DNA of 64,000 nucleotides from positions 1 to 64,000 of the IMG/VR virus record IMGVR_UViG_3300048104_000741, one strand, 5' to 3'. This DNA is from a virus. The position numbers and the translations under genes are program-made. Shown here piece after piece: positions 1 through 64,000 of the stretch. Position 1 is the first letter of the stretch. Each line of letters opens with the position of its first letter. Below the pieces are notes generated by a model, which did no database searches, had not been told where the DNA came from, and was given only the letters and a program-made list of their open reading frames with translations.

Positions 1-50
1 CAATAACCATGTAAATCGCTGTAAATGAAAACGACTTCCTATTATGGCAA

Positions 51-215
51 ATGAAGCTTCAAAAAATAAGGAAAAGAGGATTAAAAAGTAATTTAAAATT
101 CCTGTGTCAGCATTACAGCATAGACTTTGACGAATCTAAACTTCACGATGCGCTCTACGATATAACAAAAAATTACGAAGTTTTCAAGAAATTAATTTGG
201 GATTTTGAATTTTAA
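51..215 (+). CDS. small basic protein upstream of the replicase
   Basis: A 54-residue open frame, rich in Lys and Arg at its N-terminus and aromatic at its C-terminus (ends KLIWDFEF). Its TAA lies directly against the ATG of the polymerase gene with no intervening base, so the two would be translationally coupled. The frame is closed by a stop near base 14, so it does not continue from outside the window. I recognise no family; it could be a replisome accessory peptide by position only. Confidence 0.5.
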   Translation: MKLQKIRKRGLKSNLKFLCQHYSIDFDESKLHDALYDITKNYEVFKKLIWDFEF

Positions 216-3200
216 ATGATATCTATAACTTTAAATAAAAAAGAATTAAAAAGCCTTAATGATCTGTCAATCAAAAGACATTACTCTAAAGATTCTAAAT
301 TTAGAGATTCAGGAATTTTAATTAAAGATCCGAAAGAAGTCTCTCTGCCTCACTTAATAGGGTTGATAGGAGAATATGCTTGGGGTAAATACATAAACGA
401 CTCTGTAGATAAAAAAATCTATAAAGTTAGAGATGATGGGCAGGATTTTGAGGGTACAGAGGTTAAAACCATAACTTTCTTGGGGGCTAACCCTGAATTA
501 AAAATAAAAACCTCAGAGTTTAACTCTAAAACTCCTAATAAATATGTACTATGTAGAGTAGATAAAAATAACTTATCAAAAGTAGATATTTTAGGGGAGA
601 TATCTAGAAATGATTTTAACGAGAGAAAGAGTATTAAAAAATATGGAATTAATAATCCAGAAAATTATATAGTGGGATTAAAAGAAATGAAATCTATTAA
701 TAAAAATTTATTTTACAATTTATTTGAATCTTACGATGGATGTTTTCCTCCTGGAGTCTTGCTGCCTTCCATTAAAATAACAGACTCGGATTATAAAAAG
801 CTAGGAGAGTCATCCTCGATTTCTAATTTCACTTTTTTAACAAAATTGTGTGAAAATTCTTTTTTTAATAAAAATCTAAACAGCCTTGAAAATTCTTCGG
901 CTTACGAAGATAGATTTAAGTATGAGTTGAGCGTCTTGGAGGAGTTAGGTTTTGTTGATTATATTTTATTAAATTGGGACATAATTAACTTTTGTAAAAA
1001 ATCAGATATTCCAGTGGGGCCAGGAAGGGGTTCGGCTGCAGGCTCTTTAGTTTTGTATTTAATTGGTGTAACAGACATAGACCCTGTGAAATATGATTTA
1101 TTTTTCGAGAGGTTCGTCTCTAAGAGTCGGGCAAAAAAAACCGAAAAAGATGGAGTAACCTACTTAGATGGTTCCTTGCTTGCAGACATAGATAATGACA
1201 TAGCTTACGAGCATAGACAAAAAGTTATTGACTATATAGAATCCCAAAACCCTTCGAGAACTTCAAAAATACTAACTTTAAACACTTTGAGCAGTAAGCT
1301 ATGCGTCAAGGAGTGTGGAAAAATAGTTGGAGATCTGCCGGAAAAAGATGTAAATTTGGTTAGTGATTCAATTCCCAAAAAATTCGGAAAGGTAGCCTCC
1401 CTAACTTCGGCAGTTAAAGAATCTGAAAAATTTAAAGATTGGGCCTTTGAAAACGCAGGAATTTTTGATGTTGCCCTAAAGCTTCAAGGCTTGAATAAAA
1501 ACTCTGGAGTTCACCCTTCTGGTATAGCTATATCAAATCAAGAGATATTAGATTTATGCCCTATGCAAAAAACATCTGACGGTGGAATAGTTTCAGCTTA
1601 CGATATGAATGATGTCTCAGAGCTCATGGTAAAATTCGACGTATTAGGGTTAAGAACTTTGAGTGTTGTGGACAGAATATGCAAAAGTTTAAATATAGAT
1701 TTAAAGACTTTAGATTTAAATGATAGCAAAATATTTGAACCCCTACGAGAAGACTTTAGAAATCCTCAAGGAATTTTCCAAATAGAAGCTGACACTAATT
1801 TCAGAGTTTGCAGAAAAGTAAAGCCCTCAAACCTAGAAGAGCTTAGCGCTGTTATTGCCATAGGTCGACCAGGAGCTTTAGATTTTGCAGATAGATACGC
1901 CGAATATTTGAGGACTAAGGAGGTTGATAACATACACCCCTTATTTGCAGACGTGCTTTCTTATACGGGAGGGATACCTCTTTATCAAGAGCAGTTAATG
2001 AAAATGGCGGTAAAGATCGGATTCAGTCTTGATGAAGCTGAGCAATTAAGAAGAATAGTAGGAAAAAAGAAAATAGATCTCATGCCTGAGTGGAGGGAAA
2101 AAATAAACACAAAAATAGCAGAAAACAATTTGCCCACTGAAGCTGGAGAAGTCTTATGGGGGGTGGCAGAAGATAGTGCTAATTATTCCTTCAATAAGAG
2201 TCATTCTCTTTCTTATGCGACCTTATCGGCTTGGACTTTATATTTAAAGTTTAAATATCCTCAAGAGTTTTTCTTAAGTCTTCTTAGCTTAACAAAGTTT
2301 GAGCCTGACCCTCAAAATGAAATTAACAATATTTCTCAGGATCTACCTCATTTTGATATACGTCTACTTCCACCAGACCTAGGAAAATCAAGCATGGATT
2401 TTGATAAAGAAGGTAAAAACATAAGATTTGGCTTAAACAGCATTAAAGGGGTAAGCGAAAAGTCTTTAGAAGCTTTATCTAAATTCAGAAAGAGCAAATC
2501 GCCAAATAAATTCGATGTCTTTGTCGCAGCAAAGCAGGCGGGCTTAAACATAGGGATATTAGCCTCCTTGATTCAAGCTGGCTGCCTGTCGGGGGCTGAG
2601 GCTAGTAGACCTCTTTTGGTTTTAGAGTGTCAGGCTTTTAATTTGCTAACGGATAGAGAAAAAAGAAATATAATTCTTCTCGGGAAAAAATTTAATTATA
2701 AATTGCTAGATATAATGCTAGCCGCAAAAGAAGGCTTGATGGCTGACGACGGAAAGTTGTTAATGAAAGAGTCTAGATTTAACACTTTTAAAAGTAAGTA
2801 CGATAAATATAAAGAAGTTTACCTACAAAATAGACAGTATGAAAAATTTGCTAATTGGTTTTTCGAGAGAAAGCTCTTGGGTTATAGTTATAGTGAAGAT
2901 TTAAAAAGTGTATTTAAAGATGGAAACTTAATTTTAAATTCAATTGATTATAATAATATGGAAGACAGAAGAACGGGGAAGTTTATAGGGGTGGTAGAAG
3001 ACTCGTTTAAAGGAGTCTCAAGAACTGGAAACGCATATCTAAAGATTTTAATGTCTGATGAGTATGGAAAATATGTAGTAATGCTTTGTGATAATAGGAG
3101 GTATCAAAGATACACTGAATATTATAATTCGCCAGAGGCTAAAACGCCGAAAAAAGATGATATAATCTCAGTGTTTGGTTCTAAATCGGGAGATGCTTTA

Positions 3201-3263
3201 TTCGCGGAAAATATCAGCTTATTAAATGAAAAAATTTACATGAAACTAGGAGACTTAAAATAA
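216..3263 (+). CDS. dnaE-like: DNA polymerase III alpha subunit-like replicase with nuclease-like N-terminus
   Basis: C-family replicative DNA polymerase of 1015 residues, expected to copy the phage genome. The palm and fingers are clear: VGPGRGSAAGS at 267-277, the paired metal ligands D324 and D326 in ADIDND, and the third catalytic Asp D475 in VKFDVLGL, spaced as in bacterial DnaE. Further family blocks are YQEQLMKMA, RRIVGKKK and FNKSHSLSYA. An OB-like segment lies near the C-terminus (about 920-1010). The usual PHP domain is absent; residues 40-130 instead show GEYAWGK (E53), D77 and EVK (82-84), a pattern typical of PD-(D/E)XK nucleases. PDxDxD is changed to ADIDND. It abuts the Clp gene by 1 nt, indicating one transcript. 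The polymerase call is firm; the nuclease call is inference from the motif. Confidence 0.93.
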   Translation: MISITLNKKELKSLNDLSIKRHYSKDSKFRDSGILIKDPKEVSLPHLIGLIGEYAWGKYINDSVDKKIYKVRDDGQDFEGTEVKTITFLGANPELKIKTSEFNSKTPNKYVLCRVDKNNLSKVDILGEISRNDFNERKSIKKYGINNPENYIVGLKEMKSINKNLFYNLFESYDGCFPPGVLLPSIKITDSDYKKLGESSSISNFTFLTKLCENSFFNKNLNSLENSSAYEDRFKYELSVLEELGFVDYILLNWDIINFCKKSDIPVGPGRGSAAGSLVLYLIGVTDIDPVKYDLFFERFVSKSRAKKTEKDGVTYLDGSLLADIDNDIAYEHRQKVIDYIESQNPSRTSKILTLNTLSSKLCVKECGKIVGDLPEKDVNLVSDSIPKKFGKVASLTSAVKESEKFKDWAFENAGIFDVALKLQGLNKNSGVHPSGIAISNQEILDLCPMQKTSDGGIVSAYDMNDVSELMVKFDVLGLRTLSVVDRICKSLNIDLKTLDLNDSKIFEPLREDFRNPQGIFQIEADTNFRVCRKVKPSNLEELSAVIAIGRPGALDFADRYAEYLRTKEVDNIHPLFADVLSYTGGIPLYQEQLMKMAVKIGFSLDEAEQLRRIVGKKKIDLMPEWREKINTKIAENNLPTEAGEVLWGVAEDSANYSFNKSHSLSYATLSAWTLYLKFKYPQEFFLSLLSLTKFEPDPQNEINNISQDLPHFDIRLLPPDLGKSSMDFDKEGKNIRFGLNSIKGVSEKSLEALSKFRKSKSPNKFDVFVAAKQAGLNIGILASLIQAGCLSGAEASRPLLVLECQAFNLLTDREKRNIILLGKKFNYKLLDIMLAAKEGLMADDGKLLMKESRFNTFKSKYDKYKEVYLQNRQYEKFANWFFERKLLGYSYSEDLKSVFKDGNLILNSIDYNNMEDRRTGKFIGVVEDSFKGVSRTGNAYLKILMSDEYGKYVVMLCDNRRYQRYTEYYNSPEAKTPKKDDIISVFGSKSGDALFAENISLLNEKIYMKLGDLK

Positions 3264-3264
3264 C

Positions 3265-5730
3265 ATGGAAGAACCATTACCAAATTTCACGCCTAGAGTG
3301 CAGCAGGCTATAAAAATAGCAAAGCAACAAAGCATACACAATAAAAATGAAATAGTAGAGCCGATTAATTTGCTTTTTGGAATCTTCAAAGTACAAAGCT
3401 CTTTCTTTGACTCCTTAAGTCGATCTAAGCTTGCGGATGAAGATTTTTCAAATTATCTTTCTGCGATAAATTTACCCTCAGAAAAATTCGACATATCCAA
3501 GCTCACTTATTCTAAAAAATTTAAAAATATTTTAAGAAATTCAGTTGAAAAAGCCAATTCTTATAATCATGATTACGTCGGGATAGAGCATGTGTTAATC
3601 TGCTTGTTGGAAGACCCAGATGTAGCCCTGGTATTTAAAGGTTATAACATTGACCCAAGATTACTATCTAGGCAGTTAGAGCTATCGCTATCCGACTCAT
3701 TAGACGAAAACGAAAAAGAATCCCACCCCCATTCCGCCGAGGGAGATCAAGCTCAAGAAAGTTCTTTCAAATCTAATTTAAATTTATCAAAATATTGCGC
3801 AAATTTAACTGAGTTGGCCTCTCAAGGAAAATTTGATAAAGTTATAGGTAGAGATTCATCCATACTTTCAATGATTGAGATTTTATGTAGGAGAATAAAA
3901 AATAATCCTGTTATACTCGGAGAAGCTGGAGTTGGAAAAACAGCTTTGGTTGAAGGCTTGTGTCAAAAAATAGCGAATGGCGACGTGCCAGAACTTCTTT
4001 CGGGAAAAAACATTTACTCCTTAAACTTAAGCACTTTGGTCGCCGGAACTAAATATCGGGGTCAATTCGAAGAAAGGCTTCAAGACTTAATAAATGAAGC
4101 TGTCGCCGATGAAGACTGCATTCTTTTTATTGATGAATTTCATACGATAACTGGCGCTGGAGGAGCTGAAGGAGGTTTAGACGCGGCAAACATAATGAAG
4201 CCGTTACTTTCAAGAGGGCAATTAAAATGCATAGGAGCTACCACTCCAAAAGAGTACAAAAAGACTATAGAAAAAGACTCTGCTCTGGACAGAAGATTTC
4301 AGCCTGTTTCAATCGGCGAGCCAGATCAAAAGGATTGTCTAAAAATCTTAAATGGAATCATATCTAAATATGAAGCCTTCCATCAAGTCTCTTATAGAAA
4401 AAATGCAATAAAACTCGCTGTAGAATTGAGCTGTCGCTATATAAATGACAGAAACTTACCAGATAAAGCAATTGATATCCTAGATGAGGCGGGCTCAAAA
4501 GTAAAGTTGAAAGCTTTAGATAAGCCTCTGGAGTCTAGAGAAATAGAGGAAAAACTAGAAAACTTAATTCAGGAAGAGCAGGACTGCACAATTAAATCAA
4601 AAAAAGAAATCCTTTCGCAATCAATAGATGATCTTTTTGATGAGTACCAAACTATACTAGACTCTTGGCAAAAAAAATTATCAAAAAAGAAAGTTTTTGT
4701 TTCTGCTTCAGATATAGAAATGGTAATTTCCGAAAAAACGAAAATACCCCTTTCAATCATATCTTCAAATTCTAATGAAAAATTTTTAAATCTAAAATCA
4801 AACCTGTCGAAAGAGATAATAGGCCAGGATTCAGCTTTAGATTCTATATATAAATCTGTACTTAGATTCGCCTCGGGATTAAATGAAAAAGGAAAGCCTA
4901 TGGGAACTTTTTTATTTTTGGGTAAAACCGGAACTGGAAAAACCTTAACTGCGAAAAAAATTGCCAAATATATTTTTGGCGGAGAGAAGAATATAATTAG
5001 ATTCGATATGGGGGAATTCTCAGACTCTGTAAGCTCTAATAAAATAACAGGTTCTTCTCCGGGTTATGTGGGTTATGAAGAAGGAAGCTCTTTAGTTGAT
5101 TCGGTTAGGAAAAATCCATACAGCGTAATATTGTTTGATGAAATAGAAAAAGCTCACCCAGAAGTCTTAAAGGTTTTGCTATCTATAATGGATGAAGCTG
5201 AATTAAAAGATAATTTCGGTAGAGTTGCCGATTTTTCAAACACTTTTATAGTTTTAACTGGAAACCTAGGGTCTGAGATTATAGAAAAGTCTTCAATTCC
5301 TTTTGGTTTTTCTCAAGAAAATTCTGGAGATTTAATGAATAGTAAAATAAAATCAAAAGTAGAATCTTTCTTTTCTCCTGAATTTGCAAATAGAATAGAT
5401 GAGCTTGTAGTCTTCTCGGATTTCGATAAAGAGTCTTTTGTCAAAATAATAAACATTCAACTTAAAAAATTAAACCAAAAATTAAATTCAAAAAGAATTC
5501 GTGTTTCCTTAGATAAGTCTATGGAAGATTTTTGCCTAAAAGAATTAGAAAAATCTAACTTGGGAGCTAGACCTATTGAAAGAATATTCAACCAATCTAT
5601 AGAATTCCATCTGTCGAAAAGTCTACTTAAGAAAGAAATTGAATCTGGAGACAAGATTGAAGTGTTAAAAGATGCTGAAGGTAATGTCGTGATTAAAAAG
5701 GTCAACAACACTCCACAGGAACAGGCGTAA
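3265..5730 (+). CDS. clpC-like: ClpA/ClpC-type double AAA+ unfoldase
   Basis: Hsp100 ATPase of 821 residues that would unfold proteins and feed them to a ClpP protease. The order is Clp N-domain (1-140, two repeats), NBD1 with Walker A GEAGVGKT (219-226) and Walker B CILFIDEF (about 285-292), a short linker (about 80 residues, far shorter than the ClpB middle domain), NBD2 with GKTGTGKT and VILFDEIEKAHPE, and a C-terminal sensor-2 block GARPIERI. Between NBD2 sensor 1 and SPEFANRIDE lies SIPFGFSQENS; the FGF tripeptide sits where ClpA has IGL and ClpC has VGF, the ClpP-docking loop, so protease partnership is likely. No ClpP is encoded in the window, so a host ClpP would be used. It starts 1 nt after the polymerase stop. 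Confidence 0.93.
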   Translation: MEEPLPNFTPRVQQAIKIAKQQSIHNKNEIVEPINLLFGIFKVQSSFFDSLSRSKLADEDFSNYLSAINLPSEKFDISKLTYSKKFKNILRNSVEKANSYNHDYVGIEHVLICLLEDPDVALVFKGYNIDPRLLSRQLELSLSDSLDENEKESHPHSAEGDQAQESSFKSNLNLSKYCANLTELASQGKFDKVIGRDSSILSMIEILCRRIKNNPVILGEAGVGKTALVEGLCQKIANGDVPELLSGKNIYSLNLSTLVAGTKYRGQFEERLQDLINEAVADEDCILFIDEFHTITGAGGAEGGLDAANIMKPLLSRGQLKCIGATTPKEYKKTIEKDSALDRRFQPVSIGEPDQKDCLKILNGIISKYEAFHQVSYRKNAIKLAVELSCRYINDRNLPDKAIDILDEAGSKVKLKALDKPLESREIEEKLENLIQEEQDCTIKSKKEILSQSIDDLFDEYQTILDSWQKKLSKKKVFVSASDIEMVISEKTKIPLSIISSNSNEKFLNLKSNLSKEIIGQDSALDSIYKSVLRFASGLNEKGKPMGTFLFLGKTGTGKTLTAKKIAKYIFGGEKNIIRFDMGEFSDSVSSNKITGSSPGYVGYEEGSSLVDSVRKNPYSVILFDEIEKAHPEVLKVLLSIMDEAELKDNFGRVADFSNTFIVLTGNLGSEIIEKSSIPFGFSQENSGDLMNSKIKSKVESFFSPEFANRIDELVVFSDFDKESFVKIINIQLKKLNQKLNSKRIRVSLDKSMEDFCLKELEKSNLGARPIERIFNQSIEFHLSKSLLKKEIESGDKIEVLKDAEGNVVIKKVNNTPQEQA

Positions 5731-5752
5731 TTTAAATTATTTTCTACTTACA

Positions 5753-6604
5753 CTATTTTTTATACCTTGATAAAGCTTCTTCTAACGCTTGTTGAGCGGT
5801 TCTTATTTTAATATATTGTTCTACTTTTGAAGTGTCTAGAATGCAATTTGATCTTGGTGCGACAGTTTCTTTGCTAAAAGATTCGATATCGTCGAAGAAT
5901 TTGAAGTCTTTATTTGATAGCTTATATTTCTTGATTAACCCAACTACTCCTTTTGCGTCGATAAAGCCCTTGTTTGTTATGTTGTATATTCCTTTTGGGA
6001 CTTTTTGTTCTATCAAGTCAATGCTGTACTTTGCGAAGTCAGCTCGATGAGACAAAGAATTGTCTAGATTAAGCAGCTTATCGTAAGATAATAACTTGGT
6101 AATGTAGTTTCTGGGAGAGGCGTGTTCGTCAAATGGAATGCGCAATCTAAAGATATAAGCGTTTGGATTGTTTTGCTTGACAACTTTTTCGGCGAGAGCT
6201 TTTGTTCCGCTATAGAAACTACCGTTTTGAAAATGAAAGTTAGAAGGATCGTCTTCTGCAAAGTGCTTATCGTAGCCACCATAAATACAACCTGAAGATA
6301 TATGAGTTAGCTCGTAGTCTTTTTCGCGGCATAATTGCGCAAGCATTAAAGGTAGCAGGACGTTCCCTTCTATACAGTCAGCTTTAGCTAATTCACAAGC
6401 GTCAACATTTGGTTTGCCGATATATCCTGCGCAATTAATTATATGCAAATTATCACCTAAGATATAGAGGTTGTATTTAAGCTCTGCGAGGTTCGTGTAA
6501 TCTACATCATTTCTACTCCAAGCGACATGAGATAAACTGCGAGACTTCAGTTCTTTAATTATAGCTTCTGCTATATAGCCGTTTTTACCTAATATTATGT
6601 ACAT
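5753..6604 (-). CDS. NAD(P)-dependent sugar reductase/epimerase, RmlD-like
   Basis: Short-chain-type dehydrogenase of 283 residues with an N-terminal Rossmann signature (ILGKNGYIAEAI), IINCAGYIG, SSGCIYGG and the catalytic YSGTK (Tyr-x3-Lys). The family reduces or epimerises nucleotide sugars such as dTDP-4-keto-rhamnose. It is the last gene of a minus-strand cassette and overlaps the acetyltransferase gene by 10 nt, so it belongs to the same transcript. Substrate is not deducible; dTDP-sugar is plausible because RmlB is in the cassette. Confidence 0.82.
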   Translation of the reverse strand: MYIILGKNGYIAEAIIKELKSRSLSHVAWSRNDVDYTNLAELKYNLYILGDNLHIINCAGYIGKPNVDACELAKADCIEGNVLLPLMLAQLCREKDYELTHISSGCIYGGYDKHFAEDDPSNFHFQNGSFYSGTKALAEKVVKQNNPNAYIFRLRIPFDEHASPRNYITKLLSYDKLLNLDNSLSHRADFAKYSIDLIEQKVPKGIYNITNKGFIDAKGVVGLIKKYKLSNKDFKFFDDIESFSKETVAPRSNCILDTSKVEQYIKIRTAQQALEEALSRYKK

Positions 6605-7152
6605 GATTTTATAAATTTATCTACAAATTCTTGAATCTCATCATTGCATAATAAGTTCACATTTTCATGAATTTTTTCATCGTCCCAATCCCACCATTGT
6701 ATTTTAAGGAGGTTTTTAATAGTTTCTTCATCAAAACGAAACTTGATATGTTTTGCAGGATTTCCGCCGACAACTGAATATGGTTCTACATCTTTAACGA
6801 CATGACTATTATTTGCAATCACAGCACCATCACCAATTGTAACACCACTGAGTATCTTAGTATTTTCACCAATCCATACATCACTTCCAATAACAACATC
6901 TCCATTTGTGTTTTTAGATTGATTATTTGCATTTTTAAATTTATCACCAGACATCCCTTTGAGTCCTGGTGCTCCAAATGGAAACGTAGAAACATTGTTA
7001 ATATCGTGACCTTTGCCGTTTGATAGCATAATTTCTACGTTTGTAGCTATACTTGAAAAATTTCCAATAACCAATTTATGATTAAATAAATTCCAAGTTA
7101 CACGGCCACGAAAATAAGAATGTCTACCTATGGTAATTGGGTTAGTTTTCAT
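6595..7152 (-). CDS. CatB-like hexapeptide-repeat acetyltransferase
   Basis: Left-handed beta-helix acyltransferase of the xenobiotic/CatB type, 185 residues. Visible are hexapeptide turns (VIGSDVWIGENTKI, VTIGDGAVIANNSHVVKDV) and the family hallmark YSVVGGNPAKHIKFRF near the C-terminus. The predicted role is acetylation of an amino or hydroxyl group on a sugar. A longer frame runs upstream to 7221, but the ATG at 7152 overlaps the preceding TGA by 4 nt (ATGA) and begins the helix sensibly, so it was chosen. Confidence 0.87.
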   Translation of the reverse strand: MKTNPITIGRHSYFRGRVTWNLFNHKLVIGNFSSIATNVEIMLSNGKGHDINNVSTFPFGAPGLKGMSGDKFKNANNQSKNTNGDVVIGSDVWIGENTKILSGVTIGDGAVIANNSHVVKDVEPYSVVGGNPAKHIKFRFDEETIKNLLKIQWWDWDDEKIHENVNLLCNDEIQEFVDKFIKSCT

Positions 7153-7586
7153 TTTAATATATCTGGGTTTTGTTGTATTGTTTGTTTGGTAATTAAATCT
7201 TTGAGTCGAGTGGTTGACCATTCATGGGAGCGAGTAGTATATATAACTTTTGGAGGGAGGTCGTGTCCTGTGAAACTTTTACCAATGTAATCTTCTCCAA
7301 GTATGCGAACATCGGGCTTCCAAAATTTAATCAAATCAATAAGTTCTTCCTCTGTCTGATACATATATACTTCGTCAATATATTTTATAGCCATTAAAGC
7401 TTTATATCGTTCATAATATGGTATAACAGGTTTGTATTTTGTATAACGCGTAGCGCTTGGATCTCGTTGTAAGAAAACTAAAAAACGATCACAATGTCGT
7501 TTTGCTTCTTCGAAAGTATAAATATACCCTGGGTGCAGCAAGTCAAAATTGCCTGCTGTAAATCCTGTTATTTCTTTGTTTTTCAT
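7149..7586 (-). CDS. tagD-like: glycerol-3-phosphate cytidylyltransferase-like nucleotidyltransferase
   Basis: Nucleotidyltransferase of 145 residues. The HxGH-class motif appears as NFDLLHPGY near the N-terminus, ILGEDYIGK follows, and the second nucleotide motif is WSTTRLK near the C-terminus. Family members make CDP-glycerol, CDP-ethanolamine or ADP-heptose. HxGH is altered to HPGY, which is seen in divergent members but may change substrate. It lies in the minus-strand sugar cassette, 1 nt after the preceding gene and overlapping the next by 4 nt. Confidence 0.83.
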   Translation of the reverse strand: MKNKEITGFTAGNFDLLHPGYIYTFEEAKRHCDRFLVFLQRDPSATRYTKYKPVIPYYERYKALMAIKYIDEVYMYQTEEELIDLIKFWKPDVRILGEDYIGKSFTGHDLPPKVIYTTRSHEWSTTRLKDLITKQTIQQNPDILK

Positions 7587-7587
7587 T

Positions 7588-8337
7588 TTAAATTATTTTG
7601 TGTTTTATTGGGTGAAAACATCCAATCGGGACTTCGTTTTCATTTTTATATTTTTGATTCAAAAAATCAACCTGAGGACGCCTAGCTAAATTTTCGGAGT
7701 CAAAAATTGTTTTGTCGACTTTTGGCTTTACATTCGTTAAATAAGTTAAGATTGACATTCGAACTTCGCAGAAAATATCTAGTTCATATAAATAATCATA
7801 TTTACTGGAGATTATTTGCTCAATAAAGTCTTTGGTTGTGTAAAAGCCGGCAAAAGGAGCAACGAAACGCTCAATATTTTTTTCGTATTTTAAAGCTTCT
7901 TCGTAGTATTGCCATTTAAGTTTTTTGATCCATCCCACCACAGTCGAATTAAACCCTTCAATTTTAATATGAGGAAGCTCTTTGTTTAGTAATACATCCC
8001 ACTCAAAAAATGCTACATTATTTGTAGTAATCATATGAAAATTATCTTTAAGCCAATTTCGTAGAAATTTGTCATGATTTCTTACCAATATATGCCTCAA
8101 TTCATCTTCATTAGAATCGCGTAATGCCATTTTTGAGAAATCGACTTCAACACCATAATTAACATCTTTTACTTTGTATGAAGAATATGGGGCTGGTAAA
8201 AAATATTCTCTACCATCTGCGTATAGAATATTCGCCGAGGGATTTGATTTTTCATAAAAAGAACTATGAATATGAGGGCAAACAGATGAATCTGCTGTAT
8301 GATATATTATAGTCCAGTCATTCTTACTCATCTTCAA
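7588..8337 (-). CDS. unknown protein of the sugar cassette, possible glycosyltransferase
   Basis: A 249-residue protein I do not recognise firmly. It opens with DWTIIYHTADSS, and near the middle has TTNNVAFFEWDVLLN, where the E-x-D could act like the DxD metal motif of GT-A glycosyltransferases. Several Trp and Tyr residues follow. It is surrounded by nucleotide-sugar genes on the same strand with 1-6 nt gaps, so a glycan role is likely from context. An alternative start two codons downstream exists. Confidence 0.5.
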   Translation of the reverse strand: MKMSKNDWTIIYHTADSSVCPHIHSSFYEKSNPSANILYADGREYFLPAPYSSYKVKDVNYGVEVDFSKMALRDSNEDELRHILVRNHDKFLRNWLKDNFHMITTNNVAFFEWDVLLNKELPHIKIEGFNSTVVGWIKKLKWQYYEEALKYEKNIERFVAPFAGFYTTKDFIEQIISSKYDYLYELDIFCEVRMSILTYLTNVKPKVDKTIFDSENLARRPQVDFLNQKYKNENEVPIGCFHPIKHKII

Positions 8338-8343
8338 GCTTCC

Positions 8344-9276
8344 TTATGTTAATTCTTTTAATCCTGTCTTAAAGTTTACACTTGGAAACCAATTTAGTTC
8401 ATTCTGAATTTTACTATTGTCAATTGCATAACGCCAATCGTGACCCAATCTATCTTTAATGAATTCTATCTGACTCTCATCTTTATCTAAAAGTTTGAGT
8501 ATAGTTTTAACAATATCAATATTGCGAACTTCATTTTTGCCGCCAATATTATAAACTTCACCAATTTTTCCATCATGCAATACCACATCAATACCAGAGC
8601 AATGATCTGAAACATGAATCCAATCACGAATATTCCTACCATCACCATAAACAGGGAGTTTTTTGCCTGCCTTGGCATTTTTAATCATTAATGGAATTAA
8701 TTTTTCTTCATGTTGATTTGGCCCGTAATTGTTTGAACAGCGAGTAATTAAAATAGGATAATTGAAAGTCTCATAAAAACTACGGCACAACAAGTCAGCA
8801 CTTGCCTTGCTTGCCGAATAGGGGCTATTGGCTTGTATTGGCGTGTTTTCGGTAAAGGCATCATCCCCTTCGCTCAAAGTTCCATAAACCTCGTCTGTGG
8901 ACACCTGAAGATATCTCTCGATGGTCGGACAATCATGAAGTAACGTGAGGAGCGAGTGTGCGCCATTTATATTCGTATGAACGAAAGGAGTCGAATCATT
9001 TATACTATTATCAACATGACTTTCAGCCGCAAAATTAACAATATAATTTATATCATTCTTTTGTATTAAATTACGAATACGATCTGTATCATTAATATCG
9101 CAAATGGATAAACTGTATCGACTTGAATTGTTAATTTCGTCACTGATGTTATCGTAGCTTGCTGCATATGTTTTTAGATCAACATTATGAATATGATAAT
9201 TTTTATATTTATTGAATATGTATTTTATGAAATTACTTCCAATAAATCCTAGCCCGCCAGTAACCAATAAATTCAC
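8344..9276 (-). CDS. rmlB/rfbB: dTDP-glucose 4,6-dehydratase
   Basis: Extended SDR enzyme of 310 residues converting dTDP-glucose to dTDP-4-keto-6-deoxyglucose. Seen are the NAD motif VTGGLGFIGSNF, NFAAESHVDNS, the active-site block STDEVYG, and the YSASK catalytic pair, followed by RCSNNYGPNQ and VYGDGRNIRDWIHV. All are diagnostic for RmlB. It is slightly shorter at the C-terminus than bacterial RmlB (about 350 residues) but has no obvious internal deletion. It is central to the minus-strand sugar cassette. Confidence 0.93.
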   Translation of the reverse strand: MNLLVTGGLGFIGSNFIKYIFNKYKNYHIHNVDLKTYAASYDNISDEINNSSRYSLSICDINDTDRIRNLIQKNDINYIVNFAAESHVDNSINDSTPFVHTNINGAHSLLTLLHDCPTIERYLQVSTDEVYGTLSEGDDAFTENTPIQANSPYSASKASADLLCRSFYETFNYPILITRCSNNYGPNQHEEKLIPLMIKNAKAGKKLPVYGDGRNIRDWIHVSDHCSGIDVVLHDGKIGEVYNIGGKNEVRNIDIVKTILKLLDKDESQIEFIKDRLGHDWRYAIDNSKIQNELNWFPSVNFKTGLKELT

Positions 9277-9283
9277 ATTGAAA

Positions 9284-10111
9284 TTATTCGGGTCTTTTTC
9301 CTAACGGCTTTCCGTCTTGTCCAATTTCGCCAGCTCGTATCTTTGTGGCGGATACATCCTGAAGCTCTTTGCTTAGTTCAAGTTGTTCGATGTTATAACC
9401 GACCCCTCTCCCATAAAAAACATCCATAATATTGGGTATCTCTATTATTTTTATTTTATTTCCAAATTCTACGCAAGCGGCATGAATTTCTGCTTTTACT
9501 TTTTCAAAATCGTATGGGTTTTTTTCATCGATTCCCCCTACATCTCTTAATGCTATACAGCATTGGCCAGTTCTTTTAATTGCTTCAGCAACTAAGGTTT
9601 TGTGGCCCACGTGAAAAGGTTGATATCGACCAATGAGTAGCGCTGTAGGAGCTTGATTGTCCCAAGCTTCTGTTTTGTAAATGTTTCCTAACGCAGTTTC
9701 AGCCCATTCTTCGGGAGTACCATCTTCAAGGATTAAATCTCCTTCATCCCATCTTTCATCTTTAGTTGGGTCTTCAAATAATTTATTTGTATCCTCGTAT
9801 CTACCTTCTTTAATTCTGTTGACCCAAATCACAAAATCAGGGTTGAACAATTCTCTAGCTTTTGCTGTTGGACAACAAAAATCAGATATTACATAACCCC
9901 CTCCTAGCGCAGCCCAATCTGCGAGCTTCCCCATTCTTCTTGAATGCTCGTTCCTGTCTTCTTCTGAAAATCCAAGGTCTTTATGTATTTCTTGTCTTAC
10001 AGCGTCAGCATTAAACCATACAGCGTTTAGCTTTGGTACTAGCTTTTCAGCTAGAGTCGTTTTTCCTGATCCGGGCAACCCCATTATTAATATTTTTCTT
10101 TTTGTTCTCAC
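9284..10111 (-). CDS. P-loop kinase fused to a nucleotidyltransferase
   Basis: Bifunctional 275-residue protein. Residues 1-130 are a P-loop kinase like adenylylsulfate kinase (GLPGSGKTTLAEKL at 11-24, then DAVRQEIHKDLGFS). Residues about 155-275 are an HxGH nucleotidyltransferase (IGRYQPFHVGHKTLV) ending in the SATKIR motif, as in NMN adenylyltransferases and related cytidylyltransferases. NadR has a similar pairing in the opposite order. The start is GTG, preceded by AAAGG. It is the first gene of the minus-strand cassette, and a role in activating a sugar or cofactor is likely; substrates are unknown. Confidence 0.75.
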   Translation of the reverse strand: MRTKRKILIMGLPGSGKTTLAEKLVPKLNAVWFNADAVRQEIHKDLGFSEEDRNEHSRRMGKLADWAALGGGYVISDFCCPTAKARELFNPDFVIWVNRIKEGRYEDTNKLFEDPTKDERWDEGDLILEDGTPEEWAETALGNIYKTEAWDNQAPTALLIGRYQPFHVGHKTLVAEAIKRTGQCCIALRDVGGIDEKNPYDFEKVKAEIHAACVEFGNKIKIIEIPNIMDVFYGRGVGYNIEQLELSKELQDVSATKIRAGEIGQDGKPLGKRPE

Positions 10112-10164
10112 GACCTTTGTTACACTTTTTTTTTTTGCTATTTTAGATTTGTGTATAATTTTAC

Positions 10165-10362
10165 ATGAAAAACTCTTTAAAGCTAATCAAAAAATTAAAA
10201 AAATGCCTTTTATTATTAAATAAAGAACAAATAGAATATGAAATGATAGAAAAAATAATTAGATCTTTAAAAAGAAAATTAGAAATGGGAGAGAATCCCT
10301 ACAAGTTTAAATCTAATGCTCAATTAACCGACAACTACTTAAAAGATTTTCTTGATTTTTAG
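10165..10362 (+). CDS. small basic hypothetical protein
   Basis: A 65-residue Lys/Leu-rich, largely helical protein with no recognised family. A TATAAT box at 10154-10159 lies 5 nt before the ATG, but no good -35 is visible. It diverges from the sugar cassette and precedes the tmRNA promoter. Confidence 0.5.
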   Translation: MKNSLKLIKKLKKCLLLLNKEQIEYEMIEKIIRSLKRKLEMGENPYKFKSNAQLTDNYLKDFLDF

Positions 10363-10364
10363 GC

Positions 10365-10392
10365 TTGACATTTACTCTTCTATGTGTAATAT
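10365..10392 (+). promoter_or_regulatory. sigma70-like promoter of the tmRNA gene
   Basis: TTGACA at 10365-10370, 16 nt spacer, TAATAT at 10387-10392. Transcription would start near 10399, about 20 nt before the mature tmRNA 5' end, leaving a short leader for RNase P to remove. Confidence 0.65.
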
Positions 10393-10419
10393 TACTTATA
10401 GATCTTTGAAATTTTTGCT

Positions 10420-10848
10420 GGGGGTGTACTGGATTCGACTAATGTTGGAATTTGGCGCTGCAAGTCGGAGATGCATCTGGCTCCGATATCAAGATGCAAA
10501 AGCTATACATGGCGAAGGTTATTATAGTATTGAAGAGCTTATTGAAGCTGCTACTGAAGAGTACGAGTCTCTCGTGCAATTTGAGCAGGCTGAAGAGCTT
10601 GAGATGGTAGCTTAAAGCTGCCCCCTTACTTTCTTTGACGCAGATACTAGAATAGTAAGGACATTTATCTGCAAAAACAGAAAAGGTTTATCTGTTAATA
10701 AACTGTAGTCCGCTGAGTATTTGGAGGCAAATAATTGTAACAGAAAGTTAGATGTTAATATCGCAACTATAAAAAAAATTAACTAAACTTGTAGGTGCGT
10801 CAACCAAAGGCACTTAGGACGCGGGTTCAACTCCCGCCACCTCCACCA
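10420..10848 (+). ncRNA. ssrA: one-piece tmRNA
   Basis: tmRNA rescues stalled ribosomes and tags the product for proteolysis. The 5' end GGGGGTG pairs with 3' CACCTCC followed by encoded ACCA; the third pair is G-U, the alanine identity signal. The 3' side has a T arm (GCGGG TTCAACT CCCGC) and the 5' side has the typical GTACTGGATTCGACT. PK1 forms from CGGAG/CTCCG plus TGCATCT/AGATGCA. PK2 forms from CTTACT/AGTAAG interleaved with GCAGATA/TATCTGC, followed by a further ACAG/CTGT element. The mRNA-like part is predicted at 10511-10615. The length of 429 nt is slightly longer than usual, mostly because of the tag. Phage tmRNAs are known but uncommon. Confidence 0.95.
10511..10615 (+). other. 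tmRNA tag reading frame (about 34 residues)
   Basis: Twelve nucleotides after PK1 a GGC resume codon opens a frame that ends at TAA (10613-10615). The tag would be about 34 residues, strongly acidic, starting GEGYYSIEELIE and ending EELEMVA. Usual tags are about 8-20 residues ending in LAA or similar; the MVA end is still compatible with ClpXP/ClpAP recognition. The exact resume codon is inferred from E. coli geometry. Confidence 0.65.
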
Positions 10849-10893
10849 AAATTTTTAAAAATAGAAAAAAAAATTACAACGAAAACTCGAACA

Positions 10894-11061
10894 GTGGACG
10901 ATACACACAAGAAATACAGAAATACAGAAAAAGGTAAAAAAGCGCAAGAGAAAGCTCGCAAAAAGTATGATGAAGCCGATTTGGAAAGAAGGAGATCTCA
11001 AAAGCGAGAGTACATGAGAAAAAAAAGACGAGAAGACCCTGGGTATTGCAAGTGGAAGTAA
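10894..11061 (+). CDS. small highly basic protein
   Basis: A 55-residue, mostly helical protein dominated by Lys, Arg and Glu (blocks such as EKGKKAQEKARKKYDE). A longer frame begins inside the tmRNA 3' end, which cannot be a real start, so the in-frame GTG at 10894 was chosen. It could bind nucleic acid; similar linkers occur in HNH proteins. Coding status is uncertain. Confidence 0.45.
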   Translation: MDDTHKKYRNTEKGKKAQEKARKKYDEADLERRRSQKREYMRKKRREDPGYCKWK

Positions 11062-11065
11062 AAAC

Positions 11066-11094
11066 TTGACTTCTGAACTTAATTCTGCTACAAT
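11066..11094 (+). promoter_or_regulatory. sigma70-like promoter
   Basis: TTGACT at 11066-11071, 17 nt, TACAAT at 11089-11094, then 10 nt to the ATG at 11105. The predicted leader is only about 4 nt. Confidence 0.65.
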
Positions 11095-11104
11095 GTTTTA
11101 AGTT

Positions 11105-11791
11105 ATGAAAAAAAGAGGTAGAAAAAAACACACCTGTCAATTAAAATTCAGAAAAACTATTTTTCAGTACGATCAATACTGGAACATTCATTATACAGAG
11201 TTATTTGCAGATGGCAAAGAAAAAGATTTTAAAACCGTCATTAAAGCTCGTTCGGCTGATTTAGCGAGGCAATATCTCAAGAAAAAAGTTTCCCAAGACT
11301 CGCCGAAATCCAAAATAAAATCTTTTACTGTTTTTATGTTTCATAGGAATGGAGAGGTAAACGGAATAAATCTTTCGACAGAAGATTGGTCTTTAATAAG
11401 AAAATGCTCTTTCCCTAACGAAGTTAATATATTATTTAAATACGAGAATCCGAGGCCAAAAGGTTACACCAATAGATTCAATAGTCAAGTTCAGGGCAAA
11501 ACCCCACTAAATGGCTTCAAAAAAGGGCATGCCTACATTGCTCCAAAAAAACTTTACACTAAAGAAGAGAAGTCAAAAATGAAGTATGAAGGAGGGTGGA
11601 AGCCTTGGCCAAAGGCAGAAAGAGAAGCTTTAAAAGAAAAGATAATTTATAATTTTAAATTAAGCAAAAATAGTAGAATTAAAACTGCAAAAGCCCTTGG
11701 TTTCACAAGTTCAAAAGCTCTAAAAAAGCTTTTAGATGAAAAATTTATTGAAATAAATTGGAGTAAAGAATTTCCCTGTCGCACAGATTAA
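11105..11791 (+). CDS. putative DNA-binding protein with C-terminal HTH
   Basis: A 228-residue basic protein without a firm family. The N-terminus is KKRGRKKHTC; the C-terminal 50 residues (LSKNSRIKTAKALGF, then SSKALKKLLDE) look like a FIS-type helix-turn-helix. A possible regulator or DNA-processing protein. It is followed after 2 nt by a sigma-like gene, so the two may work together. Confidence 0.6.
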   Translation: MKKRGRKKHTCQLKFRKTIFQYDQYWNIHYTELFADGKEKDFKTVIKARSADLARQYLKKKVSQDSPKSKIKSFTVFMFHRNGEVNGINLSTEDWSLIRKCSFPNEVNILFKYENPRPKGYTNRFNSQVQGKTPLNGFKKGHAYIAPKKLYTKEEKSKMKYEGGWKPWPKAEREALKEKIIYNFKLSKNSRIKTAKALGFTSSKALKKLLDEKFIEINWSKEFPCRTD

Positions 11792-11793
11792 TT

Positions 11794-12663
11794 ATGACCA
11801 ATAAAGATAAAAAAATAGAAAAATTTAACCAATGGCTATCTTGCTATCAAGAAGATTTGGGTCGAATAGTCGGTAAATATAGATTTACTAATCACGCTTT
11901 GGAGCATGATGAAGTGGTTTCTGAAATTAACTTAGGCATCATAAAGAGTTATGAAAAGCTAGCTTCAGACTTAAAAAATCCGATTAAAACTGAATTAGAT
12001 TTTCAAAAAACAGCTTACTCTTATGCAAGAAACTATATAAAGTGGACGGCAGATGGAGCTTCAAATAGAGATAAGAAATATATAATGAATCGTCAGGATG
12101 GAGTGGTAGCTTCTGATGGTGAAGGTAAAACTGTTTTTGAGTCTGTGTGTGAAACCATAGGTAAGGAAGACTCTTTTTTTGCATCTTTGAATGACTCTGA
12201 TAAATTTCAAAATATACTTTCTTGGATTTTTGATTTCAGCCATTTTCTTACCCCTCATCAAAAAAACATACTAGAGCTTTTATTGTCTGGAAAAAATCTA
12301 GATGAAGTCGGAGATTTAACCGGGGTAAGCCACCAGGCGATATCATCAATTTCAATAGAAATGTTTGCGGCAATTAAAAACAATGTAAAAGTCGCCATAG
12401 GGGACGATGATAGTGATAAATTAAAAATAAAAGAAGGTCATGCTTCTATAAAAAAGCTTTTTAGCTTGGAAAGAAAATCTAGAATGATGAATCTAAAAGA
12501 CTTAAGTTTTATAAAATCTCGATTAATAGAAAATCCAAAAAAATATACTCTGATAGATTTGGTGGCCATGTTAAAAGGTAAATATTCCTCAAGACAGATA
12601 TGCGCTTTTGTTAACAGGAACAAATATAATATTTATTTAAAGAAAATCGCAGATAAGACTTGA
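11794..12663 (+). CDS. RNA polymerase sigma factor-like protein
   Basis: A 289-residue protein with sigma70-family layout. Region 2-like sequence runs from about residue 20 to 100 (IVGKYRFTNHALEHDEVVSE, then AYSYARNYIKW). Region 4-like sequence at about 150-190 has TPHQKNILELLLSG then LDEVGDLTGVSHQAISSI, a helix-turn-helix. A C-terminal extension of about 90 residues is extra. It would direct host RNA polymerase to a phage promoter class. It sits 2 nt after the HTH gene. Its TGA is embedded in the next promoter's -35 box. Confidence 0.75.
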   Translation: MTNKDKKIEKFNQWLSCYQEDLGRIVGKYRFTNHALEHDEVVSEINLGIIKSYEKLASDLKNPIKTELDFQKTAYSYARNYIKWTADGASNRDKKYIMNRQDGVVASDGEGKTVFESVCETIGKEDSFFASLNDSDKFQNILSWIFDFSHFLTPHQKNILELLLSGKNLDEVGDLTGVSHQAISSISIEMFAAIKNNVKVAIGDDDSDKLKIKEGHASIKKLFSLERKSRMMNLKDLSFIKSRLIENPKKYTLIDLVAMLKGKYSSRQICAFVNRNKYNIYLKKIADKT

Positions 12664-12687
12664 CTTTTTTTAAAAACCTGTTAATAT
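12660..12687 (+). promoter_or_regulatory. sigma70-like promoter
   Basis: TTGACT at 12660-12665 overlaps the stop codon of the sigma-like gene; 16 nt spacer; TAATAT at 12682-12687; 12 nt to the ATG at 12700. Confidence 0.5.
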
Positions 12688-12699
12688 ATAAACCATATT

Positions 12700-13236
12700 A
12701 TGAATCAATTAGAAAACACAAAAACTTACTTAGTAGGGCATATGCAATACTTGAGCGGGAGAAATTGGAGAGAAGAAATTTCAGAAAGTCTTGCAGGCTT
12801 AAACATCACCTGTTTTGACCCTTACAAAAAACCTTTTATAAAAGATGTGGAAGAAGATGAAGCGTCAAGGCAGGAAATGGAAGGGTGGATGAAAACTAAG
12901 CAGTATGACAGAGCTTCAGAGAGAATGAAAACTGTCAGATCCTACGATCTAAATTTAGTAGATAGGTCTGATTTTATAATTGCTCATTTAGTTCCCGAAG
13001 TAGCTTCGTGGGGAAGCGCAGAAGAAATTGTTACAGCTGTAAGAATGAAGAAACCTATATTTATAAGCATGGAAGGCGGAAAAGCCAAAACCCCCCTTTG
13101 GCTCCTCGGCATGCTCCCCCATAAGTATATTTATAATTCTCTTGACGAAATTGTCGATATGTTGTATGCTATAGACAATGGTACAAAATCAATTGATTCA
13201 GATAGGTGGAGATTATTAAAAAAGGAGTATAGATAG
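12700..13236 (+). CDS. nucleoside 2-deoxyribosyltransferase-like protein
   Basis: A 178-residue protein resembling phage nucleoside 2-deoxyribosyltransferase/DUF4406 proteins. Landmarks are TYLVGHMQYLSG at the N-terminus, ITCFDPY, VRSYDLNLVDRSDFIIAHL and SWGSAEEIVTAVRMKKPIF, where the Glu of SAEEI is the expected nucleophile. Family members swap bases on deoxynucleosides for nucleotide salvage or sense nucleotides. It has its own promoter and is followed by a tiny membrane peptide gene. Confidence 0.75.
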   Translation: MNQLENTKTYLVGHMQYLSGRNWREEISESLAGLNITCFDPYKKPFIKDVEEDEASRQEMEGWMKTKQYDRASERMKTVRSYDLNLVDRSDFIIAHLVPEVASWGSAEEIVTAVRMKKPIFISMEGGKAKTPLWLLGMLPHKYIYNSLDEIVDMLYAIDNGTKSIDSDRWRLLKKEYR

Positions 13237-13237
13237 C

Positions 13238-13300
13238 ATGGAATTATTATTACTTTACGCAGTAGGTTCAATCATATATTATTGTATTCATTTTAAATAA
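13238..13300 (+). CDS. 20-residue membrane microprotein
   Basis: Encodes a 20-residue hydrophobic peptide (MELLLLYAVGSIIYYCIHFK) that could span the membrane once. A GGAG lies about 13 nt upstream, inside the end of the preceding gene. The next ATG follows its TAA immediately. Below normal annotation length; it resembles several other tiny membrane frames in the window. Confidence 0.35.
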   Translation: MELLLLYAVGSIIYYCIHFK

Positions 13301-13549
13301 ATGATAATTATAGATAATATTAAAAATTATAATTTTCAGTTTGGATTTAATCAAACTCAAGATTTTATTTTAGATTCTCTAGAGAAAGAGTTTAAATCAA
13401 AACATGGAGACTCTTTTTTTTATGAAAACTCCCTTATTATTATAGTTGAAAACGAAAAATTCTACCACGTTATTAGAAACAAACATAAAGTTAGAGTTAG
13501 TGGAGAACTTCTTGAAAATTTAACCTTAGATATTAATTCTCACCTGTAA
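13301..13549 (+). CDS. hypothetical protein, 82 aa
   Basis: No recognised family. A mixed alpha/beta composition with aromatic-rich first half (NYNFQFGFNQTQDFIL). The start abuts the preceding microprotein stop. Confidence 0.6.
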   Translation: MIIIDNIKNYNFQFGFNQTQDFILDSLEKEFKSKHGDSFFYENSLIIIVENEKFYHVIRNKHKVRVSGELLENLTLDINSHL

Positions 13550-13552
13550 GCA

Positions 13553-13729
13553 ATGAACAAATCAAAATTAAAAGAAATAAAAGAAATAATGGGCTACAAA
13601 GGCCTTAGAGAACAAAAAAGACTTTTGAGGAGATTTAAAAAATCGTACTCAAGTTTAAATCAGGAAGATAAAATAAAAGTTATTAAAGATTTAAAAGAGG
13701 CTTTTGAAATAAAATCAAAAAATACTTGA
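13553..13729 (+). CDS. small helical hypothetical protein, 58 aa
   Basis: A Lys/Glu-rich helical protein (repeated KEIKEI, LRRFKKS and IKDLKEA stretches). It begins 3 nt after the previous stop; its TGA lies inside the TTGATT box of the thioredoxin promoter. Family unknown. Confidence 0.55.
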   Translation: MNKSKLKEIKEIMGYKGLREQKRLLRRFKKSYSSLNQEDKIKVIKDLKEAFEIKSKNT

Positions 13730-13753
13730 TTTTTTAACCTTAACATATATTAT
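13726..13753 (+). promoter_or_regulatory. leaderless-type promoter of the thioredoxin gene
   Basis: TTGATT (13726-13731), 16 nt, TATTAT (13748-13753), exactly 6 nt, ATG at 13760. The A of ATG falls at predicted +1. Confidence 0.6.
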
Positions 13754-13759
13754 AAGAAT

Positions 13760-14044
13760 ATGCACAAATTAAAATATTTCTCAGCGCCTTGGTGCGGTCC
13801 ATGTAAGTTTTTTAAGCCAATCATTAACGAATTAAAAGAAGATGGTTATGATATAGAAATTATCAATATAGACGAAGACCAAGAAAAGACTTTAGCTTAT
13901 GGAGTGCAATCAGTACCTCATTTAGTTTTTGAATCTAAATGTTCTGAAAAATCTCCAGACTGCAAAGAAGAAATTTTATATAGAGTCTCTGGAGGAGCCT
14001 CTAAATCTGATATAGAAAAAATATTAACAACTAAAATCAAATAA
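13760..14044 (+). CDS. trx-like: thioredoxin-like protein
   Basis: A 94-residue thioredoxin fold with active site WCGPC at residues 11-15, the cis-Pro block SVPHLVFE and a short C-terminal helix. It would reduce disulfides, possibly supporting ribonucleotide reduction or a phage enzyme. It is shorter than typical thioredoxin (about 105), lacking the first strand. A Cys-rich insert (CSEKSPDCKEE) follows the cis-Pro strand. Confidence 0.9.
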   Translation: MHKLKYFSAPWCGPCKFFKPIINELKEDGYDIEIINIDEDQEKTLAYGVQSVPHLVFESKCSEKSPDCKEEILYRVSGGASKSDIEKILTTKIK

Positions 14045-14046
14045 AA

Positions 14047-14322
14047 ATGACAGAAGAAAATAAAAGTGCCAACGAGTGGAAACAAAGAGAGCTTGGAGCC
14101 TTGTGGAAAAAAGAAGGTAAATCTCAAAACTATTATTCTGGAAAAATAAACCTTAAAAATTTATCAAATTCTGATTCAGTCAGCATTGTAGGGTTTGCAA
14201 ATAAATCTAAAAAAGAGTATCCAAATTCCCCAGACGTAATTCTTTACGCCTCCTCATCTCCCGAAGTTTCATCTTCTGAATCTACAAAAGTAGAAGTTGA
14301 CGATGAATCGCCAATGCTTTAA
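14047..14322 (+). CDS. DUF736-like hypothetical protein
   Basis: A 91-residue protein with WKQRELGALWKKEGKSQNYY then a short strand-rich core (VSIVGFANKSKK, DVILYAS) and a Ser/Glu-rich acidic tail. This layout resembles small phage proteins related to DUF736, function unknown; the acidic tail is reminiscent of ssDNA-binding proteins but that is only a resemblance. It starts 2 nt after the thioredoxin stop. Confidence 0.6.
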   Translation: MTEENKSANEWKQRELGALWKKEGKSQNYYSGKINLKNLSNSDSVSIVGFANKSKKEYPNSPDVILYASSSPEVSSSESTKVEVDDESPML

Positions 14323-14325
14323 TAT

Positions 14326-14508
14326 ATGGGCGTTCCGGTATATGTTATAGTTAGAAATAGAAGAAGGGCAGATCCTTCAAATTTCAAAACAAAAAAAGAA
14401 TCTGAGTCAAGATTAAATTCTATGGTTTCTCACTTCAAAAGTTTAGATCCTGATTTTAAAGAGGTTTTTAAAATTATAAAAACCTCAAACCCTCACTTCT
14501 TAAGGTAG
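14326..14508 (+). CDS. hypothetical protein, 60 aa
   Basis: Small basic protein (VRNRRRADPSNFKTKK). No family recognised. It is closely spaced in the same operon, with 1 nt to the following GTG start. Confidence 0.5.
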   Translation: MGVPVYVIVRNRRRADPSNFKTKKESESRLNSMVSHFKSLDPDFKEVFKIIKTSNPHFLR

Positions 14509-14509
14509 A

Positions 14510-14947
14510 GTGAAAGATTTTGGGGTTTTTTCTGAGGCTTGCCGAAAAAAAGGTTTAATACTTAGGGAGTCAGCGTATACGTTAAAAAGAAATTATTCAA
14601 ATTTTACCCTAGAAGGTAAAAACCGTAAAAAAAGTTATATTTACTTAAAAAAAGTTCAAACGAATAAAAGTTTTGTCTGGGTTGAAGTTAAAAATAAAGC
14701 AGGAAAACCTGGCTGGCTTTTTGGTTCTAGCGACTTCTTAGTGTTTGATACAAAAAGTTCGTTTGTTTTAGTTTTAAAAGAAAAAATGATAAAATTTATA
14801 ATGAAAAATCTAGATAGCCCACAAGTTTCTTCGGGCAAGAGAGGGTTGCCTTATAGCTCTTCTCGAAGAGAAGGTACTAACGAGCAAACTGTCTTAGTTC
14901 CAATTGAAGATATTAAAAAAATAAGTTACGAGATTTGGAGCAAATGA
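14510..14947 (+). CDS. hypothetical protein, possible nuclease-like fold
   Basis: A 145-residue protein starting at GTG. The central block VWVEVKNKAGKPGWLFGSSDFLVF contains an EVK tripeptide preceded by beta-strands, as in PD-(D/E)XK nucleases, and then VFDTKSSFVLVLKEKM. The fold call is tentative because the first acidic residue is not obvious. Its stop overlaps the next ATG by 4 nt. Confidence 0.5.
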   Translation: MKDFGVFSEACRKKGLILRESAYTLKRNYSNFTLEGKNRKKSYIYLKKVQTNKSFVWVEVKNKAGKPGWLFGSSDFLVFDTKSSFVLVLKEKMIKFIMKNLDSPQVSSGKRGLPYSSSRREGTNEQTVLVPIEDIKKISYEIWSK

Positions 14948-15279
14948 ATTTAAGTCAAATAGATTTCGCCTTAGTTACGAGTGAATCCTTGCGTCAGAGA
15001 ATTAAGTCTTGGAATTCTTTTGAAGATTTATCTGAAGATCAGTTTGTAGATTTAATCGATTATTCAAAAGAGTTGGTAAAAGAAGACCCTAATCACGAAA
15101 TACTTTTTCTTGTTGTTGCTAAAGGCGTTGATGAAAAGGAAAAGCAGGAAGAGGAAGAGTTAACGGAATTAAAAAGTGAACTAGAGCAGGCTGAGAAAGA
15201 AAAATACGCTAGCTCCAAAAAGAAAAGCGAATTAAGAGAAAAGTCTAAGCAAATTTTAAATTCTCTTTATGGAATTTAA
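14944..15279 (+). CDS. hypothetical protein with C-terminal coiled coil
   Basis: 111 residues; the last half is a Glu/Lys heptad-rich helix (EEELTELKSELEQAEKEK) likely to form a coiled coil. A TTG start three codons upstream is possible, but the ATG at 14944 gives the common ATGA overlap with the previous stop and was preferred. Confidence 0.6.
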   Translation: MNLSQIDFALVTSESLRQRIKSWNSFEDLSEDQFVDLIDYSKELVKEDPNHEILFLVVAKGVDEKEKQEEEELTELKSELEQAEKEKYASSKKKSELREKSKQILNSLYGI

Positions 15280-15287
15280 TTTTAATA

Positions 15288-15315
15288 TTGATTTTTTGCT
15301 TCAACATACTATAAT
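15288..15315 (+). promoter_or_regulatory. sigma70-like promoter
   Basis: TTGATT (15288-15293), 16 nt, TATAAT (15310-15315), 9 nt to the ATG at 15325, so a leader of at most about 3 nt. Confidence 0.6.
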
Positions 15316-15324
15316 ATATTAATC

Positions 15325-15537
15325 ATGAATGATTTTAGCGGTAAAGAAATAAATAAAGCTCAAGATGGTTTTAAAAAATATTGCGACTCAAATAAAATAT
15401 CTCAAAAACGAGACACTATTTTTAATAAATCGAGTAGCGCAGGAAAAGGAGATGTTCCAAGAAATATAAGTGACTCCTTTAAATCAAACTTTGAAGAAAT
15501 TTTCCCAAACTCCTTTAAACCTTATTGGAAAAAATAA
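15325..15537 (+). CDS. hypothetical protein, 70 aa
   Basis: Small hydrophilic protein, Lys/Ser/Asn-rich, ending SFKPYWKK. No family recognised. It has its own near-leaderless promoter. Confidence 0.55.
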   Translation: MNDFSGKEINKAQDGFKKYCDSNKISQKRDTIFNKSSSAGKGDVPRNISDSFKSNFEEIFPNSFKPYWKK

Positions 15538-15540
15538 TTT

Positions 15541-15858
15541 ATGAGTAATTGTGTAACAAGTTATAACTTAGATATAATCCATAGAGATTTATCGTCGCTT
15601 AATGAAATTATTCATGGCCGATTGAATCAGAGCTATGTTAGAGTAATTCACAAGCCTAAAAGAAGCGATTCTCAGAATATATCTTCGTGTAAAATCGCTA
15701 TTGTTTTTGAAGAGACGGAATCCCTTCTTTTTACCGACATAATAAAAGACCTCTTAAGTGAAAATAACTTCCTGGAAATAGGGGGAAGCTTTGTAGATCC
15801 TTCTGGAGAAGGCTATGTGAATTCTTTAGGCGATAAAGATTATATTTCCATTAATTAA
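15541..15858 (+). CDS. hypothetical protein, 105 aa
   Basis: Mixed alpha/beta protein (VRVIHKPKRSDSQ, then CKIAIVFEETESLLF). No family recognised. It follows the previous gene by 3 nt. Confidence 0.55.
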   Translation: MSNCVTSYNLDIIHRDLSSLNEIIHGRLNQSYVRVIHKPKRSDSQNISSCKIAIVFEETESLLFTDIIKDLLSENNFLEIGGSFVDPSGEGYVNSLGDKDYISIN

Positions 15859-15864
15859 TAAAAT

Positions 15865-16071
15865 ATGAATTTCCATCTTTTAAATTTTCTTCTAAACAAG
15901 TTTTTGCCTTTTTTTATTATAGCTTTTTTATGTTTTTTAAAAATGGGTTTTAATTGCTTCGAGCCTTACGTAATAATGTCTATGTGTTTTTTTACAAGCC
16001 ATTTTCACTTTAAGACTGGGTATGCGTTAGCTTTCTGCGAATCTAACGGTGTATCAACAGTTAAGAAATAA
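15865..16071 (+). CDS. small hydrophobic membrane protein
   Basis: 68 residues with one or two hydrophobic segments (FLLNKFLPFFIIAFLCFL, then YVIMSMCFFTSHFHF). Possible inner-membrane protein. No holin signature beyond hydrophobicity. Confidence 0.45.
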   Translation: MNFHLLNFLLNKFLPFFIIAFLCFLKMGFNCFEPYVIMSMCFFTSHFHFKTGYALAFCESNGVSTVKK

Positions 16072-16128
16072 AACTTTTTGGAGAGACGCTTAAATACAAT
16101 TCTACAATTGTAAATTAAAAATATTTCA

Positions 16129-16743
16129 ATGGATTCTATTTATTTAGTTTACGGGCTATTTGCTATTTGCTTATTTCTTGCTTCTTGGATTTTTCTCTCA
16201 CAGAAAAAAACTTCTGAGAAAAAAAATCTACAAGAGTCCATAGCTTCTATTCCTCAAAATTTTGAAGAAATTAAAAAAATCTTAACAGAAGAAAGAGATT
16301 CTTGCTTAGATAGGGAGAAAATGCTTTCTCAAACGATATCTGAGCTTCAAGAAAATCAGAAACAACAACATTCGCTTTTTCAAGAAAATTTAAGTCAAGA
16401 GAAGGCTCGTTCTGAAGGTTTTTTGAGTGAACTTCGAGCGTATAAAGATAAATTTGAATTAGTTTCTCAAGAAAAGTCAAAAGTTTTGTCTCAAAAGAAA
16501 AGTAGTGAAGTAAGGCTTGGTCATATAGCGGAAACTTTAGCTCCTTTTTTGGACGAATTTGATTTTAATCCAGAAGAGTGCGTATTTATGGGAAAGCCCA
16601 TTGATTATATTTCCTTTGGAGAAGAAGAGGTAACCTTCATAGAGGTAAAAAGCGGCAATAGCAAACTAAACTCAAAACAGAGACACATTAGAGACTTAAT
16701 AAAATCTAATTCAGTTTGCTGGAAAGAAGTTCGACTTAAATAG
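16129..16743 (+). CDS. membrane-anchored endonuclease-like protein (COG4741 type)
   Basis: 204 residues: one N-terminal membrane segment (about 4-25), a long Glu/Gln-rich coiled coil (30-130), and a C-terminal nuclease-like domain with DEFDFNPEECVFMGKP, DYISFG and FIEVKSGNSKL. The D-x(n)-E-x-K pattern and the architecture match predicted secreted endonucleases distantly related to archaeal Holliday junction resolvases. Substrate unknown; it could degrade DNA at the membrane. Confidence 0.75.
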   Translation: MDSIYLVYGLFAICLFLASWIFLSQKKTSEKKNLQESIASIPQNFEEIKKILTEERDSCLDREKMLSQTISELQENQKQQHSLFQENLSQEKARSEGFLSELRAYKDKFELVSQEKSKVLSQKKSSEVRLGHIAETLAPFLDEFDFNPEECVFMGKPIDYISFGEEEVTFIEVKSGNSKLNSKQRHIRDLIKSNSVCWKEVRLK

Positions 16744-16814
16744 CTAAAAATCGACATTCAATTACTCGACAAGAGTGTACTTAACAATGAATTTAATTAA
16801 TAAATAAAAATAAT

Positions 16815-17456
16815 ATGAAAAATAAAATCGTATCATTATTACTGGCCATTGGGCTAATTACTAACGTCGCGCTAGCAAATTCCGCAAAGCTTGGATATAC
16901 CTCTGATTTCTTTTATCGGGGAGAACAAAAAGCTCAAGAGTCTGTTCAGGGATCTATCAACCTTAAAGCTAAAGTTTTGGGTTTAAATGGATCTGCTCAT
17001 GTTTGCACAAATCAGTCTGTCGATACAGGTTCTGATAGCTACAACATGGGTCTGGGTTTAAGCCATAGCTTTGATCTATTAACTGTTTATGGAGGTTTTC
17101 ATCATTTTGAGGATGTTCCTGGGGATGCTTTATCTGAAATAGAATTAAAATTGTCCATTGAGTCTATTGGGTCGCCTTCTATTTCTATTTTTAGAAGCAC
17201 AGATGACAACCTTTATACCTTTGAAGGATCTGTATCTCATTCTATGGATTTTGATTTAGCGAGCTTAACTCTAGTTGGTTCCGCCGGAAACACCGAATTA
17301 ACAGATTCTTCGGATAGGTCCTATTATTCAATTGGAGCTGATTTATCAAAGTCTATCTCAGATAATACAACGCTGAGCGGAGGAGTAGACATTATGGATG
17401 CTGACGACATTGATCGGGAATTTGTCTTTGGAACAGCCTTAACTTTTAATTTCTAA
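16815..17456 (+). CDS. outer-membrane beta-barrel protein
   Basis: 213 residues with a signal peptide (Lys-rich start, hydrophobic core, cleavage near ALA-NS at about residue 22), then alternating amphipathic strands, and a terminal Phe (TALTFNF), the BAM recognition signal. It resembles the TIGR02001/Gcw_chp family of small bacterial outer-membrane proteins of unknown function. For a phage this implies insertion into the host outer membrane, perhaps to exclude superinfection or alter permeability. A short spacer links it to the next membrane gene. Confidence 0.8.
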   Translation: MKNKIVSLLLAIGLITNVALANSAKLGYTSDFFYRGEQKAQESVQGSINLKAKVLGLNGSAHVCTNQSVDTGSDSYNMGLGLSHSFDLLTVYGGFHHFEDVPGDALSEIELKLSIESIGSPSISIFRSTDDNLYTFEGSVSHSMDFDLASLTLVGSAGNTELTDSSDRSYYSIGADLSKSISDNTTLSGGVDIMDADDIDREFVFGTALTFNF

Positions 17457-17474
17457 ATAACAAAAAAGAAAAAT

Positions 17475-17738
17475 ATGAAAAACACACTAAACACAATCTC
17501 AGGAGCGGTAAAAGGTATTGCCGCTACCTTATTAAGCGTACTAGGACTTCTAGTAGTAGTTCAAGCAGTCTTTGGAGCTTCAGCTCCTGTAGACGTAATT
17601 GGCAACCTGCAGGCCCTAGTTACAGGATTTGCTGGACCTCAAGCAGGATTCACGTCTTTCTTGACTTTAATTCTTGTAGTTGCTCTGTTGGCTAAGAATA
17701 GTTCTTGCTCAGAAGGGGAATGCAACAAGAAAAGCTAA
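17475..17738 (+). CDS. small two-helix membrane protein, holin-like
   Basis: 87 residues with two hydrophobic segments (about 13-35 and 58-73) joined by a short loop, and a hydrophilic Cys-containing tail (SSCSEGECNKKS). Size and topology fit a class II holin, but the tail is not highly charged and no lysin is next to it. It ends the operon: a UUCG-loop terminator follows. Confidence 0.55.
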   Translation: MKNTLNTISGAVKGIAATLLSVLGLLVVVQAVFGASAPVDVIGNLQALVTGFAGPQAGFTSFLTLILVVALLAKNSSCSEGECNKKS

Positions 17739-17762
17739 GAAAAAAACTTAAAATATAAAGAA

Positions 17763-17789
17763 AGAGGGCTTCGGCCCTCTTTTTTTTTT
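17763..17789 (+). terminator. intrinsic terminator
   Basis: Perfect 7-bp stem AGAGGGC/GCCCTCT with a TTCG tetraloop followed by ten T. Ends the outer-membrane/holin-like operon. Confidence 0.93.
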
Positions 17790-17803
17790 GTGTATATTGT
17801 TTT

Positions 17804-20800
17804 ATGAACAAGAAAAAAACCGTTTCAAGCGACGTACTCGCATCGGATATCGCCCCTTCTTTCCCTGTCGATCAATCAGGGAATTCTTTAACTATTTCAA
17901 CTTACGCTGATATGCCCGATAATTCTTATGAGAAATGGGCTTATTCTTTTGACGATATTTTATACGTTGAAAAAGAGTGGACTGATTTTCAAAGTGGAAG
18001 CCTTCAAATAGACTTAGATGGGACTGAGTCCGCTATTCATTTTAGGGGAATGAACAATTCTATACTTTCTTCATCTAAAGCTGAAAGTTCCTTGCAATCT
18101 TCAAGTCTTTTTTCAATAACCTTTGATAGCGGCGCTAACTTTTCGGAAACGGTAAAAAGTCAGGTTACTCAAGGCTTCTTAAAATGGTCTGATTTAATAT
18201 CAGGAATAAAGCCTAGTAATTCGTCTAACCCTACTGTTTCTCATAATATAGAGGTTACGGTAAAAGCTTTTGCTGAAAATTCTTCAAAGGTAGGTAGCGC
18301 TATTATTACAAACACTGACACAGTAGAAGGTTCTACTTTTGCTATATCGGGAGATATATCTCTTAATACAAATAATATAGACGCCTACTCCACTAAATTT
18401 CTACAAGTAGCCGGACCTACTAGCAACAAGACTTATACCGTTACTGTTTCAAACGGAGACTTCTATATTGATGGTGCGCAGCAGCCAACGCTAGCTCTTA
18501 CGGAAGGCAACACTTACAAGTTCGACCAATCAGATAGCTCGAATAGCAACCATCCCTTGCGGTTCTCTACCACTAGCGATGGAATACATAACAGTGGATC
18601 GGAATACACAACAGGTGTAACGACTGCTGGAACCCTAGGTAGTGCTGGAGCGTTTACGCAGATTGTGATTGCAGCAGGCGCACCAACGTTGTATGTGTAT
18701 TGCAAGACTCATTCGGGAATGGGTTTCCAAGTTAATACGGAAACGGGAAATAGCTACCAAGTTTCGGTATTAACTTCTATTATCGTTCACGAAGCTGCTC
18801 ATATATTAGGACTGGGGACCTTATGGAGCGATAGAGGTTTTATTAAAACTCACTCTAATGGTTCAACATATTACGATGGAGTAAAAGCTTTAGAGGAATA
18901 CAAAACAATTTTTTCAAATTGGCCAGATTCTAGCAGTTTTATTGGAATTCCAATTGAAAATGATGGCGGAGCAGGAACAGCGGGATCTCACCCAGAAGAA
19001 GGTTTTAAAACTTTTGTTTCCTTTACATCTGATTATGCCCAGTTTGGCGGATTAATATACCCAGGACTTCAAGACGAGATTAATACGGGATTCATGACTG
19101 AAGATAATTACATGCCTTTGAGTAAAATATCTGTAGGTTTTGCGGATGATTTAGGGTTTGTTGTGGATTATGATAAAGCTGATGACTTTGTGGCTCATGA
19201 TCCGCCCTCAACTCCTACTCCTACTCCAGCGCCTCCTGCAGAAGGAGATGGAATTACAATGTATTTTGAAGATACAAGCTCTGTTTCTCTTCCGATTGCA
19301 CAGATTGGCTGGAAACCAACTACTGATCATTTGGGAAATCAAATTACACATTACAAAAATGACGGTCCAGATTCTTCGATTGTTATAGATTGGGGAGATG
19401 GAACTACGCAAACCTTAACTAAAGGTCAAGAAGGGGTAATAACAAAAACTTACGCCTCTAATTCTGGAGTTAAAACAGTTAATATAACTGGGCATTTGGT
19501 AAAATATGGAACTCCTGATTTAGTTGTAACCGGTGGGTCCGAAAATACCGATGTAGTTCAGAGTAACACGAAAATGACAAAACTCGTTATAAAAGGGATG
19601 GATTTTCTAGAAGATACTTCTTATGCTTTTTACAAGACCTTAATGCTGGAAACTGTGGATTTAGCTGATTTTAAATCCCCAAGTTTAGAAAAATGCGCAT
19701 TCATGTTTGCGATAGAGAAGCTTATATTTGAAACTAATGGAAAATTACATTGCAGTGCCCCGTTTGGCCTCAACACTCCAGTTTTAAAAAGCATAGATAT
19801 TTCCTCAATGAATTTCTTTGATGTAACATGGTGGACAGGCATGTTTAGAGCTCAAAAAAATCTTGAAACCATTTCAGGCGCGGAAAATCTTTTTTTCCGA
19901 TACGGAAATGACTTTGGTGGCAACTCCAATAGGAATACTTTTTCAGCTCTGGGAACGGGGGGAACAATGGACGCTTCGACTAGTATATTTAGTGGTTGTG
20001 ACTCTTTAGCTTCTTTAGATTTAAGTTCATATGGATTTGCGTATGAAGAAGGTACGGGTTTTTCTGTTTCAGACGCTTATATTGCTGCAAATTCGGACTG
20101 GCTGGATACATATACCACCCTTGACTGTATATATGATCCACTTTGTGAATCTTTAAGTAATAGTTGGAATGCGGCTTTTATGAAAATTCCCTCAAATAGA
20201 CCTCAATGGGACTCTTTTAAGCCGTACAGACAATCTGGGGGAGATTTTTGTAATAACTCAGGAGATTATATTGAATTAAAATTTAGCGCAGCAAGATTGG
20301 CCTCAATAAATAGAACTGTTTCATTTGAATTTACTCATCATTTGCTTCATTGGGCTCAAGACTCTTACGTAGAGTTAACCGCTGGTAATTGGGGGCCGGA
20401 TCCAGATTCAGAACCTCATGTCTATATAGATTGGGGCGAAGGAGCTGGAAACCAAGAATACGCTTGGAGCAACTCAGCTTCTTTCACCTACCCAGATAGC
20501 AATACAGAACGCACTATTAAAATTTCTGGAGATTTAAGTTGGATTACCTGCAAACACGCAAGCTCTGCTAAAATAATTGGAATGAGGTCTTTAGAGAAAA
20601 CAGATCGAATGTTTAAGTGCGATTACGGAAAGGAGTTAGATTCTTTAGATTTATCTCAATGGGACTCTAGAAATATCGTATCTATGAATAGAATGTTTTA
20701 CTATCAGAATTTGAACGCTCTATCTGATAGTAATGGAGAATTCACTGGATTGTCAAATTTTTCTTCTAAAAAATTAACAGATATGGCTTATCTTTTTTGG

Positions 20801-21175
20801 AAATGTGGAATGCCTAAAAAAATAGATTTAAATCACATAAATGTTTCAAAAGTAACAGATATGACGGAAATGTTTCGTAACAATTGGTCTGGGTGTTGCT
20901 CTGCTGTTCCTGTGAGCAATGGGGGTTCAGGAGTTGCCACTCAGATAGGAATTTCAGAATGGAGGCCCGTGAACTTAAAGTATGCTTCATCTATGCTTAG
21001 AGACTGGTGTGAAGTACCGGACTTAACAAAATGGGAGACGCCTAACCTGAGGAGTTATATATGGAATGGGTATAATCCATACTACAGCACCTACGAGACC
21101 GAGATGAGAGCTAAAGCTCCCACCTCTTGGAAGATTGAAGCAGGGGGAAGCCTCGTTCCTCATTGGTTTAATTGA
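17804..21175 (+). CDS. giant HEXXH metalloprotease-cupredoxin-BspA repeat protein
   Basis: 1123 residues. An M8/leishmanolysin-like zinc protease has its HEAAHILGLGTLW motif near residue 328 and a Met-turn-like MPLSKISVGFADDLG near 440. Inserted ahead of the active site (about 205-310) is a cupredoxin-like domain (TVTVSNGDFYIDG, HPLRFSTTSDGIH, YVYCKTHSGMGF) common in marine phage and bacterial surface proteins. A Pro/Thr linker (TPTPTPAPPA) leads to PKD-like WGDGTTQTL and then BspA/DUF285-type repeats (SLDLSQWDSRNIVSMNRMF, VTDMTEMFRN) to the end. There is no obvious signal peptide. Likely a virion-surface or secreted protein acting on host surface polymers. Its substrate is unknown. Confidence 0.78.
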   Translation: MNKKKTVSSDVLASDIAPSFPVDQSGNSLTISTYADMPDNSYEKWAYSFDDILYVEKEWTDFQSGSLQIDLDGTESAIHFRGMNNSILSSSKAESSLQSSSLFSITFDSGANFSETVKSQVTQGFLKWSDLISGIKPSNSSNPTVSHNIEVTVKAFAENSSKVGSAIITNTDTVEGSTFAISGDISLNTNNIDAYSTKFLQVAGPTSNKTYTVTVSNGDFYIDGAQQPTLALTEGNTYKFDQSDSSNSNHPLRFSTTSDGIHNSGSEYTTGVTTAGTLGSAGAFTQIVIAAGAPTLYVYCKTHSGMGFQVNTETGNSYQVSVLTSIIVHEAAHILGLGTLWSDRGFIKTHSNGSTYYDGVKALEEYKTIFSNWPDSSSFIGIPIENDGGAGTAGSHPEEGFKTFVSFTSDYAQFGGLIYPGLQDEINTGFMTEDNYMPLSKISVGFADDLGFVVDYDKADDFVAHDPPSTPTPTPAPPAEGDGITMYFEDTSSVSLPIAQIGWKPTTDHLGNQITHYKNDGPDSSIVIDWGDGTTQTLTKGQEGVITKTYASNSGVKTVNITGHLVKYGTPDLVVTGGSENTDVVQSNTKMTKLVIKGMDFLEDTSYAFYKTLMLETVDLADFKSPSLEKCAFMFAIEKLIFETNGKLHCSAPFGLNTPVLKSIDISSMNFFDVTWWTGMFRAQKNLETISGAENLFFRYGNDFGGNSNRNTFSALGTGGTMDASTSIFSGCDSLASLDLSSYGFAYEEGTGFSVSDAYIAANSDWLDTYTTLDCIYDPLCESLSNSWNAAFMKIPSNRPQWDSFKPYRQSGGDFCNNSGDYIELKFSAARLASINRTVSFEFTHHLLHWAQDSYVELTAGNWGPDPDSEPHVYIDWGEGAGNQEYAWSNSASFTYPDSNTERTIKISGDLSWITCKHASSAKIIGMRSLEKTDRMFKCDYGKELDSLDLSQWDSRNIVSMNRMFYYQNLNALSDSNGEFTGLSNFSSKKLTDMAYLFWKCGMPKKIDLNHINVSKVTDMTEMFRNNWSGCCSAVPVSNGGSGVATQIGISEWRPVNLKYASSMLRDWCEVPDLTKWETPNLRSYIWNGYNPYYSTYETEMRAKAPTSWKIEAGGSLVPHWFN

Positions 21176-21220
21176 TAAAATTTTTACATTCAGATACGCG
21201 CTTTAAGTGTATACTTTAGT

Positions 21221-21454
21221 ATGACTAAAGAAGGTGAATATATAGACGACGACGACATTTTTTTTGTGTCCCCTAGGGACTACGATGAGCAAACTGACGC
21301 TTTAAGATTTGACCTGGACGATCTAGTTGATAGGTATACAAGTGAATTTGATTTAAATACGATAACTATCATAGGAGCGCTCCAAGAAAAAATTGAGGAG
21401 TTAGCTGATTCGGGAAATATCGAGTTCACAATGGATGAAGATTTTTTTAATTAA
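21221..21454 (+). CDS. small acidic protein, 77 aa
   Basis: Very acidic (DDDD near the start, many Asp/Glu throughout), no family recognised. A TATACT box lies 5 nt before the ATG, with only a weak -35 (ATTCAG) 17 nt further up. Confidence 0.55.
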   Translation: MTKEGEYIDDDDIFFVSPRDYDEQTDALRFDLDDLVDRYTSEFDLNTITIIGALQEKIEELADSGNIEFTMDEDFFN

Positions 21455-21468
21455 ATATTATATTAATA

Positions 21469-21882
21469 ATGAATATAATAGTCGGAGAGATGTTCAAGTT
21501 AACTTTTTATAAAAAGTTTTTTAATTGTTTTTTTAAGACGTACCTAAAAAGCGGATCTTACTCCTACGATCAAATTATAAAAATAGACTTAGAGTTAAGA
21601 TTTTTCTTTAATGAAAACTTAAAGCGAAAAAAAGATCCTAAAAAGGTTAGAGAAGAATTATGCGTCAATTTATCTAACTCTTTTAAGAGTCCATTTGATG
21701 TAGAGTGTCTCGTTTATAACTATCAAAGCACAGAGCTTTCAGACGTTTCTAATTTTGCCTTTGAGGATATTTTCAACTTTAAATTTTGCCCTACTATAAA
21801 ATGTTCTACCGAAGAATATTTATCTCATTTATTATTTTTTTATTTTAAAAATGGAAAACTATTCAAAAATACCAATTCATAA
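21469..21882 (+). CDS. hypothetical protein, 137 aa
   Basis: Phe/Tyr/Lys-rich protein without recognised family. The 3' end overlaps the pyrophosphatase start by 32 nt in another frame, a strong coupling arrangement. A second in-frame Met exists 9 codons in. Confidence 0.55.
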   Translation: MNIIVGEMFKLTFYKKFFNCFFKTYLKSGSYSYDQIIKIDLELRFFFNENLKRKKDPKKVREELCVNLSNSFKSPFDVECLVYNYQSTELSDVSNFAFEDIFNFKFCPTIKCSTEEYLSHLLFFYFKNGKLFKNTNS

Positions 21883-22360
21883 AGAATCTCCCTATATAGT
21901 CAACTCTATAATAGAAATAGAAGAGGGCTCGAGAAATAAATATGAGTTTGATAAAAATCTCAACGCTTTTGTTTTTGACAGAATTTTAAGGTCAGCGATG
22001 GTCTATCCTTGTAATTACGGCTTTATACCCAACACAATGGCTGACGATGGAGACGCCTTGGATGTCTTAGTTTATAGCCCCGAACCTATAAAAAGAGCTA
22101 CTTTAGTCGAGTCTAGGGTTATTGGATGCTTAGACATGGAAGACGGAGGCTTCAAAGATTATAAGATTTTTGCAGTGCCATCTTTTTTTAGGGAAGATTT
22201 TAGCATTTTGAAACATCTTGATCCAGATATTTTAGACATATTTGAAAATTTCTTCTTAAGATATAAAGATTTAAGTCATAGCGAGTCGCACGTCTCCTTA
22301 AAGGGGTGGCTTACCAAGGAAGAAACTTTTAAAATTATAAACGAAAGTGTTTTAAAATGA
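21851..22360 (+). CDS. ppa: inorganic pyrophosphatase (family I)
   Basis: 169 residues hydrolysing pyrophosphate to phosphate, which would pull DNA synthesis and nucleotide activation forward. Diagnostic motifs: EGSRNKYEFDK, YPCNYGFIP and the metal-binding DDGDALDVLV (65-74), then KDYKIFAV. Close to normal bacterial length (about 175). Its TGA overlaps the next small gene by 4 nt. Confidence 0.92.
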   Translation: MENYSKIPIHKESPYIVNSIIEIEEGSRNKYEFDKNLNAFVFDRILRSAMVYPCNYGFIPNTMADDGDALDVLVYSPEPIKRATLVESRVIGCLDMEDGGFKDYKIFAVPSFFREDFSILKHLDPDILDIFENFFLRYKDLSHSESHVSLKGWLTKEETFKIINESVLK

Positions 22361-22461
22361 TTTCTATACTGCTTCTATCAATCTTATATTTTTTTTGTGA
22401 AAGATATTATTTAAATATCCCGAAGGGAAAACATATAAAAGACTTGCGATTAAATAAATGA
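22357..22461 (+). CDS. 34-residue membrane microprotein
   Basis: Hydrophobic N-terminal half (MISILLLSILYFFCERYY) then a basic tail. The start overlaps the pyrophosphatase stop (ATGA) and its own stop overlaps the next lipoprotein start (ATGA), so the gene is well framed despite its size. Together with the downstream lipoprotein it could be a small envelope pair, but no spanin motif is evident. Confidence 0.45.
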   Translation: MISILLLSILYFFCERYYLNIPKGKHIKDLRLNK

Positions 22462-22667
22462 AACCAGTTTTACTTCTCTCTTTTTTGTTTTTGTTTGGGT
22501 GTTATCCAATAAAAGTAAAAGAGAAGGAAAGAGACTGGAAAGAAATTTACAAGAAAGAAATGCTTAAAGCTAGGGAAAATCAAGATAGAGATGCTTATTT
22601 CTTTTTTCTTAAAGAGTACGAGAAAGAATTCGAAAAGTCTGCGGCAAATAAAAATACTATTGACTAA
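22458..22667 (+). CDS. small lipoprotein with helical body
   Basis: 69 residues. Signal sequence VLLLSFLFLFGC with lipobox LFGC at about residues 12-15, then a charged helical body (KEKERDWKEIYKKEM). Expected to be lipidated at Cys. An outer-spanin-like role is possible but unproven. Confidence 0.6.
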   Translation: MKPVLLLSFLFLFGCYPIKVKEKERDWKEIYKKEMLKARENQDRDAYFFFLKEYEKEFEKSAANKNTID

Positions 22668-22688
22668 AAAGTCTTTTTGTGTTATATT
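22660..22688 (+). promoter_or_regulatory. leaderless-type promoter of cysQ
   Basis: TTGACT (22660-22665), 17 nt, TATATT (22683-22688), 6 nt, ATG at 22695. The -35 overlaps the 3' end of the lipoprotein gene. Confidence 0.7.
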
Positions 22689-22694
22689 TATAGT

Positions 22695-23489
22695 ATGACA
22701 CAAAAAATTATTGAAAATTCTTTCGTTGATAAACTAATTAGTTTCGGGGAATCCTTATCTAAGGAAATTGTAGATATACAAAACTCCGATTTTGAGGTAA
22801 ATCAAAAAGAAGATGAGTCCCCGCTGACTAAAGCTGATTTGCATTCTAATTCTCGAATTAAATCTTTCTTAAAGGAAAATCACTCGCTAAGTAACATTTT
22901 ATCTGAAGAAGATAAATCTGTTGATTTCGACTTAAGAAAAAAATGGGAGTATTATTGGGTAATAGATCCTATAGACGGAACAAAAGAATTTGTTAAAGGT
23001 CGAGAAGATTATTGTGTAAATATAGCTTTATGCAGAGGTTCTGATCCTATTTTTGGATATGTTTTAGTCCCCAAGTCTAAGGATTATTATTTGGGAGGAG
23101 AAGATTTTAATGCGGAAAAAAATGGATCCCCTATAAAATGTGGAAAAGTCTCGAGCTCAAGCAAGATGAGGATCGTAGCTTCCAATTCGCATATAAATGA
23201 AGCTACTCAGTCTTACATTGATGACGTAAAAAAAGATTTTGAAGTTGAAGTTTTAAAAGTTGGAAGTTCTTTGAAATTTTGCTTAATAGCTGAAAACAAG
23301 GCGGATATATATCCGAGAATAGGTCCGACTATGGAATGGGACACCTGCGCCCCACATGCCATTCTAAATTCGGCGGGAGGGAATGTTTCGGAGTATCTAT
23401 CGCCTTCAAGCTTAAAATATAATAAAGAGAATCTTCTAAACCCAAGTTTTGTTGCTTCGGGATTTTTGGTTTTCCCCACTGTAATTTAA
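22695..23489 (+). CDS. cysQ: 3'(2'),5'-bisphosphate nucleotidase CysQ-like
   Basis: 264-residue lithium-sensitive phosphatase of the inositol monophosphatase superfamily; the best fit is PAP phosphatase. Motifs: LSEEDK (metal Glu), WVIDPIDGTKEF (88-99) and PTMEWDTCAPHAIL near the C-terminus. It would remove PAP, a by-product of sulfate or acyl-carrier metabolism that inhibits RNases. A TTG start 18 nt upstream is in frame, but the ATG at 22695 sits exactly 6 nt after a good -10 box and was chosen. Confidence 0.88.
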   Translation: MTQKIIENSFVDKLISFGESLSKEIVDIQNSDFEVNQKEDESPLTKADLHSNSRIKSFLKENHSLSNILSEEDKSVDFDLRKKWEYYWVIDPIDGTKEFVKGREDYCVNIALCRGSDPIFGYVLVPKSKDYYLGGEDFNAEKNGSPIKCGKVSSSSKMRIVASNSHINEATQSYIDDVKKDFEVEVLKVGSSLKFCLIAENKADIYPRIGPTMEWDTCAPHAILNSAGGNVSEYLSPSSLKYNKENLLNPSFVASGFLVFPTVI

Positions 23490-23514
23490 AGATTTTAATT
23501 ACACTCGTTTATAT

Positions 23515-25149
23515 ATGGCAAATAAAAGCCCCAGAGTAAAAGACAAGTGGATATCTATAGAATACGAGGGAGTGAACTATCGAAGTGTAGCAGCTTGTGC
23601 TGAGGCTATAGGTATTGGAAAAGCTGTTCTATACAGAGGTTTTAAGAAAAAGTTAAATATTTATCAAATCGTCGAAAGACATAATACCCATGGGCCTAGT
23701 ACTTCAATACCCATGGAGTATAAAGGTAAACTTTATGAGTCTACTGCTGCTTTTTGTCGAGATCACAATATTCACCCCGCAACTTTTCTTAGCAGAAGAA
23801 AAGCTGGTGATTCCATTGATCACATACTTAAAACTTATCAACCTCAAGTAGTTATCAAATGGTCGGAAGAAAAAGTCAAGAATGCAGTTTTAGAAATTTA
23901 TAAAAAATTTAACGATGGAAAACCTTGCGGCTTAAGCGTTTCTGATGTTCGTCAATATATTGTAGACAATAATCTCGCATCTTTATCCAGAGAAATAGTA
24001 AAATATTTTGGATCAAAACCTAATCTTGATAAAGAGCTCGGGCTGGAAAAAATAGACAGAGGACTTCCTTGTAGAGCGTCTTTTGATCAATTTATTATTG
24101 ATTTTAAAAAAACTTGGAGCGATCCTGATTCGGAATTCTCAAAATGGTTAAAACATATTGGGCACGAAGGTTACCCCTTTGATTATTCTGATTCTGAATA
24201 TAAAAATAACCATACAAGTGTAAAAATTTTCTGCAACATATGTAAAAATCCCTTTTATCAATTAGTCGATTCGCACAAAAAAGGATTCTGCGGTTGCAAA
24301 AATTGCATACCTAAGTATAGAAGTTTTAAAACCCAACAATATACTATCGAAGATATATTTAGATTAGCCATTGAAAAGCATGGAACCGACCTTGAATATA
24401 ACTTTGAAAAAACAAAAAAAGAATATACAGGGTATTCTCATAGCTATATTTATTATGTTTGCCCTAAACATCGAGATAATGGAGAGCGTAAAGTTTCCTG
24501 CCAGAATCATTTATTAAATGGCCATGGATGCCCATCTTGCGGCAGTATTCAAAGTGGAATCTCTAACACTGAATCCCTCGAAGAGAACATAAGAAAGAGT
24601 GAAGCAAAACATGGTAAAGGGCGCTACGATTATAGCTATATAAAAGAAGAAGACTTTAAAACAAAAAAAGATAAAGTAAAAATCTTTTGCCCTGAACTTG
24701 ATAAAGATGGGAATCCTCATGGATTTTTTCTTCAAACTTGGAGCAATCATATTGCTGGATCTGGATGCCCAAAATGCAATACATTAAATAACTCAAAAGC
24801 TGTTCAACTAATTACTCAAATACTCTTAAAGCATAATATTAATTTCGAAAGAGAAAAAAGATTTCCTGAGTGCAAAAATAAAAAACCTTTACCATTTGAT
24901 TTTCTTTTGGTAGATTACAATATACTCATTGAATTCGATGGAATACAACATTTTGAACCCATGAGATGGTACAATAATCACCCTGCTGACCCAAAAAAAG
25001 CAGAAGAAAAACTCCTACAAACCCAAGCTAACGACAAAATAAAGAATAACTGGTCTAAGAAATCTCCCTATACTTTATATAGAATTCCTTATGATAAAAA
25101 CGTCGAAAAAGAATTGAATAAAATTTTAATTAAAAATAAAGTAATATGA
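23515..25149 (+). CDS. EDxHD/Vsr-like homing-type endonuclease
   Basis: 544 residues. The N-terminus carries two NUMOD-like DNA-recognition repeats (YEGVNYRSVAACAEAIGIG and YKGKLYESTAAFCRDHNI). The middle has zinc-finger-like repeats of the DUF723 type (HG-YDYS, then VKIFC, then GSGCPKC). The C-terminal catalytic region contains LPFDFLLVDYNILIEFDGIQHF, the E-x-D-x3-H pattern of EDxHD/very-short-patch-type nucleases, then YRIPY. Probably a free-standing mobile endonuclease cutting related phages. It overlaps the next ATG by 4 nt. Confidence 0.82.
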   Translation: MANKSPRVKDKWISIEYEGVNYRSVAACAEAIGIGKAVLYRGFKKKLNIYQIVERHNTHGPSTSIPMEYKGKLYESTAAFCRDHNIHPATFLSRRKAGDSIDHILKTYQPQVVIKWSEEKVKNAVLEIYKKFNDGKPCGLSVSDVRQYIVDNNLASLSREIVKYFGSKPNLDKELGLEKIDRGLPCRASFDQFIIDFKKTWSDPDSEFSKWLKHIGHEGYPFDYSDSEYKNNHTSVKIFCNICKNPFYQLVDSHKKGFCGCKNCIPKYRSFKTQQYTIEDIFRLAIEKHGTDLEYNFEKTKKEYTGYSHSYIYYVCPKHRDNGERKVSCQNHLLNGHGCPSCGSIQSGISNTESLEENIRKSEAKHGKGRYDYSYIKEEDFKTKKDKVKIFCPELDKDGNPHGFFLQTWSNHIAGSGCPKCNTLNNSKAVQLITQILLKHNINFEREKRFPECKNKKPLPFDFLLVDYNILIEFDGIQHFEPMRWYNNHPADPKKAEEKLLQTQANDKIKNNWSKKSPYTLYRIPYDKNVEKELNKILIKNKVI

Positions 25150-25391
25150 AAATTAATAAAAAATTAAAAAACGCAGAGTTCGAATACGATGAAGAAACAA
25201 AGGTTTTTACCATTATGGAGCAAGATGGCTTCCACGGTCATATTCAATTAAATAAGGTATACGCTTTTGCTTTCATGCGTTTTGTTGTTAGAATGGCTCA
25301 AAGAAATTGGCTAAAAAACCCGAAAAAGAATCATAAATATGAGCCTGAGGCCCTAGAGAAAGAAAACGAAGATCAATTAAAAATGTTTTAA
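25146..25391 (+). CDS. hypothetical protein, 81 aa
   Basis: Basic, helical in the middle (YAFAFMRFVVRMAQRNWL). No family recognised. ATGA overlap with the endonuclease gene. Confidence 0.6.
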   Translation: MKINKKLKNAEFEYDEETKVFTIMEQDGFHGHIQLNKVYAFAFMRFVVRMAQRNWLKNPKKNHKYEPEALEKENEDQLKMF

Positions 25392-25437
25392 AGTTTATAT
25401 TGAATTAAAGATATATAAAGTATAATATATAATATAC

Positions 25438-25626
25438 ATGACAAACAATAAAAAAAATAAACCAAAAATAATTTACTCCTCAGAAATAGAAGAATTTTTC
25501 TGGGAGGATTCTGACATTTCTGTATCTGAAGGCTTTCCTGTAGGCGTAGAAATTGACAATGGAGATCGCGTAGATTTAGTTTTATGCGAGGGAATTTACC
25601 ATGAGCACAAAGAGAGCAGAGCCTAG
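25438..25626 (+). CDS. small acidic protein, 62 aa
   Basis: No recognised family; acidic with repeated Ser/Asp/Glu. Preceded by TTGAAT, 17 nt, TAATAT (25423-25428) and a 9-nt gap to ATG, so the leader would be very short. It heads a run of five overlapping small genes leading to a sigma-like factor. Confidence 0.55.
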   Translation: MTNNKKNKPKIIYSSEIEEFFWEDSDISVSEGFPVGVEIDNGDRVDLVLCEGIYHEHKESRA

Positions 25627-25861
25627 ACTTTTTCAATTTAGAGTGAAATATAACGCTGGTTCTTATCATTCTGCTATGGATAGTCATCATTATTATTATG
25701 CAAAAAACGAGCAAGAAGCTTTAAATAATCATAATTTCGTAATCAAGAAAACGGGCTCTTCTCAGACTCTAAAAGTTGAAAAATTCAATCCTTATTCGGG
25801 AAAGTGGGAAGACAAAAGCGAAATTTTAGCGAAGAATATTAGCTTTGATTTTCAAAATTGA
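25601..25861 (+). CDS. hypothetical protein, 86 aa
   Basis: Contains YHSAMDSHHYYYAKNEQEALN, a pattern like small phage proteins with an EEA-type helix after a strand. Overlaps the previous gene by 26 nt and the next by 4 nt. Function unknown. Confidence 0.55.
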   Translation: MSTKRAEPRLFQFRVKYNAGSYHSAMDSHHYYYAKNEQEALNNHNFVIKKTGSSQTLKVEKFNPYSGKWEDKSEILAKNISFDFQN

Positions 25862-26097
25862 ACATGAAATCTTCAAATATAGTATATTCAGAGCATGGTT
25901 TAGACGAGTGTTTTGAGTATAAAAATGGATCTGGTAGAGTGCCAGATGGATTGGCTGTTGGCTTTGTAAAAAATTTCTCTGGGAGTACTTTGAGAGATTT
26001 ATTTCTTTTTGATGATATAATTTATAGTAATTACGATCACGACTATTGGGACAACCTAGAGTTGGAAAATGACGTAGATAGATTAATATTGCCATGA
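25858..26097 (+). CDS. hypothetical protein, 79 aa
   Basis: Acidic C-terminal half (DHDYWDNLELENDVDRLIL). No family recognised. ATGA overlaps on both sides. Confidence 0.55.
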   Translation: MNMKSSNIVYSEHGLDECFEYKNGSGRVPDGLAVGFVKNFSGSTLRDLFLFDDIIYSNYDHDYWDNLELENDVDRLILP

Positions 26098-26366
26098 TTG
26101 CTTTTAATAAAGACTTCGGGGATCTTGGCAAAAAAAAAGTTAGTAAGCTTATTGACCTCCAAGATCTTTTGGATTTGGCCTCCGAAATGGAGGCTGAGAT
26201 GGAGCAGGAAGAGAAAAAGCTACAAACTTTCGAAAATGTAGATCTTTCTAAAATTTTAGAATTGATATATAATTCCTTATTTTTAGATAAAAATTCTCAA
26301 ATTGAATTAGCTATCGTAAAATCCGACAATAACTCCTTAAGTTTATCCATGTCTTCAAAAAAATGA
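26094..26366 (+). CDS. hypothetical protein, 90 aa
   Basis: Glu/Lys-rich helical centre (ASEMEAEMEQEEKKLQ) likely coiled coil. Overlaps the sigma-like gene start by 4 nt, so they are coupled; it could be a partner or anti-sigma, on position alone. Confidence 0.55.
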   Translation: MIAFNKDFGDLGKKKVSKLIDLQDLLDLASEMEAEMEQEEKKLQTFENVDLSKILELIYNSLFLDKNSQIELAIVKSDNNSLSLSMSSKK

Positions 26367-26914
26367 CTAAAGAAAAAGTAGATAAAGAAAAAAATTACTC
26401 AAAAAAAATCGAGCGAATAAAACCTATATTAATGGGATTTGCGTTAAAAAAAATTCGAAACCGCGTAGACGCTGAAGATGTAGTTCAAAATTGTCTTATT
26501 ATTTTATTTAAGAAAGAAGCTCTTTTTGATTCGAGTAAAAGTTTCTTCAACTGGGCTTTTACTATTTTAAATTTCCAAATAAAAGGTTTTTTTTCTCAGC
26601 GCTCAAGATCAAAAGAAGATTTAGTCGGTGAAGTTGAAAATTCTTCTAACAATGCGCATGCCGACTATATAAATTCTAGAGATTTTTTAGAAAAGAAAAG
26701 AGATCAGTTACGCCTATTAAATCTAAACAAAGATTGCCTATCAACTAGAGAGTCTCAAGTCTTAAATTTGACATTAAAAGGTTTTAAACAAATAGAAATA
26801 TCTCGAGAGTTGAAAATTCGATCCTGCCATGTAAGCAATTACAACAAGAATTTAATAACTAAGATGAAATCAAGACTTTCAAACGAGGTGGCAAAAACCT
26901 CCAATCATTATTAA
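26363..26914 (+). CDS. ECF-like RNA polymerase sigma factor
   Basis: 183 residues in two-domain ECF layout: region 2 (IKPILMGFALKKIRNRVDAE, DVVQNCLIILFKK, FNWAFTILNFQIKGFF) and region 4 (STRESQVLNLTLKGFKQIEI, SRELKIRSCHVSNYNKNL). It would redirect host polymerase. With the other sigma-like gene at 11794 this gives the phage two candidate specificity factors. Its stop TAA overlaps the ATT triplet proposed as start of the HNH gene. Confidence 0.8.
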   Translation: MTKEKVDKEKNYSKKIERIKPILMGFALKKIRNRVDAEDVVQNCLIILFKKEALFDSSKSFFNWAFTILNFQIKGFFSQRSRSKEDLVGEVENSSNNAHADYINSRDFLEKKRDQLRLLNLNKDCLSTRESQVLNLTLKGFKQIEISRELKIRSCHVSNYNKNLITKMKSRLSNEVAKTSNHY

Positions 26915-27482
26915 AAGAAAATTAAATAATACTTCTCGCAAATCTTCTATTTTAAAGCTGAGATCGCAAGGAAAAAGTTATAGTGAAATCGAAAAAGAGC
27001 TGGGTTGCTCTAGGTCTACCATATCATACCATTGCGGCACGGGAAGTGAAAAAAAAAGAGCAAAAGCTTCAAATAAAAACACCTCTCCTCTTTGCAAAAA
27101 GGTTTCAAACTTTAAAAGTCGATGCTCAAGAGCTAATTATAAAATTTTTAGATCTAAATTTAAAACCTTTAAAAAACGAAGTAAAGGCTCCAAAAACATT
27201 GTGAATAATGTATCAAAAAATTATTCCTGCAAGGATGTAATAAATAAAATTGGAAAAAATCCCATCTGTTATCTTACGGGAGAAAAAATAGATCTAAATA
27301 AACCCCAAACCTATAATTTAGACCATTTAATTCCAACCTCAAAAGGAGGCTCTAATGACCTTTCCAATCTTGGTATTTGTTTAAGAGACGCAAACCAAGC
27401 TAAGGGGGATTTGCTTGTCGACGAGTTGCATTCTCTGTGTGAAAAAATTTTAAGCTGGAAGAAAAAATGCGATTCCCCTTAG
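26910..27482 (+). CDS. HNH endonuclease with N-terminal HTH and a probable ATT start
   Basis: 190 residues. The N-terminus (SSILKLRSQGKSYSEIEKEL, then GCSRSTISYHC) is a resolvase-like helix-turn-helix; a basic linker follows; the C-terminus is an HNH nuclease with CYLTGEKIDL, NLDHLIPTSKGGSNDLSNL. The frame has no ATG, GTG or TTG before a GTG at 27201, which would delete the HTH. An ATT at 26910 overlaps the preceding sigma stop in the way ATG usually does here, so a rare AUU start, coupled translation, or ribosomal shifting from the sigma gene is inferred. Confidence 0.68.
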   Translation: MKRKLNNTSRKSSILKLRSQGKSYSEIEKELGCSRSTISYHCGTGSEKKRAKASNKNTSPLCKKVSNFKSRCSRANYKIFRSKFKTFKKRSKGSKNIVNNVSKNYSCKDVINKIGKNPICYLTGEKIDLNKPQTYNLDHLIPTSKGGSNDLSNLGICLRDANQAKGDLLVDELHSLCEKILSWKKKCDSP

Positions 27483-27823
27483 AAACTCATTTTTTTGTAG
27501 ATTGTGGGTCTTTTTTTGAAGCGAAGCTCGCGGGTTTTTATGATGAATTTTGCGAAGAGCTTATTTATATTAAAAGTTCTGAAGACCCTGAATTAAATTT
27601 AACTCCAAGCGAAATTGAAGAAATATCCGAAACTCCAGACTTATTCGACATCAATTTTATTGAATCTGGGGAAATTTTAACTAATTGCAAGATTTTTTAC
27701 TTAGAATCTTATAATAATTATTATATGCTTCAAAAAGATTTCGTGCCTGACAGCGTTTTAATTCAATGTTGGAAGCTTCTTAAGGTGGAAGACTTGTTTG
27801 ATCCCAATGACTATTGGTTTTAG
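27467..27823 (+). CDS. hypothetical protein, 118 aa
   Basis: Acidic, aromatic-rich protein (HFFVDCGSFFEAKLAGFYDEF). No family recognised. Overlaps the HNH gene by 16 nt. Confidence 0.55.
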   Translation: MRFPLETHFFVDCGSFFEAKLAGFYDEFCEELIYIKSSEDPELNLTPSEIEEISETPDLFDINFIESGEILTNCKIFYLESYNNYYMLQKDFVPDSVLIQCWKLLKVEDLFDPNDYWF

Positions 27824-27888
27824 TTTTAAAAACAAATCTCTTTTTTTGCAAATATAGACCTAAAAAAGTTTTTAGTGTATTTTTTTCT

Positions 27889-28293
27889 GTGGAAAAATAC
27901 GATAAAGAGCACAAACACCTGCTAATAAACGCGACTTTTGAAAAAACGCCTTTCATTGATGAAGCTTTCACCCGATCTTGGATTTCTAATTTGGTAGATA
28001 TTATTGGAATGGAAGAACTCTTAACTCCTCAATCAGCCCGTTCAGAAGAAAAAGGAAATGAAGGGGTTAGCGCTTTTTGCATAATCACAACTAGTCACAT
28101 TTGTCTACATTCTTGGGAAAAAATGAAACCAAATTTAGTGCAGTTAGACGTTTATAGCTGTAAAGATTTTTGTCAATTTTTAATATTAGATGAATTAAAA
28201 AAATTCAAACCAATAAGGCTTGGTGGAAAATATCTAGACAGAAGTATTGAAAATACTAGGGGATGGGAAATGGGCAGAGAGGATCTTTTTTAA
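27889..28293 (+). CDS. speD-like: S-adenosylmethionine decarboxylase-like pyruvoyl enzyme
   Basis: 134 residues from a GTG start, the usual size of prokaryotic AdoMet decarboxylase proenzymes; an upstream TTG at 27814 is less likely. The core block is SAFCIITTSHICLHSW, aligned with the SHisiHtWPE self-cleavage site, so the Ser would become the pyruvoyl group, and LDVYSC supplies the catalytic Cys. The residue before the Ser is Thr instead of Glu. SpeD homologues occur in cyanophages, and some SpeD relatives decarboxylate other substrates such as arginine or ornithine. The neighbour is an ATE-like transferase, so the amine product may be its acceptor. Confidence 0.75.
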   Translation: MEKYDKEHKHLLINATFEKTPFIDEAFTRSWISNLVDIIGMEELLTPQSARSEEKGNEGVSAFCIITTSHICLHSWEKMKPNLVQLDVYSCKDFCQFLILDELKKFKPIRLGGKYLDRSIENTRGWEMGREDLF

Positions 28294-28294
28294 T

Positions 28295-29068
28295 TTGAAA
28301 ATACACTTTAAGCATTATTCGGGTTCCATATCTCAGTATGATTATTTGTTTTTTGATTGTATGGCTGAATTAAAACCTCAAGAGGAGAATGAAGCTTTAG
28401 AAGGGGGCTGGTTGCCCGATGATTATTTAATTATTAAAAATAAAAATGGAAAAACGAAGAGTTCTCGCTGGTATCAAGCTAGGCAAACTAGAATTGCTTT
28501 AAAAAACTATAAAGACACAAAAAGTGCCAAAAAAACTAGAAAAAAATGCAGCGATATAAATGTAAAATCTATTAAAGCTAATGAGGTTGATATGCCTGAA
28601 TTAGAGTTGATTTTTTCAAAATATACTCAATATAAAAATTTTAAACAATGGGAGCTAAAACCTCTAATTTCTTCTGAGGTCGAGAGGAAATATTTTTTAA
28701 TTTATTATTTAAATAATAAAGCAATAGCTTTTACCTTTATGAGGGATGTTGGCTCAAACAGCGTTTTCTCCACTCAATTTGCTTGGGACTATCAAAACCC
28801 GAAATTATATCTTGGCAAATATGCAACTTTAGCTGAGATTGATCATTCTATCAATAGCGGAAGAGACTATATGTACCTTGGCTTAGGGTATGAAAAGTGC
28901 TGTATTTACAAATCAGATTATAATGGTTTTGAATTTTGGACTGGAGAGGAATGGTCTAACGATGTAGAGCATTATAAATTTTTATGCGAAAGAGATTCAA
29001 AAATAATTAAAACTAGCGATCTCGATAAGGTAAAAAGGCATGATGATAAATATTTTTATAATAAATAA
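28295..29068 (+). CDS. arginyl/leucyl-tRNA-protein transferase (ATE)-like protein
   Basis: 257 residues with a GNAT-type fold. The N-terminal half carries WYQARQTRIALKNYKD, recalling the basic ATE block around the RRxxR motif. The C-terminal half closely follows the ATE_C pattern: FTFMRDVGSNSVFSTQF, YLGKYATLAEIDHSINSGRD, YMYLGLGYEKCCIYKSDYNG and FEFWTGEEW. The family moves an amino acid from aminoacyl-tRNA to protein N-termini, creating Clp-dependent degrons. TTG at 28295, 2 nt after the SpeD-like stop, is the best start; the frame is also open upstream. The Cys-rich N-terminus of true ATE is reduced, so the acceptor may differ. Confidence 0.68.
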   Translation: MKIHFKHYSGSISQYDYLFFDCMAELKPQEENEALEGGWLPDDYLIIKNKNGKTKSSRWYQARQTRIALKNYKDTKSAKKTRKKCSDINVKSIKANEVDMPELELIFSKYTQYKNFKQWELKPLISSEVERKYFLIYYLNNKAIAFTFMRDVGSNSVFSTQFAWDYQNPKLYLGKYATLAEIDHSINSGRDYMYLGLGYEKCCIYKSDYNGFEFWTGEEWSNDVEHYKFLCERDSKIIKTSDLDKVKRHDDKYFYNK

Positions 29069-29527
29069 ATGATTAAAGATTATATAGATTACATTTCCAT
29101 CAAGAGGAAGGAGCTTGGGGGTCATGCTATCTGCCCATTTGCTAAAAGTTTTTTAAATAAAACTCAAATAATAGAATCTAAAAACTTTATGAAAGATGCT
29201 TTTCGATGTATTCAGAATGAAAAACATCCAATGCTTTACTTAATATATGGCGATGCAAAAAAATTCGACAAAAAATGGCTAGAAGAATTCTGCGATGATC
29301 ACCAACAATTTGCTAAGATAAAAGACCTTTGGCTCATTTGGGATCATCCCGATCAAATAAACGAGATAAATGGGGTAAAAACAAACAATGATAAATATGC
29401 GGTATTATTAATACAAGGGTTAACTGAGCTTAATAAATATTCAAAAAAGCTACATAAAACAAATTATTATGGATTTTGGGATAAAATATATTATAATAAA
29501 ATAGTAAAAGATAGAAAAATATCATGA
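29069..29527 (+). CDS. unknown protein of the SpeD/ATE-like cluster
   Basis: 152 residues, starting immediately after the ATE-like stop. Features are GGHAICPFAKSFL near residue 17 (Cys-Pro-Phe-Ala) and WLIWDHPDQINEING. The family is unknown to me. Context suggests a step in the same pathway as the SpeD-like, ATE-like and cupin proteins. Confidence 0.6.
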   Translation: MIKDYIDYISIKRKELGGHAICPFAKSFLNKTQIIESKNFMKDAFRCIQNEKHPMLYLIYGDAKKFDKKWLEEFCDDHQQFAKIKDLWLIWDHPDQINEINGVKTNNDKYAVLLIQGLTELNKYSKKLHKTNYYGFWDKIYYNKIVKDRKIS

Positions 29528-29886
29528 ATAATCAAGCAAAATTTGTAGAAAAAAGATGGGGACATGAAATATGGTTCGCAAATAACGAGGCTGAAAATTA
29601 CTGCGGTAAAGAGCTATTGATCAAAGAAGGTAGTCACACATCAATGCACTTTCATTTAGAAAAGCATGAAGTGTTTTATATATTAGAAGGTCAGCTTGCT
29701 CTTGAATTAATTTGCACAAAAATTGGTCAGTCAAGTCAAATCATCTTGAATAAAGGTGACAAGTATGAGATAGAACAGGGTCAGCCACATCAATTAATTG
29801 CTCACAATGGTTCAGTAAAATTGATTGAAGCAAGCACATTCCATAAAAACTCAGACTCTTACAGAATATATGATGAGCTAAGATGA
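29524..29886 (+). CDS. cupin-domain protein
   Basis: 120-residue single cupin: SMHFHLEKHEVFYILEGQL gives the HxH-x(n)-E metal ligands and QGQPHQLIAHNG the second His motif. The layout is close to mannose-6-phosphate isomerase-type/dTDP-sugar cupins. It overlaps the preceding gene by 4 nt. Enzymatic role undefined; it could tailor the product of the upstream genes. Confidence 0.8.
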   Translation: MNNQAKFVEKRWGHEIWFANNEAENYCGKELLIKEGSHTSMHFHLEKHEVFYILEGQLALELICTKIGQSSQIILNKGDKYEIEQGQPHQLIAHNGSVKLIEASTFHKNSDSYRIYDELR

Positions 29887-29894
29887 GGTTATAG

Positions 29895-30086
29895 TTAATT
29901 GGGTCGAGTTTCTAAATAATCAATAATTTTGCTTCTAACTATATTGTTTTTCACGGAATTTTTTATAAATTTGCTCAAACTTATATTATCTTTTTTAGCG
30001 TGGCTCTGCCATCTTTCAAATTCTTCTTCACTAACCTCCAATAAAATCTTTTTGACGAGATTTTCTGATGACTTGTTTGTTTGCAT
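29895..30086 (-). CDS. ribbon-helix-helix (CopG-like) DNA-binding protein
   Basis: 63 residues on the minus strand with ILLEVSEEEFERWQSHAKKD followed by ISLSKFIKNSVKNN, the strand-helix-helix pattern of RHH regulators. It is divergent from the promoter at 30109, so it may repress itself or the next operon. Small single-gene minus-strand regulators are typical of phages. Confidence 0.7.
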   Translation of the reverse strand: MQTNKSSENLVKKILLEVSEEEFERWQSHAKKDNISLSKFIKNSVKNNIVRSKIIDYLETRPN

Positions 30087-30108
30087 AAAGAATGATACAC
30101 GAAAAAGT

Positions 30109-30137
30109 TTGACAACTCCTTACTTTTGTGATTGAAT
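30109..30137 (+). promoter_or_regulatory. sigma70-like promoter next to the RHH gene
   Basis: TTGACA (30109-30114), 17 nt, TTGAAT (30132-30137), 9 nt to ATG at 30147. The region is shared with the divergent RHH gene. Confidence 0.45.
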
Positions 30138-30146
30138 ATTTCTTAT

Positions 30147-30320
30147 ATGAAAACAGAATACATAAAATTAACAGAGTTGTGGTTTGAACGCGAATATGCT
30201 GAATTAGGGCATATCATAAAAGAAGAAAGCTGGAGTCATGCTGAAGTAGCTGAATTCTGCTCTTATTTTGCAAAATACGTTGGTCTAAAAGACTTGAGCG
30301 TACTTTACAAGTTCTTATAA
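30147..30320 (+). CDS. hypothetical protein, 57 aa
   Basis: Helical acidic protein (IKLTELWFEREYAELGHI). The ATG at 30147 was preferred to a TTG five codons upstream because it lies just after the promoter. No family recognised. The following GTG gene abuts its stop. Confidence 0.55.
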   Translation: MKTEYIKLTELWFEREYAELGHIIKEESWSHAEVAEFCSYFAKYVGLKDLSVLYKFL

Positions 30321-30695
30321 GTGGAAGATATTTCCTTAGCTTGGGATACTTTTGATTTTTATGCTTCCTTAATCTCAAAGAAAGAGGGAGTTTTTGAAAA
30401 AATGACAAACAGATCTCATGAATTTTTAAGCACTTCTAAAATCTCAGACAGAAATAAAGCTTATTTAAAAGAAATAATAGAGCTTTCCGACATTCTTTCA
30501 AACGACTATAGAAAACAAAACCTAGTTTTAATTGATTTAATAAAAATCTACAACTACAAATTAAAAAATGGAATTGCTATACCGATTGAAAATGATGTTT
30601 CTGTCGAATATCTTCTTGAATTAAAAGACCTAAACGAAAACTTGTTAAAGGAGTTAAAAATTCAGAAAAATCTTTTTTTAGATTTTTTAAGTTGA
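30321..30695 (+). CDS. hypothetical helical protein, 124 aa
   Basis: Starts at GTG directly after the previous TAA. Almost entirely helical by composition (YLLELKDLNENLLKELKIQK). No family recognised. Its TGA lies within the next -35 box (TTGACT). Confidence 0.55.
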   Translation: MEDISLAWDTFDFYASLISKKEGVFEKMTNRSHEFLSTSKISDRNKAYLKEIIELSDILSNDYRKQNLVLIDLIKIYNYKLKNGIAIPIENDVSVEYLLELKDLNENLLKELKIQKNLFLDFLS

Positions 30696-30720
30696 CTCTT
30701 CAATAAAAACCTAATATAAA
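30692..30720 (+). promoter_or_regulatory. sigma70-like promoter with short leader
   Basis: TTGACT (30692-30697), 17 nt, TATAAA (30715-30720), 8 nt to ATG 30729. Confidence 0.6.
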
Positions 30721-30728
30721 ATATAACC

Positions 30729-30971
30729 ATGAAAAGAGGAAGACCAAAAGGATATAATCCTTATACAGAAATAAGTTACGAAGAATTATCGGATTGGGTA
30801 GGCAGAAAGACAAAAGTACCTGTCTCTAAAAAATGGCTTCAATCCCTAATGGGGGAAGACAACTCTTCTCAGAAAGAAGATATTTCCCTTGACAATGATA
30901 GTGAAGCAACTTATAGTAAGGATATTGACTCAAAAATAGAATACACATTAACAAACTTCAATAATGAATAA
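30729..30971 (+). CDS. small AT-hook-like protein
   Basis: 80 residues beginning KRGRPKGYNPYTE, an AT-hook-like RGRP core that binds the minor groove of AT-rich DNA, followed by a helical segment (VSKKWLQSLMG) and an acidic tail. It overlaps the RuvB-like gene by 8 nt, so it may be a DNA-binding partner of that ATPase. Confidence 0.6.
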   Translation: MKRGRPKGYNPYTEISYEELSDWVGRKTKVPVSKKWLQSLMGEDNSSQKEDISLDNDSEATYSKDIDSKIEYTLTNFNNE

Positions 30972-31890
30972 TTACTTCAAAGACTTAATAGGGCAAACGG
31001 CAGTAAAGAAAAAGTTGTCTTTTTACTTAGATGCCTTTCATAAAACCTCTCAAGCTCCTTTCTTGTTGATGGCAGGAGCAAAGGGCTTGGGTAAAACAGA
31101 GTTTGCAAAAGCTTTTGGCAAAAACCTATATAACCAAGATGGAGAAAAAAGAACTTTCTTAGAGTTAAATTGTTCTACAATAAAAAATAACGAACAATTT
31201 TTTGAGCAAATTTTCTTGCCCTTAATAGCAGACAACGAAATCACTATTTTATTTGACGAATGCCATGCGTTGCCCACTGACCTAACAATGGCTTTTCTGA
31301 CTATTTTTAATACGGAAGCTAATTCTCGAAAAAATTTCGTATGGAATGATATGTCTTTTGAGTTTAATTTTAAAAATCAGACCTTTATTTTCGCTACAAC
31401 AGAAACAGATAAGATTTTCCCGCCATTGAAGGACAGGTTGACTACGATTGATTTTGAGCCTTACGAATCTTCGGAGTTGTCTGAAATAGTAAAATTGTGC
31501 GTACCGCATTTAAAGTTCGTTGATGGAGTTGATGATCTAATTGCGCCTACAATAAGGGGTAATGCTAGAAGCGCAGTAAAAAGAGCTAAAGAAATAGACT
31601 TGTATTGTGGGGCGAAAGGTAGAAGTTTTTTCACTAAGAAAGATTTTGAAGTCTTATGTGATCAAGTCGGCATATTACCTTTTGGAATAACTTTTACAGA
31701 GAAACAAATTCTTCAAACTTTAAACTCTTGTGGTTCGGCAACTCTAACAGGTTTAGCCGCGAAAATAGGAATGAGTAAAACATCCTTGCAAAAAGACCAT
31801 GAATTATATCTTTTGGGGAAAAACTTAATTGAAATAGATGGAAAAAGAAAAATCACTTCAAGAGGCTTAACTCTTTGTAAAGCTTTATGA
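30964..31890 (+). CDS. ruvB-like: RuvB-like AAA+ ATPase
   Basis: 308 residues resembling the Holliday junction branch-migration motor. Walker A GAKGLGKT at 38-45, Walker B ILFDECHAL around 96-102 (DECH instead of DEIH), sensor 1 FATTETDKI, and the arginine-finger region PPLKDRLTTIDFEPY. The C-terminal winged helix (about 235-308) has GSATLTGLAAKIGMSKTSL. No RuvA or RuvC is seen beside it. It may instead serve as a loader or recombination motor. Confidence 0.85.
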   Translation: MNNYFKDLIGQTAVKKKLSFYLDAFHKTSQAPFLLMAGAKGLGKTEFAKAFGKNLYNQDGEKRTFLELNCSTIKNNEQFFEQIFLPLIADNEITILFDECHALPTDLTMAFLTIFNTEANSRKNFVWNDMSFEFNFKNQTFIFATTETDKIFPPLKDRLTTIDFEPYESSELSEIVKLCVPHLKFVDGVDDLIAPTIRGNARSAVKRAKEIDLYCGAKGRSFFTKKDFEVLCDQVGILPFGITFTEKQILQTLNSCGSATLTGLAAKIGMSKTSLQKDHELYLLGKNLIEIDGKRKITSRGLTLCKAL

Positions 31891-32069
31891 AAATAAACTC
31901 TAAGGAAAAACGTATTTTATTAAAATGCGCGGAAGAATTAAATGAGCTTTCGCTTGAATTGCTTCAATGCGTCAATAAGCCCAACAAGGATAATTGGAAT
32001 AAAATCCTCGAAGAAATTATTGATGTGGAAAAATATATTGTATTATTAAAAAAAATTAAAAATGATTGA
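31887..32069 (+). CDS. small MazG-like all-alpha protein
   Basis: 60 residues with CAEELNELSLELLQC and LEEIIDVEKYIV, i.e. an EExxE then ExxD spacing typical of all-alpha NTP pyrophosphohydrolases. Much shorter than an active MazG, so it could be a half-domain dimer. ATGA overlap with the RuvB-like gene. Confidence 0.55.
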   Translation: MKINSKEKRILLKCAEELNELSLELLQCVNKPNKDNWNKILEEIIDVEKYIVLLKKIKND

Positions 32070-32157
32070 ATTTGAAGATTTATATTTTGGGTTATTTCTT
32101 TTCATCGGTGTTCTTTTTCTTTATGATTTAATCAATGGACGAGGAAAAGATAAATAA
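32062..32157 (+). CDS. 31-residue membrane microprotein
   Basis: Single hydrophobic segment (YFGLFLFIGVLFLYDLI) and a basic tail (NGRGKDK). Overlaps the end of the preceding gene by 8 nt. Short, so only moderately supported. Confidence 0.4.
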   Translation: MIEFEDLYFGLFLFIGVLFLYDLINGRGKDK

Positions 32158-32218
32158 TTACAATTGGGGCTTGATATTGTTGGGTGTTATTGTTATAATA
32201 ATATTATTATGGAAATAG
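32135..32218 (+). CDS. 27-residue membrane microprotein
   Basis: Acidic start (MDEEKINNYNW) then GLILLGVIVIIILLWK, a full membrane span. It overlaps the previous microprotein and contains the promoter of the next gene. Tentative. Confidence 0.35.
   Translation: MDEEKINNYNWGLILLGVIVIIILLWK
32171..32199 (+). promoter_or_regulatory. sigma70-like promoter
   Basis: TTGATA (32171-32176), 17 nt, TATAAT (32194-32199), 9 nt to ATG 32209. Leader at most about 3 nt. Confidence 0.6.
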
Positions 32219-32385
32219 ATGAATCAAAAGAAAATAAGTATATCCTAGTGGACTTTGATCGCTCTCATGGGCATGAGCGTCTTAGCCCTAAACCAATAAC
32301 AATGACAATCAATGAGGCGTATAAATTAAATCGTGCGCTCACAATGAACCGCCAAAACAAAAGGTATGTAAAATCAGAAATATGA
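32209..32385 (+). CDS. hypothetical protein, 58 aa
   Basis: ATG at 32209 chosen over an upstream in-frame TTG because it follows a TATAAT box by 9 nt. Contains KPITMTINEAYKLNRAL. No family recognised. Confidence 0.6.
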   Translation: MEIDESKENKYILVDFDRSHGHERLSPKPITMTINEAYKLNRALTMNRQNKRYVKSEI

Positions 32386-32582
32386 TGCACGAAGATATAG
32401 TTGAAAGTATTGCCTACGAAAAAGGTTTAAATAAATGCAAAACCAATTACTCAAAAGAAGAGATAATTACTGCGCATACAAATGAAATAGTAATGAATTG
32501 GGTGAAAGACAATCACCCCGAAATTATTAAAAAAACAAGAAAGTTCGTAGAGGGAAATATAAGTGAGGAAGATGCAGAATAG
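32382..32582 (+). CDS. hypothetical protein, 66 aa
   Basis: Helical, charged (IVMNWVKDNHPEIIKK). Two adjacent ATGs at the start; overlaps the preceding stop by 4 nt. No family recognised. Confidence 0.55.
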   Translation: MMHEDIVESIAYEKGLNKCKTNYSKEEIITAHTNEIVMNWVKDNHPEIIKKTRKFVEGNISEEDAE

Positions 32583-32934
32583 TTTATGCTCAATTTTTGT
32601 TGTTTTATTTTGTGGTTGTCAATCTCAAAGCATTCAAAAGGAAGAGTTCATACCTCCTCCGCCACCTAATATAAAGCCTCCGACTCCACCTCCTAGCTTT
32701 ACTCCATCTATAAAAAGATTAGCTGAAATACAAATAAACCCCATACCGCATCCATTTAGCGTTAATGGCGAAGTTCCTTTTGTCATTTGGGTAGATGGAA
32801 AACGCTCAGAATTAAGCAATTCCGAAATAATTCAATTAACAAAATCTCTGAATATAAAATACCAAGTGCCAAATAATACCGCTGAAATACATCGAGGAGA
32901 AGGTTGGCAATATCCGTTAACAATAAATGAGTAA
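32572..32934 (+). CDS. proline-rich lipoprotein
   Basis: 120 residues. Signal MQNSLCSIFVVLFCGC with a lipobox ending at Cys, then a Pro-rich stretch (PPPPPNIKPPTPPPS) that could cross the periplasm, then a small globular domain. A GTG three codons upstream is an alternative start. Likely outer-membrane-anchored; function unknown. Confidence 0.65.
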   Translation: MQNSLCSIFVVLFCGCQSQSIQKEEFIPPPPPNIKPPTPPPSFTPSIKRLAEIQINPIPHPFSVNGEVPFVIWVDGKRSELSNSEIIQLTKSLNIKYQVPNNTAEIHRGEGWQYPLTINE

Positions 32935-33181
32935 AAAAAATGATCCATTCTATGATGAAGATTTAAATGTCACTTGCCCTATTACGAATAAAGATGTGCT
33001 TGATGATTGTCACATCGTAGTAGAGTTCGGTTATGGTAGCGACAAAGATATGACTACTTACAAATTCTCACCTGTTCACGATGAAGTAGGTAAGAAAGTT
33101 ATAGCTTACATGCAATCCCTCATGCCCAAGGGTAATTCAGTAGAAGAGTTCGGGGTGAATGTAATAGACGAGTTATTTTAA
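32927..33181 (+). CDS. hypothetical protein, 84 aa
   Basis: Strand-rich, CPITNKDVLDDCHIVVEFGYG with two Cys that could bind metal, then a helix. Family unknown. Overlaps the lipoprotein stop by 8 nt and converges with the minus-strand gene. Confidence 0.55.
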   Translation: MSKKNDPFYDEDLNVTCPITNKDVLDDCHIVVEFGYGSDKDMTTYKFSPVHDEVGKKVIAYMQSLMPKGNSVEEFGVNVIDELF

Positions 33182-33622
33182 AGGGATAATCACATCCTTT
33201 AGCTTGTTTAAATATTTTAATTTTTTATTACTAATAAGACCTCCTATACAATCATTAAAATCGCCATATTTTTTAAAAAAATGTTTATTAAATGTTGTAA
33301 TTAATTCTCTTTGGTAAGATTTGACTATTATGTCTCCAAATATTGTATTAATAAAAAATTCAACATGATCTTTTCTATTATTACTGCAATGACTTGGGTT
33401 TAGATTCTTCTCGACATTTTTTATCTTGCAATGTTTCTTTGTTTTATTTTTGAATTCTATGTTATGTTTGTCTAAGTCAATTAGCCATTCTTCTTTTTTG
33501 CATTTTATCCATATTTTTTCTATATAACCATTTGGCATAGATACGGAGCTTAAAGTATTAACTTTGGCGTTTATAATAAAGTCTTCACCTTGAAACATTG
33601 CTACAAAATATGGTAATTTCAT
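33173..33622 (-). CDS. hypothetical minus-strand protein, 149 aa
   Basis: No family recognised; basic with several Cys/His (NPSHCSNNRKDHVEFF). The ATG at 33622 was chosen because upstream alternatives fall inside a perfect inverted repeat between this gene and its divergent neighbour. Its 3' end overlaps the convergent gene by 9 nt. Confidence 0.55.
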   Translation of the reverse strand: MKLPYFVAMFQGEDFIINAKVNTLSSVSMPNGYIEKIWIKCKKEEWLIDLDKHNIEFKNKTKKHCKIKNVEKNLNPSHCSNNRKDHVEFFINTIFGDIIVKSYQRELITTFNKHFFKKYGDFNDCIGGLISNKKLKYLNKLKDVIIPLK

Positions 33623-33625
33623 TTT

Positions 33626-33655
33626 TTTTGTGTATTCAATAATGAATACACAAAA
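33626..33655 (+). repeat. perfect 12-bp inverted repeat between divergent genes
   Basis: Arms TTTTGTGTATTC and GAATACACAAAA separated by AATAAT. It lies just upstream of both the minus-strand gene (start 33622) and the plus-strand gene (start 33660), the expected place for an operator. The right arm recurs exactly at 34613-34624 beside the uvsE promoter. Confidence 0.75.
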
Positions 33656-33659
33656 CATT

Positions 33660-34409
33660 ATGGCTATTTATTATTATAAATTTCAAAAAACTGAAGCCAC
33701 ATGGACATTTACGAATTCTAGTCAAGTTTCTGAGGATGGATGGGATATTTCTGAATTTGATGGTGACCCAAGGGGTACTGCTAGGGTTGCTGATTGGAGT
33801 GATTTATCAAGTTTTGACGAAAACGATTATGATGCCTTAAAGGAAGTTTTTGGAATAACTGAAAATACGGGACTTGGTTGGACAAGTTTCGATGGAGATA
33901 CTCAAAGAACTTCGGGAAATAAATACTACAAAGCTAGTTTTAACAATAATAGAGCTTATTACTCTGTGATTTCAGTAGGTACTGACTACTCAGGAGGCTA
34001 TCAGCAAACTAACTCTATATCATCAAATCCAATTAAAAATTTAAAAATTGGCTCGTGGAGATTTGCTAATTACCCTGCTTTGGTTTATTTTCCAAATTAC
34101 AAAGCAAATGGTGGACATAGCACTCTAATTATAAATGGTAGCATTAGCGTTAATTGGAGCGATGCAAATAATAGATTTCAATCTTCAGACGGAAATACTA
34201 CTCTTAGTCATAATGGAACAACTTGGGTAGGAGATGCCGAAGGCACTTCTTCTACATCTACTTTAAATGGTTCTAATGTTAAATATTATGTTGACCCTGT
34301 AAGTTCAGACATAGATTGGACAAACAGCCTATCAGTTTCCCTACCTTCTTCTAGCGCTCAAGGAGATCCCCACATCAATCCACTTTTTGGCGATAAATAC
34401 ACAATTTAA
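33660..34409 (+). CDS. secreted or virion-surface-like protein with GDPH motif
   Basis: 249 residues, Ser/Asn/Gly/Tyr-rich and strand-rich, as in adhesins or fibre proteins. It ends QGDPHINPLFGDKYTI, a GDPH-type motif seen at the start of von Willebrand D-like domains, here placed at the terminus, suggesting a processing or attachment signal, or loss of a downstream domain. No signal peptide seen. The ATG at 33660 was chosen; earlier starts lie within the inverted repeat. Confidence 0.5.
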   Translation: MAIYYYKFQKTEATWTFTNSSQVSEDGWDISEFDGDPRGTARVADWSDLSSFDENDYDALKEVFGITENTGLGWTSFDGDTQRTSGNKYYKASFNNNRAYYSVISVGTDYSGGYQQTNSISSNPIKNLKIGSWRFANYPALVYFPNYKANGGHSTLIINGSISVNWSDANNRFQSSDGNTTLSHNGTTWVGDAEGTSSTSTLNGSNVKYYVDPVSSDIDWTNSLSVSLPSSSAQGDPHINPLFGDKYTI

Positions 34410-34417
34410 TTTTTATC

Positions 34418-34525
34418 GTGTGTGGAAAAGTTTTTAGATTTTTATTTGATCTTATTATAATGTTTTTCGCTTTTTGGTATTACTTACTAATAGAGCCAGT
34501 AGTAAAATATTTTCGAGGTTATTAA
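34418..34525 (+). CDS. 35-residue membrane microprotein
   Basis: GTG start, with hydrophobic core FLFDLIIMFFAFWYYLLI and a basic/aromatic tail (VVKYFRGY). An internal ATG at 34460 would give 21 residues. Sits in an otherwise gene-free 250-nt gap. Tentative. Confidence 0.35.
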   Translation: MCGKVFRFLFDLIIMFFAFWYYLLIEPVVKYFRGY

Positions 34526-34612
34526 CTAGAAGGGAAAAATATAAATATTAAAGCTATAAACATAGCTGAATATAAAAAAATATTCCATACGCTTTCGATT
34601 TCCATAAGAAAA

Positions 34613-34657
34613 GAATACACAAAAAGGCTTGACATTGTTTATTTTTTGTAGTAATGT
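34613..34657 (+). promoter_or_regulatory. leaderless-type promoter of uvsE with adjacent operator-like half-site
   Basis: GAATACACAAAA (34613-34624) matches one arm of the inverted repeat at 33626-33655. It is followed by TTGACA (34629-34634), 17 nt, TAATGT (34652-34657), 6 nt GTTGGT, ATG 34664. Confidence 0.7.
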
Positions 34658-34663
34658 GTTGGT

Positions 34664-35665
34664 ATGACACAAATATTAGGATTAACTTGTATAAGCGAAC
34701 AACTTAAAGATAAAGATAAAAAAAAATACTCATTTCGCACGATGACTCGCAAAAGATTCAACGATTTGTGTAATCTAAAAAATAGAGATGAAGCAGTCAA
34801 ACAATTATCTGAAAGAATTTTGCACAATGTTATTGTTACTCAATATATTATCAATCATTGTAATTCCTCAGATATTAGGCATTATCGTCTTAGTTCTGCT
34901 CTTTTTCCTCTCCTTACCGATAAAACTTTGGCTTTATCTTTTGAAGATTTGCCGAACCATGCTCAAATCGACCAAGAGTTAAGATTCGCAGGTTTAATTG
35001 CGCAAACTTTTAAAATATCAATCGGTTCTCACCCCGACCAATTCAATGTTCTTGCTTCAAATAATCGAGATGCAGTTGATCGCACAATAAATGAATTAAA
35101 TTTCCAAGCTAGTATTCTTGACAAGTTGGGTCTACCTCAAGACCATACTGCACCAATGAATATTCATATCAACTACACCCCACAAGCAGATGAAACATTA
35201 GAGCTTGTCGCAACTAGATTTTTTCGCAATCTCTCCATGTGCGATAAAGGAGTTTATAAGCGTTTGACTATCGAGAACGAAGATAAAGGCTTCTTCAATG
35301 TAGATAATTGCATTAAATTTAGTGACTATTTATTTGAAACATTTAAAGCGAATATACCTGTCTGCTTTGATAATTTACATCATATGTGCAATCCATCAGA
35401 AGAATCTTCCATTAAGTGGCAAGCCGAGCGTTGCGCCTACACATGGGTTAACCAAGGAGAAGGTGAACATGATTTTATCGCTCCTGTTTTTCATTGGTCA
35501 GAGGGCAAACCCGAAAAGCCTCGTTCTCATGCAGATTATTTTGCTCTTGGCAATATTCCACCTATAATTGCCATCGACCCAAATAAAGAAGCTAAATGGG
35601 AGTGCGAAGTGAAACAAAAAGATAAAGCAATAAAAATTTTACGCAATAATTTAATTACTGCATGA
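34664..35665 (+). CDS. uvsE: UV damage endonuclease UvsE/UvdE
   Basis: 333-residue TIM-barrel nuclease that nicks 5' of UV photoproducts. Diagnostic blocks: ILGLTCISEQL at the N-terminus, HYRLSSALFPLLTDK, IGSHPDQFNVLAS (metal His), MNIHINY, KRLTIENEDK (metal Glu) and VCFDNLHHMCNPS. Full length. It would repair phage DNA in sunlit water. It has its own leaderless-type promoter and overlaps the next gene by 4 nt. Confidence 0.93.
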   Translation: MTQILGLTCISEQLKDKDKKKYSFRTMTRKRFNDLCNLKNRDEAVKQLSERILHNVIVTQYIINHCNSSDIRHYRLSSALFPLLTDKTLALSFEDLPNHAQIDQELRFAGLIAQTFKISIGSHPDQFNVLASNNRDAVDRTINELNFQASILDKLGLPQDHTAPMNIHINYTPQADETLELVATRFFRNLSMCDKGVYKRLTIENEDKGFFNVDNCIKFSDYLFETFKANIPVCFDNLHHMCNPSEESSIKWQAERCAYTWVNQGEGEHDFIAPVFHWSEGKPEKPRSHADYFALGNIPPIIAIDPNKEAKWECEVKQKDKAIKILRNNLITA

Positions 35666-36213
35666 AAAAAACAAACAGAGAGTTATCTATTGGAGATTAT
35701 GTAAAAGAAAAATCTTTAAAATTAAAAAGAAGGGTTGGAGAGATATTAACCATCTTGTCAGATAATAAGTCTGACCCCACTTTTGAATGTATGCAAGTTG
35801 ACCCCAAGACTTTAAATCCGATTGAAAAAATGGTTGGCAAGTTTAAAAGTTTTAAAATAAAAAGAAGTCAATGCAAGCCATATACTCCTAGAAATCAATT
35901 ATTCCAAAAGAAAGGTTTTTCTTTGGGCGCATTTATTAAATATAAATCAAATGGTAAAATTAAATATGGAAGAGTCACTTGTTTCTTAAACCAAGAAGAA
36001 GGTTTGTATCCTCACTCTTATGATTTAGGAAAACATAATGGAAAAGATTTGCTAGAATGTGTTGAAATAAATCCAAATAATTTAAGTAGGATTTTAGATT
36101 CAGATGATAATCCAAAAATTTTTGTAGCCAACCCGAATAAATGTAAATCAGTTAATGCTTTAGTTAAAAATGACAAAGGCAAAGAAATCATCCCAATAAG
36201 GCTTGACATTTAA
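35662..36213 (+). CDS. hypothetical protein with two similar halves
   Basis: 183 residues. The halves share a pattern: KRRVGEILTI, FECMQVDPKTLNPIEK in the first and IKYGRVTCFL, LECVEINPNNLSRILD in the second, an internal duplication of a beta-rich unit. Basic; family unknown. Its end contains the next promoter's -35 box. Confidence 0.55.
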   Translation: MKKTNRELSIGDYVKEKSLKLKRRVGEILTILSDNKSDPTFECMQVDPKTLNPIEKMVGKFKSFKIKRSQCKPYTPRNQLFQKKGFSLGAFIKYKSNGKIKYGRVTCFLNQEEGLYPHSYDLGKHNGKDLLECVEINPNNLSRILDSDDNPKIFVANPNKCKSVNALVKNDKGKEIIPIRLDI

Positions 36214-36231
36214 TTAATAATTTATTAATGT
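36203..36231 (+). promoter_or_regulatory. sigma70-like promoter of the HNH gene
   Basis: TTGACA (36203-36208), 17 nt, TAATGT (36226-36231). An 18-nt gap to ATG 36250, so this one has a leader of about 12 nt. Confidence 0.65.
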
Positions 36232-36249
36232 ATTAAAAGATTCACTTTC

Positions 36250-37077
36250 ATGGAGCAGTTAATTATGAAGCATCCCATATCTTGTGATTGCAAAAAATGT
36301 CTTGATTGTGGAGAATTAAAACATTTAGATAAGTTTACTAAAGATTCTTCAAAAAAAGATGGTAAAAATATTTATTGCATCCCTTGCAGAAAAAAAAGAA
36401 GTGCAAAATGGAAAGAAAAAACTGATTACAAAGAAAAACGAAAAGTCTCTTCGGAAGATAAATTAAAAAATCTTCAAAAAAAAGATCGTAAAAAATTCTC
36501 ACGAATTATAGGTGCAAACATTGCACACTTTGATTTTTTAAAAAAATATTTTGATCTGTATTTTTTTATTTTAGTTTGTGTCTTAAAAAATCATAACGAC
36601 ATGATTTTAAAAAGGCGGGAGACTCAAAGAAGATACGACAAAGAGAAAAGATGCAAGCAAAATCCCCAATTATCTTCATACCATGATCATTTAAGAAGAG
36701 CTAGAAAAAAATCTGCTATCTTGCCATCTACTAATAATTTAATTATCCAACAAATGGTAAGTAATAGGGTTGCTCTTGATAGCTATGCAAAAGCAGGATG
36801 TTATCTAGCTAATAAGCTCGATCTAGCAAACAAATTACCATCTTTTCAAAAAACTAAATGGTCTCTCGACCATTTAGTACCAATCTCGAAAGGTGGATCA
36901 CATCATCAAGATAATTTACGAGTCTGGAAACTTTCTGAAAACATTGCGAAACTCAATCATAGTTATTATAAATATGTTCATGTAAAAACTCGTTGGGCAA
37001 CAAACAAGGAATCTTTCGATAATCCTTTGTCTCCTTATTTTAAAAATATATTTGACAAATCAGAATACTTGGTTTAG
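36250..37077 (+). CDS. HNH endonuclease with N-terminal zinc finger
   Basis: 275 residues. The N-terminus has CDCKKCLDCGELKHLDKF and YCIPCRKKR, a four-Cys zinc finger found in many phage HNH proteins. The nuclease core near the C-terminus is WSLDHLVPISKGGSHHQDNL. Probably a free-standing homing endonuclease. An internal ATG at 36265 is an alternative start. Confidence 0.83.
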   Translation: MEQLIMKHPISCDCKKCLDCGELKHLDKFTKDSSKKDGKNIYCIPCRKKRSAKWKEKTDYKEKRKVSSEDKLKNLQKKDRKKFSRIIGANIAHFDFLKKYFDLYFFILVCVLKNHNDMILKRRETQRRYDKEKRCKQNPQLSSYHDHLRRARKKSAILPSTNNLIIQQMVSNRVALDSYAKAGCYLANKLDLANKLPSFQKTKWSLDHLVPISKGGSHHQDNLRVWKLSENIAKLNHSYYKYVHVKTRWATNKESFDNPLSPYFKNIFDKSEYLV

Positions 37078-37086
37078 GGTATCAAC

Positions 37087-37581
37087 ATGATCGCTACTAA
37101 AAATATAGAATTAATAGATGGCAATTTGCTTGATTTTCCTAATGATATAGATTTTATTGCTCACTCCTGCAACACGCAAAATGTTATGGGGGCAGGAATT
37201 GCTAGGCAAATAAAAGATCGTTATCCTATGGCTTACGAGGCTGATTGTAACGCAATGTATGAAGATGAAGTAGGTCTAGGTAGTTATAGTTTTGCTTGGA
37301 CTGACGCAACTCAGACTAAAGGTATATATAATATGTACACTCAAGATAGAATTGGAGGGGCAAGAGCGGTTGACTACGAGGGCTTCTATTTAACTCTACA
37401 AAATGTCGCAAATCATATCGAATGGCAAATGAAGCACGAAGACGAAGAAAAGACCTTGGGATTGCCTTGGGGTATCTCTTGTGGACTCGCAGGGGGTAAT
37501 TGGAGTGTTATTTTTTCTATGATAAATGATATTTTAGTTGACAAAAGTTTTAAAACCTATATAGTTAGATACCATGAATAG
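37087..37581 (+). CDS. macro domain protein
   Basis: 164 residues with the ADP-ribose-binding macro fold: IELIDGNLLDF, FIAHSCNTQNVMGAGIARQIKDRYP (substrate loop) and GLPWGISCGLAGGNWSVI (phosphate loop). It could hydrolyse Appr-1''-p after tRNA repair, or remove ADP-ribose from nucleic acid or protein, which may counter host ADP-ribosylating defences. It overlaps the next gene by 8 nt. Confidence 0.85.
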   Translation: MIATKNIELIDGNLLDFPNDIDFIAHSCNTQNVMGAGIARQIKDRYPMAYEADCNAMYEDEVGLGSYSFAWTDATQTKGIYNMYTQDRIGGARAVDYEGFYLTLQNVANHIEWQMKHEDEEKTLGLPWGISCGLAGGNWSVIFSMINDILVDKSFKTYIVRYHE

Positions 37582-37810
37582 ATTTGAATTAGAAGACGCA
37601 ATGAGCGACTTGCACCAAATAGGTGAAGACATAGAAACAATCATATATGCTATTGGAGACTCTCCAATTAAACATACTGAAGATCAACTATTAAATATGT
37701 TGATTGGAATGAAACAATTACATGATACTCGCTATCAAAAAATGTGGGGTATATTTGAACAATTAATTAAAAATGGAACAATATCAAATAAGGAAAAACA
37801 AAATGATTGA
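37574..37810 (+). CDS. hypothetical helical protein, 78 aa
   Basis: Acidic helical protein (LEDAMSDLHQIGEDIETII). No family recognised. Coupled to the macro-domain gene by overlap. Confidence 0.55.
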   Translation: MNRFELEDAMSDLHQIGEDIETIIYAIGDSPIKHTEDQLLNMLIGMKQLHDTRYQKMWGIFEQLIKNGTISNKEKQND

Positions 37811-38198
37811 ATTAGAAAAATCTTGGTTAGCGCCAAAAAAAGCGCAGTTGGCAATAATTGATCTAGCAATAACTCACATTAAAAAAGTTGAGATTAATCC
37901 CGATGTTAAAACCGAAGGAGATAATTTTGACTATTGGAATAGTTATGAACTAGAAGATGGCTCTTTTGTAGATTACAATATCCATTGTGGTGACGAATGG
38001 ACTAGGGTCAAGCAAGATGGTTCGGGCAAGTATGAATATACTCATCCTAGCACATGGTCTTGGGATGTCGCTTGCTATGCGGTTGATCCACCAAATAAAG
38101 AAAATCAGTATCATCAAATAGATACAGATAGAGAACAATATTTATTTAGTTATAACAAAAAAGGGGATAGAGAGGTAGAATTTGAAAATGCATCTTAA
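37803..38198 (+). CDS. hypothetical protein, 131 aa
   Basis: The ATG at 37803 (overlapping the previous stop by 8 nt) was chosen over an upstream in-frame ATG at 37773. Strand-rich, with many Trp/Tyr/Asp (NSYELEDGSFVDYNIHCGDEW). Family unknown. Confidence 0.55.
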   Translation: MIELEKSWLAPKKAQLAIIDLAITHIKKVEINPDVKTEGDNFDYWNSYELEDGSFVDYNIHCGDEWTRVKQDGSGKYEYTHPSTWSWDVACYAVDPPNKENQYHQIDTDREQYLFSYNKKGDREVEFENAS

Positions 38199-38433
38199 TA
38201 TATTATATATTTTTGTTTTTTTATTTGGATGCTCTACTCCTCAAAAGAAACCTTTGTCGCTTCACAATTATCCAATGCTTAATGATGAATGCCCATCTCT
38301 GATTGATCGCTCGATTGATAACGAAGAGGGACTGCGCACAAAAGCGAGGTTGACAAATATGAGGTATGTTGATTACTTGCATACTTTAGCGAATCAGCCG
38401 AAGCAAAACGACAAAACTTTGGGGGTTAAATAA
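38188..38433 (+). CDS. small lipoprotein
   Basis: 81 residues. Signal HLNILYIFVFLFGC with lipobox LFGC, then a hydrophilic mature part (STPQKKPLSLHNYP). The ATG at 38188 was preferred to a TTG two codons upstream. Function unknown; one of five short lipoproteins in the window. Confidence 0.65.
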   Translation: MHLNILYIFVFLFGCSTPQKKPLSLHNYPMLNDECPSLIDRSIDNEEGLRTKARLTNMRYVDYLHTLANQPKQNDKTLGVK

Positions 38434-38517
38434 TTGAGCGATACAATTGCAGTAATCGTCATAATCATAAATGTGATTTTGATTTGCGGAATGATTTGTT
38501 GGTTAGCTTTTTGCTAG
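38434..38517 (+). CDS. 27-residue membrane microprotein
   Basis: TTG start directly after the lipoprotein stop; sequence SDTIAVIVIIINVILICGMI then CWLAFC, nearly all membrane-spanning. Tentative. Confidence 0.35.
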   Translation: MSDTIAVIVIIINVILICGMICWLAFC

Positions 38518-38519
38518 AT

Positions 38520-38618
38520 ATGGATGCCGAAGATGTATTGGAATTAATTGCAATATTTCTTTGGGTTGGATTAATTACTTATTTATCGTTTTTTAGGTTG
38601 ACATTACTTTGGGAGTAG
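38520..38618 (+). CDS. 32-residue membrane microprotein
   Basis: Acidic N-terminus (MDAEDVLE) followed by LIAIFLWVGLITYLSFF and a short tail. Its 3' end carries the promoter of the next gene. Tentative. Confidence 0.35.
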   Translation: MDAEDVLELIAIFLWVGLITYLSFFRLTLLWE

Positions 38619-38626
38619 TTTATTGT
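38598..38626 (+). promoter_or_regulatory. leaderless-like promoter (7-nt gap)
   Basis: TTGACA (38598-38603), 17 nt, TATTGT (38621-38626), 7 nt, ATG 38634. Confidence 0.65.
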
Positions 38627-38633
38627 TTTAGTT

Positions 38634-39200
38634 ATGAGCGGAGAAGGACACACAACGAGTTTCAAAAGAACGACACAGACTACCAAGTCTAACGAACAAC
38701 TCTTAGAGGAGTTTAAAGGTCTAGTTTATTCTAGCAAAAAGGTTATGTCTCATATGAAATGGTATGGCAAAGAGCATAGTGTTGAGCTTATAGAGCATGG
38801 AGATGAAGAGCAACCAAAGTGGAGGCAAGAAAGCGTTGCAATTAAAGATACTTTTGAATTTTATATTAGCACTTATGAATCTTGGGGTGAAGATTCAAAC
38901 TATTACGAATGTCATAAAACAGAGGGAAGTTTCGTTTCTCTTGCTATGGAATTTGCCGAAGGCAATAATCTAATGTATTTCCCCGATGGTTTTCCTGCTG
39001 AATGGATTGAGCAAGAAATAATTGATGGAGAAAAAAATTGGAATCATTTTATAGTTAAACCCGATGATAAAAACATTGACATGATCTGCGAAGTATGGTA
39101 TCATTATGGTGTGGAAAAATTACAAAACGATTCAAGCGAACTTTGGGGTAAAGCTAAACAAAAAATCAAACAATTAATGGAACATGAATATGCAAGATAA
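38634..39200 (+). CDS. hypothetical protein, 188 aa
   Basis: First gene of a new operon. Acidic and aromatic-rich (FEFYISTYESWGEDSNYYE). No family recognised. Overlaps the next gene by 17 nt. Confidence 0.6.
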   Translation: MSGEGHTTSFKRTTQTTKSNEQLLEEFKGLVYSSKKVMSHMKWYGKEHSVELIEHGDEEQPKWRQESVAIKDTFEFYISTYESWGEDSNYYECHKTEGSFVSLAMEFAEGNNLMYFPDGFPAEWIEQEIIDGEKNWNHFIVKPDDKNIDMICEVWYHYGVEKLQNDSSELWGKAKQKIKQLMEHEYAR

Positions 39201-39405
39201 TATAGTAGCAAGCGAAGATATGGCAATTCAACTTGATAATAATGATAGTGGTGAAGATTTTGTCTTGACAGGTAGAACTGCATGGATTACAATAGATGGA
39301 TATTCACTACATATCAACAATCACGATAATCATATTTCAGTCAACCTCTATAAGAAAGAGCATGAAGCTGAAGACGAACTAGAAGGGTTCAACCACTACA
39401 AATGA
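39184..39405 (+). CDS. hypothetical protein, 73 aa
   Basis: Strand-rich (TAWITIDGYSLHINNHDNHI), acidic. A TTGACA-17-TACAAT sequence lies inside it (39265-39293) and may be an internal promoter for the genes that follow. Family unknown. Confidence 0.5.
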   Translation: MNMQDNIVASEDMAIQLDNNDSGEDFVLTGRTAWITIDGYSLHINNHDNHISVNLYKKEHEAEDELEGFNHYK

Positions 39406-39689
39406 GCGCAAAAAATAGCCACTTAACAATTAGATCAGACTTACTAGAAGAAGATGCAGATATCTCTGTGCCTGTTCGCTTCCTTGATTATCAAGAAGAT
39501 GATTATGTAGGGGATAGTGCTACCTTAAATATAGATTGCGAATATTCTACTGATGGTGAGCAACTAGATGACATGGCGGGTTATAATATAATCGTTAGAA
39601 TTACTGACTCATCAAAAAAAGATAAATACAACAATCCTTGGAAAGATAGATTGGCATTCGCAATATCAGCGGATTTTGATTGGAACTAA
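39402..39689 (+). CDS. hypothetical protein, 95 aa
   Basis: Acidic strand-rich protein (YNIIVRITDSSKKDKYNN). ATGA overlap with the previous gene. No family recognised. Confidence 0.5.
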   Translation: MSAKNSHLTIRSDLLEEDADISVPVRFLDYQEDDYVGDSATLNIDCEYSTDGEQLDDMAGYNIIVRITDSSKKDKYNNPWKDRLAFAISADFDWN

Positions 39690-39702
39690 ATAATAAAAAA
39701 AT

Positions 39703-39993
39703 ATGGAAGAATTAATTAGCAAGGTAAAGCAATGGCATCAAGATAGAAATCTAATTGATGGCTCTGATGATAAATCTCAAGCGTTAAAACTTCTTCAAGA
39801 GTTGGGGGAATTGTCTGACTCAATATGCAAGGAAAAGCCTATTTTGGACGATATAGGGGATATGCTAGTCGTTATGATCAATCTTTGTGAAAGAAATGGT
39901 GTTACGCTAGAAGAATGTCTTAATGTTGCTTATAACGATATAAAAGACAGAAAAGGGAAAATGTTAGATGGGGTATTCATAAAAGAATTATAA
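39703..39993 (+). CDS. mazG-like: MazG-like nucleotide pyrophosphohydrolase
   Basis: 96-residue all-alpha NTP-PPase with LLQELGELSDSICKEK (EExxE-type) and LDDIGDMLVVMINLC (ExxD-type; here DDIGD) helices, then NDIKDRKGKMLDGVF. Such phage enzymes hydrolyse (d)NTPs or alarmones and may keep the host in a growth-like state. A second, shorter relative is at 31887. Confidence 0.82.
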   Translation: MEELISKVKQWHQDRNLIDGSDDKSQALKLLQELGELSDSICKEKPILDDIGDMLVVMINLCERNGVTLEECLNVAYNDIKDRKGKMLDGVFIKEL

Positions 39994-39999
39994 CATAAT

Positions 40000-40311
40000 A
40001 TGTGGAATTACAGAATATTAAAATTAACCGATGGCACTTATGGTCTTTACGAAGTTATCTATAATGATGATGGAGAAATATCAGCGCATTCCGAAGATTC
40101 TGAGTTGGTAAGCCCTAGCGTCAAAGACCTGTTGGATACTTTGAGATTAATGCTTGACGATGCGCAAAAATCCTCTTATAATGTTTTGGAGGTGGATAAA
40201 ATAAAGTTTGCCCCCTTGATTGATGAAGATGAAAAAGGCGAGTCAATTGAAATAGAAGATTTCGCTAAATTTATGGGTTTAAATCCAAATAAATATAATA
40301 ATGAACAATAA
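40000..40311 (+). CDS. hypothetical protein, 103 aa
   Basis: N-terminal strands (WNYRILKLTDGTYGLYEVIY) then a helical part. This opening resembles many small phage proteins of unknown role. Overlaps the next gene by 11 nt. Confidence 0.6.
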   Translation: MWNYRILKLTDGTYGLYEVIYNDDGEISAHSEDSELVSPSVKDLLDTLRLMLDDAQKSSYNVLEVDKIKFAPLIDEDEKGESIEIEDFAKFMGLNPNKYNNEQ

Positions 40312-40729
40312 TAATGAACAAATAGTAGTTGCTGTTAGTGGATATTTTGACCCAATTCATGTAGGTCATATAGAATACCTTGAATTAGCTAAAGACTTGG
40401 GGGATAAATTAATTGTGATAGTTAATAACGATGGTCAAGCTAGAGGGAAAAAAGGCAGTTCGTTTATGAATCAAGATGATAGATTGAAGATAGTGGCTTC
40501 CTTGAAGTGTGTTGATGAAGCGATAATATCAATAGACAGGGGGTTGAGCCAATGTGAAACTTTAGCTTTTTTACAACCAAACATTTTTGCTAATGGGGGT
40601 GATCGCAATGTTGATGAAATACCCGAAACGGAAGTTATGGAAAAATTAAACATAAAAATGGTGGATGGCTTGGGAAAAAAAATCAGAAGCTCTTCAGAAT
40701 TAACAGGATTGAAAGAAATAAAAAGATGA
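40301..40729 (+). CDS. RfaE/HldE-type nucleotidyltransferase
   Basis: 142 residues with the HxGH motif in VSGYFDPIHVGHIEYLELAK and a nucleotide-binding second motif KIRSSSELTG. Between them FANGGDRNVDEIPETEV matches ADP-heptose synthase C-domains. It would activate a sugar phosphate or alcohol phosphate. Distinct from the TagD-like enzyme at 7149. Overlaps both neighbours. Confidence 0.83.
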   Translation: MNNNNEQIVVAVSGYFDPIHVGHIEYLELAKDLGDKLIVIVNNDGQARGKKGSSFMNQDDRLKIVASLKCVDEAIISIDRGLSQCETLAFLQPNIFANGGDRNVDEIPETEVMEKLNIKMVDGLGKKIRSSSELTGLKEIKR

Positions 40730-41046
40730 AATTGTCAATAACATTAAACAACAAAACTTATAGCGTAGAATCTGAAGAGGAATTTGATGGTTCAAATATC
40801 AACGAACTAGCGGAACAATTCAAAGGTTTGCTTGTTAGCGCAGGATTCCACCCAAGCAATGTGGATGAAATGTTTAATACAGAATACGAATGGTTCACCC
40901 AAGAAGAAAGAGATGATAATATGCAAGGTCACTTAAAAGACAATAAATACAATGAAGGTTATGCAAAAGGTTGGGACGATGCCAATCACAATGACAAGGC
41001 GAGTCAATTCCTAAAAAGCTCCAATGATGATGATTACTTATTTTAA
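40726..41046 (+). CDS. hypothetical protein, 106 aa
   Basis: Acidic; contains YAKGWDDANHNDKA, a GWDDA repeat-like helix. ATGA overlap with the nucleotidyltransferase. No family recognised. Confidence 0.55.
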   Translation: MKLSITLNNKTYSVESEEEFDGSNINELAEQFKGLLVSAGFHPSNVDEMFNTEYEWFTQEERDDNMQGHLKDNKYNEGYAKGWDDANHNDKASQFLKSSNDDDYLF

Positions 41047-41049
41047 ATT

Positions 41050-41244
41050 ATGATCCAAATAGAAGATTCAAATAACGAGAAATATCACATAAATCCCAAG
41101 CAAGTAATTTATGTAAAAGAAAGACTTCATTCTGGAAAATTAATGTACAAAATAATGATGTCTAACGGAGAAGCTTTAATGACTTCAAACGAGCATGGAG
41201 CAAAATGTATTATAGCTTCGATTAAGAGCAGAAAGACTCTTTAA
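41050..41244 (+). CDS. hypothetical protein, 64 aa
   Basis: Small strand-rich protein (NPKQVIYVKERLHSGKL, then YKIMMSNGEALMTSN), like a short Sm/LytTR-type beta unit; no firm family. Confidence 0.5.
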   Translation: MIQIEDSNNEKYHINPKQVIYVKERLHSGKLMYKIMMSNGEALMTSNEHGAKCIIASIKSRKTL

Positions 41245-41245
41245 A

Positions 41246-41431
41246 ATGAAGTTAATTTTTTCAAACATTTTTTATCGCATTGGTCACGCATTAAGTTTTT
41301 TATTGCGTTTTGATTTTTTCACATTTTTACATCCTGTTTATAGTAAAATAATGCTTTGGAGCGTGAAGCTAGACAAAGATCGCAAAGTTTGGAAGATGAC
41401 AATAAATAAAAGAAAATTGCACGATAAATGA
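41246..41431 (+). CDS. small basic hydrophobic protein, 61 aa
   Basis: Hydrophobic/aromatic centre (IGHALSFLLRFDFFTFLHP) with a basic C-terminus; may associate with membrane. ATGA overlap with the next gene. Confidence 0.45.
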   Translation: MKLIFSNIFYRIGHALSFLLRFDFFTFLHPVYSKIMLWSVKLDKDRKVWKMTINKRKLHDK

Positions 41432-42081
41432 AAACATTACATAATACAAAGAATTGCAATTACAGAAGGTTCTTGCATAAAAGAGTGAAGGACGGAAAAA
41501 TAAGCGGTCAATTCTATCGCTTTCTTTGCAGGAATTTCCCTTATCGCTTGACTTATCATGCCATTGGCATGAATGTCAGAAAGGTTATGCACGGCAAGAT
41601 GAACGAATCTACTGCGATCAATACTTTAAAAGAAAAGGAAAAAGACGAAATAAAGCGCCAAGCAGAAATGTATAAGTCAAACATTGAATGCCGAAATAAA
41701 ATAAGCGAAAAAAAAACTGCTAAAAAATTCACAACAGAAGAAGATGTCGGGCGAGATATTGCAAGTGTAGAATCTACATATGACAAATATGTAGCAAAGA
41801 TAAACAACAGAGAAAAACAAGAGTATTTAGAATTTATTAAAAACAAATTTAAAGCAAATAAGATATCCCGAAAGGTATTAGATCATGCAGTTTTATTTAT
41901 CAAGAAATGTATGAAAGAAAATTTATATTTACCTGTGAGATTTAAAACATCATTGTACAGAATATTCGATAACGATGGTTATAATATTCACGCTAGAGAA
42001 GCAGAATTTTTTATGTATTTTAAGTGTGCATTCTCGAAAACACACAAATATAGTCTATACAAACAATCAAATGAAAAATAA
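41428..42081 (+). CDS. hypothetical basic protein, 217 aa
   Basis: Lys/Arg/Asn-rich helical protein with several Cys. No family recognised. Last gene before a new promoter. Confidence 0.55.
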   Translation: MKTLHNTKNCNYRRFLHKRVKDGKISGQFYRFLCRNFPYRLTYHAIGMNVRKVMHGKMNESTAINTLKEKEKDEIKRQAEMYKSNIECRNKISEKKTAKKFTTEEDVGRDIASVESTYDKYVAKINNREKQEYLEFIKNKFKANKISRKVLDHAVLFIKKCMKENLYLPVRFKTSLYRIFDNDGYNIHAREAEFFMYFKCAFSKTHKYSLYKQSNEK

Positions 42082-42093
42082 GCTAATAAAAAC

Positions 42094-42122
42094 TTGACTT
42101 AATGAACATTAATTGATATTAT
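42094..42122 (+). promoter_or_regulatory. sigma70-like promoter, 8-nt gap
   Basis: TTGACT (42094-42099), 17 nt, TATTAT (42117-42122), 8 nt, ATG 42131. Confidence 0.65.
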
Positions 42123-42130
42123 AAAACAAT

Positions 42131-42412
42131 ATGCCGTACATAAATAAAGAAGAAAAATATAAAAACAGCTTAGGAAAACTATCTGACTGCGGTCATCTCA
42201 ATTACTCTTTTTCTGAGATTATAAAAAAGTATATAGAACAGAACGATCTAAACTATCAGACTTTTAATGATGTTGTGGGAGCAATGGAGTGTTGCAAAAT
42301 GGAGTTGTACCGAAGATTGATTAGCCCTTATGAAGATGAAAAAATTTCGGAAAATGGAGATGTCGGTCTTTTTGAAAATAATGTTAATTCAAAAACAGGA
42401 AGCAAATACTAA
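42131..42412 (+). CDS. hypothetical protein, 93 aa
   Basis: Contains SFSEIIKKYIEQNDLNYQTF, which recalls the start of a helix-turn-helix fold, then VVGAMECCKMELYRR. Possible DNA binder; unproven. Shares one base with the next start. Confidence 0.55.
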   Translation: MPYINKEEKYKNSLGKLSDCGHLNYSFSEIIKKYIEQNDLNYQTFNDVVGAMECCKMELYRRLISPYEDEKISENGDVGLFENNVNSKTGSKY

Positions 42413-42627
42413 TGAATAAATCTCTATATAATATGCTAAAGAGTTCCGCTCAAGCAGATGTTGATAAAGCAAAATTAAGTCTTCATTTACTCGGAAATAA
42501 GGCGGTTGGAATTGGAGATCACTCAACAGGGGACTTTTACAAAAATGCAGAAGAGGCTTTAGATTTGTTAGATAATGCGAATAGCAGATTAGAAACTTTA
42601 GAAAAATTAATCAAAGAAGAAATATGA
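42412..42627 (+). CDS. hypothetical helical protein, 71 aa
   Basis: Two predicted helices (SAQADVDKAKLSLHLLG; EALDLLDNANSRLETLEKLI). No family recognised; overlapping starts on both sides. Confidence 0.55.
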   Translation: MNKSLYNMLKSSAQADVDKAKLSLHLLGNKAVGIGDHSTGDFYKNAEEALDLLDNANSRLETLEKLIKEEI

Positions 42628-42794
42628 GAGAAGTAATATTAAAAGTTTTAAGTGAAGTTGCTTGCGGAAACACAGGTAGTTGTCAGATAAACTTGCAGTC
42701 TGAATCTGCGCAAATAATGATTGCCGACAAATTAGAAAAAGCCCTGCAAGATAATTTAAACGAAGCTATTGAAAGCGTTTGTTGCGGAAGTTAA
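42624..42794 (+). CDS. small Cys-containing protein, 56 aa
   Basis: Starts ATGA with the previous gene. Cys pairs at both ends (ACGNTGSC and VCCGS) could bind metal or form disulfides. Family unknown. Confidence 0.5.
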   Translation: MREVILKVLSEVACGNTGSCQINLQSESAQIMIADKLEKALQDNLNEAIESVCCGS

Positions 42795-42799
42795 GCTGA

Positions 42800-43015
42800 A
42801 TGGGTAATTTTCATTACGAAGAAATTCAAAAACTCCAACAAATAATCTCTAAAAAAACTTTAGATGATAATTTAGATTTAGAAAGATTAGTTGAAATAAA
42901 TGATTATATGGCTATATTACTAGATAGTTTAAATCATTGGTTTTTTTATGATAATACCGAAAGATATTATTACGATTTAAAATCTTTTATTTCTTGGCTT
43001 GAAAAAATAAAATAA
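42800..43015 (+). CDS. hypothetical protein, 71 aa
   Basis: Helical acidic protein with a Trp/Tyr/Phe cluster (LNHWFFYDNTERYYYDL). No family recognised. Confidence 0.5.
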   Translation: MGNFHYEEIQKLQQIISKKTLDDNLDLERLVEINDYMAILLDSLNHWFFYDNTERYYYDLKSFISWLEKIK

Positions 43016-43022
43016 TAAAGTC

Positions 43023-43051
43023 TTGACAACTTTGCTTTTTTGCCTTAGTGT
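43023..43051 (+). promoter_or_regulatory. leaderless-type promoter
   Basis: TTGACA (43023-43028), 17 nt, TAGTGT (43046-43051), 6 nt, ATG 43058. Confidence 0.72.
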
Positions 43052-43057
43052 TATGGC

Positions 43058-43348
43058 ATGAGCAAAGATATTACAGATAAATTAAAAGAGTTAAAACTTA
43101 AAGAGCGAGAGCAACTCCTAGAGTCTATTGCTGAATTTAATCCCGAAGCATTGTTAGCGGATGGGCTTGAGGATGCAATCGTAGGGTATGATACAAAAGG
43201 CAGAGTTATTTATTCTGTTGGCAATATCATTGATATCCTTGTCGAGCGTGATGGTATGAGTTACGAAGATGCGAGTGAGTATTTTTCGTTCAATATTGAG
43301 TGCGCCTATGTTGGCGAGCATACTCCAATTTATATGTACGAGGAATAA
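43058..43348 (+). CDS. hypothetical protein, 96 aa
   Basis: Helix then LADGLEDAIVGYDTKGRVIYSVG, DILVERDGMSYEDASEYFSFN, a pattern common in small phage and plasmid proteins. Predicted leaderless mRNA. Function unknown. Confidence 0.65.
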   Translation: MSKDITDKLKELKLKEREQLLESIAEFNPEALLADGLEDAIVGYDTKGRVIYSVGNIIDILVERDGMSYEDASEYFSFNIECAYVGEHTPIYMYEE

Positions 43349-43350
43349 TT

Positions 43351-43632
43351 ATGAGTAACAAAATAGACAAAGAAATCGTTTGGGCGAAAAGCAGAAAGCA
43401 GTCTGAATCCTCTAAATTCACAACTTGGGCAAGCTCAAAAGATTGGTGCAAACTTGGGGGCTTTTCAGTAAAAGCGCACGATTTCAGCAATTTCGTTTCG
43501 GTAAGCGCTCATAATAGTGATGGAGAGTCTTGGAATAGATATTTTCAGATTCCTGTTGACAAGATTGAAGAGTTTTGCAATAGTTTAATGGATGCTAAAA
43601 AATTAATGGAAAGCAATAATGAAAAAATATAG
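43351..43632 (+). CDS. hypothetical protein, 93 aa
   Basis: The ATG at 43351, 2 nt after the preceding TAA, was chosen over a longer frame that would run inside the previous gene. Contains VWAKSRKQSESSKFTTWASS. Family unknown. Overlaps the next gene by 14 nt. Confidence 0.58.
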   Translation: MSNKIDKEIVWAKSRKQSESSKFTTWASSKDWCKLGGFSVKAHDFSNFVSVSAHNSDGESWNRYFQIPVDKIEEFCNSLMDAKKLMESNNEKI

Positions 43633-43828
43633 ATTATCAGTAACAGAAGAGATTGGTGGATACATTGTGGTTAAAGCTAAGAATGAAGAGGAAGCAGAAG
43701 AAATTGCAGAGGAATTACTTAATGAACATGGTTGTCAAGATCTTTTTTACAATCATAATTTAACTAAATATCATGGCGATCATACTCATGGAGATAGAGG
43801 AGTTTTAACTTGCGAGGAAATAAAATGA
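43619..43828 (+). CDS. DpnD/PcfM-like small protein (copy 1)
   Basis: 69 residues: YRLSVTEEIGGYIVVKAKNEEEAEEIAEELL, the strand-strand-helix pattern (Val-x-Ala-x3-Glu-Glu-Ala) of DpnD/PcfM-like domains, then a His-rich tail (YHGDHTHGDRG). One of five relatives within 2.6 kb. Function unknown. Confidence 0.65.
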   Translation: MKKYRLSVTEEIGGYIVVKAKNEEEAEEIAEELLNEHGCQDLFYNHNLTKYHGDHTHGDRGVLTCEEIK

Positions 43829-44034
43829 AAAGATTTGAAATAGAAATAGGAAGCACAACTTATCGCACTTATTTTATTGATTCAGAATCGAAAGATGATG
43901 CAGTCAGTAGAGCTTTTGATGAAATGGAAGCAGATTGGGAAATAAGTAAAGCATGGAAACAAAATGCTGAAGTTAGTTTTTGTGAAGAACAAGAAAAAGA
44001 TTCTGAGCTTGACAAGTTAAACCAAGACCTATAA
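43825..44034 (+). CDS. DpnD/PcfM-like small protein (copy 2, divergent)
   Basis: 69 residues from the ATG at 43825 (ATGA overlap), preferred to an upstream TTG. FEIEIGSTTYRTYFIDSESK then DDAVSRAFDEMEADWE repeats the family fold with weak identity. Confidence 0.55.
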   Translation: MKRFEIEIGSTTYRTYFIDSESKDDAVSRAFDEMEADWEISKAWKQNAEVSFCEEQEKDSELDKLNQDL

Positions 44035-44043
44035 GGTAAAGAT

Positions 44044-44328
44044 ATGAATAAACACACAGAAGTATTACAACTACAAGAATTACACGAAGTAGAGAGTGGA
44101 CTCAATACTCGCATAAGCGAAATATATGATTATCCACCTGCAAAGAAAATTGCTGAAAAATTATTTCATTTAAATGATGAATTAAATCTTTTATTAAATA
44201 AGAGAGCAGATGCAGTAGGATTAAATATAAAATTTGGCGCAGTACCTGTTGATACATCTCATTTAAATAATGATGATTTTGGCGCTTTTATTCGGGGTGA
44301 AATAAATGAACATAGAAAAAAACTATAA
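44044..44328 (+). CDS. hypothetical helical protein, 94 aa
   Basis: Gln/Glu/Leu-rich helices (EVLQLQELHEVESGLNTRI, AEKLFHLNDELNLLLNK). No family recognised. Its stop overlaps the next start by one base. Confidence 0.55.
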   Translation: MNKHTEVLQLQELHEVESGLNTRISEIYDYPPAKKIAEKLFHLNDELNLLLNKRADAVGLNIKFGAVPVDTSHLNNDDFGAFIRGEINEHRKKL

Positions 44329-44537
44329 TGAGCAAAATTACAAATAAAGCTAAAAAAGAAAAATACTTTGTGTTTTCTGTGCCTACTGCTTATGTCTACG
44401 AAATTCAAGCTGAAACAGAAAAGGAAGCTAGAGAAATATTAGTAGAGCATGGGGGTATAGAAATATATGGAGAACAATGCGAAATGCTTGCTGAAGATTA
44501 TGAAAACGCAGAGTTAAACGAAACTTACGAAATGTAA
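44328..44537 (+). CDS. DpnD/PcfM-like small protein (copy 3)
   Basis: 69 residues: YFVFSVPTAYVYEIQAETEK, EAREILVEHGG. Same strand-strand-helix layout with an acidic tail. Confidence 0.6.
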   Translation: MSKITNKAKKEKYFVFSVPTAYVYEIQAETEKEAREILVEHGGIEIYGEQCEMLAEDYENAELNETYEM

Positions 44538-44545
44538 AAAAAGTA

Positions 44546-44574
44546 TTGACAACATTTAAAAATTAAACTAGAGT
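44546..44574 (+). promoter_or_regulatory. leaderless-type promoter
   Basis: TTGACA (44546-44551), 17 nt, TAGAGT (44569-44574), 6 nt, ATG 44581. Confidence 0.72.
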
Positions 44575-44580
44575 ACAAAT

Positions 44581-44808
44581 ATGAAAGTGAAAAAAGTTTG
44601 GAACATTGAACCGCAAAAGATGCTAGATTATATTCTTGAGTCAGACAAATCAAATGGTATGCACAACGAAAAAGATTATAGTCCTACATTTTATATAGGT
44701 AAAGACCTCGTGTACATTCGTGAAGTTTATGAAGATTATAATGGTCTTGATAGTCTTACCGAAGAAGAACTAATAGAGAATGAATATTATAGATTGGAGA
44801 TAGCATAA
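44581..44808 (+). CDS. hypothetical protein, 75 aa
   Basis: Acidic, KVKKVWNIEPQKMLDYILESD opening. No family recognised. Predicted leaderless first gene of a two-gene unit; its stop overlaps the next start by 1 nt. Confidence 0.6.
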   Translation: MKVKKVWNIEPQKMLDYILESDKSNGMHNEKDYSPTFYIGKDLVYIREVYEDYNGLDSLTEEELIENEYYRLEIA

Positions 44809-45029
44809 TGAGCATCTATACAAAAACATATAGAGTACCATGTTCATGGCAAGTTTATGCCCAAGTAGAAGTTGAAGCAGAGTCTTGGGAGGAAGCAATT
44901 GCCAAAGTCGAAAGCAATAGTGTTCCACTACCAACAGACCCTAATTATGTAGATGCTTCTCTTGAAGTTGATATGGAAATAATTGAAGAGGAGATGGAAA
45001 ATCCAAATACTTTTGATTTGGTAGATTAA
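44808..45029 (+). CDS. DpnD/PcfM-like small protein (copy 4)
   Basis: 73 residues: YRVPCSWQVYAQVEVEAESW, EEAIAKVESN. Same fold pattern, acidic C-terminus. Confidence 0.6.
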   Translation: MSIYTKTYRVPCSWQVYAQVEVEAESWEEAIAKVESNSVPLPTDPNYVDASLEVDMEIIEEEMENPNTFDLVD

Positions 45030-45033
45030 TTAC

Positions 45034-45062
45034 TTGACAACACAATAAAAACAACATAGGAT
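45034..45062 (+). promoter_or_regulatory. leaderless-type promoter
   Basis: TTGACA (45034-45039), 17 nt, TAGGAT (45057-45062), 6 nt TATAAC, ATG 45069. Confidence 0.72.
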
Positions 45063-45068
45063 TATAAC

Positions 45069-45461
45069 ATGAAAGAAATAATAGGAGACGATTACCCGAC
45101 TTACGAAGATTCAGTCAACATGACTTTAGCTGAAAGAAAAAATAAACCAAGTAATACTTATATGACAGAAGTAGAGCATGAAATAAATAAACAAAATGTC
45201 GAAAGATTATTGAAAGAAAATTTTGAGCTTCGACATAGACTTGCCTGTATTGCTGATGATATAGAAATTGTTGATAGACACATTCAAAAGAATTGTAACA
45301 AAAGATTCAAAAGATCAAGTCTGAATAAAGATGGAAGTATCTATGCAGACGAAGCATGGCATAATATTTCTAACATAGAAATTGCTTGTGATTTAAATGA
45401 TGACGAACCATTGTATTGGGGTAGTAAAGTTATGGCAGAAAAAGAAAATTATATAAAATGA
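45069..45461 (+). CDS. hypothetical protein, 130 aa
   Basis: Helical centre (VERLLKENFELRHRLACIAD) that could form a short coiled coil. Family unknown. ATGA overlap with the AbrB-like gene. Confidence 0.58.
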   Translation: MKEIIGDDYPTYEDSVNMTLAERKNKPSNTYMTEVEHEINKQNVERLLKENFELRHRLACIADDIEIVDRHIQKNCNKRFKRSSLNKDGSIYADEAWHNISNIEIACDLNDDEPLYWGSKVMAEKENYIK

Positions 45462-45748
45462 AAGTTTCAGAATTAGAAGTTAAAGAAAGTTTTGATGGTG
45501 AATTATATTTTCGTTTGCCCGATGACCTACTTAAAAGATTAGGTTGGGAAGAAGGAGATGATCTAAAATTTATCCCACAAGATGATGCGTTTATTATTAA
45601 AAAAGTAAAATACGAAACGATTGAGCTTGACTTTGATGAAGAAGAGTTGCTAAAATATATGACTTGCGCACATGAGCAGAGTTTAAGTTTTAACGAATTT
45701 GTAGAACAAGCATTAACCGAGGTAATAAAGCAAAAAGATGAACATTGA
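45458..45748 (+). CDS. AbrB-like DNA-binding protein
   Basis: 96 residues. The first 50 (GELYFRLPDDLLKRLGWEEG, DDLKFIPQDDAFIIKKV) match the SpoVT-AbrB swapped-hairpin fold of transition regulators and antitoxins. The second half is a helical acidic tail (CAHEQSLSFNEFVEQALTEV) with RHH-like flavour. Likely a regulator or antitoxin-like protein; no toxin partner was recognised. Confidence 0.65.
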   Translation: MKVSELEVKESFDGELYFRLPDDLLKRLGWEEGDDLKFIPQDDAFIIKKVKYETIELDFDEEELLKYMTCAHEQSLSFNEFVEQALTEVIKQKDEH

Positions 45749-45977
45749 TTATCAGTTGCTAGAAAAGCAGAGAGATCACCTATTGTCTGTCCTATGGCAC
45801 GACTTCAAGCCTCCGCACGAACAAGAAGATGCTCCTGTCCCCTTGGATAGAGAAACAGGTTGGGGCATTGTTCATTTATTAGATGACCTACTAGATAAAG
45901 AATACTACAGAAAGAATCCAAAGACTTTTTTAAGAACAAAGATTATTAATGTTGACAATATGAAAGAAAAGGAATAA
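45738..45977 (+). CDS. hypothetical protein, 79 aa
   Basis: Acidic protein (LWHDFKPPHEQEDAPVPLD). No family recognised. Its last codons contain the next promoter's -35 box. Confidence 0.55.
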   Translation: MNIDYQLLEKQRDHLLSVLWHDFKPPHEQEDAPVPLDRETGWGIVHLLDDLLDKEYYRKNPKTFLRTKIINVDNMKEKE

Positions 45978-45980
45978 AGT
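45952..45980 (+). promoter_or_regulatory. leaderless-type promoter
   Basis: TTGACA (45952-45957), 17 nt, TAAAGT (45975-45980), 6 nt ATAAAC, ATG 45987; the -35 lies in the preceding gene. Confidence 0.72.
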
Positions 45981-45986
45981 ATAAAC

Positions 45987-46223
45987 ATGAACAAAGAAAG
46001 AGAATATTGCGTTGGAGTAAAAATTATTAATTGTTATTATGTTAGCGCCAAAACTAGAGATGAAGCAGAAGAAATTGTTAGAAACATGGATAATGATGAA
46101 ATTTTGCTTGACTCTGATTTTAATATTGAATATGCTGATCCTACAAATGGAGAAATCGCATGGAAAATAAAAGCGCATGAATATGACATTATTGATGATG
46201 ATCATGGAAATGTGTTAATATGA
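45987..46223 (+). CDS. DpnD/PcfM-like small protein (copy 5)
   Basis: 78 residues: YCVGVKIINCYYVSAKTRDE, AEEIVRNMDNDE, then a strand-rich acidic C-terminus. Predicted leaderless. ATGA overlap with the next gene. Confidence 0.62.
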   Translation: MNKEREYCVGVKIINCYYVSAKTRDEAEEIVRNMDNDEILLDSDFNIEYADPTNGEIAWKIKAHEYDIIDDDHGNVLI

Positions 46224-46438
46224 ATAAAGAAACATTACAATCTCTAAAGCGAGAGGAAGAGCAAAGAGAAGAGTTAAAAGACTCTTGGAAGCACATCAAA
46301 GACCTTGAGGCAGAGTTGGAGTTTTTGTATGTCAGAGAACCTCACGAAGTAGATTATATTGAAAGCGTTAAAAACGCACTTGACAATTTATATAAAAAAG
46401 TAGAGAATATAGGAGTCAATTTAATTGGAAAAATATGA
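46220..46438 (+). CDS. hypothetical coiled-coil protein, 72 aa
   Basis: Highly charged helix (LKREEEQREELKDSWKHIKD). No family recognised. Overlaps on both ends. Confidence 0.55.
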   Translation: MNKETLQSLKREEEQREELKDSWKHIKDLEAELEFLYVREPHEVDYIESVKNALDNLYKKVENIGVNLIGKI

Positions 46439-46641
46439 AACTAACTAAATACCAAAAAGCTAGACTACTTGAACACGAATGGGATGTCATCGAAACCGAT
46501 GAAGGGCAAAATTGTTCTTGGATCGCTATTCAACCCGAAGATGGGGAAGCCTATCAAGTCGCACTTGATATTTTCAGCTTGACAGACACAGGTAAAGACA
46601 TTAAGCTACTTGTAGTTGGAACACAAAACGAAGGAGAATAA
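46435..46641 (+). CDS. hypothetical protein, 68 aa
   Basis: Short alpha/beta protein (KARLLEHEWDVIETDEGQ). No family recognised. Confidence 0.55.
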   Translation: MKLTKYQKARLLEHEWDVIETDEGQNCSWIAIQPEDGEAYQVALDIFSLTDTGKDIKLLVVGTQNEGE

Positions 46642-46643
46642 AT

Positions 46644-46859
46644 ATGAGAACTACGCAAAGAGAACTTAGAGAAGGTAATCCTACTATTGATGATATGAGA
46701 TATGACATCGCTGAACAGGAAGCAATGAATATGAGTGTTTCAGAAATTATAGATATGCTCATCTATGGTTGCGAGGGGGTAGAGTCTACACCCGACATTG
46801 AAGTGAGAGATGAATGGGAGCAAACTTTTGGAGAATTAAAAAATTGGGAGAATAAATAA
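46644..46859 (+). CDS. hypothetical protein, 71 aa
   Basis: A clear Shine-Dalgarno (GGAG, 7 nt spacing) precedes the ATG, in contrast to the leaderless genes nearby. Acidic helical protein (SEIIDMLIYGCEGVE). Family unknown. Confidence 0.58.
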   Translation: MRTTQRELREGNPTIDDMRYDIAEQEAMNMSVSEIIDMLIYGCEGVESTPDIEVRDEWEQTFGELKNWENK

Positions 46860-47044
46860 TGAAGCTAGAAGAAGCAATGTATATAGTAATTAATGAAGCA
46901 GAAGTCTCTGCTCTCGGAGAAAGAACTGATGAAAATTTAAGAGTTTTGCTTGCAACTGAAGTCGTTCAAGCCTTTTATGATGAACATGGGCATCATTTCT
47001 CAAATTTTTCTGTTGACAACGCTGAAGAAGTGTGTCAGCCTTAA
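46859..47044 (+). CDS. hypothetical protein, 61 aa
   Basis: Helical acidic protein (LEEAMYIVINEAEVSALGER). Its start shares a base with the previous stop. No family recognised. Confidence 0.55.
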   Translation: MKLEEAMYIVINEAEVSALGERTDENLRVLLATEVVQAFYDEHGHHFSNFSVDNAEEVCQP

Positions 47045-47083
47045 ATTATTAATTAAATTATTAACACACAAAAAATATCACAC

Positions 47084-47695
47084 ATGAATTATTTCAACAA
47101 ATCAAAAGTAAATTGGAACACATGGAGTCCCGAAAGCATCATCTTTAAAAGCAACCAACTTGTCAAGAAGGTTTTACCGCCCGAAAATGTTTTGTCTTGG
47201 ACTAGCAAGCGTGATCGTGACGAAAAGATGTGCAAATTAACAGGTGGAAAAGTTTACCAAGGTTATCAAGGTTATTCTTATCATGGTCAAGAAAACTACA
47301 AAGGTGTTATGGTTCAACTCAAAGATTTGAAATCTGACTTTCCATCTGCCAATATTGATTTTATTGATCGCACACAAAGAAAAGATAGTGTCGGCAATGA
47401 GAAAGGTTTTCTTGATGTATTGATGTATCTAAATTCCTTTCATTCTCCTTGGGAATATGTCAGATGTGCGCAAACAGGAAATTGGGTAAGAAAAAATAAG
47501 CCAAATGTTGCGCCTCTTGAAGAAGGTTATCGCTTTTGCTATGGTGGACAAGGAGATGCTAACTCTATGAACTTTGAAGAGTTTCAAGAATTGATTCAAA
47601 TAACAGAAGCAATAAAAACTTTTTTGGTCGAAGTCATTGTTCCAATAACTAGAAACGAATTGACTCCCGATGAATACGAACTAATGGTAGCATGA
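47084..47695 (+). CDS. hypothetical protein, 203 aa
   Basis: Strand-rich middle with Tyr/Gly/Gln repeats (KVYQGYQGYSYHGQENYKG). No family recognised. The leader contains ACACACAAAAA and ATCACACATG, the CA-rich pattern also seen before the rIIA-like gene and 58710. Confidence 0.58.
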   Translation: MNYFNKSKVNWNTWSPESIIFKSNQLVKKVLPPENVLSWTSKRDRDEKMCKLTGGKVYQGYQGYSYHGQENYKGVMVQLKDLKSDFPSANIDFIDRTQRKDSVGNEKGFLDVLMYLNSFHSPWEYVRCAQTGNWVRKNKPNVAPLEEGYRFCYGGQGDANSMNFEEFQELIQITEAIKTFLVEVIVPITRNELTPDEYELMVA

Positions 47696-47895
47696 ATAAA
47701 GAAGACATAAGTAAAGAAGAGTATCACTTGTACGACATAATTAGTTCTTGTGAGAATATACTTGATGACCTTGAAAATGGCGCTCATATCGAACAGGCAG
47801 ATTTCAACAACCTCGGTTATGCTGATAGTATTATGCTTCGCATACAACATAATGTATCCCGACAATTAAATCCAACAAATATTAAAGATGAATAA
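47692..47895 (+). CDS. hypothetical helical protein, 67 aa
   Basis: Acidic helical protein (DIISSCENILDDLENGAH). ATGA overlap with the preceding gene. No family recognised. Confidence 0.55.
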   Translation: MNKEDISKEEYHLYDIISSCENILDDLENGAHIEQADFNNLGYADSIMLRIQHNVSRQLNPTNIKDE

Positions 47896-48001
47896 TTTAT
47901 TAAAAAGTTTACCCGATGTTTTTTATGCGATTAATGTTATTGGGGTTTGTTTATTGGTTTTGTTGTTCGTTTTAATTGTAACAAATTCTTTTGGAGATTA
48001 A
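47888..48001 (+). CDS. 37-residue membrane microprotein
   Basis: Single span FYAINVIGVCLLVLLFVLIV followed by TNSFGD. Overlaps the previous gene by 8 nt. Same style as the other microproteins here. Confidence 0.45.
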   Translation: MNNLLKSLPDVFYAINVIGVCLLVLLFVLIVTNSFGD

Positions 48002-48008
48002 AAATAGG

Positions 48009-48180
48009 TTCACCTCTGAATGTGAGTGACTTCAGTAGTTCGTGATAGTTTGCTAGTAACTTAATCCTACTGAATGAGCAAGATCTACCATGTCTGATCA
48101 GCAGAAAAAGACTAGCAAGTAATTCGATTACTACTATATTGGAGTTAGTCACGGATACTCTCCGTGCAAACATTTTAAAA
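48009..48180 (+). ncRNA. pseudoknotted leader RNA, possible riboswitch-like element
   Basis: A 182-nt gene-free stretch with dense pairing. TTCAGTAG (48031-48038) pairs with CTACTGAA (48067-48074), and TTGCTAGT (48050-48057) pairs with ACTAGCAA (48111-48118); the two 8-bp helices interleave, forming an H-type pseudoknot. GTGACT (48026-48031) can close the domain with AGTCAC (48147-48152), but that strand also starts the hairpin CACGGA/TCCGTG (48150-48166), so two exclusive states are possible. A small hairpin GTAAT-TCG-ATTAC lies at 48119-48131. It sits right before the ATG at 48184. Matches no class I know. Confidence 0.62.
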
Positions 48181-48183
48181 AAT

Positions 48184-48444
48184 ATGAAAATACAATTAGG
48201 AATACGAGGAAGCACAGATTCAATTAATCATATCATTGTAAAAATAGATGATCTTATGCTTATAAATGCAAATAACTTATTTTTGGTTGGAGAGGAAGAG
48301 AGAATTAAAATAGGAAAAAATTTAGTAGAATTATTAAACTCTCTATCAAAAGATCACGAAATATCTGTTGGTGAAAATGTTGCCAAGGAAATAGAAAGAG
48401 AATTGAACTTAAATGGAGAAATAATTAAATATGGCACACGATGA
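48184..48444 (+). CDS. hypothetical protein under the structured leader
   Basis: 86 residues from the ATG at 48184; the frame is open further up into the RNA element, but those starts would be inside its helices. Strand then helix: IKVKIDDLMLIN-type block and IGKNLVELLNSLSKDHEI. Family unknown. If the leader is a switch, this is its target. Confidence 0.58.
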   Translation: MKIQLGIRGSTDSINHIIVKIDDLMLINANNLFLVGEEERIKIGKNLVELLNSLSKDHEISVGENVAKEIERELNLNGEIIKYGTR

Positions 48445-48640
48445 ATTTAATAGTGGAGTAAGGCATGGATTTGACATGGCATTGTATGCAGTAAGAGGTA
48501 TTGACAGGCAAATAGAATATCCCGATGAGAGAGGGAGAGAAGACTATATAAAATATAATGCACAAAAAGATTTGTTATATAAAATATACGAAGAAATAAA
48601 AAAAGAGATGGAGCAAGAAGTACATGAAAACGATTATTAA
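48431..48640 (+). CDS. hypothetical protein, 69 aa
   Basis: Contains GVRHGFDMALYAVRGIDRQI, a common small phage-protein opening. No family recognised. Overlaps both neighbours. Confidence 0.55.
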   Translation: MAHDEFNSGVRHGFDMALYAVRGIDRQIEYPDERGREDYIKYNAQKDLLYKIYEEIKKEMEQEVHENDY

Positions 48641-48815
48641 AAAAGCGATTCAATTTCTTTACATTAAAAAAGATGATTACCTAAAAAAAAGATTAATCAA
48701 AAAAGCAGTTAAAGTTTCTCTAGATAAAAACGAAAGAATTCTTGAGCAGTTAAATGACAACATGGACTATGATGGAATGGGTAATTATGGAAGATTCCCT
48801 CCGATAAAAAAATAA
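48624..48815 (+). CDS. small basic protein, 63 aa
   Basis: Lys-rich helices (TIIKKAIQFLYIKKDDYLKK) and a polar tail. No family recognised. Confidence 0.5.
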   Translation: MKTIIKKAIQFLYIKKDDYLKKRLIKKAVKVSLDKNERILEQLNDNMDYDGMGNYGRFPPIKK

Positions 48816-48822
48816 AATAGTG

Positions 48823-48851
48823 TTGACATAGTTGAGCTATTCCATTAGTGT
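48823..48851 (+). promoter_or_regulatory. leaderless-type promoter of the SprT-like gene
   Basis: TTGACA (48823-48828), 17 nt, TAGTGT (48846-48851), 6 nt GTTGGT, ATG 48858. The GTTGGT-ATG junction is identical to that of uvsE. Confidence 0.74.
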
Positions 48852-48857
48852 GTTGGT

Positions 48858-49361
48858 ATGGAATTAAAAAAAGCATCAGCACTCACTCATGTATTAATGC
48901 ACGAACATGGTTTATCTAGGGGATGGACATTTCGTTGGCAAAACAAAAAGCGCTCACTTGGCACTTGCAGTTATGATTGGCGAGAAATTCGGTTGTCTAA
49001 ATGGTATGTTGAATTAAACGACATAGATGATGTAAAGGATACTATTCTCCATGAACTCGCCCATGCTTTGGCTTATGAGCGCTATGGTTCTAAAAGCATT
49101 GGTCATGGAGTTTTATGGAAAAAAGTTTGCAGAGAAATTGGCGCAATTCCAAAAGCTAGAAGTAAGTCTAATTTAAATACTCCCAAAAATCATCACAAGT
49201 ATGTTGACACTTGTTGTGGCTTGACTTTCAGAAAGCATAGGTTGAGAAAAAACAGGACATACTCTTGCCCAAAATGCCATGTCAACTTGTTCGTTAGTGA
49301 GAAAGAAAAAAAAATAGATCGTGCGACAAAAGCATTAGCGAATGAAATATTTAGCGCTTGA
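48858..49361 (+). CDS. sprT-like: SprT-like zinc metalloprotease
   Basis: 167 residues. Catalytic HELAHALAYE at 65-74 with the downstream GHGVLWKKVC His, then a zinc ribbon with TCCGL and SCPKCHVNL. This is the SprT/Spartan fold; eukaryotic members cut DNA-protein crosslinks, and bacterial and phage roles are unclear. Predicted leaderless. Its stop TGA lies in the next -35 box. Confidence 0.9.
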   Translation: MELKKASALTHVLMHEHGLSRGWTFRWQNKKRSLGTCSYDWREIRLSKWYVELNDIDDVKDTILHELAHALAYERYGSKSIGHGVLWKKVCREIGAIPKARSKSNLNTPKNHHKYVDTCCGLTFRKHRLRKNRTYSCPKCHVNLFVSEKEKKIDRATKALANEIFSA

Positions 49362-49386
49362 CAATTTTTTATTTTTACTTTAATGT
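49358..49386 (+). promoter_or_regulatory. leaderless-type promoter that decides the next start
   Basis: TTGACA (49358-49363), 17 nt, TAATGT (49381-49386). An ATG at 49387 touches the -10 box and cannot be transcribed; the in-frame ATG at 49393 is exactly 6 nt away. Confidence 0.72.
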
Positions 49387-49392
49387 ATGATT

Positions 49393-49656
49393 ATGAAAGA
49401 CGAAATTTTAGTTGAACCAAAGATTTTAAAAAATAGAAAGAATCCTTTATATGTGATTACTTCTACTCATGCAGAATCAATTAACTTATTGACTCGCAAG
49501 AAAAGTCTTGATGAAGTTGATCTTGACTCTTTGAAGCAATTAGGTTTTGCGGTTGCGGAAAATAAACTTGACAAGGATGGCAACAAAGTCTACCTTAAAC
49601 ATAACACAAGAACATTTGCAGAGAAAATGAATTCTCGCAAACAACAAAATAAATAG
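49393..49656 (+). CDS. hypothetical protein, 87 aa
   Basis: The start at 49393 was taken by the 6-nt rule; the ATG two codons upstream lies before predicted +1. Lys-rich alpha/beta protein (PKILKNRKNPLYVITS). Family unknown. Confidence 0.6.
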   Translation: MKDEILVEPKILKNRKNPLYVITSTHAESINLLTRKKSLDEVDLDSLKQLGFAVAENKLDKDGNKVYLKHNTRTFAEKMNSRKQQNK

Positions 49657-49668
49657 GAGAAAAATATT

Positions 49669-50088
49669 ATGGGATTAGATATGTACGCTTATGCTCGTCC
49701 ACCTCGCAAGAGAAATAATGACGAAGACCTTCATATTGCAGAATGGCGCAAGCACAATCGCTTGCAAGGTTGGATGCAAGAGTTGTGGGAATCTAAAGGT
49801 TGTCCCAACGCAGACACAGAAGGCAATCCAATGGGTGACTTCAATAGTGTCGAAATGAAACTTACTTTAGCGGATATTTATGCTCTTGAAGATGCAATTC
49901 TTACAATGACCATGCCCGAATCTAATGGTTTCTTTTGGGGTAGTGATTCCTTTTTTTGGGCAGACGAAGATGGTAATGATTACCCCGAAGATCGTTACTA
50001 TTATTTAGAAAGTGATTTGCAATTTGTAGATGATGCAAAAAAAATGCTTGACAAAGGTTATCGGGTGTTTTATAGTTGTTGGTATTAA
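49669..50088 (+). CDS. conserved phage protein of the MGLDMY type
   Basis: 139 residues beginning MGLDMYAYARPP, a start shared by a widespread phage family of unknown function, with WRKHNRLQGWMQELW and DAILTMTMPESNGFFWGSD in the middle. A GGAG lies 9 nt upstream of the ATG. Confidence 0.7.
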   Translation: MGLDMYAYARPPRKRNNDEDLHIAEWRKHNRLQGWMQELWESKGCPNADTEGNPMGDFNSVEMKLTLADIYALEDAILTMTMPESNGFFWGSDSFFWADEDGNDYPEDRYYYLESDLQFVDDAKKMLDKGYRVFYSCWY

Positions 50089-50113
50089 TCAATCACAAAA
50101 CGCAAGGAAAAAC

Positions 50114-50359
50114 ATGGATACCGCACAAGCATTCGTAAATAGCATTAAACAATCAATCGCAAGCGCAGAAAAGATAGCAAACTCAATACCCAAGAAGGGT
50201 CTTAATGTTTATCTTGACAAGTCAACTATGGTCATGCAGACTTTTAGCGACCCAAGCGCATTTGCTTATGCCAAGCAAGCAACTGCTCGCAAGGGTCAAT
50301 CAAGTATTCTTAGGATGCAAATGGATGGGGCGGGCAGAACCCAAGCAAAAGCATTGTAA
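50114..50359 (+). CDS. hypothetical protein, 81 aa
   Basis: The ATG at 50114 with AAGGA 5 nt upstream was chosen over an open frame running back into the preceding gene. Ala/Ser/Lys-rich helices (VNSIKQSIASAEKIANSI). No family recognised. Confidence 0.58.
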   Translation: MDTAQAFVNSIKQSIASAEKIANSIPKKGLNVYLDKSTMVMQTFSDPSAFAYAKQATARKGQSSILRMQMDGAGRTQAKAL

Positions 50360-50423
50360 AAGATGCAAAATATTAGTTTAACTATATAAATACGAACTTT
50401 TCGCCAATAACACAATAAAATGC

Positions 50424-50452
50424 TTGACATATCATGCAAATTAACATTAACT
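50424..50452 (+). promoter_or_regulatory. leaderless-type promoter
   Basis: TTGACA (50424-50429), 17 nt, TTAACT (50447-50452), 6 nt AAAAAC, ATG 50459. The -10 is the weakest of the set. Confidence 0.58.
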
Positions 50453-50458
50453 AAAAAC

Positions 50459-50689
50459 ATGAAACAATTAGAAGAAAAAATACCAACATACGAAGAATAT
50501 ACAAAAGATATGTCGTTAGTAGATCAAATAAAATTTTACTATGATGTTGACCTCAAAGATTTTTTTCCCGATGGATGGATGACTGATCCTTGGGAAATTG
50601 TTGCGCAAGTTGCAATTAATCCTAATTGGCTAAATGAATTCAACAAAGAATTTAAAGAATACCTACAAGAAAGAGAATACATACAATGA
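50459..50689 (+). CDS. hypothetical protein, 76 aa
   Basis: ATG at 50459, by the 6-nt rule, replaces an upstream in-frame ATG that overlaps the -35. Acidic, Trp/Phe-rich (FYYDVDLKDFFPDGWMTD). Family unknown. ATGA overlap with the next gene. Confidence 0.58.
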   Translation: MKQLEEKIPTYEEYTKDMSLVDQIKFYYDVDLKDFFPDGWMTDPWEIVAQVAINPNWLNEFNKEFKEYLQEREYIQ

Positions 50690-51000
50690 AACAACCTATA
50701 TATAATGGCATAAACGAAGATGAGTGCGAATATTACGATGTAGTACAAGGAGAGATTGAATACAACAAAATGAATAAATTAAAAGAAAAATTAAAGACAA
50801 ATATTAAATACCATATAGATAGAATAGCTGAAACAGGCTCATCATCATTTTCTACTTGCGATTATAGTGGATGGGATAAAGATATTTGGAATCACAGACA
50901 TTCTATCATGGACAAATTGACTGATGAAGGTTATCGTGTTGAAAGTGCAGTTAATCATGGAGTATTAGATGTAACAATAACTGCAAATTTAGAATTATGA
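50686..51000 (+). CDS. hypothetical protein, 104 aa
   Basis: Mixed alpha/beta (LKTNIKYHIDRIAETGSSSF, YRVESAVNHGVLDVTITAN). No family recognised. Coupled on both sides. Confidence 0.55.
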   Translation: MKQPIYNGINEDECEYYDVVQGEIEYNKMNKLKEKLKTNIKYHIDRIAETGSSSFSTCDYSGWDKDIWNHRHSIMDKLTDEGYRVESAVNHGVLDVTITANLEL

Positions 51001-51197
51001 GTGGAGTAGTAGATACAGAACAATTAAAATGCCAAATATCTAACTTCTTATATGACATTACCAATGATGAGTATTATAGTGATGAAGTAATATTATCGGA
51101 TGAAGACATTTCAAAATTAACAGACAGAATAGTTTTTAGAAACACAGAATTAAGAGAAATATTAAATAATGAAAGTAACAAAAATAAGATATTTTAA
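50997..51197 (+). CDS. hypothetical protein, 66 aa
   Basis: Acidic helical protein (EVILSDEDISKLTDRIV). Overlaps the next gene by 29 nt in another frame. No family recognised. Confidence 0.5.
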   Translation: MSGVVDTEQLKCQISNFLYDITNDEYYSDEVILSDEDISKLTDRIVFRNTELREILNNESNKNKIF

Positions 51198-51384
51198 TAC
51201 ATTAAATGGAGTTGGTTACGAATGCCACACAAATATAGATGGGGTGAGAATATGTAATCACGGAACAGGTGGAGCAACTTTTATTGATGGCGCATTTAAA
51301 GATACAAAAAATTTTAGAGAGTTATCTGAATGGGACTTAGAAGATTTAATTGACCAATACGAAAATAAACTCTTGACACAATAA
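51169..51384 (+). CDS. hypothetical protein, 71 aa
   Basis: Strand-rich start (KVTKIRYFNTLNGVGYECHT). Family unknown. Its end contains the TTGACA of the next promoter. Confidence 0.5.
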   Translation: MKVTKIRYFNTLNGVGYECHTNIDGVRICNHGTGGATFIDGAFKDTKNFRELSEWDLEDLIDQYENKLLTQ

Positions 51385-51401
51385 TAAAACCAATATAAAG
51401 T
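51373..51401 (+). promoter_or_regulatory. leaderless-like promoter (7-nt gap)
   Basis: TTGACA (51373-51378), 17 nt, TAAAGT (51396-51401), 7 nt, ATG 51409. Confidence 0.68.
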
Positions 51402-51408
51402 ATTAAAC

Positions 51409-51555
51409 ATGAACGATTACATAGAAGAAAATAATAATAAATTACAATACGATAGTTTCACAGGAACTTATTTCTTACATGATGAAGAGTGGGAAGAACC
51501 TATGGAATTTACTGAAGACGAACTAGAACAAGAGGGGATATACATCAATGAATAA
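51409..51555 (+). CDS. small acidic protein, 48 aa
   Basis: Glu/Asp-rich (EEWEEPMEFTEDELEQEG); strong net negative charge. Overlaps the next start by 8 nt. A DNA mimic is conceivable but untested. Confidence 0.5.
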   Translation: MNDYIEENNNKLQYDSFTGTYFLHDEEWEEPMEFTEDELEQEGIYINE

Positions 51556-51778
51556 AGAATACAACATGACATTAGGATTAACTAGAGAAGAAATTAATGA
51601 CATTCTAAATGGAGTGCCAATGAAGTTTCATTTCTTGAATGATGACAATTCTCCTGCGATTAGCGTTGCTATTAAAACTATGGAAGATGATCTACCTTTG
51701 GAGAACTACATGGATTTAAGCGAAAAGCTAGACGAAGAGTTGGCAAATATTGTTGACAAGTCTCCTGTTAATGTTTAG
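51548..51778 (+). CDS. hypothetical protein, 76 aa
   Basis: Acidic protein (LTREEINDILNGVPMKF). No family recognised. The next promoter begins inside it. Confidence 0.55.
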   Translation: MNKEYNMTLGLTREEINDILNGVPMKFHFLNDDNSPAISVAIKTMEDDLPLENYMDLSEKLDEELANIVDKSPVNV

Positions 51779-51781
51779 AGT
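51753..51781 (+). promoter_or_regulatory. promoter with ATA at the predicted +1
   Basis: TTGACA (51753-51758), 17 nt, TAGAGT (51776-51781), 6 nt ATCGAC, then ATA where other promoters have ATG. The same TATCGACAT reappears at 51822-51830, this time supplying the real ATG at 51829. Confidence 0.6.
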
Positions 51782-51828
51782 ATCGACATATTAACAACTA
51801 TATGTACATAAAAGAGTAAAATATCGAC

Positions 51829-52029
51829 ATGAACCAAATAGAAGAAATAGTTTACCACAAAGATCAAATGTCTCTCGATTTTAATTGGAAAAAAATTGAT
51901 GACGAGTTAATCCAAAGGGAGGCGACAATTTCCGTAGCAAATGGAGAGTATGAAGATTGGGATCATGCTTATGAATCTCATTGGGATATGTGGGAAAGTG
52001 GAGATTTAATCTTGACACCTTCTTTTTAA
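51829..52029 (+). CDS. hypothetical protein, 66 aa
   Basis: Acidic, Trp-rich protein (DWDHAYESHWDMWESGD). With the promoter at 51753 it has a leader of about 41 nt containing a TATGTACATA palindrome. Family unknown. Its end carries the next promoter. Confidence 0.55.
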   Translation: MNQIEEIVYHKDQMSLDFNWKKIDDELIQREATISVANGEYEDWDHAYESHWDMWESGDLILTPSF

Positions 52030-52040
52030 TCGCTTAGAGT
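52012..52040 (+). promoter_or_regulatory. leaderless-type promoter
   Basis: TTGACA (52012-52017), 17 nt, TAGAGT (52035-52040), 6 nt TATATT, ATG 52047. Confidence 0.74.
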
Positions 52041-52046
52041 TATATT

Positions 52047-52370
52047 ATGAAATTAGTATTAAGAGAAAACGAAGTAAATAATAAAGCAGATGGAACATAT
52101 TATATAGATTGCATAACTACAAGTTATTTTAATCTAGTTAATTTGCTCGGAGAACCTACCTCAAAAAGAGGAGATAAGGTATTATGTGAATGGGTAATTG
52201 AATCAAATGAGGGTAACATTGCTACAATTTACGATTACAAGTCTGATACGAATGATGTTGCATTGGTAACTGAATGGCATTTGGGGGGCAATAAAGATTC
52301 GCTTCCTCTAATTGAAGAGATTAAAAATAACATTAAAAATAATATTGACTTTTACAATCTTGTCTGCTAG
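52047..52370 (+). CDS. hypothetical protein, 107 aa
   Basis: Alpha/beta protein (CITTSYFNLVNLLGEPTSKR, VLCEWVIESNEGNIATIYDY). This looks like a small phage fold with a substrate-like loop, but I cannot name it. Predicted leaderless. Confidence 0.6.
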   Translation: MKLVLRENEVNNKADGTYYIDCITTSYFNLVNLLGEPTSKRGDKVLCEWVIESNEGNIATIYDYKSDTNDVALVTEWHLGGNKDSLPLIEEIKNNIKNNIDFYNLVC

Positions 52371-52373
52371 TGT
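52345..52373 (+). promoter_or_regulatory. leaderless-type promoter
   Basis: TTGACT (52345-52350), 17 nt, TAGTGT (52368-52373), 6 nt ATTAAT, ATG 52380; starts inside the preceding gene. Confidence 0.72.
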
Positions 52374-52379
52374 ATTAAT

Positions 52380-52610
52380 ATGAATTACACAACACAAAAA
52401 ATTAGTTTCAATGTTGCCACAAATGGTGGAGATCAATATCGCTTATATGAATGCGTAGATCAAATCGCAGACCTCATTGATATGTACTTCGGTACTGCAA
52501 TAGAAGATACCACAAATATACATAGATTAGTCGATGAAGAACTTGTTGTAGCAATGAGAAGGCAAGCTAAAGAAAATGAACTAGAAAACATAAATGGGGG
52601 GAGTAAATAA
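52380..52610 (+). CDS. hypothetical protein, 76 aa
   Basis: Helical core (YECVDQIADLIDMYFGTAIE). Predicted leaderless; stop shares a base with the next ATG. Family unknown. Confidence 0.58.
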   Translation: MNYTTQKISFNVATNGGDQYRLYECVDQIADLIDMYFGTAIEDTTNIHRLVDEELVVAMRRQAKENELENINGGSK

Positions 52611-52825
52611 TGAATACTAGAGATAAAGTAGAATGGAGTCGCACTCCTGTTCGCCAAATACAATGTCATAAAGTTAGTGGATACGATTATCACGACAAAA
52701 TTGAGCTACCTATTCTTTTTAACTTGACAGATGATGGTAAAAGGCTTTATGATCGTGAAACAATGACTGATTATTTAGAAGATATTTTAAATGGTATAGA
52801 AGAACACGAAAAACATTATAATTAA
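52610..52825 (+). CDS. hypothetical protein, 71 aa
   Basis: Contains VRQIQCHKVSGYDYHDKIE; possible small regulatory or binding protein. Family unknown. GGGGAGT precedes its start within the previous gene, a usable ribosome site. Confidence 0.5.
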   Translation: MNTRDKVEWSRTPVRQIQCHKVSGYDYHDKIELPILFNLTDDGKRLYDRETMTDYLEDILNGIEEHEKHYN

Positions 52826-52920
52826 ATAAAAACATTTAGAAGATTAAACTAATTTTTCAATTAAAATAAATTTTAATATCAAATTACTTTATTAAATAAA
52901 TAATTAAATTAACTAGAACA

Positions 52921-53139
52921 ATGATAAAACAATTAGAAGGAGCAAAAACTTTCAAAGAGATTTTTCATCTTTATATAGGTGAATTGACAAACGCAGACAC
53001 AGGAATGTCTTTTGAGAAGTATATAGCAAAGAAATCTTTTATGAATCTAGCAGAATTTTTAGACAATAGTCCATTAAGTGTTTCTCAATGGGCGCAAATA
53101 GACAAAGAAAAAGAAAGAACTAATAACACACCATCTTAA
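52921..53139 (+). CDS. hypothetical protein, 72 aa
   Basis: Helical (EGAKTFKEIFHLYIGELTNAD). Preceded by a 95-nt very AT-rich gap with no clear promoter. Family unknown. Confidence 0.5.
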   Translation: MIKQLEGAKTFKEIFHLYIGELTNADTGMSFEKYIAKKSFMNLAEFLDNSPLSVSQWAQIDKEKERTNNTPS

Positions 53140-53144
53140 TAAAA

Positions 53145-53285
53145 ATGAACGAAATAATAGAATTAATTGAACAAAAAATAGAAGAGATTAAAAATTACTC
53201 TATATCCAACCAAGAAGACGAATCTCAATACATGAAAGAATTAGGTGCTTTTGAAGAAATGTTGAGAATAGTTGAAGAATTTTAA
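53145..53285 (+). CDS. small helical acidic protein, 46 aa
   Basis: Starts 5 nt after the previous stop; Glu/Ile-rich helices (IELIEQKIEEIKNYS, FEEMLRIVEEF). Below usual length but in tight operon context. Confidence 0.5.
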   Translation: MNEIIELIEQKIEEIKNYSISNQEDESQYMKELGAFEEMLRIVEEF

Positions 53286-53294
53286 AAAAAAGTG

Positions 53295-53323
53295 TTGACA
53301 TTATCACAATCATCAGTCATACT
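53295..53323 (+). promoter_or_regulatory. sigma70-like promoter of the rIIA-like gene
   Basis: TTGACA (53295-53300), 17 nt, CATACT (53318-53323). The leader is about 35 nt and includes ATCACATATAACACACAAG, CA-rich and without a good Shine-Dalgarno. Confidence 0.65.
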
Positions 53324-53364
53324 TCAATCATAGTTTAATTTATCACATATAACACACAAGAAAA

Positions 53365-55635
53365 ATGATTATCACGGAAAACAAAAACAAGCAAGTAGTT
53401 CGCTCACACAACTTCGATGAAGTAAAATGCACCATTGATGCAGAAGATATGCGTTATGTAGCATCTTTGCTCCGAAACAATTACTCTAACACTCGTCTTG
53501 CAGTAGTGCGTGAAATTACCGCCAATGCGCTTGATGCCAACCTTGAGGCTAATGCTTCTCGTTCAATAGAAGTCAAGTTGCCAACTTCAATGAATCCATC
53601 ATTTGCGGTTCGTGACTTTGGGGGAGGACTTAGTAAAGAAGATGTTTTTGGTCTTTATTCTAAGTACGGCAAGTCAACCAAGCGCACATCCAACAATTAT
53701 ATTGGCGCATTCGGCATTGGTAAGTTTGCACCACTTTCTTATGGTGATAATTTTACTTGCACATCATTTCATGGTGGATTAAAAATCGCATACAATGTAT
53801 TTGTCGATGAATCTGATGATACAAAAATCGTAGAGCTATTTAGTGAACCAAGCAACGAACCAACAGGATTGAGTATTGAGGTTGCGATTTCTGATGGAGA
53901 TATTAATGACTTCAAAGATATTTGTCAAAAATTCTTTAAGTTCTTCTCAAAAGAAGATATGCCTAAATTTATCGGGGCAGAAGAAAATTTTATCAAAGAG
54001 AATAAGGTCACATTAGAATCGAAAGATGATTCTTGGTTCTTCTTGGATGAAGATTCGGGTAGATACAGATATGGGGGTTATAATGCTCATGTTATTATGG
54101 GTAGAGTTTCCTATCCTTTAGACTCTCAAGCATTGAATGTTAAAAAATTCGTGCAAGACGATCAAAAAGCTAGTATAATTGGACAAATTATAGGTTCAAG
54201 TAATTTCTACTTGCGAGTACCTCTAGGTTCAGTAAAATTACATCATAGCAGGGAATCCTTGGAGTATAACAAAACTACTCAACAAAAAATTATTGATAGT
54301 TTATTGGTAGTTGTCGATCAAATTCAAGAGATTTCCAAAGAAAAGTTGGCAGATTCAACTGATCTTTTTGATGCTAAACGCAATTACGCTAGAATTGTCA
54401 ACGCTATGCCTTATGGTATTCGTTCTGTATTTGAGAATAGCTTTGAATGGAATGGTGTAAAGATTGACTCTTCTGTTTTTAACAGAGATTATAGTCTGCA
54501 AGACAATTTGATTCTTACTCATTCTTGGAAAGAAGATGACTCTTCATCTCGCAATGGTTTCAAGATTCGTTCTCAAAAAGTGACTAGAGTTGAATGTCAA
54601 GACAATTATTTGTTCGTTATGCAAGATTTAGAATCTGCTCATGGCATGAATCTGCGAGTCAGAACATTAATGAATGCAGATGATTCGCTCAAAGGGGTTT
54701 ATATTATTCGTGCAGTTGATAGCATCGCAGAAGATCATATTTACAATGAATGGAACTTCAATTTGATCGACAAAAAGCATATTCGATATGCCTCAAATGT
54801 TGAGAAAGAAAAAGTTCAGCATAGTGGAGTGCGCAAGAAAAATGGTAGCCGAGCAAACATTCCATTGTTCAAAATGGTAACAAAAAAGTCAAGTTGGGCA
54901 AACAAGAATCTTGACTTTTGGGAAAATGTCAAGGATAAAATTGAAGATGCCTCTAGCGTAGATGGTTCTTATAATGGCAAACTTGTATATATTCCAATCA
55001 AAAACTACAAGATTGAATATAATGAGTACACTCTCGACATCATCTATGCCAAGATGCAAAGATTCAATGGGCTTCAAAAAGAATCCGAAAAAAATAAAGT
55101 CTCTTTATTTGGTGTTCGGGTAGGAGATGTTAAAAAGTTAGACGATTCTATTTGGATTTCTTTTGATACTTTTTACAAGCAAGTCGCAAAAGATTTTCTA
55201 TTGTCTGACATTAACTCTGCTAATGCTTCTTATACGCATAACAAACTTAAATTTGATCCAAGTGGACTAAGTGTGTATGTTCAAAATTTAGGCAAATTAT
55301 TTATTAATAATTTTGTTGCGAGTAAAAAAGGTCATTCTCTTAATGTGGTTGCAAAGAATTGGAAGATGTTTGCTGATATTGGAAACCATACCGCATATAA
55401 TTATATTCAGTTTCTTCGTAGTACAGATAAAGAGTGGCTTGAATCCAACCTCACGCAACTTGTAACTGCAAAAGAATTGTTGGCTCAATTAAAGTTAGTT
55501 GAAAAGCAATATCCTTTGTTGGTCAATGTTTCTGATATGTTCTCCTCATGGCATGGCATCGAAGAAAATAACTTGCTTAAAAATTTAAACGAATACATTT
55601 CCTTGTGTGATGATAACAGAGAGGGGGAAGGGTGA
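53365..55635 (+). CDS. rIIA-like: RIIA-like GHKL ATPase
   Basis: 756 residues. The Bergerat ATP-binding fold is complete: N box REITANALDAN (E50, N54), G1 box VRDFGGGLS (D84, G86, G88), G2 box YIGAFGIGKFAPLSYGD (114-126). The same order and the flanking LYSKYGKST and SFHGGLK match T4 RIIA and its relatives in many large phages. In T4, RIIA/RIIB protect against exclusion by RexAB and other abortive systems at the membrane. A terminator follows and the RIIB-like gene comes next. Confidence 0.86.
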   Translation: MIITENKNKQVVRSHNFDEVKCTIDAEDMRYVASLLRNNYSNTRLAVVREITANALDANLEANASRSIEVKLPTSMNPSFAVRDFGGGLSKEDVFGLYSKYGKSTKRTSNNYIGAFGIGKFAPLSYGDNFTCTSFHGGLKIAYNVFVDESDDTKIVELFSEPSNEPTGLSIEVAISDGDINDFKDICQKFFKFFSKEDMPKFIGAEENFIKENKVTLESKDDSWFFLDEDSGRYRYGGYNAHVIMGRVSYPLDSQALNVKKFVQDDQKASIIGQIIGSSNFYLRVPLGSVKLHHSRESLEYNKTTQQKIIDSLLVVVDQIQEISKEKLADSTDLFDAKRNYARIVNAMPYGIRSVFENSFEWNGVKIDSSVFNRDYSLQDNLILTHSWKEDDSSSRNGFKIRSQKVTRVECQDNYLFVMQDLESAHGMNLRVRTLMNADDSLKGVYIIRAVDSIAEDHIYNEWNFNLIDKKHIRYASNVEKEKVQHSGVRKKNGSRANIPLFKMVTKKSSWANKNLDFWENVKDKIEDASSVDGSYNGKLVYIPIKNYKIEYNEYTLDIIYAKMQRFNGLQKESEKNKVSLFGVRVGDVKKLDDSIWISFDTFYKQVAKDFLLSDINSANASYTHNKLKFDPSGLSVYVQNLGKLFINNFVASKKGHSLNVVAKNWKMFADIGNHTAYNYIQFLRSTDKEWLESNLTQLVTAKELLAQLKLVEKQYPLLVNVSDMFSSWHGIEENNLLKNLNEYISLCDDNREGEG

Positions 55636-55660
55636 TAACTTCCCTCTCTCAATCTTTTTT
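55616..55660 (+). terminator. intrinsic terminator after rIIA-like
   Basis: AGAGAGG(G)GGAAG pairs with CTTCCCTCTCT across the stop codon (one bulged G), then CAATC and a six-T run. It separates rIIA-like from rIIB-like. Confidence 0.8.
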
Positions 55661-55671
55661 AAAATAAACAC

Positions 55672-55699
55672 TTGACATTAAATAGAAAATCACTATACT
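55672..55699 (+). promoter_or_regulatory. sigma70-like promoter of the rIIB-like gene
   Basis: TTGACA (55672-55677), 16 nt, TATACT (55694-55699); leader about 40 nt, A-rich, without Shine-Dalgarno. Confidence 0.68.
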
Positions 55700-55745
55700 A
55701 GAACATATTATTAATTATAGAAGTAACAATAAAAACAAAAACATT

Positions 55746-56906
55746 ATGAATAAAGTACCATATACATTAAGTGAAAATTCACTCACCATTTTTTGGGAAG
55801 GCAAGCCTTACACATTGCGCAATGACCATCCCAATTTTAATTTAGCTAAGAAAGCTATTTTTGATGCAAGATACGATGATCTAGGAGATTTGCTAGACAT
55901 TAGCAAGTCTATCGAGAATTTCGTTGAGGGTGACATTGAGGTCAAAGACGAAGTTGTTTACTACAAAGGTCATCGTTTGCATGGTGTTGTGGTTGACAAA
56001 TTGCTCGAAATGCTTCGTGCAGGAATGAAGGATTCTGCTCCTCTTACCAATTTTATTACTCGCTTGCAAGCCAACCCAAGTGCAAATTCAGTCAATGAAT
56101 TGTATTCTTTCTTGAGCTACAAGTCTCTTGCAACCACTCCCGAAGGTATGGTTTTAGGTTACAAGGGTGTTCAAGGTGACTTTTGGAGTTCAACAGGTAA
56201 TGCTGATACCATTGTGGTTCAAGGCAAAACCAATGAGCGCCATCAAATTCTCAACGAAGTCGGGGCAACAATCGAAGTTGCTAGAAGATGCGTTGATGAC
56301 AATAAGGACAATCATTGTTCTTTTGGTCTTCATGTTGGATCATACGATTACGCAAATGGTTGGGCAGGAGAAAGTGGACGCTTACTTCTTGTTGAATTTG
56401 ATCCCCAAGATGCAGTTTCAGTTCCAACTGATTGCGATTTCCAAAAACTTAGGGTTTCTAAGTACAAGGTGATCTCCGATATTACTGACACTCGAAAAGA
56501 GTTAAATACACCTGTCTACGAGGCTAATAAGCCTATCTATGGGTCAGATGATGATGTCGATTATGATGATCTTGACGAAGATGTGGATAATTTCTTAGAT
56601 TCAGATGATGATCTTGATGAATATGGAGAACCAAAAGTCATTCTTCCCGATAATTACGATGATGATGATTTCGACATGGACAATACTGAATCAGAAGACA
56701 ATGAAATGTTGCGCCTTGCGATTCGCAATTATGTTGAAAACAAACATGAACAAGGTATTGACCCAACAATCAATCATGTTAATTCTCTTAAAATTTGCAG
56801 AGATTCGGACATGACTTGTCGTAAGGTTTTTGAATTGTTGGTTAATATGGGTTTTGATATAGAAGATAGTGAATACAAAACTTTAAGCCAATTACAAGTT
56901 TCTTAA
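55746..56906 (+). CDS. rIIB-like: RIIB-like protein
   Basis: 386 residues resembling T4 RIIB-type proteins of large phages: LTIFWEGKPYTLRNDHPNF at the N-terminus, VVYYKGHRLHGVVVDKLLEM, NPSANSVNELYSFLSYKSL, TPEGMVLGYKGVQGDFW, CSFGLHVGSYDYANG and VEFDPQDAVSVPTDC. An acidic Asp-rich linker (about 258-312) and a C-terminal HTH-like segment follow. Partner of the RIIA-like ATPase upstream, but here with its own promoter. Confidence 0.82.
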   Translation: MNKVPYTLSENSLTIFWEGKPYTLRNDHPNFNLAKKAIFDARYDDLGDLLDISKSIENFVEGDIEVKDEVVYYKGHRLHGVVVDKLLEMLRAGMKDSAPLTNFITRLQANPSANSVNELYSFLSYKSLATTPEGMVLGYKGVQGDFWSSTGNADTIVVQGKTNERHQILNEVGATIEVARRCVDDNKDNHCSFGLHVGSYDYANGWAGESGRLLLVEFDPQDAVSVPTDCDFQKLRVSKYKVISDITDTRKELNTPVYEANKPIYGSDDDVDYDDLDEDVDNFLDSDDDLDEYGEPKVILPDNYDDDDFDMDNTESEDNEMLRLAIRNYVENKHEQGIDPTINHVNSLKICRDSDMTCRKVFELLVNMGFDIEDSEYKTLSQLQVS

Positions 56907-56924
56907 AGATTTTAATAAAAAATA

Positions 56925-56952
56925 TTGAAATAAAAACTTCTTTTCATATTAT
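56925..56952 (+). promoter_or_regulatory. leaderless-type promoter
   Basis: TTGAAA (56925-56930), 16 nt, TATTAT (56947-56952), 6 nt AAAGAT, ATG 56959. Confidence 0.6.
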
Positions 56953-56958
56953 AAAGAT

Positions 56959-57096
56959 ATGGAAGAAAATAAAAAATTATCAGATATTACTAGCGTTGAA
57001 GAATTAGATTTATTTATCGGGGATGACGATATTACTGAAGAAGAATATCAAGATTTAGTTTCTTACATTCAAGATAAAAATGCTAAAAATAATTAA
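56959..57096 (+). CDS. small acidic protein, 45 aa
   Basis: Asp/Glu-rich (SVEELDLFIGDDDITEEEY). Short, but supported by a leaderless-type promoter in the correct register. Function unknown. Confidence 0.5.
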   Translation: MEENKKLSDITSVEELDLFIGDDDITEEEYQDLVSYIQDKNAKNN

Positions 57097-57441
57097 TTAA
57101 ATTTTTAATAATGGGTATTGTAGCGAGGTTAATTTGTTGTCCTTGGTTAAACTTCATCACCCAACTTGTAACTACATAAAAGCAAGTTAATTTTTATTAT
57201 TTCAAATAAATCTTTAAATTATAAGTTCACACAGGAAAATGATAATTTCAAATGCTTTTTTTTATTTTCTATTTCCTTCTTTAAATAACTATCCCAACTA
57301 TACAATATATAAAGATTAGTATAAGGGAATATATAAAGGATAATATAAAGATTTACATATAGATAAGATATATAATTAAAATGAATAAATTATTAAATAT
57401 TATATTTTAGGGAGTGGCGAAATTAATTATATAAAAATATT
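57097..57441. other. non-coding AT-rich stretch with a possible small RNA
   Basis: No convincing gene. At 57112-57195 pairing is possible: TGGGT (57112-57116) with ACCCA (57159-57163), and AACTTG (57163-57168) with CAAGTT (57183-57188) followed by a T-rich stretch, so a short terminated transcript could end here. The rest to 57441 is low-complexity AT. Confidence 0.35.
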
Positions 57442-57609
57442 ATGAAAATTAAAATACTATCAATTATAAAAAATACTATAAAATATATTACAAAAAATAT
57501 TATATCAAATAAAAAAAAGAACCAAGCGCAAAATAAAACAAATAAAAAAACTTTACGAATAACAAGAAATCAGTATGGATTTTTTTCAGTCGAAAATAAA
57601 GAAAAATAA
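57442..57609 (+). CDS. small very basic protein, 55 aa
   Basis: Lys/Asn/Ile-rich (KIKILSIIKNTIKYITKN) with almost no acidic residues until the end. In such AT-rich DNA a chance frame is possible, so support is modest. Confidence 0.3.
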   Translation: MKIKILSIIKNTIKYITKNIISNKKKNQAQNKTNKKTLRITRNQYGFFSVENKEK

Positions 57610-57640
57610 ATAATAATAGAATTAAATAAACAATTATAAT

Positions 57641-57750
57641 AAATAATAAAATATTTAAACTAAATAAATATAATAATAAATTCGCGCCAAATAACTAAAA
57701 ACAAATTTTAATAAAGTTAAATAATAAAATATTTGAAATAATAAAATATA
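57641..57750. repeat. AT-rich direct repeats, possible DNA-unwinding region
   Basis: The 16-mer AAATAATAAAATATTT occurs at 57641-57656 and 57719-57734, and its first 14 bases again at 57736-57749. The surrounding 57610-57790 is nearly all A/T except a CGCGCC island at 57683-57688. Such iterons in extreme AT DNA are compatible with an origin, but no initiator site is proven. Confidence 0.4.
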
Positions 57751-57791
57751 GAATCAAAATAATTAAACAAGAAATAAGTTAAAGTAATTTG

Positions 57792-57868
57792 GAGGGAGTA
57801 GCTCAGATGGATAGAGCATCTGCCTTCTAAGCAGAATGTCGTGAGTTCGAGTCTCACCTTCCTCGCCA
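57792..57868 (+). tRNA. trnR-UCU: tRNA-Arg (anticodon UCU)
   Basis: Full cloverleaf: acceptor GAGGGAG/CTTCCTC, D arm GCTC-AGATGGATA-GAGC, anticodon arm TCTGC-CTTCTAA-GCAGA giving UCU, T arm GTGAG-TTCGAGT-CTCAC, discriminator G and encoded CCA. Reads AGA, the expected frequent Arg codon in such AT-rich genes. Confidence 0.96.
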
Positions 57869-57923
57869 AATAATTAAACAAAATATTTTATATAATATAA
57901 AAGCAAATAATAAATAATAATGC

Positions 57924-57952
57924 TTGACATAATATAAAAAATTATTTAATGT
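57924..57952 (+). promoter_or_regulatory. sigma70-like promoter
   Basis: TTGACA (57924-57929), 17 nt, TAATGT (57947-57952); leader about 33 nt to ATG 57992, no Shine-Dalgarno. Confidence 0.68.
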
Positions 57953-57991
57953 TAAGACTCAAACAAAAATTAATCCAAATAATAAAACAAA

Positions 57992-58291
57992 ATGAGTTTA
58001 GCAAAAGAAATAAATAATAGATTAGATGAAATATTATATATGCGCAAAGAGATGGAACGCATGGAGACAGACCTAAAGGAGGGTGAACCCCTAAAGAATA
58101 TAACAACAGGCGAGAAGACAGACAAGGAGGGCGCAAAGAAGGTTGTCGAAGCAATGATCGACCAAATAAAGTCCGACCTATCCTCTCTTACCAACAAAGG
58201 TCAAAATGTAAGAGATATATTTACAAATAAGTATTATATAAATGACTTCATGCAAGATAGAGAGATACTAGAGAGCGCGCGAAATAATTAG
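57992..58291 (+). CDS. hypothetical helical protein, 99 aa
   Basis: Charged helices (EINNRLDEILYMRKEMERME), a GEPLKNITTGEKT loop and a second helical part. Higher GC in the middle than its AT-rich surroundings. Family unknown. Confidence 0.6.
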   Translation: MSLAKEINNRLDEILYMRKEMERMETDLKEGEPLKNITTGEKTDKEGAKKVVEAMIDQIKSDLSSLTNKGQNVRDIFTNKYYINDFMQDREILESARNN

Positions 58292-58324
58292 AAACAAAAT
58301 TTTTATATTTTAAATAAGTATATA

Positions 58325-58522
58325 TTATTTAATTTTATCAATTTTTTTAATTAATAATTTTCGTTCTGTAATAGGCATTTCTTTATATACTTTATATGCT
58401 ATACTCCTAGAGTTCATTAATCTCTGAAAGGGAGTGCCATTTACTTCGTAAAATAATAAAGAAGAATTAAAAAATTTGTGCGCCAAATACTTAACAATCT
58501 TTTCTTTATCTTTTCCTTCCAT
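58325..58522 (-). CDS. small basic minus-strand protein, 65 aa
   Basis: Lys-rich (KDKEKIVKYLAHKFFNSSLL). No family recognised. Lone minus-strand gene, as for the RHH gene at 29895; could be a regulator but no DNA-binding motif is clear. Confidence 0.45.
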   Translation of the reverse strand: MEGKDKEKIVKYLAHKFFNSSLLFYEVNGTPFQRLMNSRSIAYKVYKEMPITERKLLIKKIDKIK

Positions 58523-58636
58523 GCGTTGTAATACACTGCTGAAGCGGATCTTGAGGGAAATTATAAATAATTAAGTATAAAATAAATTAAAATTAAAATA
58601 AATTAATGTTAAATAATAAAATAAATTAAAAAATGC

Positions 58637-58665
58637 TTGACTTAGTCTGAGTATGGCGCTAGTAT
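58637..58665 (+). promoter_or_regulatory. sigma70-like promoter with conventional leader
   Basis: TTGACT (58637-58642), 17 nt, TAGTAT (58660-58665). The leader of about 38 nt contains ATCACACACAAAA and AAGGA 8 nt before ATG 58710. Confidence 0.7.
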
Positions 58666-58709
58666 GGTTCTATCAATCACATTAATCACACACAAAAAAA
58701 GGAAAAATA

Positions 58710-58898
58710 ATGAGTTTAGCAAAATCAGCAAGAGCAAGCGCAGTAATGAGTAAGGTAAAAGGAGGCGACCCTTTCGCTTTTACTCGTAGGTTCTTGGGTT
58801 ACAACGAGGCAAAAGAAGGTATATTAGCTCAACAAAGACAGGCTAGTATAAAACTACAAAAAATTCTGTTTAATAAAAAAGTGAGGGGGGTAGCATAA
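58710..58898 (+). CDS. hypothetical protein, 62 aa
   Basis: Ala/Ser/Lys-rich (SLAKSARASAVMSKVKGG), basic. It has a Shine-Dalgarno and CA-rich leader. Shares the opening MSLAK with the protein at 57992. Family unknown. Confidence 0.55.
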   Translation: MSLAKSARASAVMSKVKGGDPFAFTRRFLGYNEAKEGILAQQRQASIKLQKILFNKKVRGVA

Positions 58899-59137
58899 TG
58901 GATACAACAATAAAGCCTCTTAGTGATAAAGTTAGTATGTTTGCAACCAACGAAGAGTTGTATAACCAATTAACTCCAAAAGAAATTTCTTTAATTAAAT
59001 TAGTTAAAGCAGAAGAATTCCTAGAAGATTTATACGGATCAATAATATATCCACAGACACAGGATATGTTTCCGCCCAAAAATAGTTACAATAAAATAAA
59101 AGACTTATTAAAAGAACTGCGCCAATTAAATAAATAA
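58898..59137 (+). CDS. hypothetical protein, 79 aa
   Basis: Helical (LTPKEISLIKLVKAEEFLED) with a Tyr/Pro-rich middle. Shares one base with both neighbours. Family unknown. Confidence 0.55.
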   Translation: MDTTIKPLSDKVSMFATNEELYNQLTPKEISLIKLVKAEEFLEDLYGSIIYPQTQDMFPPKNSYNKIKDLLKELRQLNK

Positions 59138-59250
59138 TGAATAAACATACTTATAATAATAACTTTAAATATAAAGGACAATCAATAAACATACTAGTAT
59201 GGAATAAAGATTTTAATCCCTGGAAAACAAAATTAATACTTGACAAATAA
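59137..59250 (+). CDS. small basic protein, 37 aa
   Basis: TAATG overlap with the preceding stop. Asn/Lys/Tyr-rich (KHTYNNNFKYKGQSI). Its end holds the TTGACA of the next promoter. Confidence 0.4.
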   Translation: MNKHTYNNNFKYKGQSINILVWNKDFNPWKTKLILDK

Positions 59251-59268
59251 AAAATAAATTTATATAAT
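59240..59268 (+). promoter_or_regulatory. sigma70-like promoter
   Basis: TTGACA (59240-59245), 17 nt, perfect TATAAT (59263-59268), 12 nt to ATG 59281. Confidence 0.72.
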
Positions 59269-59280
59269 ATAAAACATAAT

Positions 59281-59583
59281 ATGAAATATATAATTATAAC
59301 TTGCTTAATACTATGCGGTTGCACCTCTCACATTTCCAAAAAACTTCCACCTGTTGAAGACACTTCTAAAAAACTTCCACCTCTTGCAGATGGTTATCAT
59401 AGACTCTTTGATAAGAATAGTGATAGATATGAAGATATTAGATGCATGAGAAATCCAAAAAAAACTTATGTAACGCATCAAGGGTGCATTATGTGTTGGA
59501 TAGGTGATGATTTGACGAGTGATTCGCGCGATCCTATAATTATGGATCTTAAATCTGGATACGGAAAACGAAAAAAGAAATAA
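59281..59583 (+). CDS. small lipoprotein with SKKLPP repeat
   Basis: 100 residues. Signal KYIIITCLILCGC with lipobox, then a tandem hexapeptide SKKLPP (twice), and a Cys-containing domain (GCIMCWIGDD). Expected to be lipidated. One base overlaps the next gene. Confidence 0.65.
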   Translation: MKYIIITCLILCGCTSHISKKLPPVEDTSKKLPPLADGYHRLFDKNSDRYEDIRCMRNPKKTYVTHQGCIMCWIGDDLTSDSRDPIIMDLKSGYGKRKKK

Positions 59584-59759
59584 TGAAATACATTTTAATT
59601 ACATTAATTTTTATTTGCAGTAGTTGCGCGAACAGGCAAACTGTATTCACGAAAGAATTAGATGGTTTCGACCACTCATGTCCTACTAAAGGTCATGGAG
59701 ATTGTTTCCTCTGTGATTCAAAAGACTTTCGGATAAAAAAATACTTGACAAATAAATAA
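59583..59759 (+). CDS. small lipoprotein, 58 aa
   Basis: Signal KYILITLIFICSSC with lipobox, then a Cys/His-containing mature part (HSCPTKGHGDCFLC) that could bind metal. It is paralogue-like to the lipoprotein immediately upstream (same MKYI start). Confidence 0.6.
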   Translation: MKYILITLIFICSSCANRQTVFTKELDGFDHSCPTKGHGDCFLCDSKDFRIKKYLTNK

Positions 59760-59773
59760 TAATATACTATAAT
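59745..59773 (+). promoter_or_regulatory. sigma70-like promoter, 9-nt gap
   Basis: TTGACA (59745-59750) inside the preceding gene, 17 nt, TATAAT (59768-59773), 9 nt, ATG 59783. Confidence 0.72.
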
Positions 59774-59782
59774 ACTAAACAT

Positions 59783-60037
59783 ATGACAAATACAAAAAAA
59801 TCAACCGCAATTAACTTTGCTTATTCAAGTTTAGGCTTTTTTGCCGTTTCATTTTTCATCTGCATTGTCTCCCAAGGTATTGGGGGTTATGGAATGCTTG
59901 CTTCTTGCCTCCTTGGTCTTGTGGCATTTGTACTTGGCTTAGTAGAAAAGAATGCTAAAGCATGGGGATTAGGCTTAATAGCCCCTGTTTTGTTCTTTGC
60001 TTTGGTTGTTATAGGTTTAGCAATGGGGATAAGATAA
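59783..60037 (+). CDS. small multi-span membrane protein
   Basis: 84 residues with about three hydrophobic segments (FFAVSFFICIVSQGIGGYG; LLGLVAFVLGLV; LGLIAPVLFFALVVIGLAMG). Resembles small inner-membrane DUF-type proteins; a holin or exclusion role is possible. Confidence 0.6.
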   Translation: MTNTKKSTAINFAYSSLGFFAVSFFICIVSQGIGGYGMLASCLLGLVAFVLGLVEKNAKAWGLGLIAPVLFFALVVIGLAMGIR

Positions 60038-60049
60038 ATAAAAAATAAC

Positions 60050-60078
60050 TTGACTTTTAACAAATAATAGAGTATACT
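60050..60078 (+). promoter_or_regulatory. strong promoter of the orphan RNA
   Basis: TTGACT (60050-60055), 17 nt, TATACT (60073-60078). Start near 60085. No gene follows for 450 nt. Confidence 0.8.
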
Positions 60079-60084
60079 ATATAA

Positions 60085-60497
60085 ATCATTGAGAAAGCTA
60101 AACTCAATTAAATCAAATAAGTTTTGATCTTTAACATTTTAATTTCTCACAGGTAGCCAATTATAACAATATAGTTTGGACTGAAAAACTACCTGTGAGT
60201 AACACTTTGGAAGGGCTTATAATCCTTCCTGTGGGTGACTGAGTAAGCCTGTGATGAGCGGGCTAAAGTATGCAGATCCCTGTGGTAGGGATGGTAGAGT
60301 CCAATCGGATGAGCCAAATGACAAATACCATGTCTAGTCTGTAGTACGAAGTAGGTACACCATGAACTGATGTTCATCCCGAAAAGTCGGAGGTATACAG
60401 TAGTCCTCCCCCACATCTATTTATCTATTGTCTTGTTCTATGTTTACCCCCTTGTGATTCCTGCGATATTCGCTAACGAATCACAAGGGGGTTTTTT
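60085..60497 (+). ncRNA. orphan structured RNA, about 410 nt
   Basis: No coding frame of note. Helices: ATTGAG/CTCAAT (60088-60108); an 11-bp perfect CTCACAGGTAG/CTACCTGTGAG (60146-60156 with 60189-60199); GGAAGG/CCTTCC (60209-60229); a multibranch domain closed by GACT/AGTC (60237-60240 with 60298-60301) holding AGCC/GGCT and ATCCCT-GTGGT-AGGGAT; ATGAAC-TGAT-GTTCAT (60362-60377); GGAGG/CCTCC (60389-60409); then the terminator. It has its own promoter and a much higher GC content than its surroundings. I cannot match it to RNase P, 6S, group I introns, GOLLD or ROOL by eye. Confidence 0.75.
60447..60497 (+). terminator. strong intrinsic terminator
   Basis: Perfect 14-bp stem CCCCCTTGTGATTC/GAATCACAAGGGGG, 17-nt loop, then TTTTTT. 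Ends the orphan RNA. Confidence 0.95.
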
Positions 60498-60499
60498 GT

Positions 60500-60528
60500 T
60501 TGACAAAATAAACGAGATCCGTCATACT
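60500..60528 (+). promoter_or_regulatory. leaderless-like promoter (7-nt gap)
   Basis: TTGACA (60500-60505), 17 nt, CATACT (60523-60528), 7 nt TATAAAC, ATG 60536. Confidence 0.65.
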
Positions 60529-60535
60529 TATAAAC

Positions 60536-60883
60536 ATGATAGGAATAAATATAAACGACAAAGAACAATCTTTTACCGAGCAAATAATGGCTGGAGATAA
60601 AACAATAGAGACGAGAAATTCAAAGTCTCTTCATCCTTATATAAATAAAGTAGTAGGTATAATAAGAACAGGTAAAGGTAAAGCTACATTAGTAGGGTAT
60701 ACAAAAATAAAAGAAGCAAAAAAATATAATAATAATTTTGATAAAGATTATAATAAACATTTAGTTGCCCCCGATTCTCCTTATCATGGTCAGGATAAAT
60801 GGGGATATATTTTAGTCGATTCATTTCGATGCGAGCCAAGATTAATTACCTCTAAAGGTATAGTTTCCCGAAAATTAGTTTGA
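60536..60883 (+). CDS. ASCH-domain-like protein
   Basis: 115 residues. EQIMAGDKTIETRNSKSLHPY is typical of ASCH/PUA-like domains (GxKTIExR), followed by KVVGIIRTGKGKATLVG and WGYILVDSF. ASCH proteins bind or edit RNA or nucleosides, e.g. N4-acetylcytidine hydrolase. It is encoded just after the orphan RNA, so an RNA link is possible. Confidence 0.7.
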   Translation: MIGININDKEQSFTEQIMAGDKTIETRNSKSLHPYINKVVGIIRTGKGKATLVGYTKIKEAKKYNNNFDKDYNKHLVAPDSPYHGQDKWGYILVDSFRCEPRLITSKGIVSRKLV

Positions 60884-60908
60884 CACATTAACCATTAACC
60901 GTTATAGT
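60880..60908 (+). promoter_or_regulatory. leaderless-type promoter
   Basis: TTGACA (60880-60885) contains the TGA stop of the ASCH gene; 17 nt; TATAGT (60903-60908); 6 nt ATACTC; ATG 60915. Confidence 0.75.
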
Positions 60909-60914
60909 ATACTC

Positions 60915-61214
60915 ATGATCAATACACTATTAAAAATTATATCTAAAGAACAATTCGGCTTTGTCGATTCTAACGACCTTAAGGTGATTGAGGAGGAGAT
61001 GCCCACCCTTCCATTGCTAATGCGTTTTGGAGCCTGTCGCGAGATCTCAGAAGCGTCTCTAGTTAAGACCATTATCTCGGAGAAGGAAGCAGCCGGAGAT
61101 TATATTCGAGATGTCTCTATTCCTGCGAGAGTATTAGACGCGATGTATGAAACTCCACCCATTCGCGGGTTTGAATCTGAGGTTAAAACTGCCATTGAAA
61201 CCTTAAGGGCGTAA
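60915..61214 (+). CDS. hypothetical protein, 99 aa
   Basis: Helical alpha/beta protein of higher GC than the neighbourhood (EVVKTIISEKEAAGD-like helix, YETPPIRGFESEVKTA). Predicted leaderless. No family recognised. Confidence 0.6.
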   Translation: MINTLLKIISKEQFGFVDSNDLKVIEEEMPTLPLLMRFGACREISEASLVKTIISEKEAAGDYIRDVSIPARVLDAMYETPPIRGFESEVKTAIETLRA

Positions 61215-61279
61215 TGGAGCTATTCTTTATTATTGCCTTTGCAATCATCCTCGGAATAAAACTCTTAAACGAAAATTAA
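61214..61279 (+). CDS. 21-residue membrane microprotein
   Basis: MELFFIIAFAIILGIKLLNEN: one span, start sharing the base of the preceding TAA. Same style as the microprotein at 13238 (both begin MEL). Confidence 0.4.
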   Translation: MELFFIIAFAIILGIKLLNEN

Positions 61280-61393
61280 TATATATAAATATAGTATACA
61301 GTATAATATAAAATACAAAATATAAAATAATATAAAAAGCAAAAAATATATGTATAAACAATAAATAAATAAAATTTTCTTATCATAATAATT

Positions 61394-61424
61394 CCCCTCG
61401 TTCCATTCGGAGCGGGGGTTTTTT
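61394..61424 (+). terminator. intrinsic terminator
   Basis: CCCC(T)CGTTCC pairs with GGAGCGGGGG (one bulge, one G-U) across an ATTC loop, followed by six T. Ends the 60915 operon. Confidence 0.88.
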
Positions 61425-61454
61425 ATTGACTTATTCTCTTGCTTTCATAAGTGG

Positions 61455-61548
61455 TTGAGTATTAGTGACTTACAGCTGGCGGCTGCCGGATTCCTAAGTT
61501 GATGATTATCAATTACTTAGCCAAGTTAAATTAATTTAACTTTTTTCT
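61455..61548 (+). ncRNA. possible small RNA
   Basis: A GC-richer island in a 300-nt gene-free gap. Hairpins CTGGC-GGCT-GCCGG (61476-61489) and CTAAGT/ACTTAG enclosing TGAT-GATT-ATCA (61494-61520) are followed by the palindrome AAGTTAAATTAATTTAACTT and a T run (61523-61546). A TTGACT lies at 61427 but the -10 is poor. The rest of 61280-61393 is low-complexity AT with nothing else seen. Confidence 0.4.
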
Positions 61549-61576
61549 TGCTATATTTGAAGAACTACCTTAGTAT
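61548..61576 (+). promoter_or_regulatory. leaderless-type promoter
   Basis: TTGCTA (61548-61553), 17 nt, TAGTAT (61571-61576), 6 nt GTATAT, ATG 61583. Confidence 0.62.
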
Positions 61577-61582
61577 GTATAT

Positions 61583-61984
61583 ATGATTAAGAGAAACCAA
61601 CACGACCCACGATACATCATCAAGTCAAACCGACCTGTTTATGTATACAAGAATCTTCACAAGGACTGCTGGTCAGTCAAGCAACACGGATTAGTCAAGG
61701 CTCATATCCCAAGAGATCATTCAATTGGAATGTGGGATTGCTATTTCCATGTTGATGTTAAGGGCAGAGAAAAGGTTCTTCGTGAGAAGCGGAAGAATGT
61801 TCATGCGTTTGTCAAGGGTTATCTTCAAGATGCAGAGAATGTAGACACCGATCTTCCCGCGACAGAGGTAACATATAATCCATATAAGTATGAGACTTTT
61901 GTTGACAAGAACACCGAAAAGTTTGTATACTATGCAGATCAAGTTTTACTACAACACAACCAAGTAACCGCCTACACAAGATGA
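61583..61984 (+). CDS. hypothetical protein, 133 aa
   Basis: Strand-rich with many His/Tyr/Lys (YVYKNLHKDCWSVKQHGLV). Contains KVLREKRKNVHAFVKGYL. This resembles small phage proteins of unknown role. Overlaps the next gene by 4 nt. Confidence 0.6.
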   Translation: MIKRNQHDPRYIIKSNRPVYVYKNLHKDCWSVKQHGLVKAHIPRDHSIGMWDCYFHVDVKGREKVLREKRKNVHAFVKGYLQDAENVDTDLPATEVTYNPYKYETFVDKNTEKFVYYADQVLLQHNQVTAYTR

Positions 61985-62178
61985 GAATAGAAGAAAGAAT
62001 GATAGACTATGCCCAAAAGTGGTATAAAGAAAACGACCTAGAGACAGAGAAAAAGAACGGAAACGATCTTTATCTTCGAGTCAATGACAATGTATTTACT
62101 GAAGTCTCACACTGCGACATCAGACAAAAAGCCATTTTATGGTTGCAATCAGAACTAGAAGGAGTTATGTATAATTAA
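61981..62178 (+). CDS. hypothetical protein, 65 aa
   Basis: Helical (EERMIDYAQKWYKENDLETE). Family unknown. The next start abuts its stop. Confidence 0.55.
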   Translation: MRIEERMIDYAQKWYKENDLETEKKNGNDLYLRVNDNVFTEVSHCDIRQKAILWLQSELEGVMYN

Positions 62179-62382
62179 ATGAAAGAAGAATTAAATGCAA
62201 TTAAACATTCTATTGACGGACTCAGCGATGAAATGCTAGAACATCGCAGACACGCTAATATGGATGACCTTGTTAAAGTTATGAAAAGCATTAACGAAAA
62301 CCTCTACTCAATCACATTTGCTCTTGAGGATTTGGCTAAAGAGAAAAAGATGCAAAACGAGTTGACAGTCGCACTAAAATAG
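62179..62382 (+). CDS. hypothetical helical protein, 67 aa
   Basis: Two predicted helices (LNAIKHSIDGLSDEMLEHRR; VMKSINENLYSITFALEDL). Family unknown. The next promoter's -35 is inside its end. Confidence 0.55.
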   Translation: MKEELNAIKHSIDGLSDEMLEHRRHANMDDLVKVMKSINENLYSITFALEDLAKEKKMQNELTVALK

Positions 62383-62390
62383 TTTAGTTT
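62362..62390 (+). promoter_or_regulatory. leaderless-type promoter
   Basis: TTGACA (62362-62367), 17 nt, TAGTTT (62385-62390), 6 nt TATATT, ATG 62397. Confidence 0.72.
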
Positions 62391-62396
62391 TATATT

Positions 62397-62570
62397 ATGA
62401 AACAATTATTAGTTAAAGTTCCCGTGTCACAATGCATTCAAGAAGTCCTCGACTATATTCAGTATAGCGAAATGGAGGGCGAAGTGGATCCGACAGATTC
62501 GTGGTACACCACATATCAATCACTACAAGAGTTGCAAGAGAAAGTTCTTGATGAAGAAGAAATGTCTTGA
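62397..62570 (+). CDS. hypothetical acidic protein, 57 aa
   Basis: Acidic (MEGEVDPTDSWYTTYQSLQE). Predicted leaderless, promoter register exact. Its TGA is in the following TTGACA. Confidence 0.55.
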   Translation: MKQLLVKVPVSQCIQEVLDYIQYSEMEGEVDPTDSWYTTYQSLQELQEKVLDEEEMS

Positions 62571-62595
62571 CACAATTATTCATTTAGTATAGTTT
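62567..62595 (+). promoter_or_regulatory. leaderless-type promoter
   Basis: TTGACA (62567-62572) contains the preceding stop; 17 nt; TAGTTT (62590-62595); 6 nt TATATT; ATG 62602. Nearly the same -10 and junction as the promoter at 62362. Confidence 0.74.
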
Positions 62596-62601
62596 TATAT
62601 T

Positions 62602-62769
62602 ATGGAAGAAACAATAGACATCACACCAAAATGGACAGCAGTCGTTAGAATATTAACTGAAGTGCTGAAAAGCCCAAATGCCGGAAATGCAGATAAGCAA
62701 AATGCCACCAATGAATTGCTAAAACTTGCAAAGATCGTGGACGATCAAAACGAAAGAGCAAAACAATGA
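62602..62769 (+). CDS. hypothetical protein, 55 aa
   Basis: Helical (WTAVVRILTEVLKSPNAGNA). Predicted leaderless. ATGA overlap with the next gene. Confidence 0.55.
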   Translation: MEETIDITPKWTAVVRILTEVLKSPNAGNADKQNATNELLKLAKIVDDQNERAKQ

Positions 62770-62999
62770 CACAAGCAAAGATAAGAGAAACCATTCTAGA
62801 CATAGTCAGAGGAGAAATGGCATATGCCGATCCAATGTCCAAAGTATGCCTAGAGCAACATGAACGCCATCCTGAAAAGTTTCCACTTGGTAGCACTTTT
62901 CAGTCCGCAGAAGAAGTTTTAGAAGATATTGTTTTAAGCTTGACCTCATTGCAAAATGAGCTTAGGATAGAATCATCTTTTCAATCAGCACAACTATAA
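62766..62999 (+). CDS. hypothetical protein, 77 aa
   Basis: Helical acidic protein (IRETILDIVRGEMAYADPMS). Family unknown. Confidence 0.55.
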   Translation: MTQAKIRETILDIVRGEMAYADPMSKVCLEQHERHPEKFPLGSTFQSAEEVLEDIVLSLTSLQNELRIESSFQSAQL

Positions 63000-63013
63000 A
63001 CACAAGGAACAAC

Positions 63014-63235
63014 ATGACAAAAGCACAGATAGAATCAAGAGTAGAAGGATGGAATTGGAACATGAACATCTTCGAGATATACGATGAACTCAGAGATGGG
63101 CATACAGGAGAAGAGCAAGAGCAACTTTTAACTCATGCATATAATTATTTCAATAACGATGTAATGATTAAAGAGCTTGCGAATCATTTTTGCGTAACTA
63201 TTCATACAGACGAAGACTCACCGATACCTTGCTAA
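63014..63235 (+). CDS. hypothetical protein, 73 aa
   Basis: AAGGA precedes the ATG by 5 nt. Helical acidic protein (WNMNIFEIYDELRDGHTGEE). Family unknown. Confidence 0.55.
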   Translation: MTKAQIESRVEGWNWNMNIFEIYDELRDGHTGEEQEQLLTHAYNYFNNDVMIKELANHFCVTIHTDEDSPIPC

Positions 63236-63236
63236 A

Positions 63237-63422
63237 ATGAAGATGACAGAGATAAACATAAGAAACGAAAACATAATCCCTCAAGGTCAACATCTTGCCG
63301 TGATCGAAAGAAGCGATTTCTATAAGGACGACTACGATCAAGCTCTTATTCTTTATGGATGGGATGAGGTTGGGACATTTGAATCAGAGTTTAAAGATCC
63401 GATTTATGTTTTTATTTCTTGA
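63237..63422 (+). CDS. hypothetical protein, 61 aa
   Basis: Alpha/beta protein (QHLAVIERSDFYKDDYDQAL). A second ATG two codons in is possible. Its TGA is part of the next -35 box. Confidence 0.55.
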   Translation: MKMTEINIRNENIIPQGQHLAVIERSDFYKDDYDQALILYGWDEVGTFESEFKDPIYVFIS

Positions 63423-63446
63423 CATCATCTAAAAAACCTACATAAT
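63419..63446 (+). promoter_or_regulatory. leaderless-like promoter (7-nt gap)
   Basis: TTGACA (63419-63424) containing the preceding stop, 16 nt, CATAAT (63441-63446), 7 nt, ATG 63454. Confidence 0.62.
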
Positions 63447-63453
63447 TAAAATC

Positions 63454-63666
63454 ATGAACAACTACATAGAAGCAGTATGCGAAGGCAAACCACTTGACCT
63501 TCCTAATTATAACGAAAATTCAGAGCAATGGGAGATTTACTTTGAGGAGTCAGCGACACCTTATCACCCATACGATCAAAGAGATTTACTCGCAGTAAGT
63601 TTCGATTCAGCACAAGAAGCTTGCGACGCTTATAATTTCTACAACACGAGAGGAGAAAGCAAATAA
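63454..63666 (+). CDS. hypothetical protein, 70 aa
   Basis: Acidic, Tyr/Pro-rich (EESATPYHPYDQRDLLAVSF) then a helix (SAQEACDAYNFY). Family unknown. Confidence 0.58.
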   Translation: MNNYIEAVCEGKPLDLPNYNENSEQWEIYFEESATPYHPYDQRDLLAVSFDSAQEACDAYNFYNTRGESK

Positions 63667-63667
63667 C

Positions 63668-63901
63668 ATGAAAAAACTATTATTAAAAATTTATCGTTGG
63701 GTTAATCCTCTATACCAAGTGGTTTATACCACCCAAGACGGAAGAACAGAAATGTACACAATTACAGAACCTCAATATAAAAACGAATTCGGCAACATAA
63801 AAGAAGGTAAAAAAGTTGTGGGTTTTAGAAGCTTTTGTATCAATCGAGATGGCATTCGCTCTTTTCGCTACGATAGAATCACAGCCTTAAATAAAGTTTA
63901 A
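63668..63901 (+). CDS. hypothetical protein, 77 aa
   Basis: GGAG upstream. Strand-rich basic protein (YRWVNPLYQVVYTTQDGRTE) resembling short WYL-like or SH3-like phage proteins; no firm family. Confidence 0.55.
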   Translation: MKKLLLKIYRWVNPLYQVVYTTQDGRTEMYTITEPQYKNEFGNIKEGKKVVGFRSFCINRDGIRSFRYDRITALNKV

Positions 63902-63902
63902 T

Positions 63903-64000
63903 ATGAAAAATACTGAAGTTAAAAAAGACGGATTAAAAACCTCCCTAAGAAAGTTTGGGCATATGCTAGCCCATAGAGAAATGAGAGGAGATGTCTCCGA
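63903..64000 (+). CDS. partial hypothetical protein at the window edge
   Basis: Starts 1 nt after the previous stop and runs off the window. Visible residues are basic (NTEVKKDGLKTSLRKFGHML). No call possible. Confidence 0.45.
   Translation, partial: MKNTEVKKDGLKTSLRKFGHMLAHREMRGDVS

What the first reader, a model, noticed from the sequence alone, without database searches (positions are those of the whole stretch)
60050..60497. Orphan 410-nt structured RNA with its own promoter and terminator
A consensus promoter and a perfect 14-bp terminator frame a non-coding, GC-richer region containing at least eight helices, including an 11-bp perfect stem and a multibranch domain. The surroundings are AT-rich short genes. 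It is not a class I recognise and may be a new phage RNA; an ASCH-domain (RNA-binding type) gene follows directly.
Basis: partly seen in the sequence, partly recalled or inferred. Interest (0 to 1): 0.83.

Follow-up and report, generated by a model that had tools for sequence, protein, structure and literature searches.

The report
Stand-alone manA-type RNA in phages
The structured RNA is real but belongs to a known and still unexplained RNA family (manA); in this group of uncultured phages it is a diverged branch that has its own promoter and terminator and a ribosomal-RNA-style 'boxA' start signal, so it looks like an independent RNA gene and not the gene-control leader that manA is filed as.

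Summary
In detail: a promoter (60050-60078), a very stable non-coding fold and a strong intrinsic terminator (60446-60497) are there. It is, however, a distinct branch. IMG/VR relatives split into canonical manA (157-187 bits) and about 50 window-like loci (64-89 bits among those scored). The window-like branch ('manA-II') has 53 counted pairs at 98.6% pairing, 23 with compensatory changes, and a kissing contact that I did not see in the printed Rfam consensus. Unlike canonical manA (0 of 18 with terminator or boxA), manA-II has a terminator in 35 of 41 distinct loci, usually followed by a new promoter, and a boxA-like element in all 33 leaders examined. The same element precedes this phage's tmRNA and most tmRNAs of its relatives. 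Best reading: a stand-alone stable RNA made by host polymerase with rRNA-type antitermination signals. Its target is unknown. The ASCH link is rejected: the gene is private to the window, has its own promoter, and its ASCH label was not confirmed.

The parts
60050..60078 (+). sigma-70-type promoter TTGACT-17-TATACT
   Evidence: promoter scoring 9-12 of 12 in nearly all relatives with enough upstream DNA
60089..60107 (+). 5' hairpin TTGAG/CTCAA (boxB-like position); its loop 60094-60099 can pair with 60120-60125 (pseudoknot)
   Evidence: own-pair complementarity beats all 5000 permutations across 13 distinct leaders. In the window itself the pairing needs a G-U and an alternative nested hairpin is possible
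60126..60136 (+). boxA-like element GATCTTTAACA
   Evidence: 10 of 11 to the published gamma-proteobacterial consensus GYTCTTTAANA (PMC5725501); 9-11 of 11 in all 33 distinct leaders
60146..60199 (+). optional hairpin insert (11-bp perfect stem) between boxA and the manA core; differs or is absent in relatives
60209..60419 (+). manA RNA core (RF01745), diverged branch 'manA-II' (aligned core 60206-60415)
   Evidence: 80.8 bits, E 5.7e-19, model 1-192 of 192; covariation
60230..60235 (+). 5' strand UGUGGG of the closing helix, pairs with CCCACA 60410-60415; invariant in 33 relatives
60253..60257 (+). P2 loop GAUGA, kissing contact PK1 with UCAUC at 60374-60378
   Evidence: found in an unsupervised covariation scan; CG/GC/UA and GC/AU exchanges, 100% paired
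60284..60286 (+). loop GGU that can pair with ACC 60327-60329 (PK2)
   Evidence: read by eye: C-G in 5 sequences, U-A in most, about 3 exceptions; not formally tested
60446..60497 (+). intrinsic terminator: 15-bp stem and T6
   Evidence: a terminator in 35 of 41 distinct relatives against 5 of 41 shuffles
60500..60528 (+). separate promoter TTGACA-17-CATACT of the next gene, ATG at 60536 (apparently leaderless); lies just outside the RNA
   Evidence: same arrangement in most relatives
10401..10415 (+). second copy of the boxA-like element, 5 bases before the phage tmRNA match (10420-10848)
   Evidence: pattern GATCTTTRAMATTTT occurs only twice in 64 kb, expected 0.00 (pattern chosen after seeing both sites)

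Best explanation
The region is a stand-alone non-coding RNA gene of about 410 nt. Host RNA polymerase starts at the 60050 promoter. The nascent RNA first exposes a small hairpin or pseudoknot and a boxA element, which (inferred) loads the host NusB/S10 antitermination complex, as on rRNA leaders, so that a long untranslated RNA is finished and folded co-transcriptionally. Then comes an optional hairpin insert, then a manA-family core closed by UGUGGG/CCCACA with an internal kissing contact, and transcription stops at the intrinsic terminator. The product is most likely a stable trans-acting RNA, probably protein-bound, expressed like the phage's own tmRNA. Shown by sequence: transcription-unit layout, covarying fold, boxA conservation. 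Inferred: Nus loading, stability, trans action. Unknown: the partner.
For: Rfam membership. Bimodal scores separate a window-like branch from canonical manA. Covariation: 98.6% of cells paired, 23 pairs with two-sided changes, no shuffle as high on these measures, slid structures 39-49% paired. Terminator in 35 of 41 distinct loci against 5 of 41 shuffles; canonical manA 0 of 18. New promoter directly after the terminator, usually ATG 6-7 bases past the -10. boxA-like element in all 33 leaders; 27 score 10 or more of 11 against 0.48 in shuffles, with 0-200 bases of insert tolerated between it and the core. Independent test: 11 of 14 tmRNAs of relatives carry it 7-22 bases before the RNA, background 0.5%; also in cellular tmRNA genes (11 of 23 and 5 of 24). 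Published: boxA is bound by NusB/E and prevents Rho termination on rRNA (PMC5725501, PMC10250234).
Against: No transcript data. boxA in the window is 10 of 11, not perfect, and the leaders tested had been located by a related pattern. The next gene family is the same in many loci, which is also what a leader would show. L007 and L036 have no terminator and a gene 43-52 bases downstream. The host is unknown, so its own boxA cannot be compared.
Confidence: 0.62

Rival explanations
1. It is a cis-acting leader, as Rfam files manA: ligand or protein binding to the core decides read-through of the terminator into the next gene.
For: Rfam type is Cis-reg; manA is usually found in potential 5' UTRs (PMC2864571); canonical loci fit a leader; the downstream gene family is conserved; two relatives with a close downstream gene lack the terminator.
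Against: In most loci the next gene has its own promoter just past the terminator, so read-through is not needed. The terminator folds separately from the core. The gene behind it varies: the ASCH-like gene only in the window, cl62 in L004/L007/L036/L099.
Confidence: 0.2
2. The RNA is a decoy: boxA and the fold soak up NusB/S10 or another host factor to shift host rRNA synthesis during infection.
For: boxA is the most constant part of the leader and NusB/E binds boxA RNA (PMC5725501).
Against: A decoy would not need the intricate conserved core; the tmRNA carries the same boxA and is no decoy; one boxA per transcript is a weak sponge.
Confidence: 0.08
3. The GWTCTTT block is an initially transcribed or promoter-linked DNA element and not an RNA boxA; the RNA is stand-alone but owes nothing to Nus factors.
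For: It lies close to the -10 in several loci and in the tmRNA genes.
Against: Its distance from the -10 varies widely, with the 5' hairpin between them in most loci and absent in others, which a promoter element would not tolerate.
Confidence: 0.1

Closest known systems
manA RNA motif (Rfam RF01745; PMC2864571), in cyanophages such as P-SSM2 and S-CREM1
   Same: Same order of helices; matches the whole 192-position model above the cut-off; shares the GUGACUGA, GUGGU...ACCA and GGUAUACAGUARUCC blocks.
   Different: About half the bit score; closing helix UGUGGG/CCCACA instead of GGGAG/CUCCC; boxA leader, optional hairpin insert and own terminator; not a leader of a gene with Shine-Dalgarno start.
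rRNA operon leader (boxB-boxA-boxC, leader-trailer helix; PMC10250234)
   Same: Hairpin, then boxA, then a UGUGGG strand that pairs with the 3' end of the RNA; bacterial boxC is UCUGUGUGGG. The boxC likeness is noticed after the fact and is suggestive only.
   Different: No rRNA; distance from boxA to UGUGGG varies with the insert; Nus binding not tested.
Phage tmRNA
   Same: Same phage, same boxA-like element just before a stable RNA.
   Different: Different fold and function; no tag-coding part.

Membership tests
manA RNA (RF01745) | Score above the curated gathering cut-off over the full model | tested here: met
   80.8 against 55.2 bits, positions 1-192 of 192
manA RNA (RF01745) | Consensus helices supported by covariation in relatives | tested here: met
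   11 helices, 98.6% paired, 23 pairs with two-sided changes
manA RNA (RF01745) | Located as a potential 5' UTR of a coding gene | tested here: not met
   Terminator and a new promoter lie between it and the next gene here and in most relatives. This is Rfam's functional label; membership of the family rests on the covariance model.
manA RNA (RF01745) | Riboswitch or other ligand-sensing function | not testable with these tools
   Never shown for manA in the papers read
boxA antitermination element | Match to GYTCTTTAANA | tested here: met
   Window 10 of 11; eight distinct relatives 11 of 11
boxA antitermination element | Binding of NusB/S10 and antitermination | not testable with these tools
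   needs experiment
   singleton cluster; ASCH label itself not confirmed by Pfam or PDB

The most novel reading that the evidence does not exclude
A phage lineage has turned a leader-type RNA (manA) into an independent RNA gene by giving it an rRNA-style antitermination leader, and uses the host Nus complex to make its stable RNAs (manA-II and tmRNA), the core acting in trans on a host or phage factor.
Probability: 0.45. Interest if true: 0.72.

Novelty: new variant of a known kind. Interest (0 to 1): 0.5.

Why it matters
manA has been an unexplained RNA filed as a cis-regulator since 2010. A branch that is a separate gene, with strong covariation and a sharply conserved core, gives a cleaner object for finding its ligand or protein partner, and suggests that phages use boxA signals for RNAs other than their mRNAs. 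I found no paper in the library that joins boxA with manA or with phage tmRNA.

Tried and rejected
New RNA class: rejected by Rfam. ASCH partner: rejected. Weak Rfam hits Srn266 and STnc490 on the minus strand: below their cut-offs, over the terminator palindrome. Conserved minus-strand ORF over the core (cluster 5): a by-product of RNA conservation, since 1-2-base indels break the frame. Direct DNA similarity of the window or of the manA-II consensus to sequenced phages: none meaningful. 'Records without an Rfam hit are more distant manA': rejected; by my own estimate about a hundred chance matches to a 15-base pattern are expected in a collection this size. My first two terminator detectors missed obvious cases and were replaced. 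Canonical manA in isolates: gene contexts varied (purL, hypothetical genes, opposite strand in P-TIM68), giving no clue to a ligand. Cellular origin: two metagenome-assembled genomes hold manA-II, but on contigs of this same phage group.

Full report
What is there. The window is part of a 72,649-base virus record. Rfam places 60209-60419 in the manA family over its whole length (80.8 bits, cut-off 55.2). manA was described in 2010 from marine metagenomes and cyanophages and is filed as cis-regulatory, without a known ligand (PMC2864571; PMC9964418).

A distinct branch. Scanning IMG/VR for one conserved 15-mer and scoring the records with RF01745 gave two groups: 22 loci at 157-187 bits, and 28 at 64-89 bits that resemble the window. 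Two more patterns brought the window-like set to about 50 loci including the window, 33 with distinct full cores. Nothing similar is in the collection of sequenced phages, whereas canonical manA is in many cyanophages. In cellular genomes the branch appears only on two contigs of this same phage group, binned as Rickettsiales and Neomarinimicrobiota.

The fold. RNAalifold gives 50 pairs, 21 with compensatory changes. Counting 53 named pairs: 98.6% of cells pair, 23 pairs have changes on both sides, no shuffle of 500 is as high on these measures, and slid structures fall to 39-49%. These controls do not remove relatedness, and effective sequence number is about 15, but different pair types recur in many helices. 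A covariation scan that knew nothing of the structure ranked a non-nested contact near the top: the P2 loop with the segment after the last small hairpin (CGUGA/UCACG, GAUGA/UCAUC, UGUGA/UCACA, CGUUA/UAACG). A second loop contact, GGY with RCC, can be read; the 2010 figure marks an uncertain manA pseudoknot, but I could not see whether it is the same one.

The transcription unit. In relatives the promoter lies mostly 240-450 bases before the anchor, a terminator follows within 200 bases in 35 of 41 distinct loci (5 of 41 shuffles), and a new promoter usually begins right after its T-run, with the start codon 6-7 bases past the -10. Canonical manA differs: 0 of 18 terminators, and in most of them a Shine-Dalgarno start 36-120 bases on. 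So the branch is organised as its own gene. Six loci lack the terminator; in L007 and L036 a gene starts 43-52 bases downstream, so leader use may persist or have re-arisen there.

The leader. Between promoter and core every one of 33 distinct loci has a GWTCTTT block scoring 9-11 of 11 against the published boxA consensus GYTCTTTAANA. It stays while the sequence around it changes: the 5' hairpin can be missing, and 0-200 bases of hairpin insert can separate boxA from the core. In leaders with a G/C-containing hairpin loop, the loop is complementary to the segment before boxA, with matching changes (0 of 5000 permutations as good). For the window itself this pairing needs a G-U and competes with a nested hairpin.

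An independent check. The window's only other GATCTTTRAMATTTT is 5 bases before the phage tmRNA. That pattern was chosen after seeing both sites, so I tested relatives. In one search, 13 of 14 tmRNAs had a match of at least 10 of 11 within 40 bases upstream, against 1.3% background; two of these (L107, L108, nearly identical) sit further out, at -31. In a tight window, 11 of 14 had it against 0.5%. Cellular tmRNA genes of two phyla show it too, 11 of 23 and 5 of 24. The element is therefore a real, shared signal in front of stable RNAs, and not special to phages for tmRNA.

How it probably works. On rRNA, boxA is bound by NusB/S10 and protects untranslated transcripts from Rho (PMC5725501, PMC10250234). 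The simplest reading is that this phage uses the host complex to complete and fold a long untranslated RNA. The invariant closing strand UGUGGG resembles the end of boxC (UCUGUGUGGG), whose partner is also the 3' end of the RNA; this is a resemblance only. What the core binds is not known. The varied genes behind canonical manA argue against one obvious metabolite.

What is rejected. The ASCH link: that gene is private to the window, has its own promoter, and its ASCH label was not confirmed. The new-class claim: refuted by Rfam.

Verdict. A known family, a new variant of it in organisation and leader. Interest moderate.

Noticed in passing
window 10401-10415 and loci L104-L117: boxA-like element directly before tmRNA genes of these phages, and in many cellular tmRNA genes of the Neomarinimicrobiota and Bacteroidota phyla searched.
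   Followed up: yes
window 59240-59281, 59745-59783, 60500-60536, 60880-60915: Near-consensus sigma-70 promoters end 6-12 bases before ATG codons, so many small genes here look like single, leaderless transcripts.
   Followed up: partly
window 60146-60199; L039, L049, L056, L081, L087, L088, L090, L098: The site between boxA and the manA core accepts different hairpin inserts; L087, L088 and (with one extra base) L039 share a CTGAGTATCGG-like motif, and the window insert shares TTTGGACTGAAA with sequence downstream of the core in L061 and L095.
   Followed up: no
window 60915-61214: Conserved 99-aa protein family follows the RNA in 39 loci, with no Pfam or PHROG match.
   Followed up: partly
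   Followed up: partly
L007, L036: manA-II without terminator and with a gene 43-52 bases downstream: possible leader use within the same branch.
   Followed up: partly
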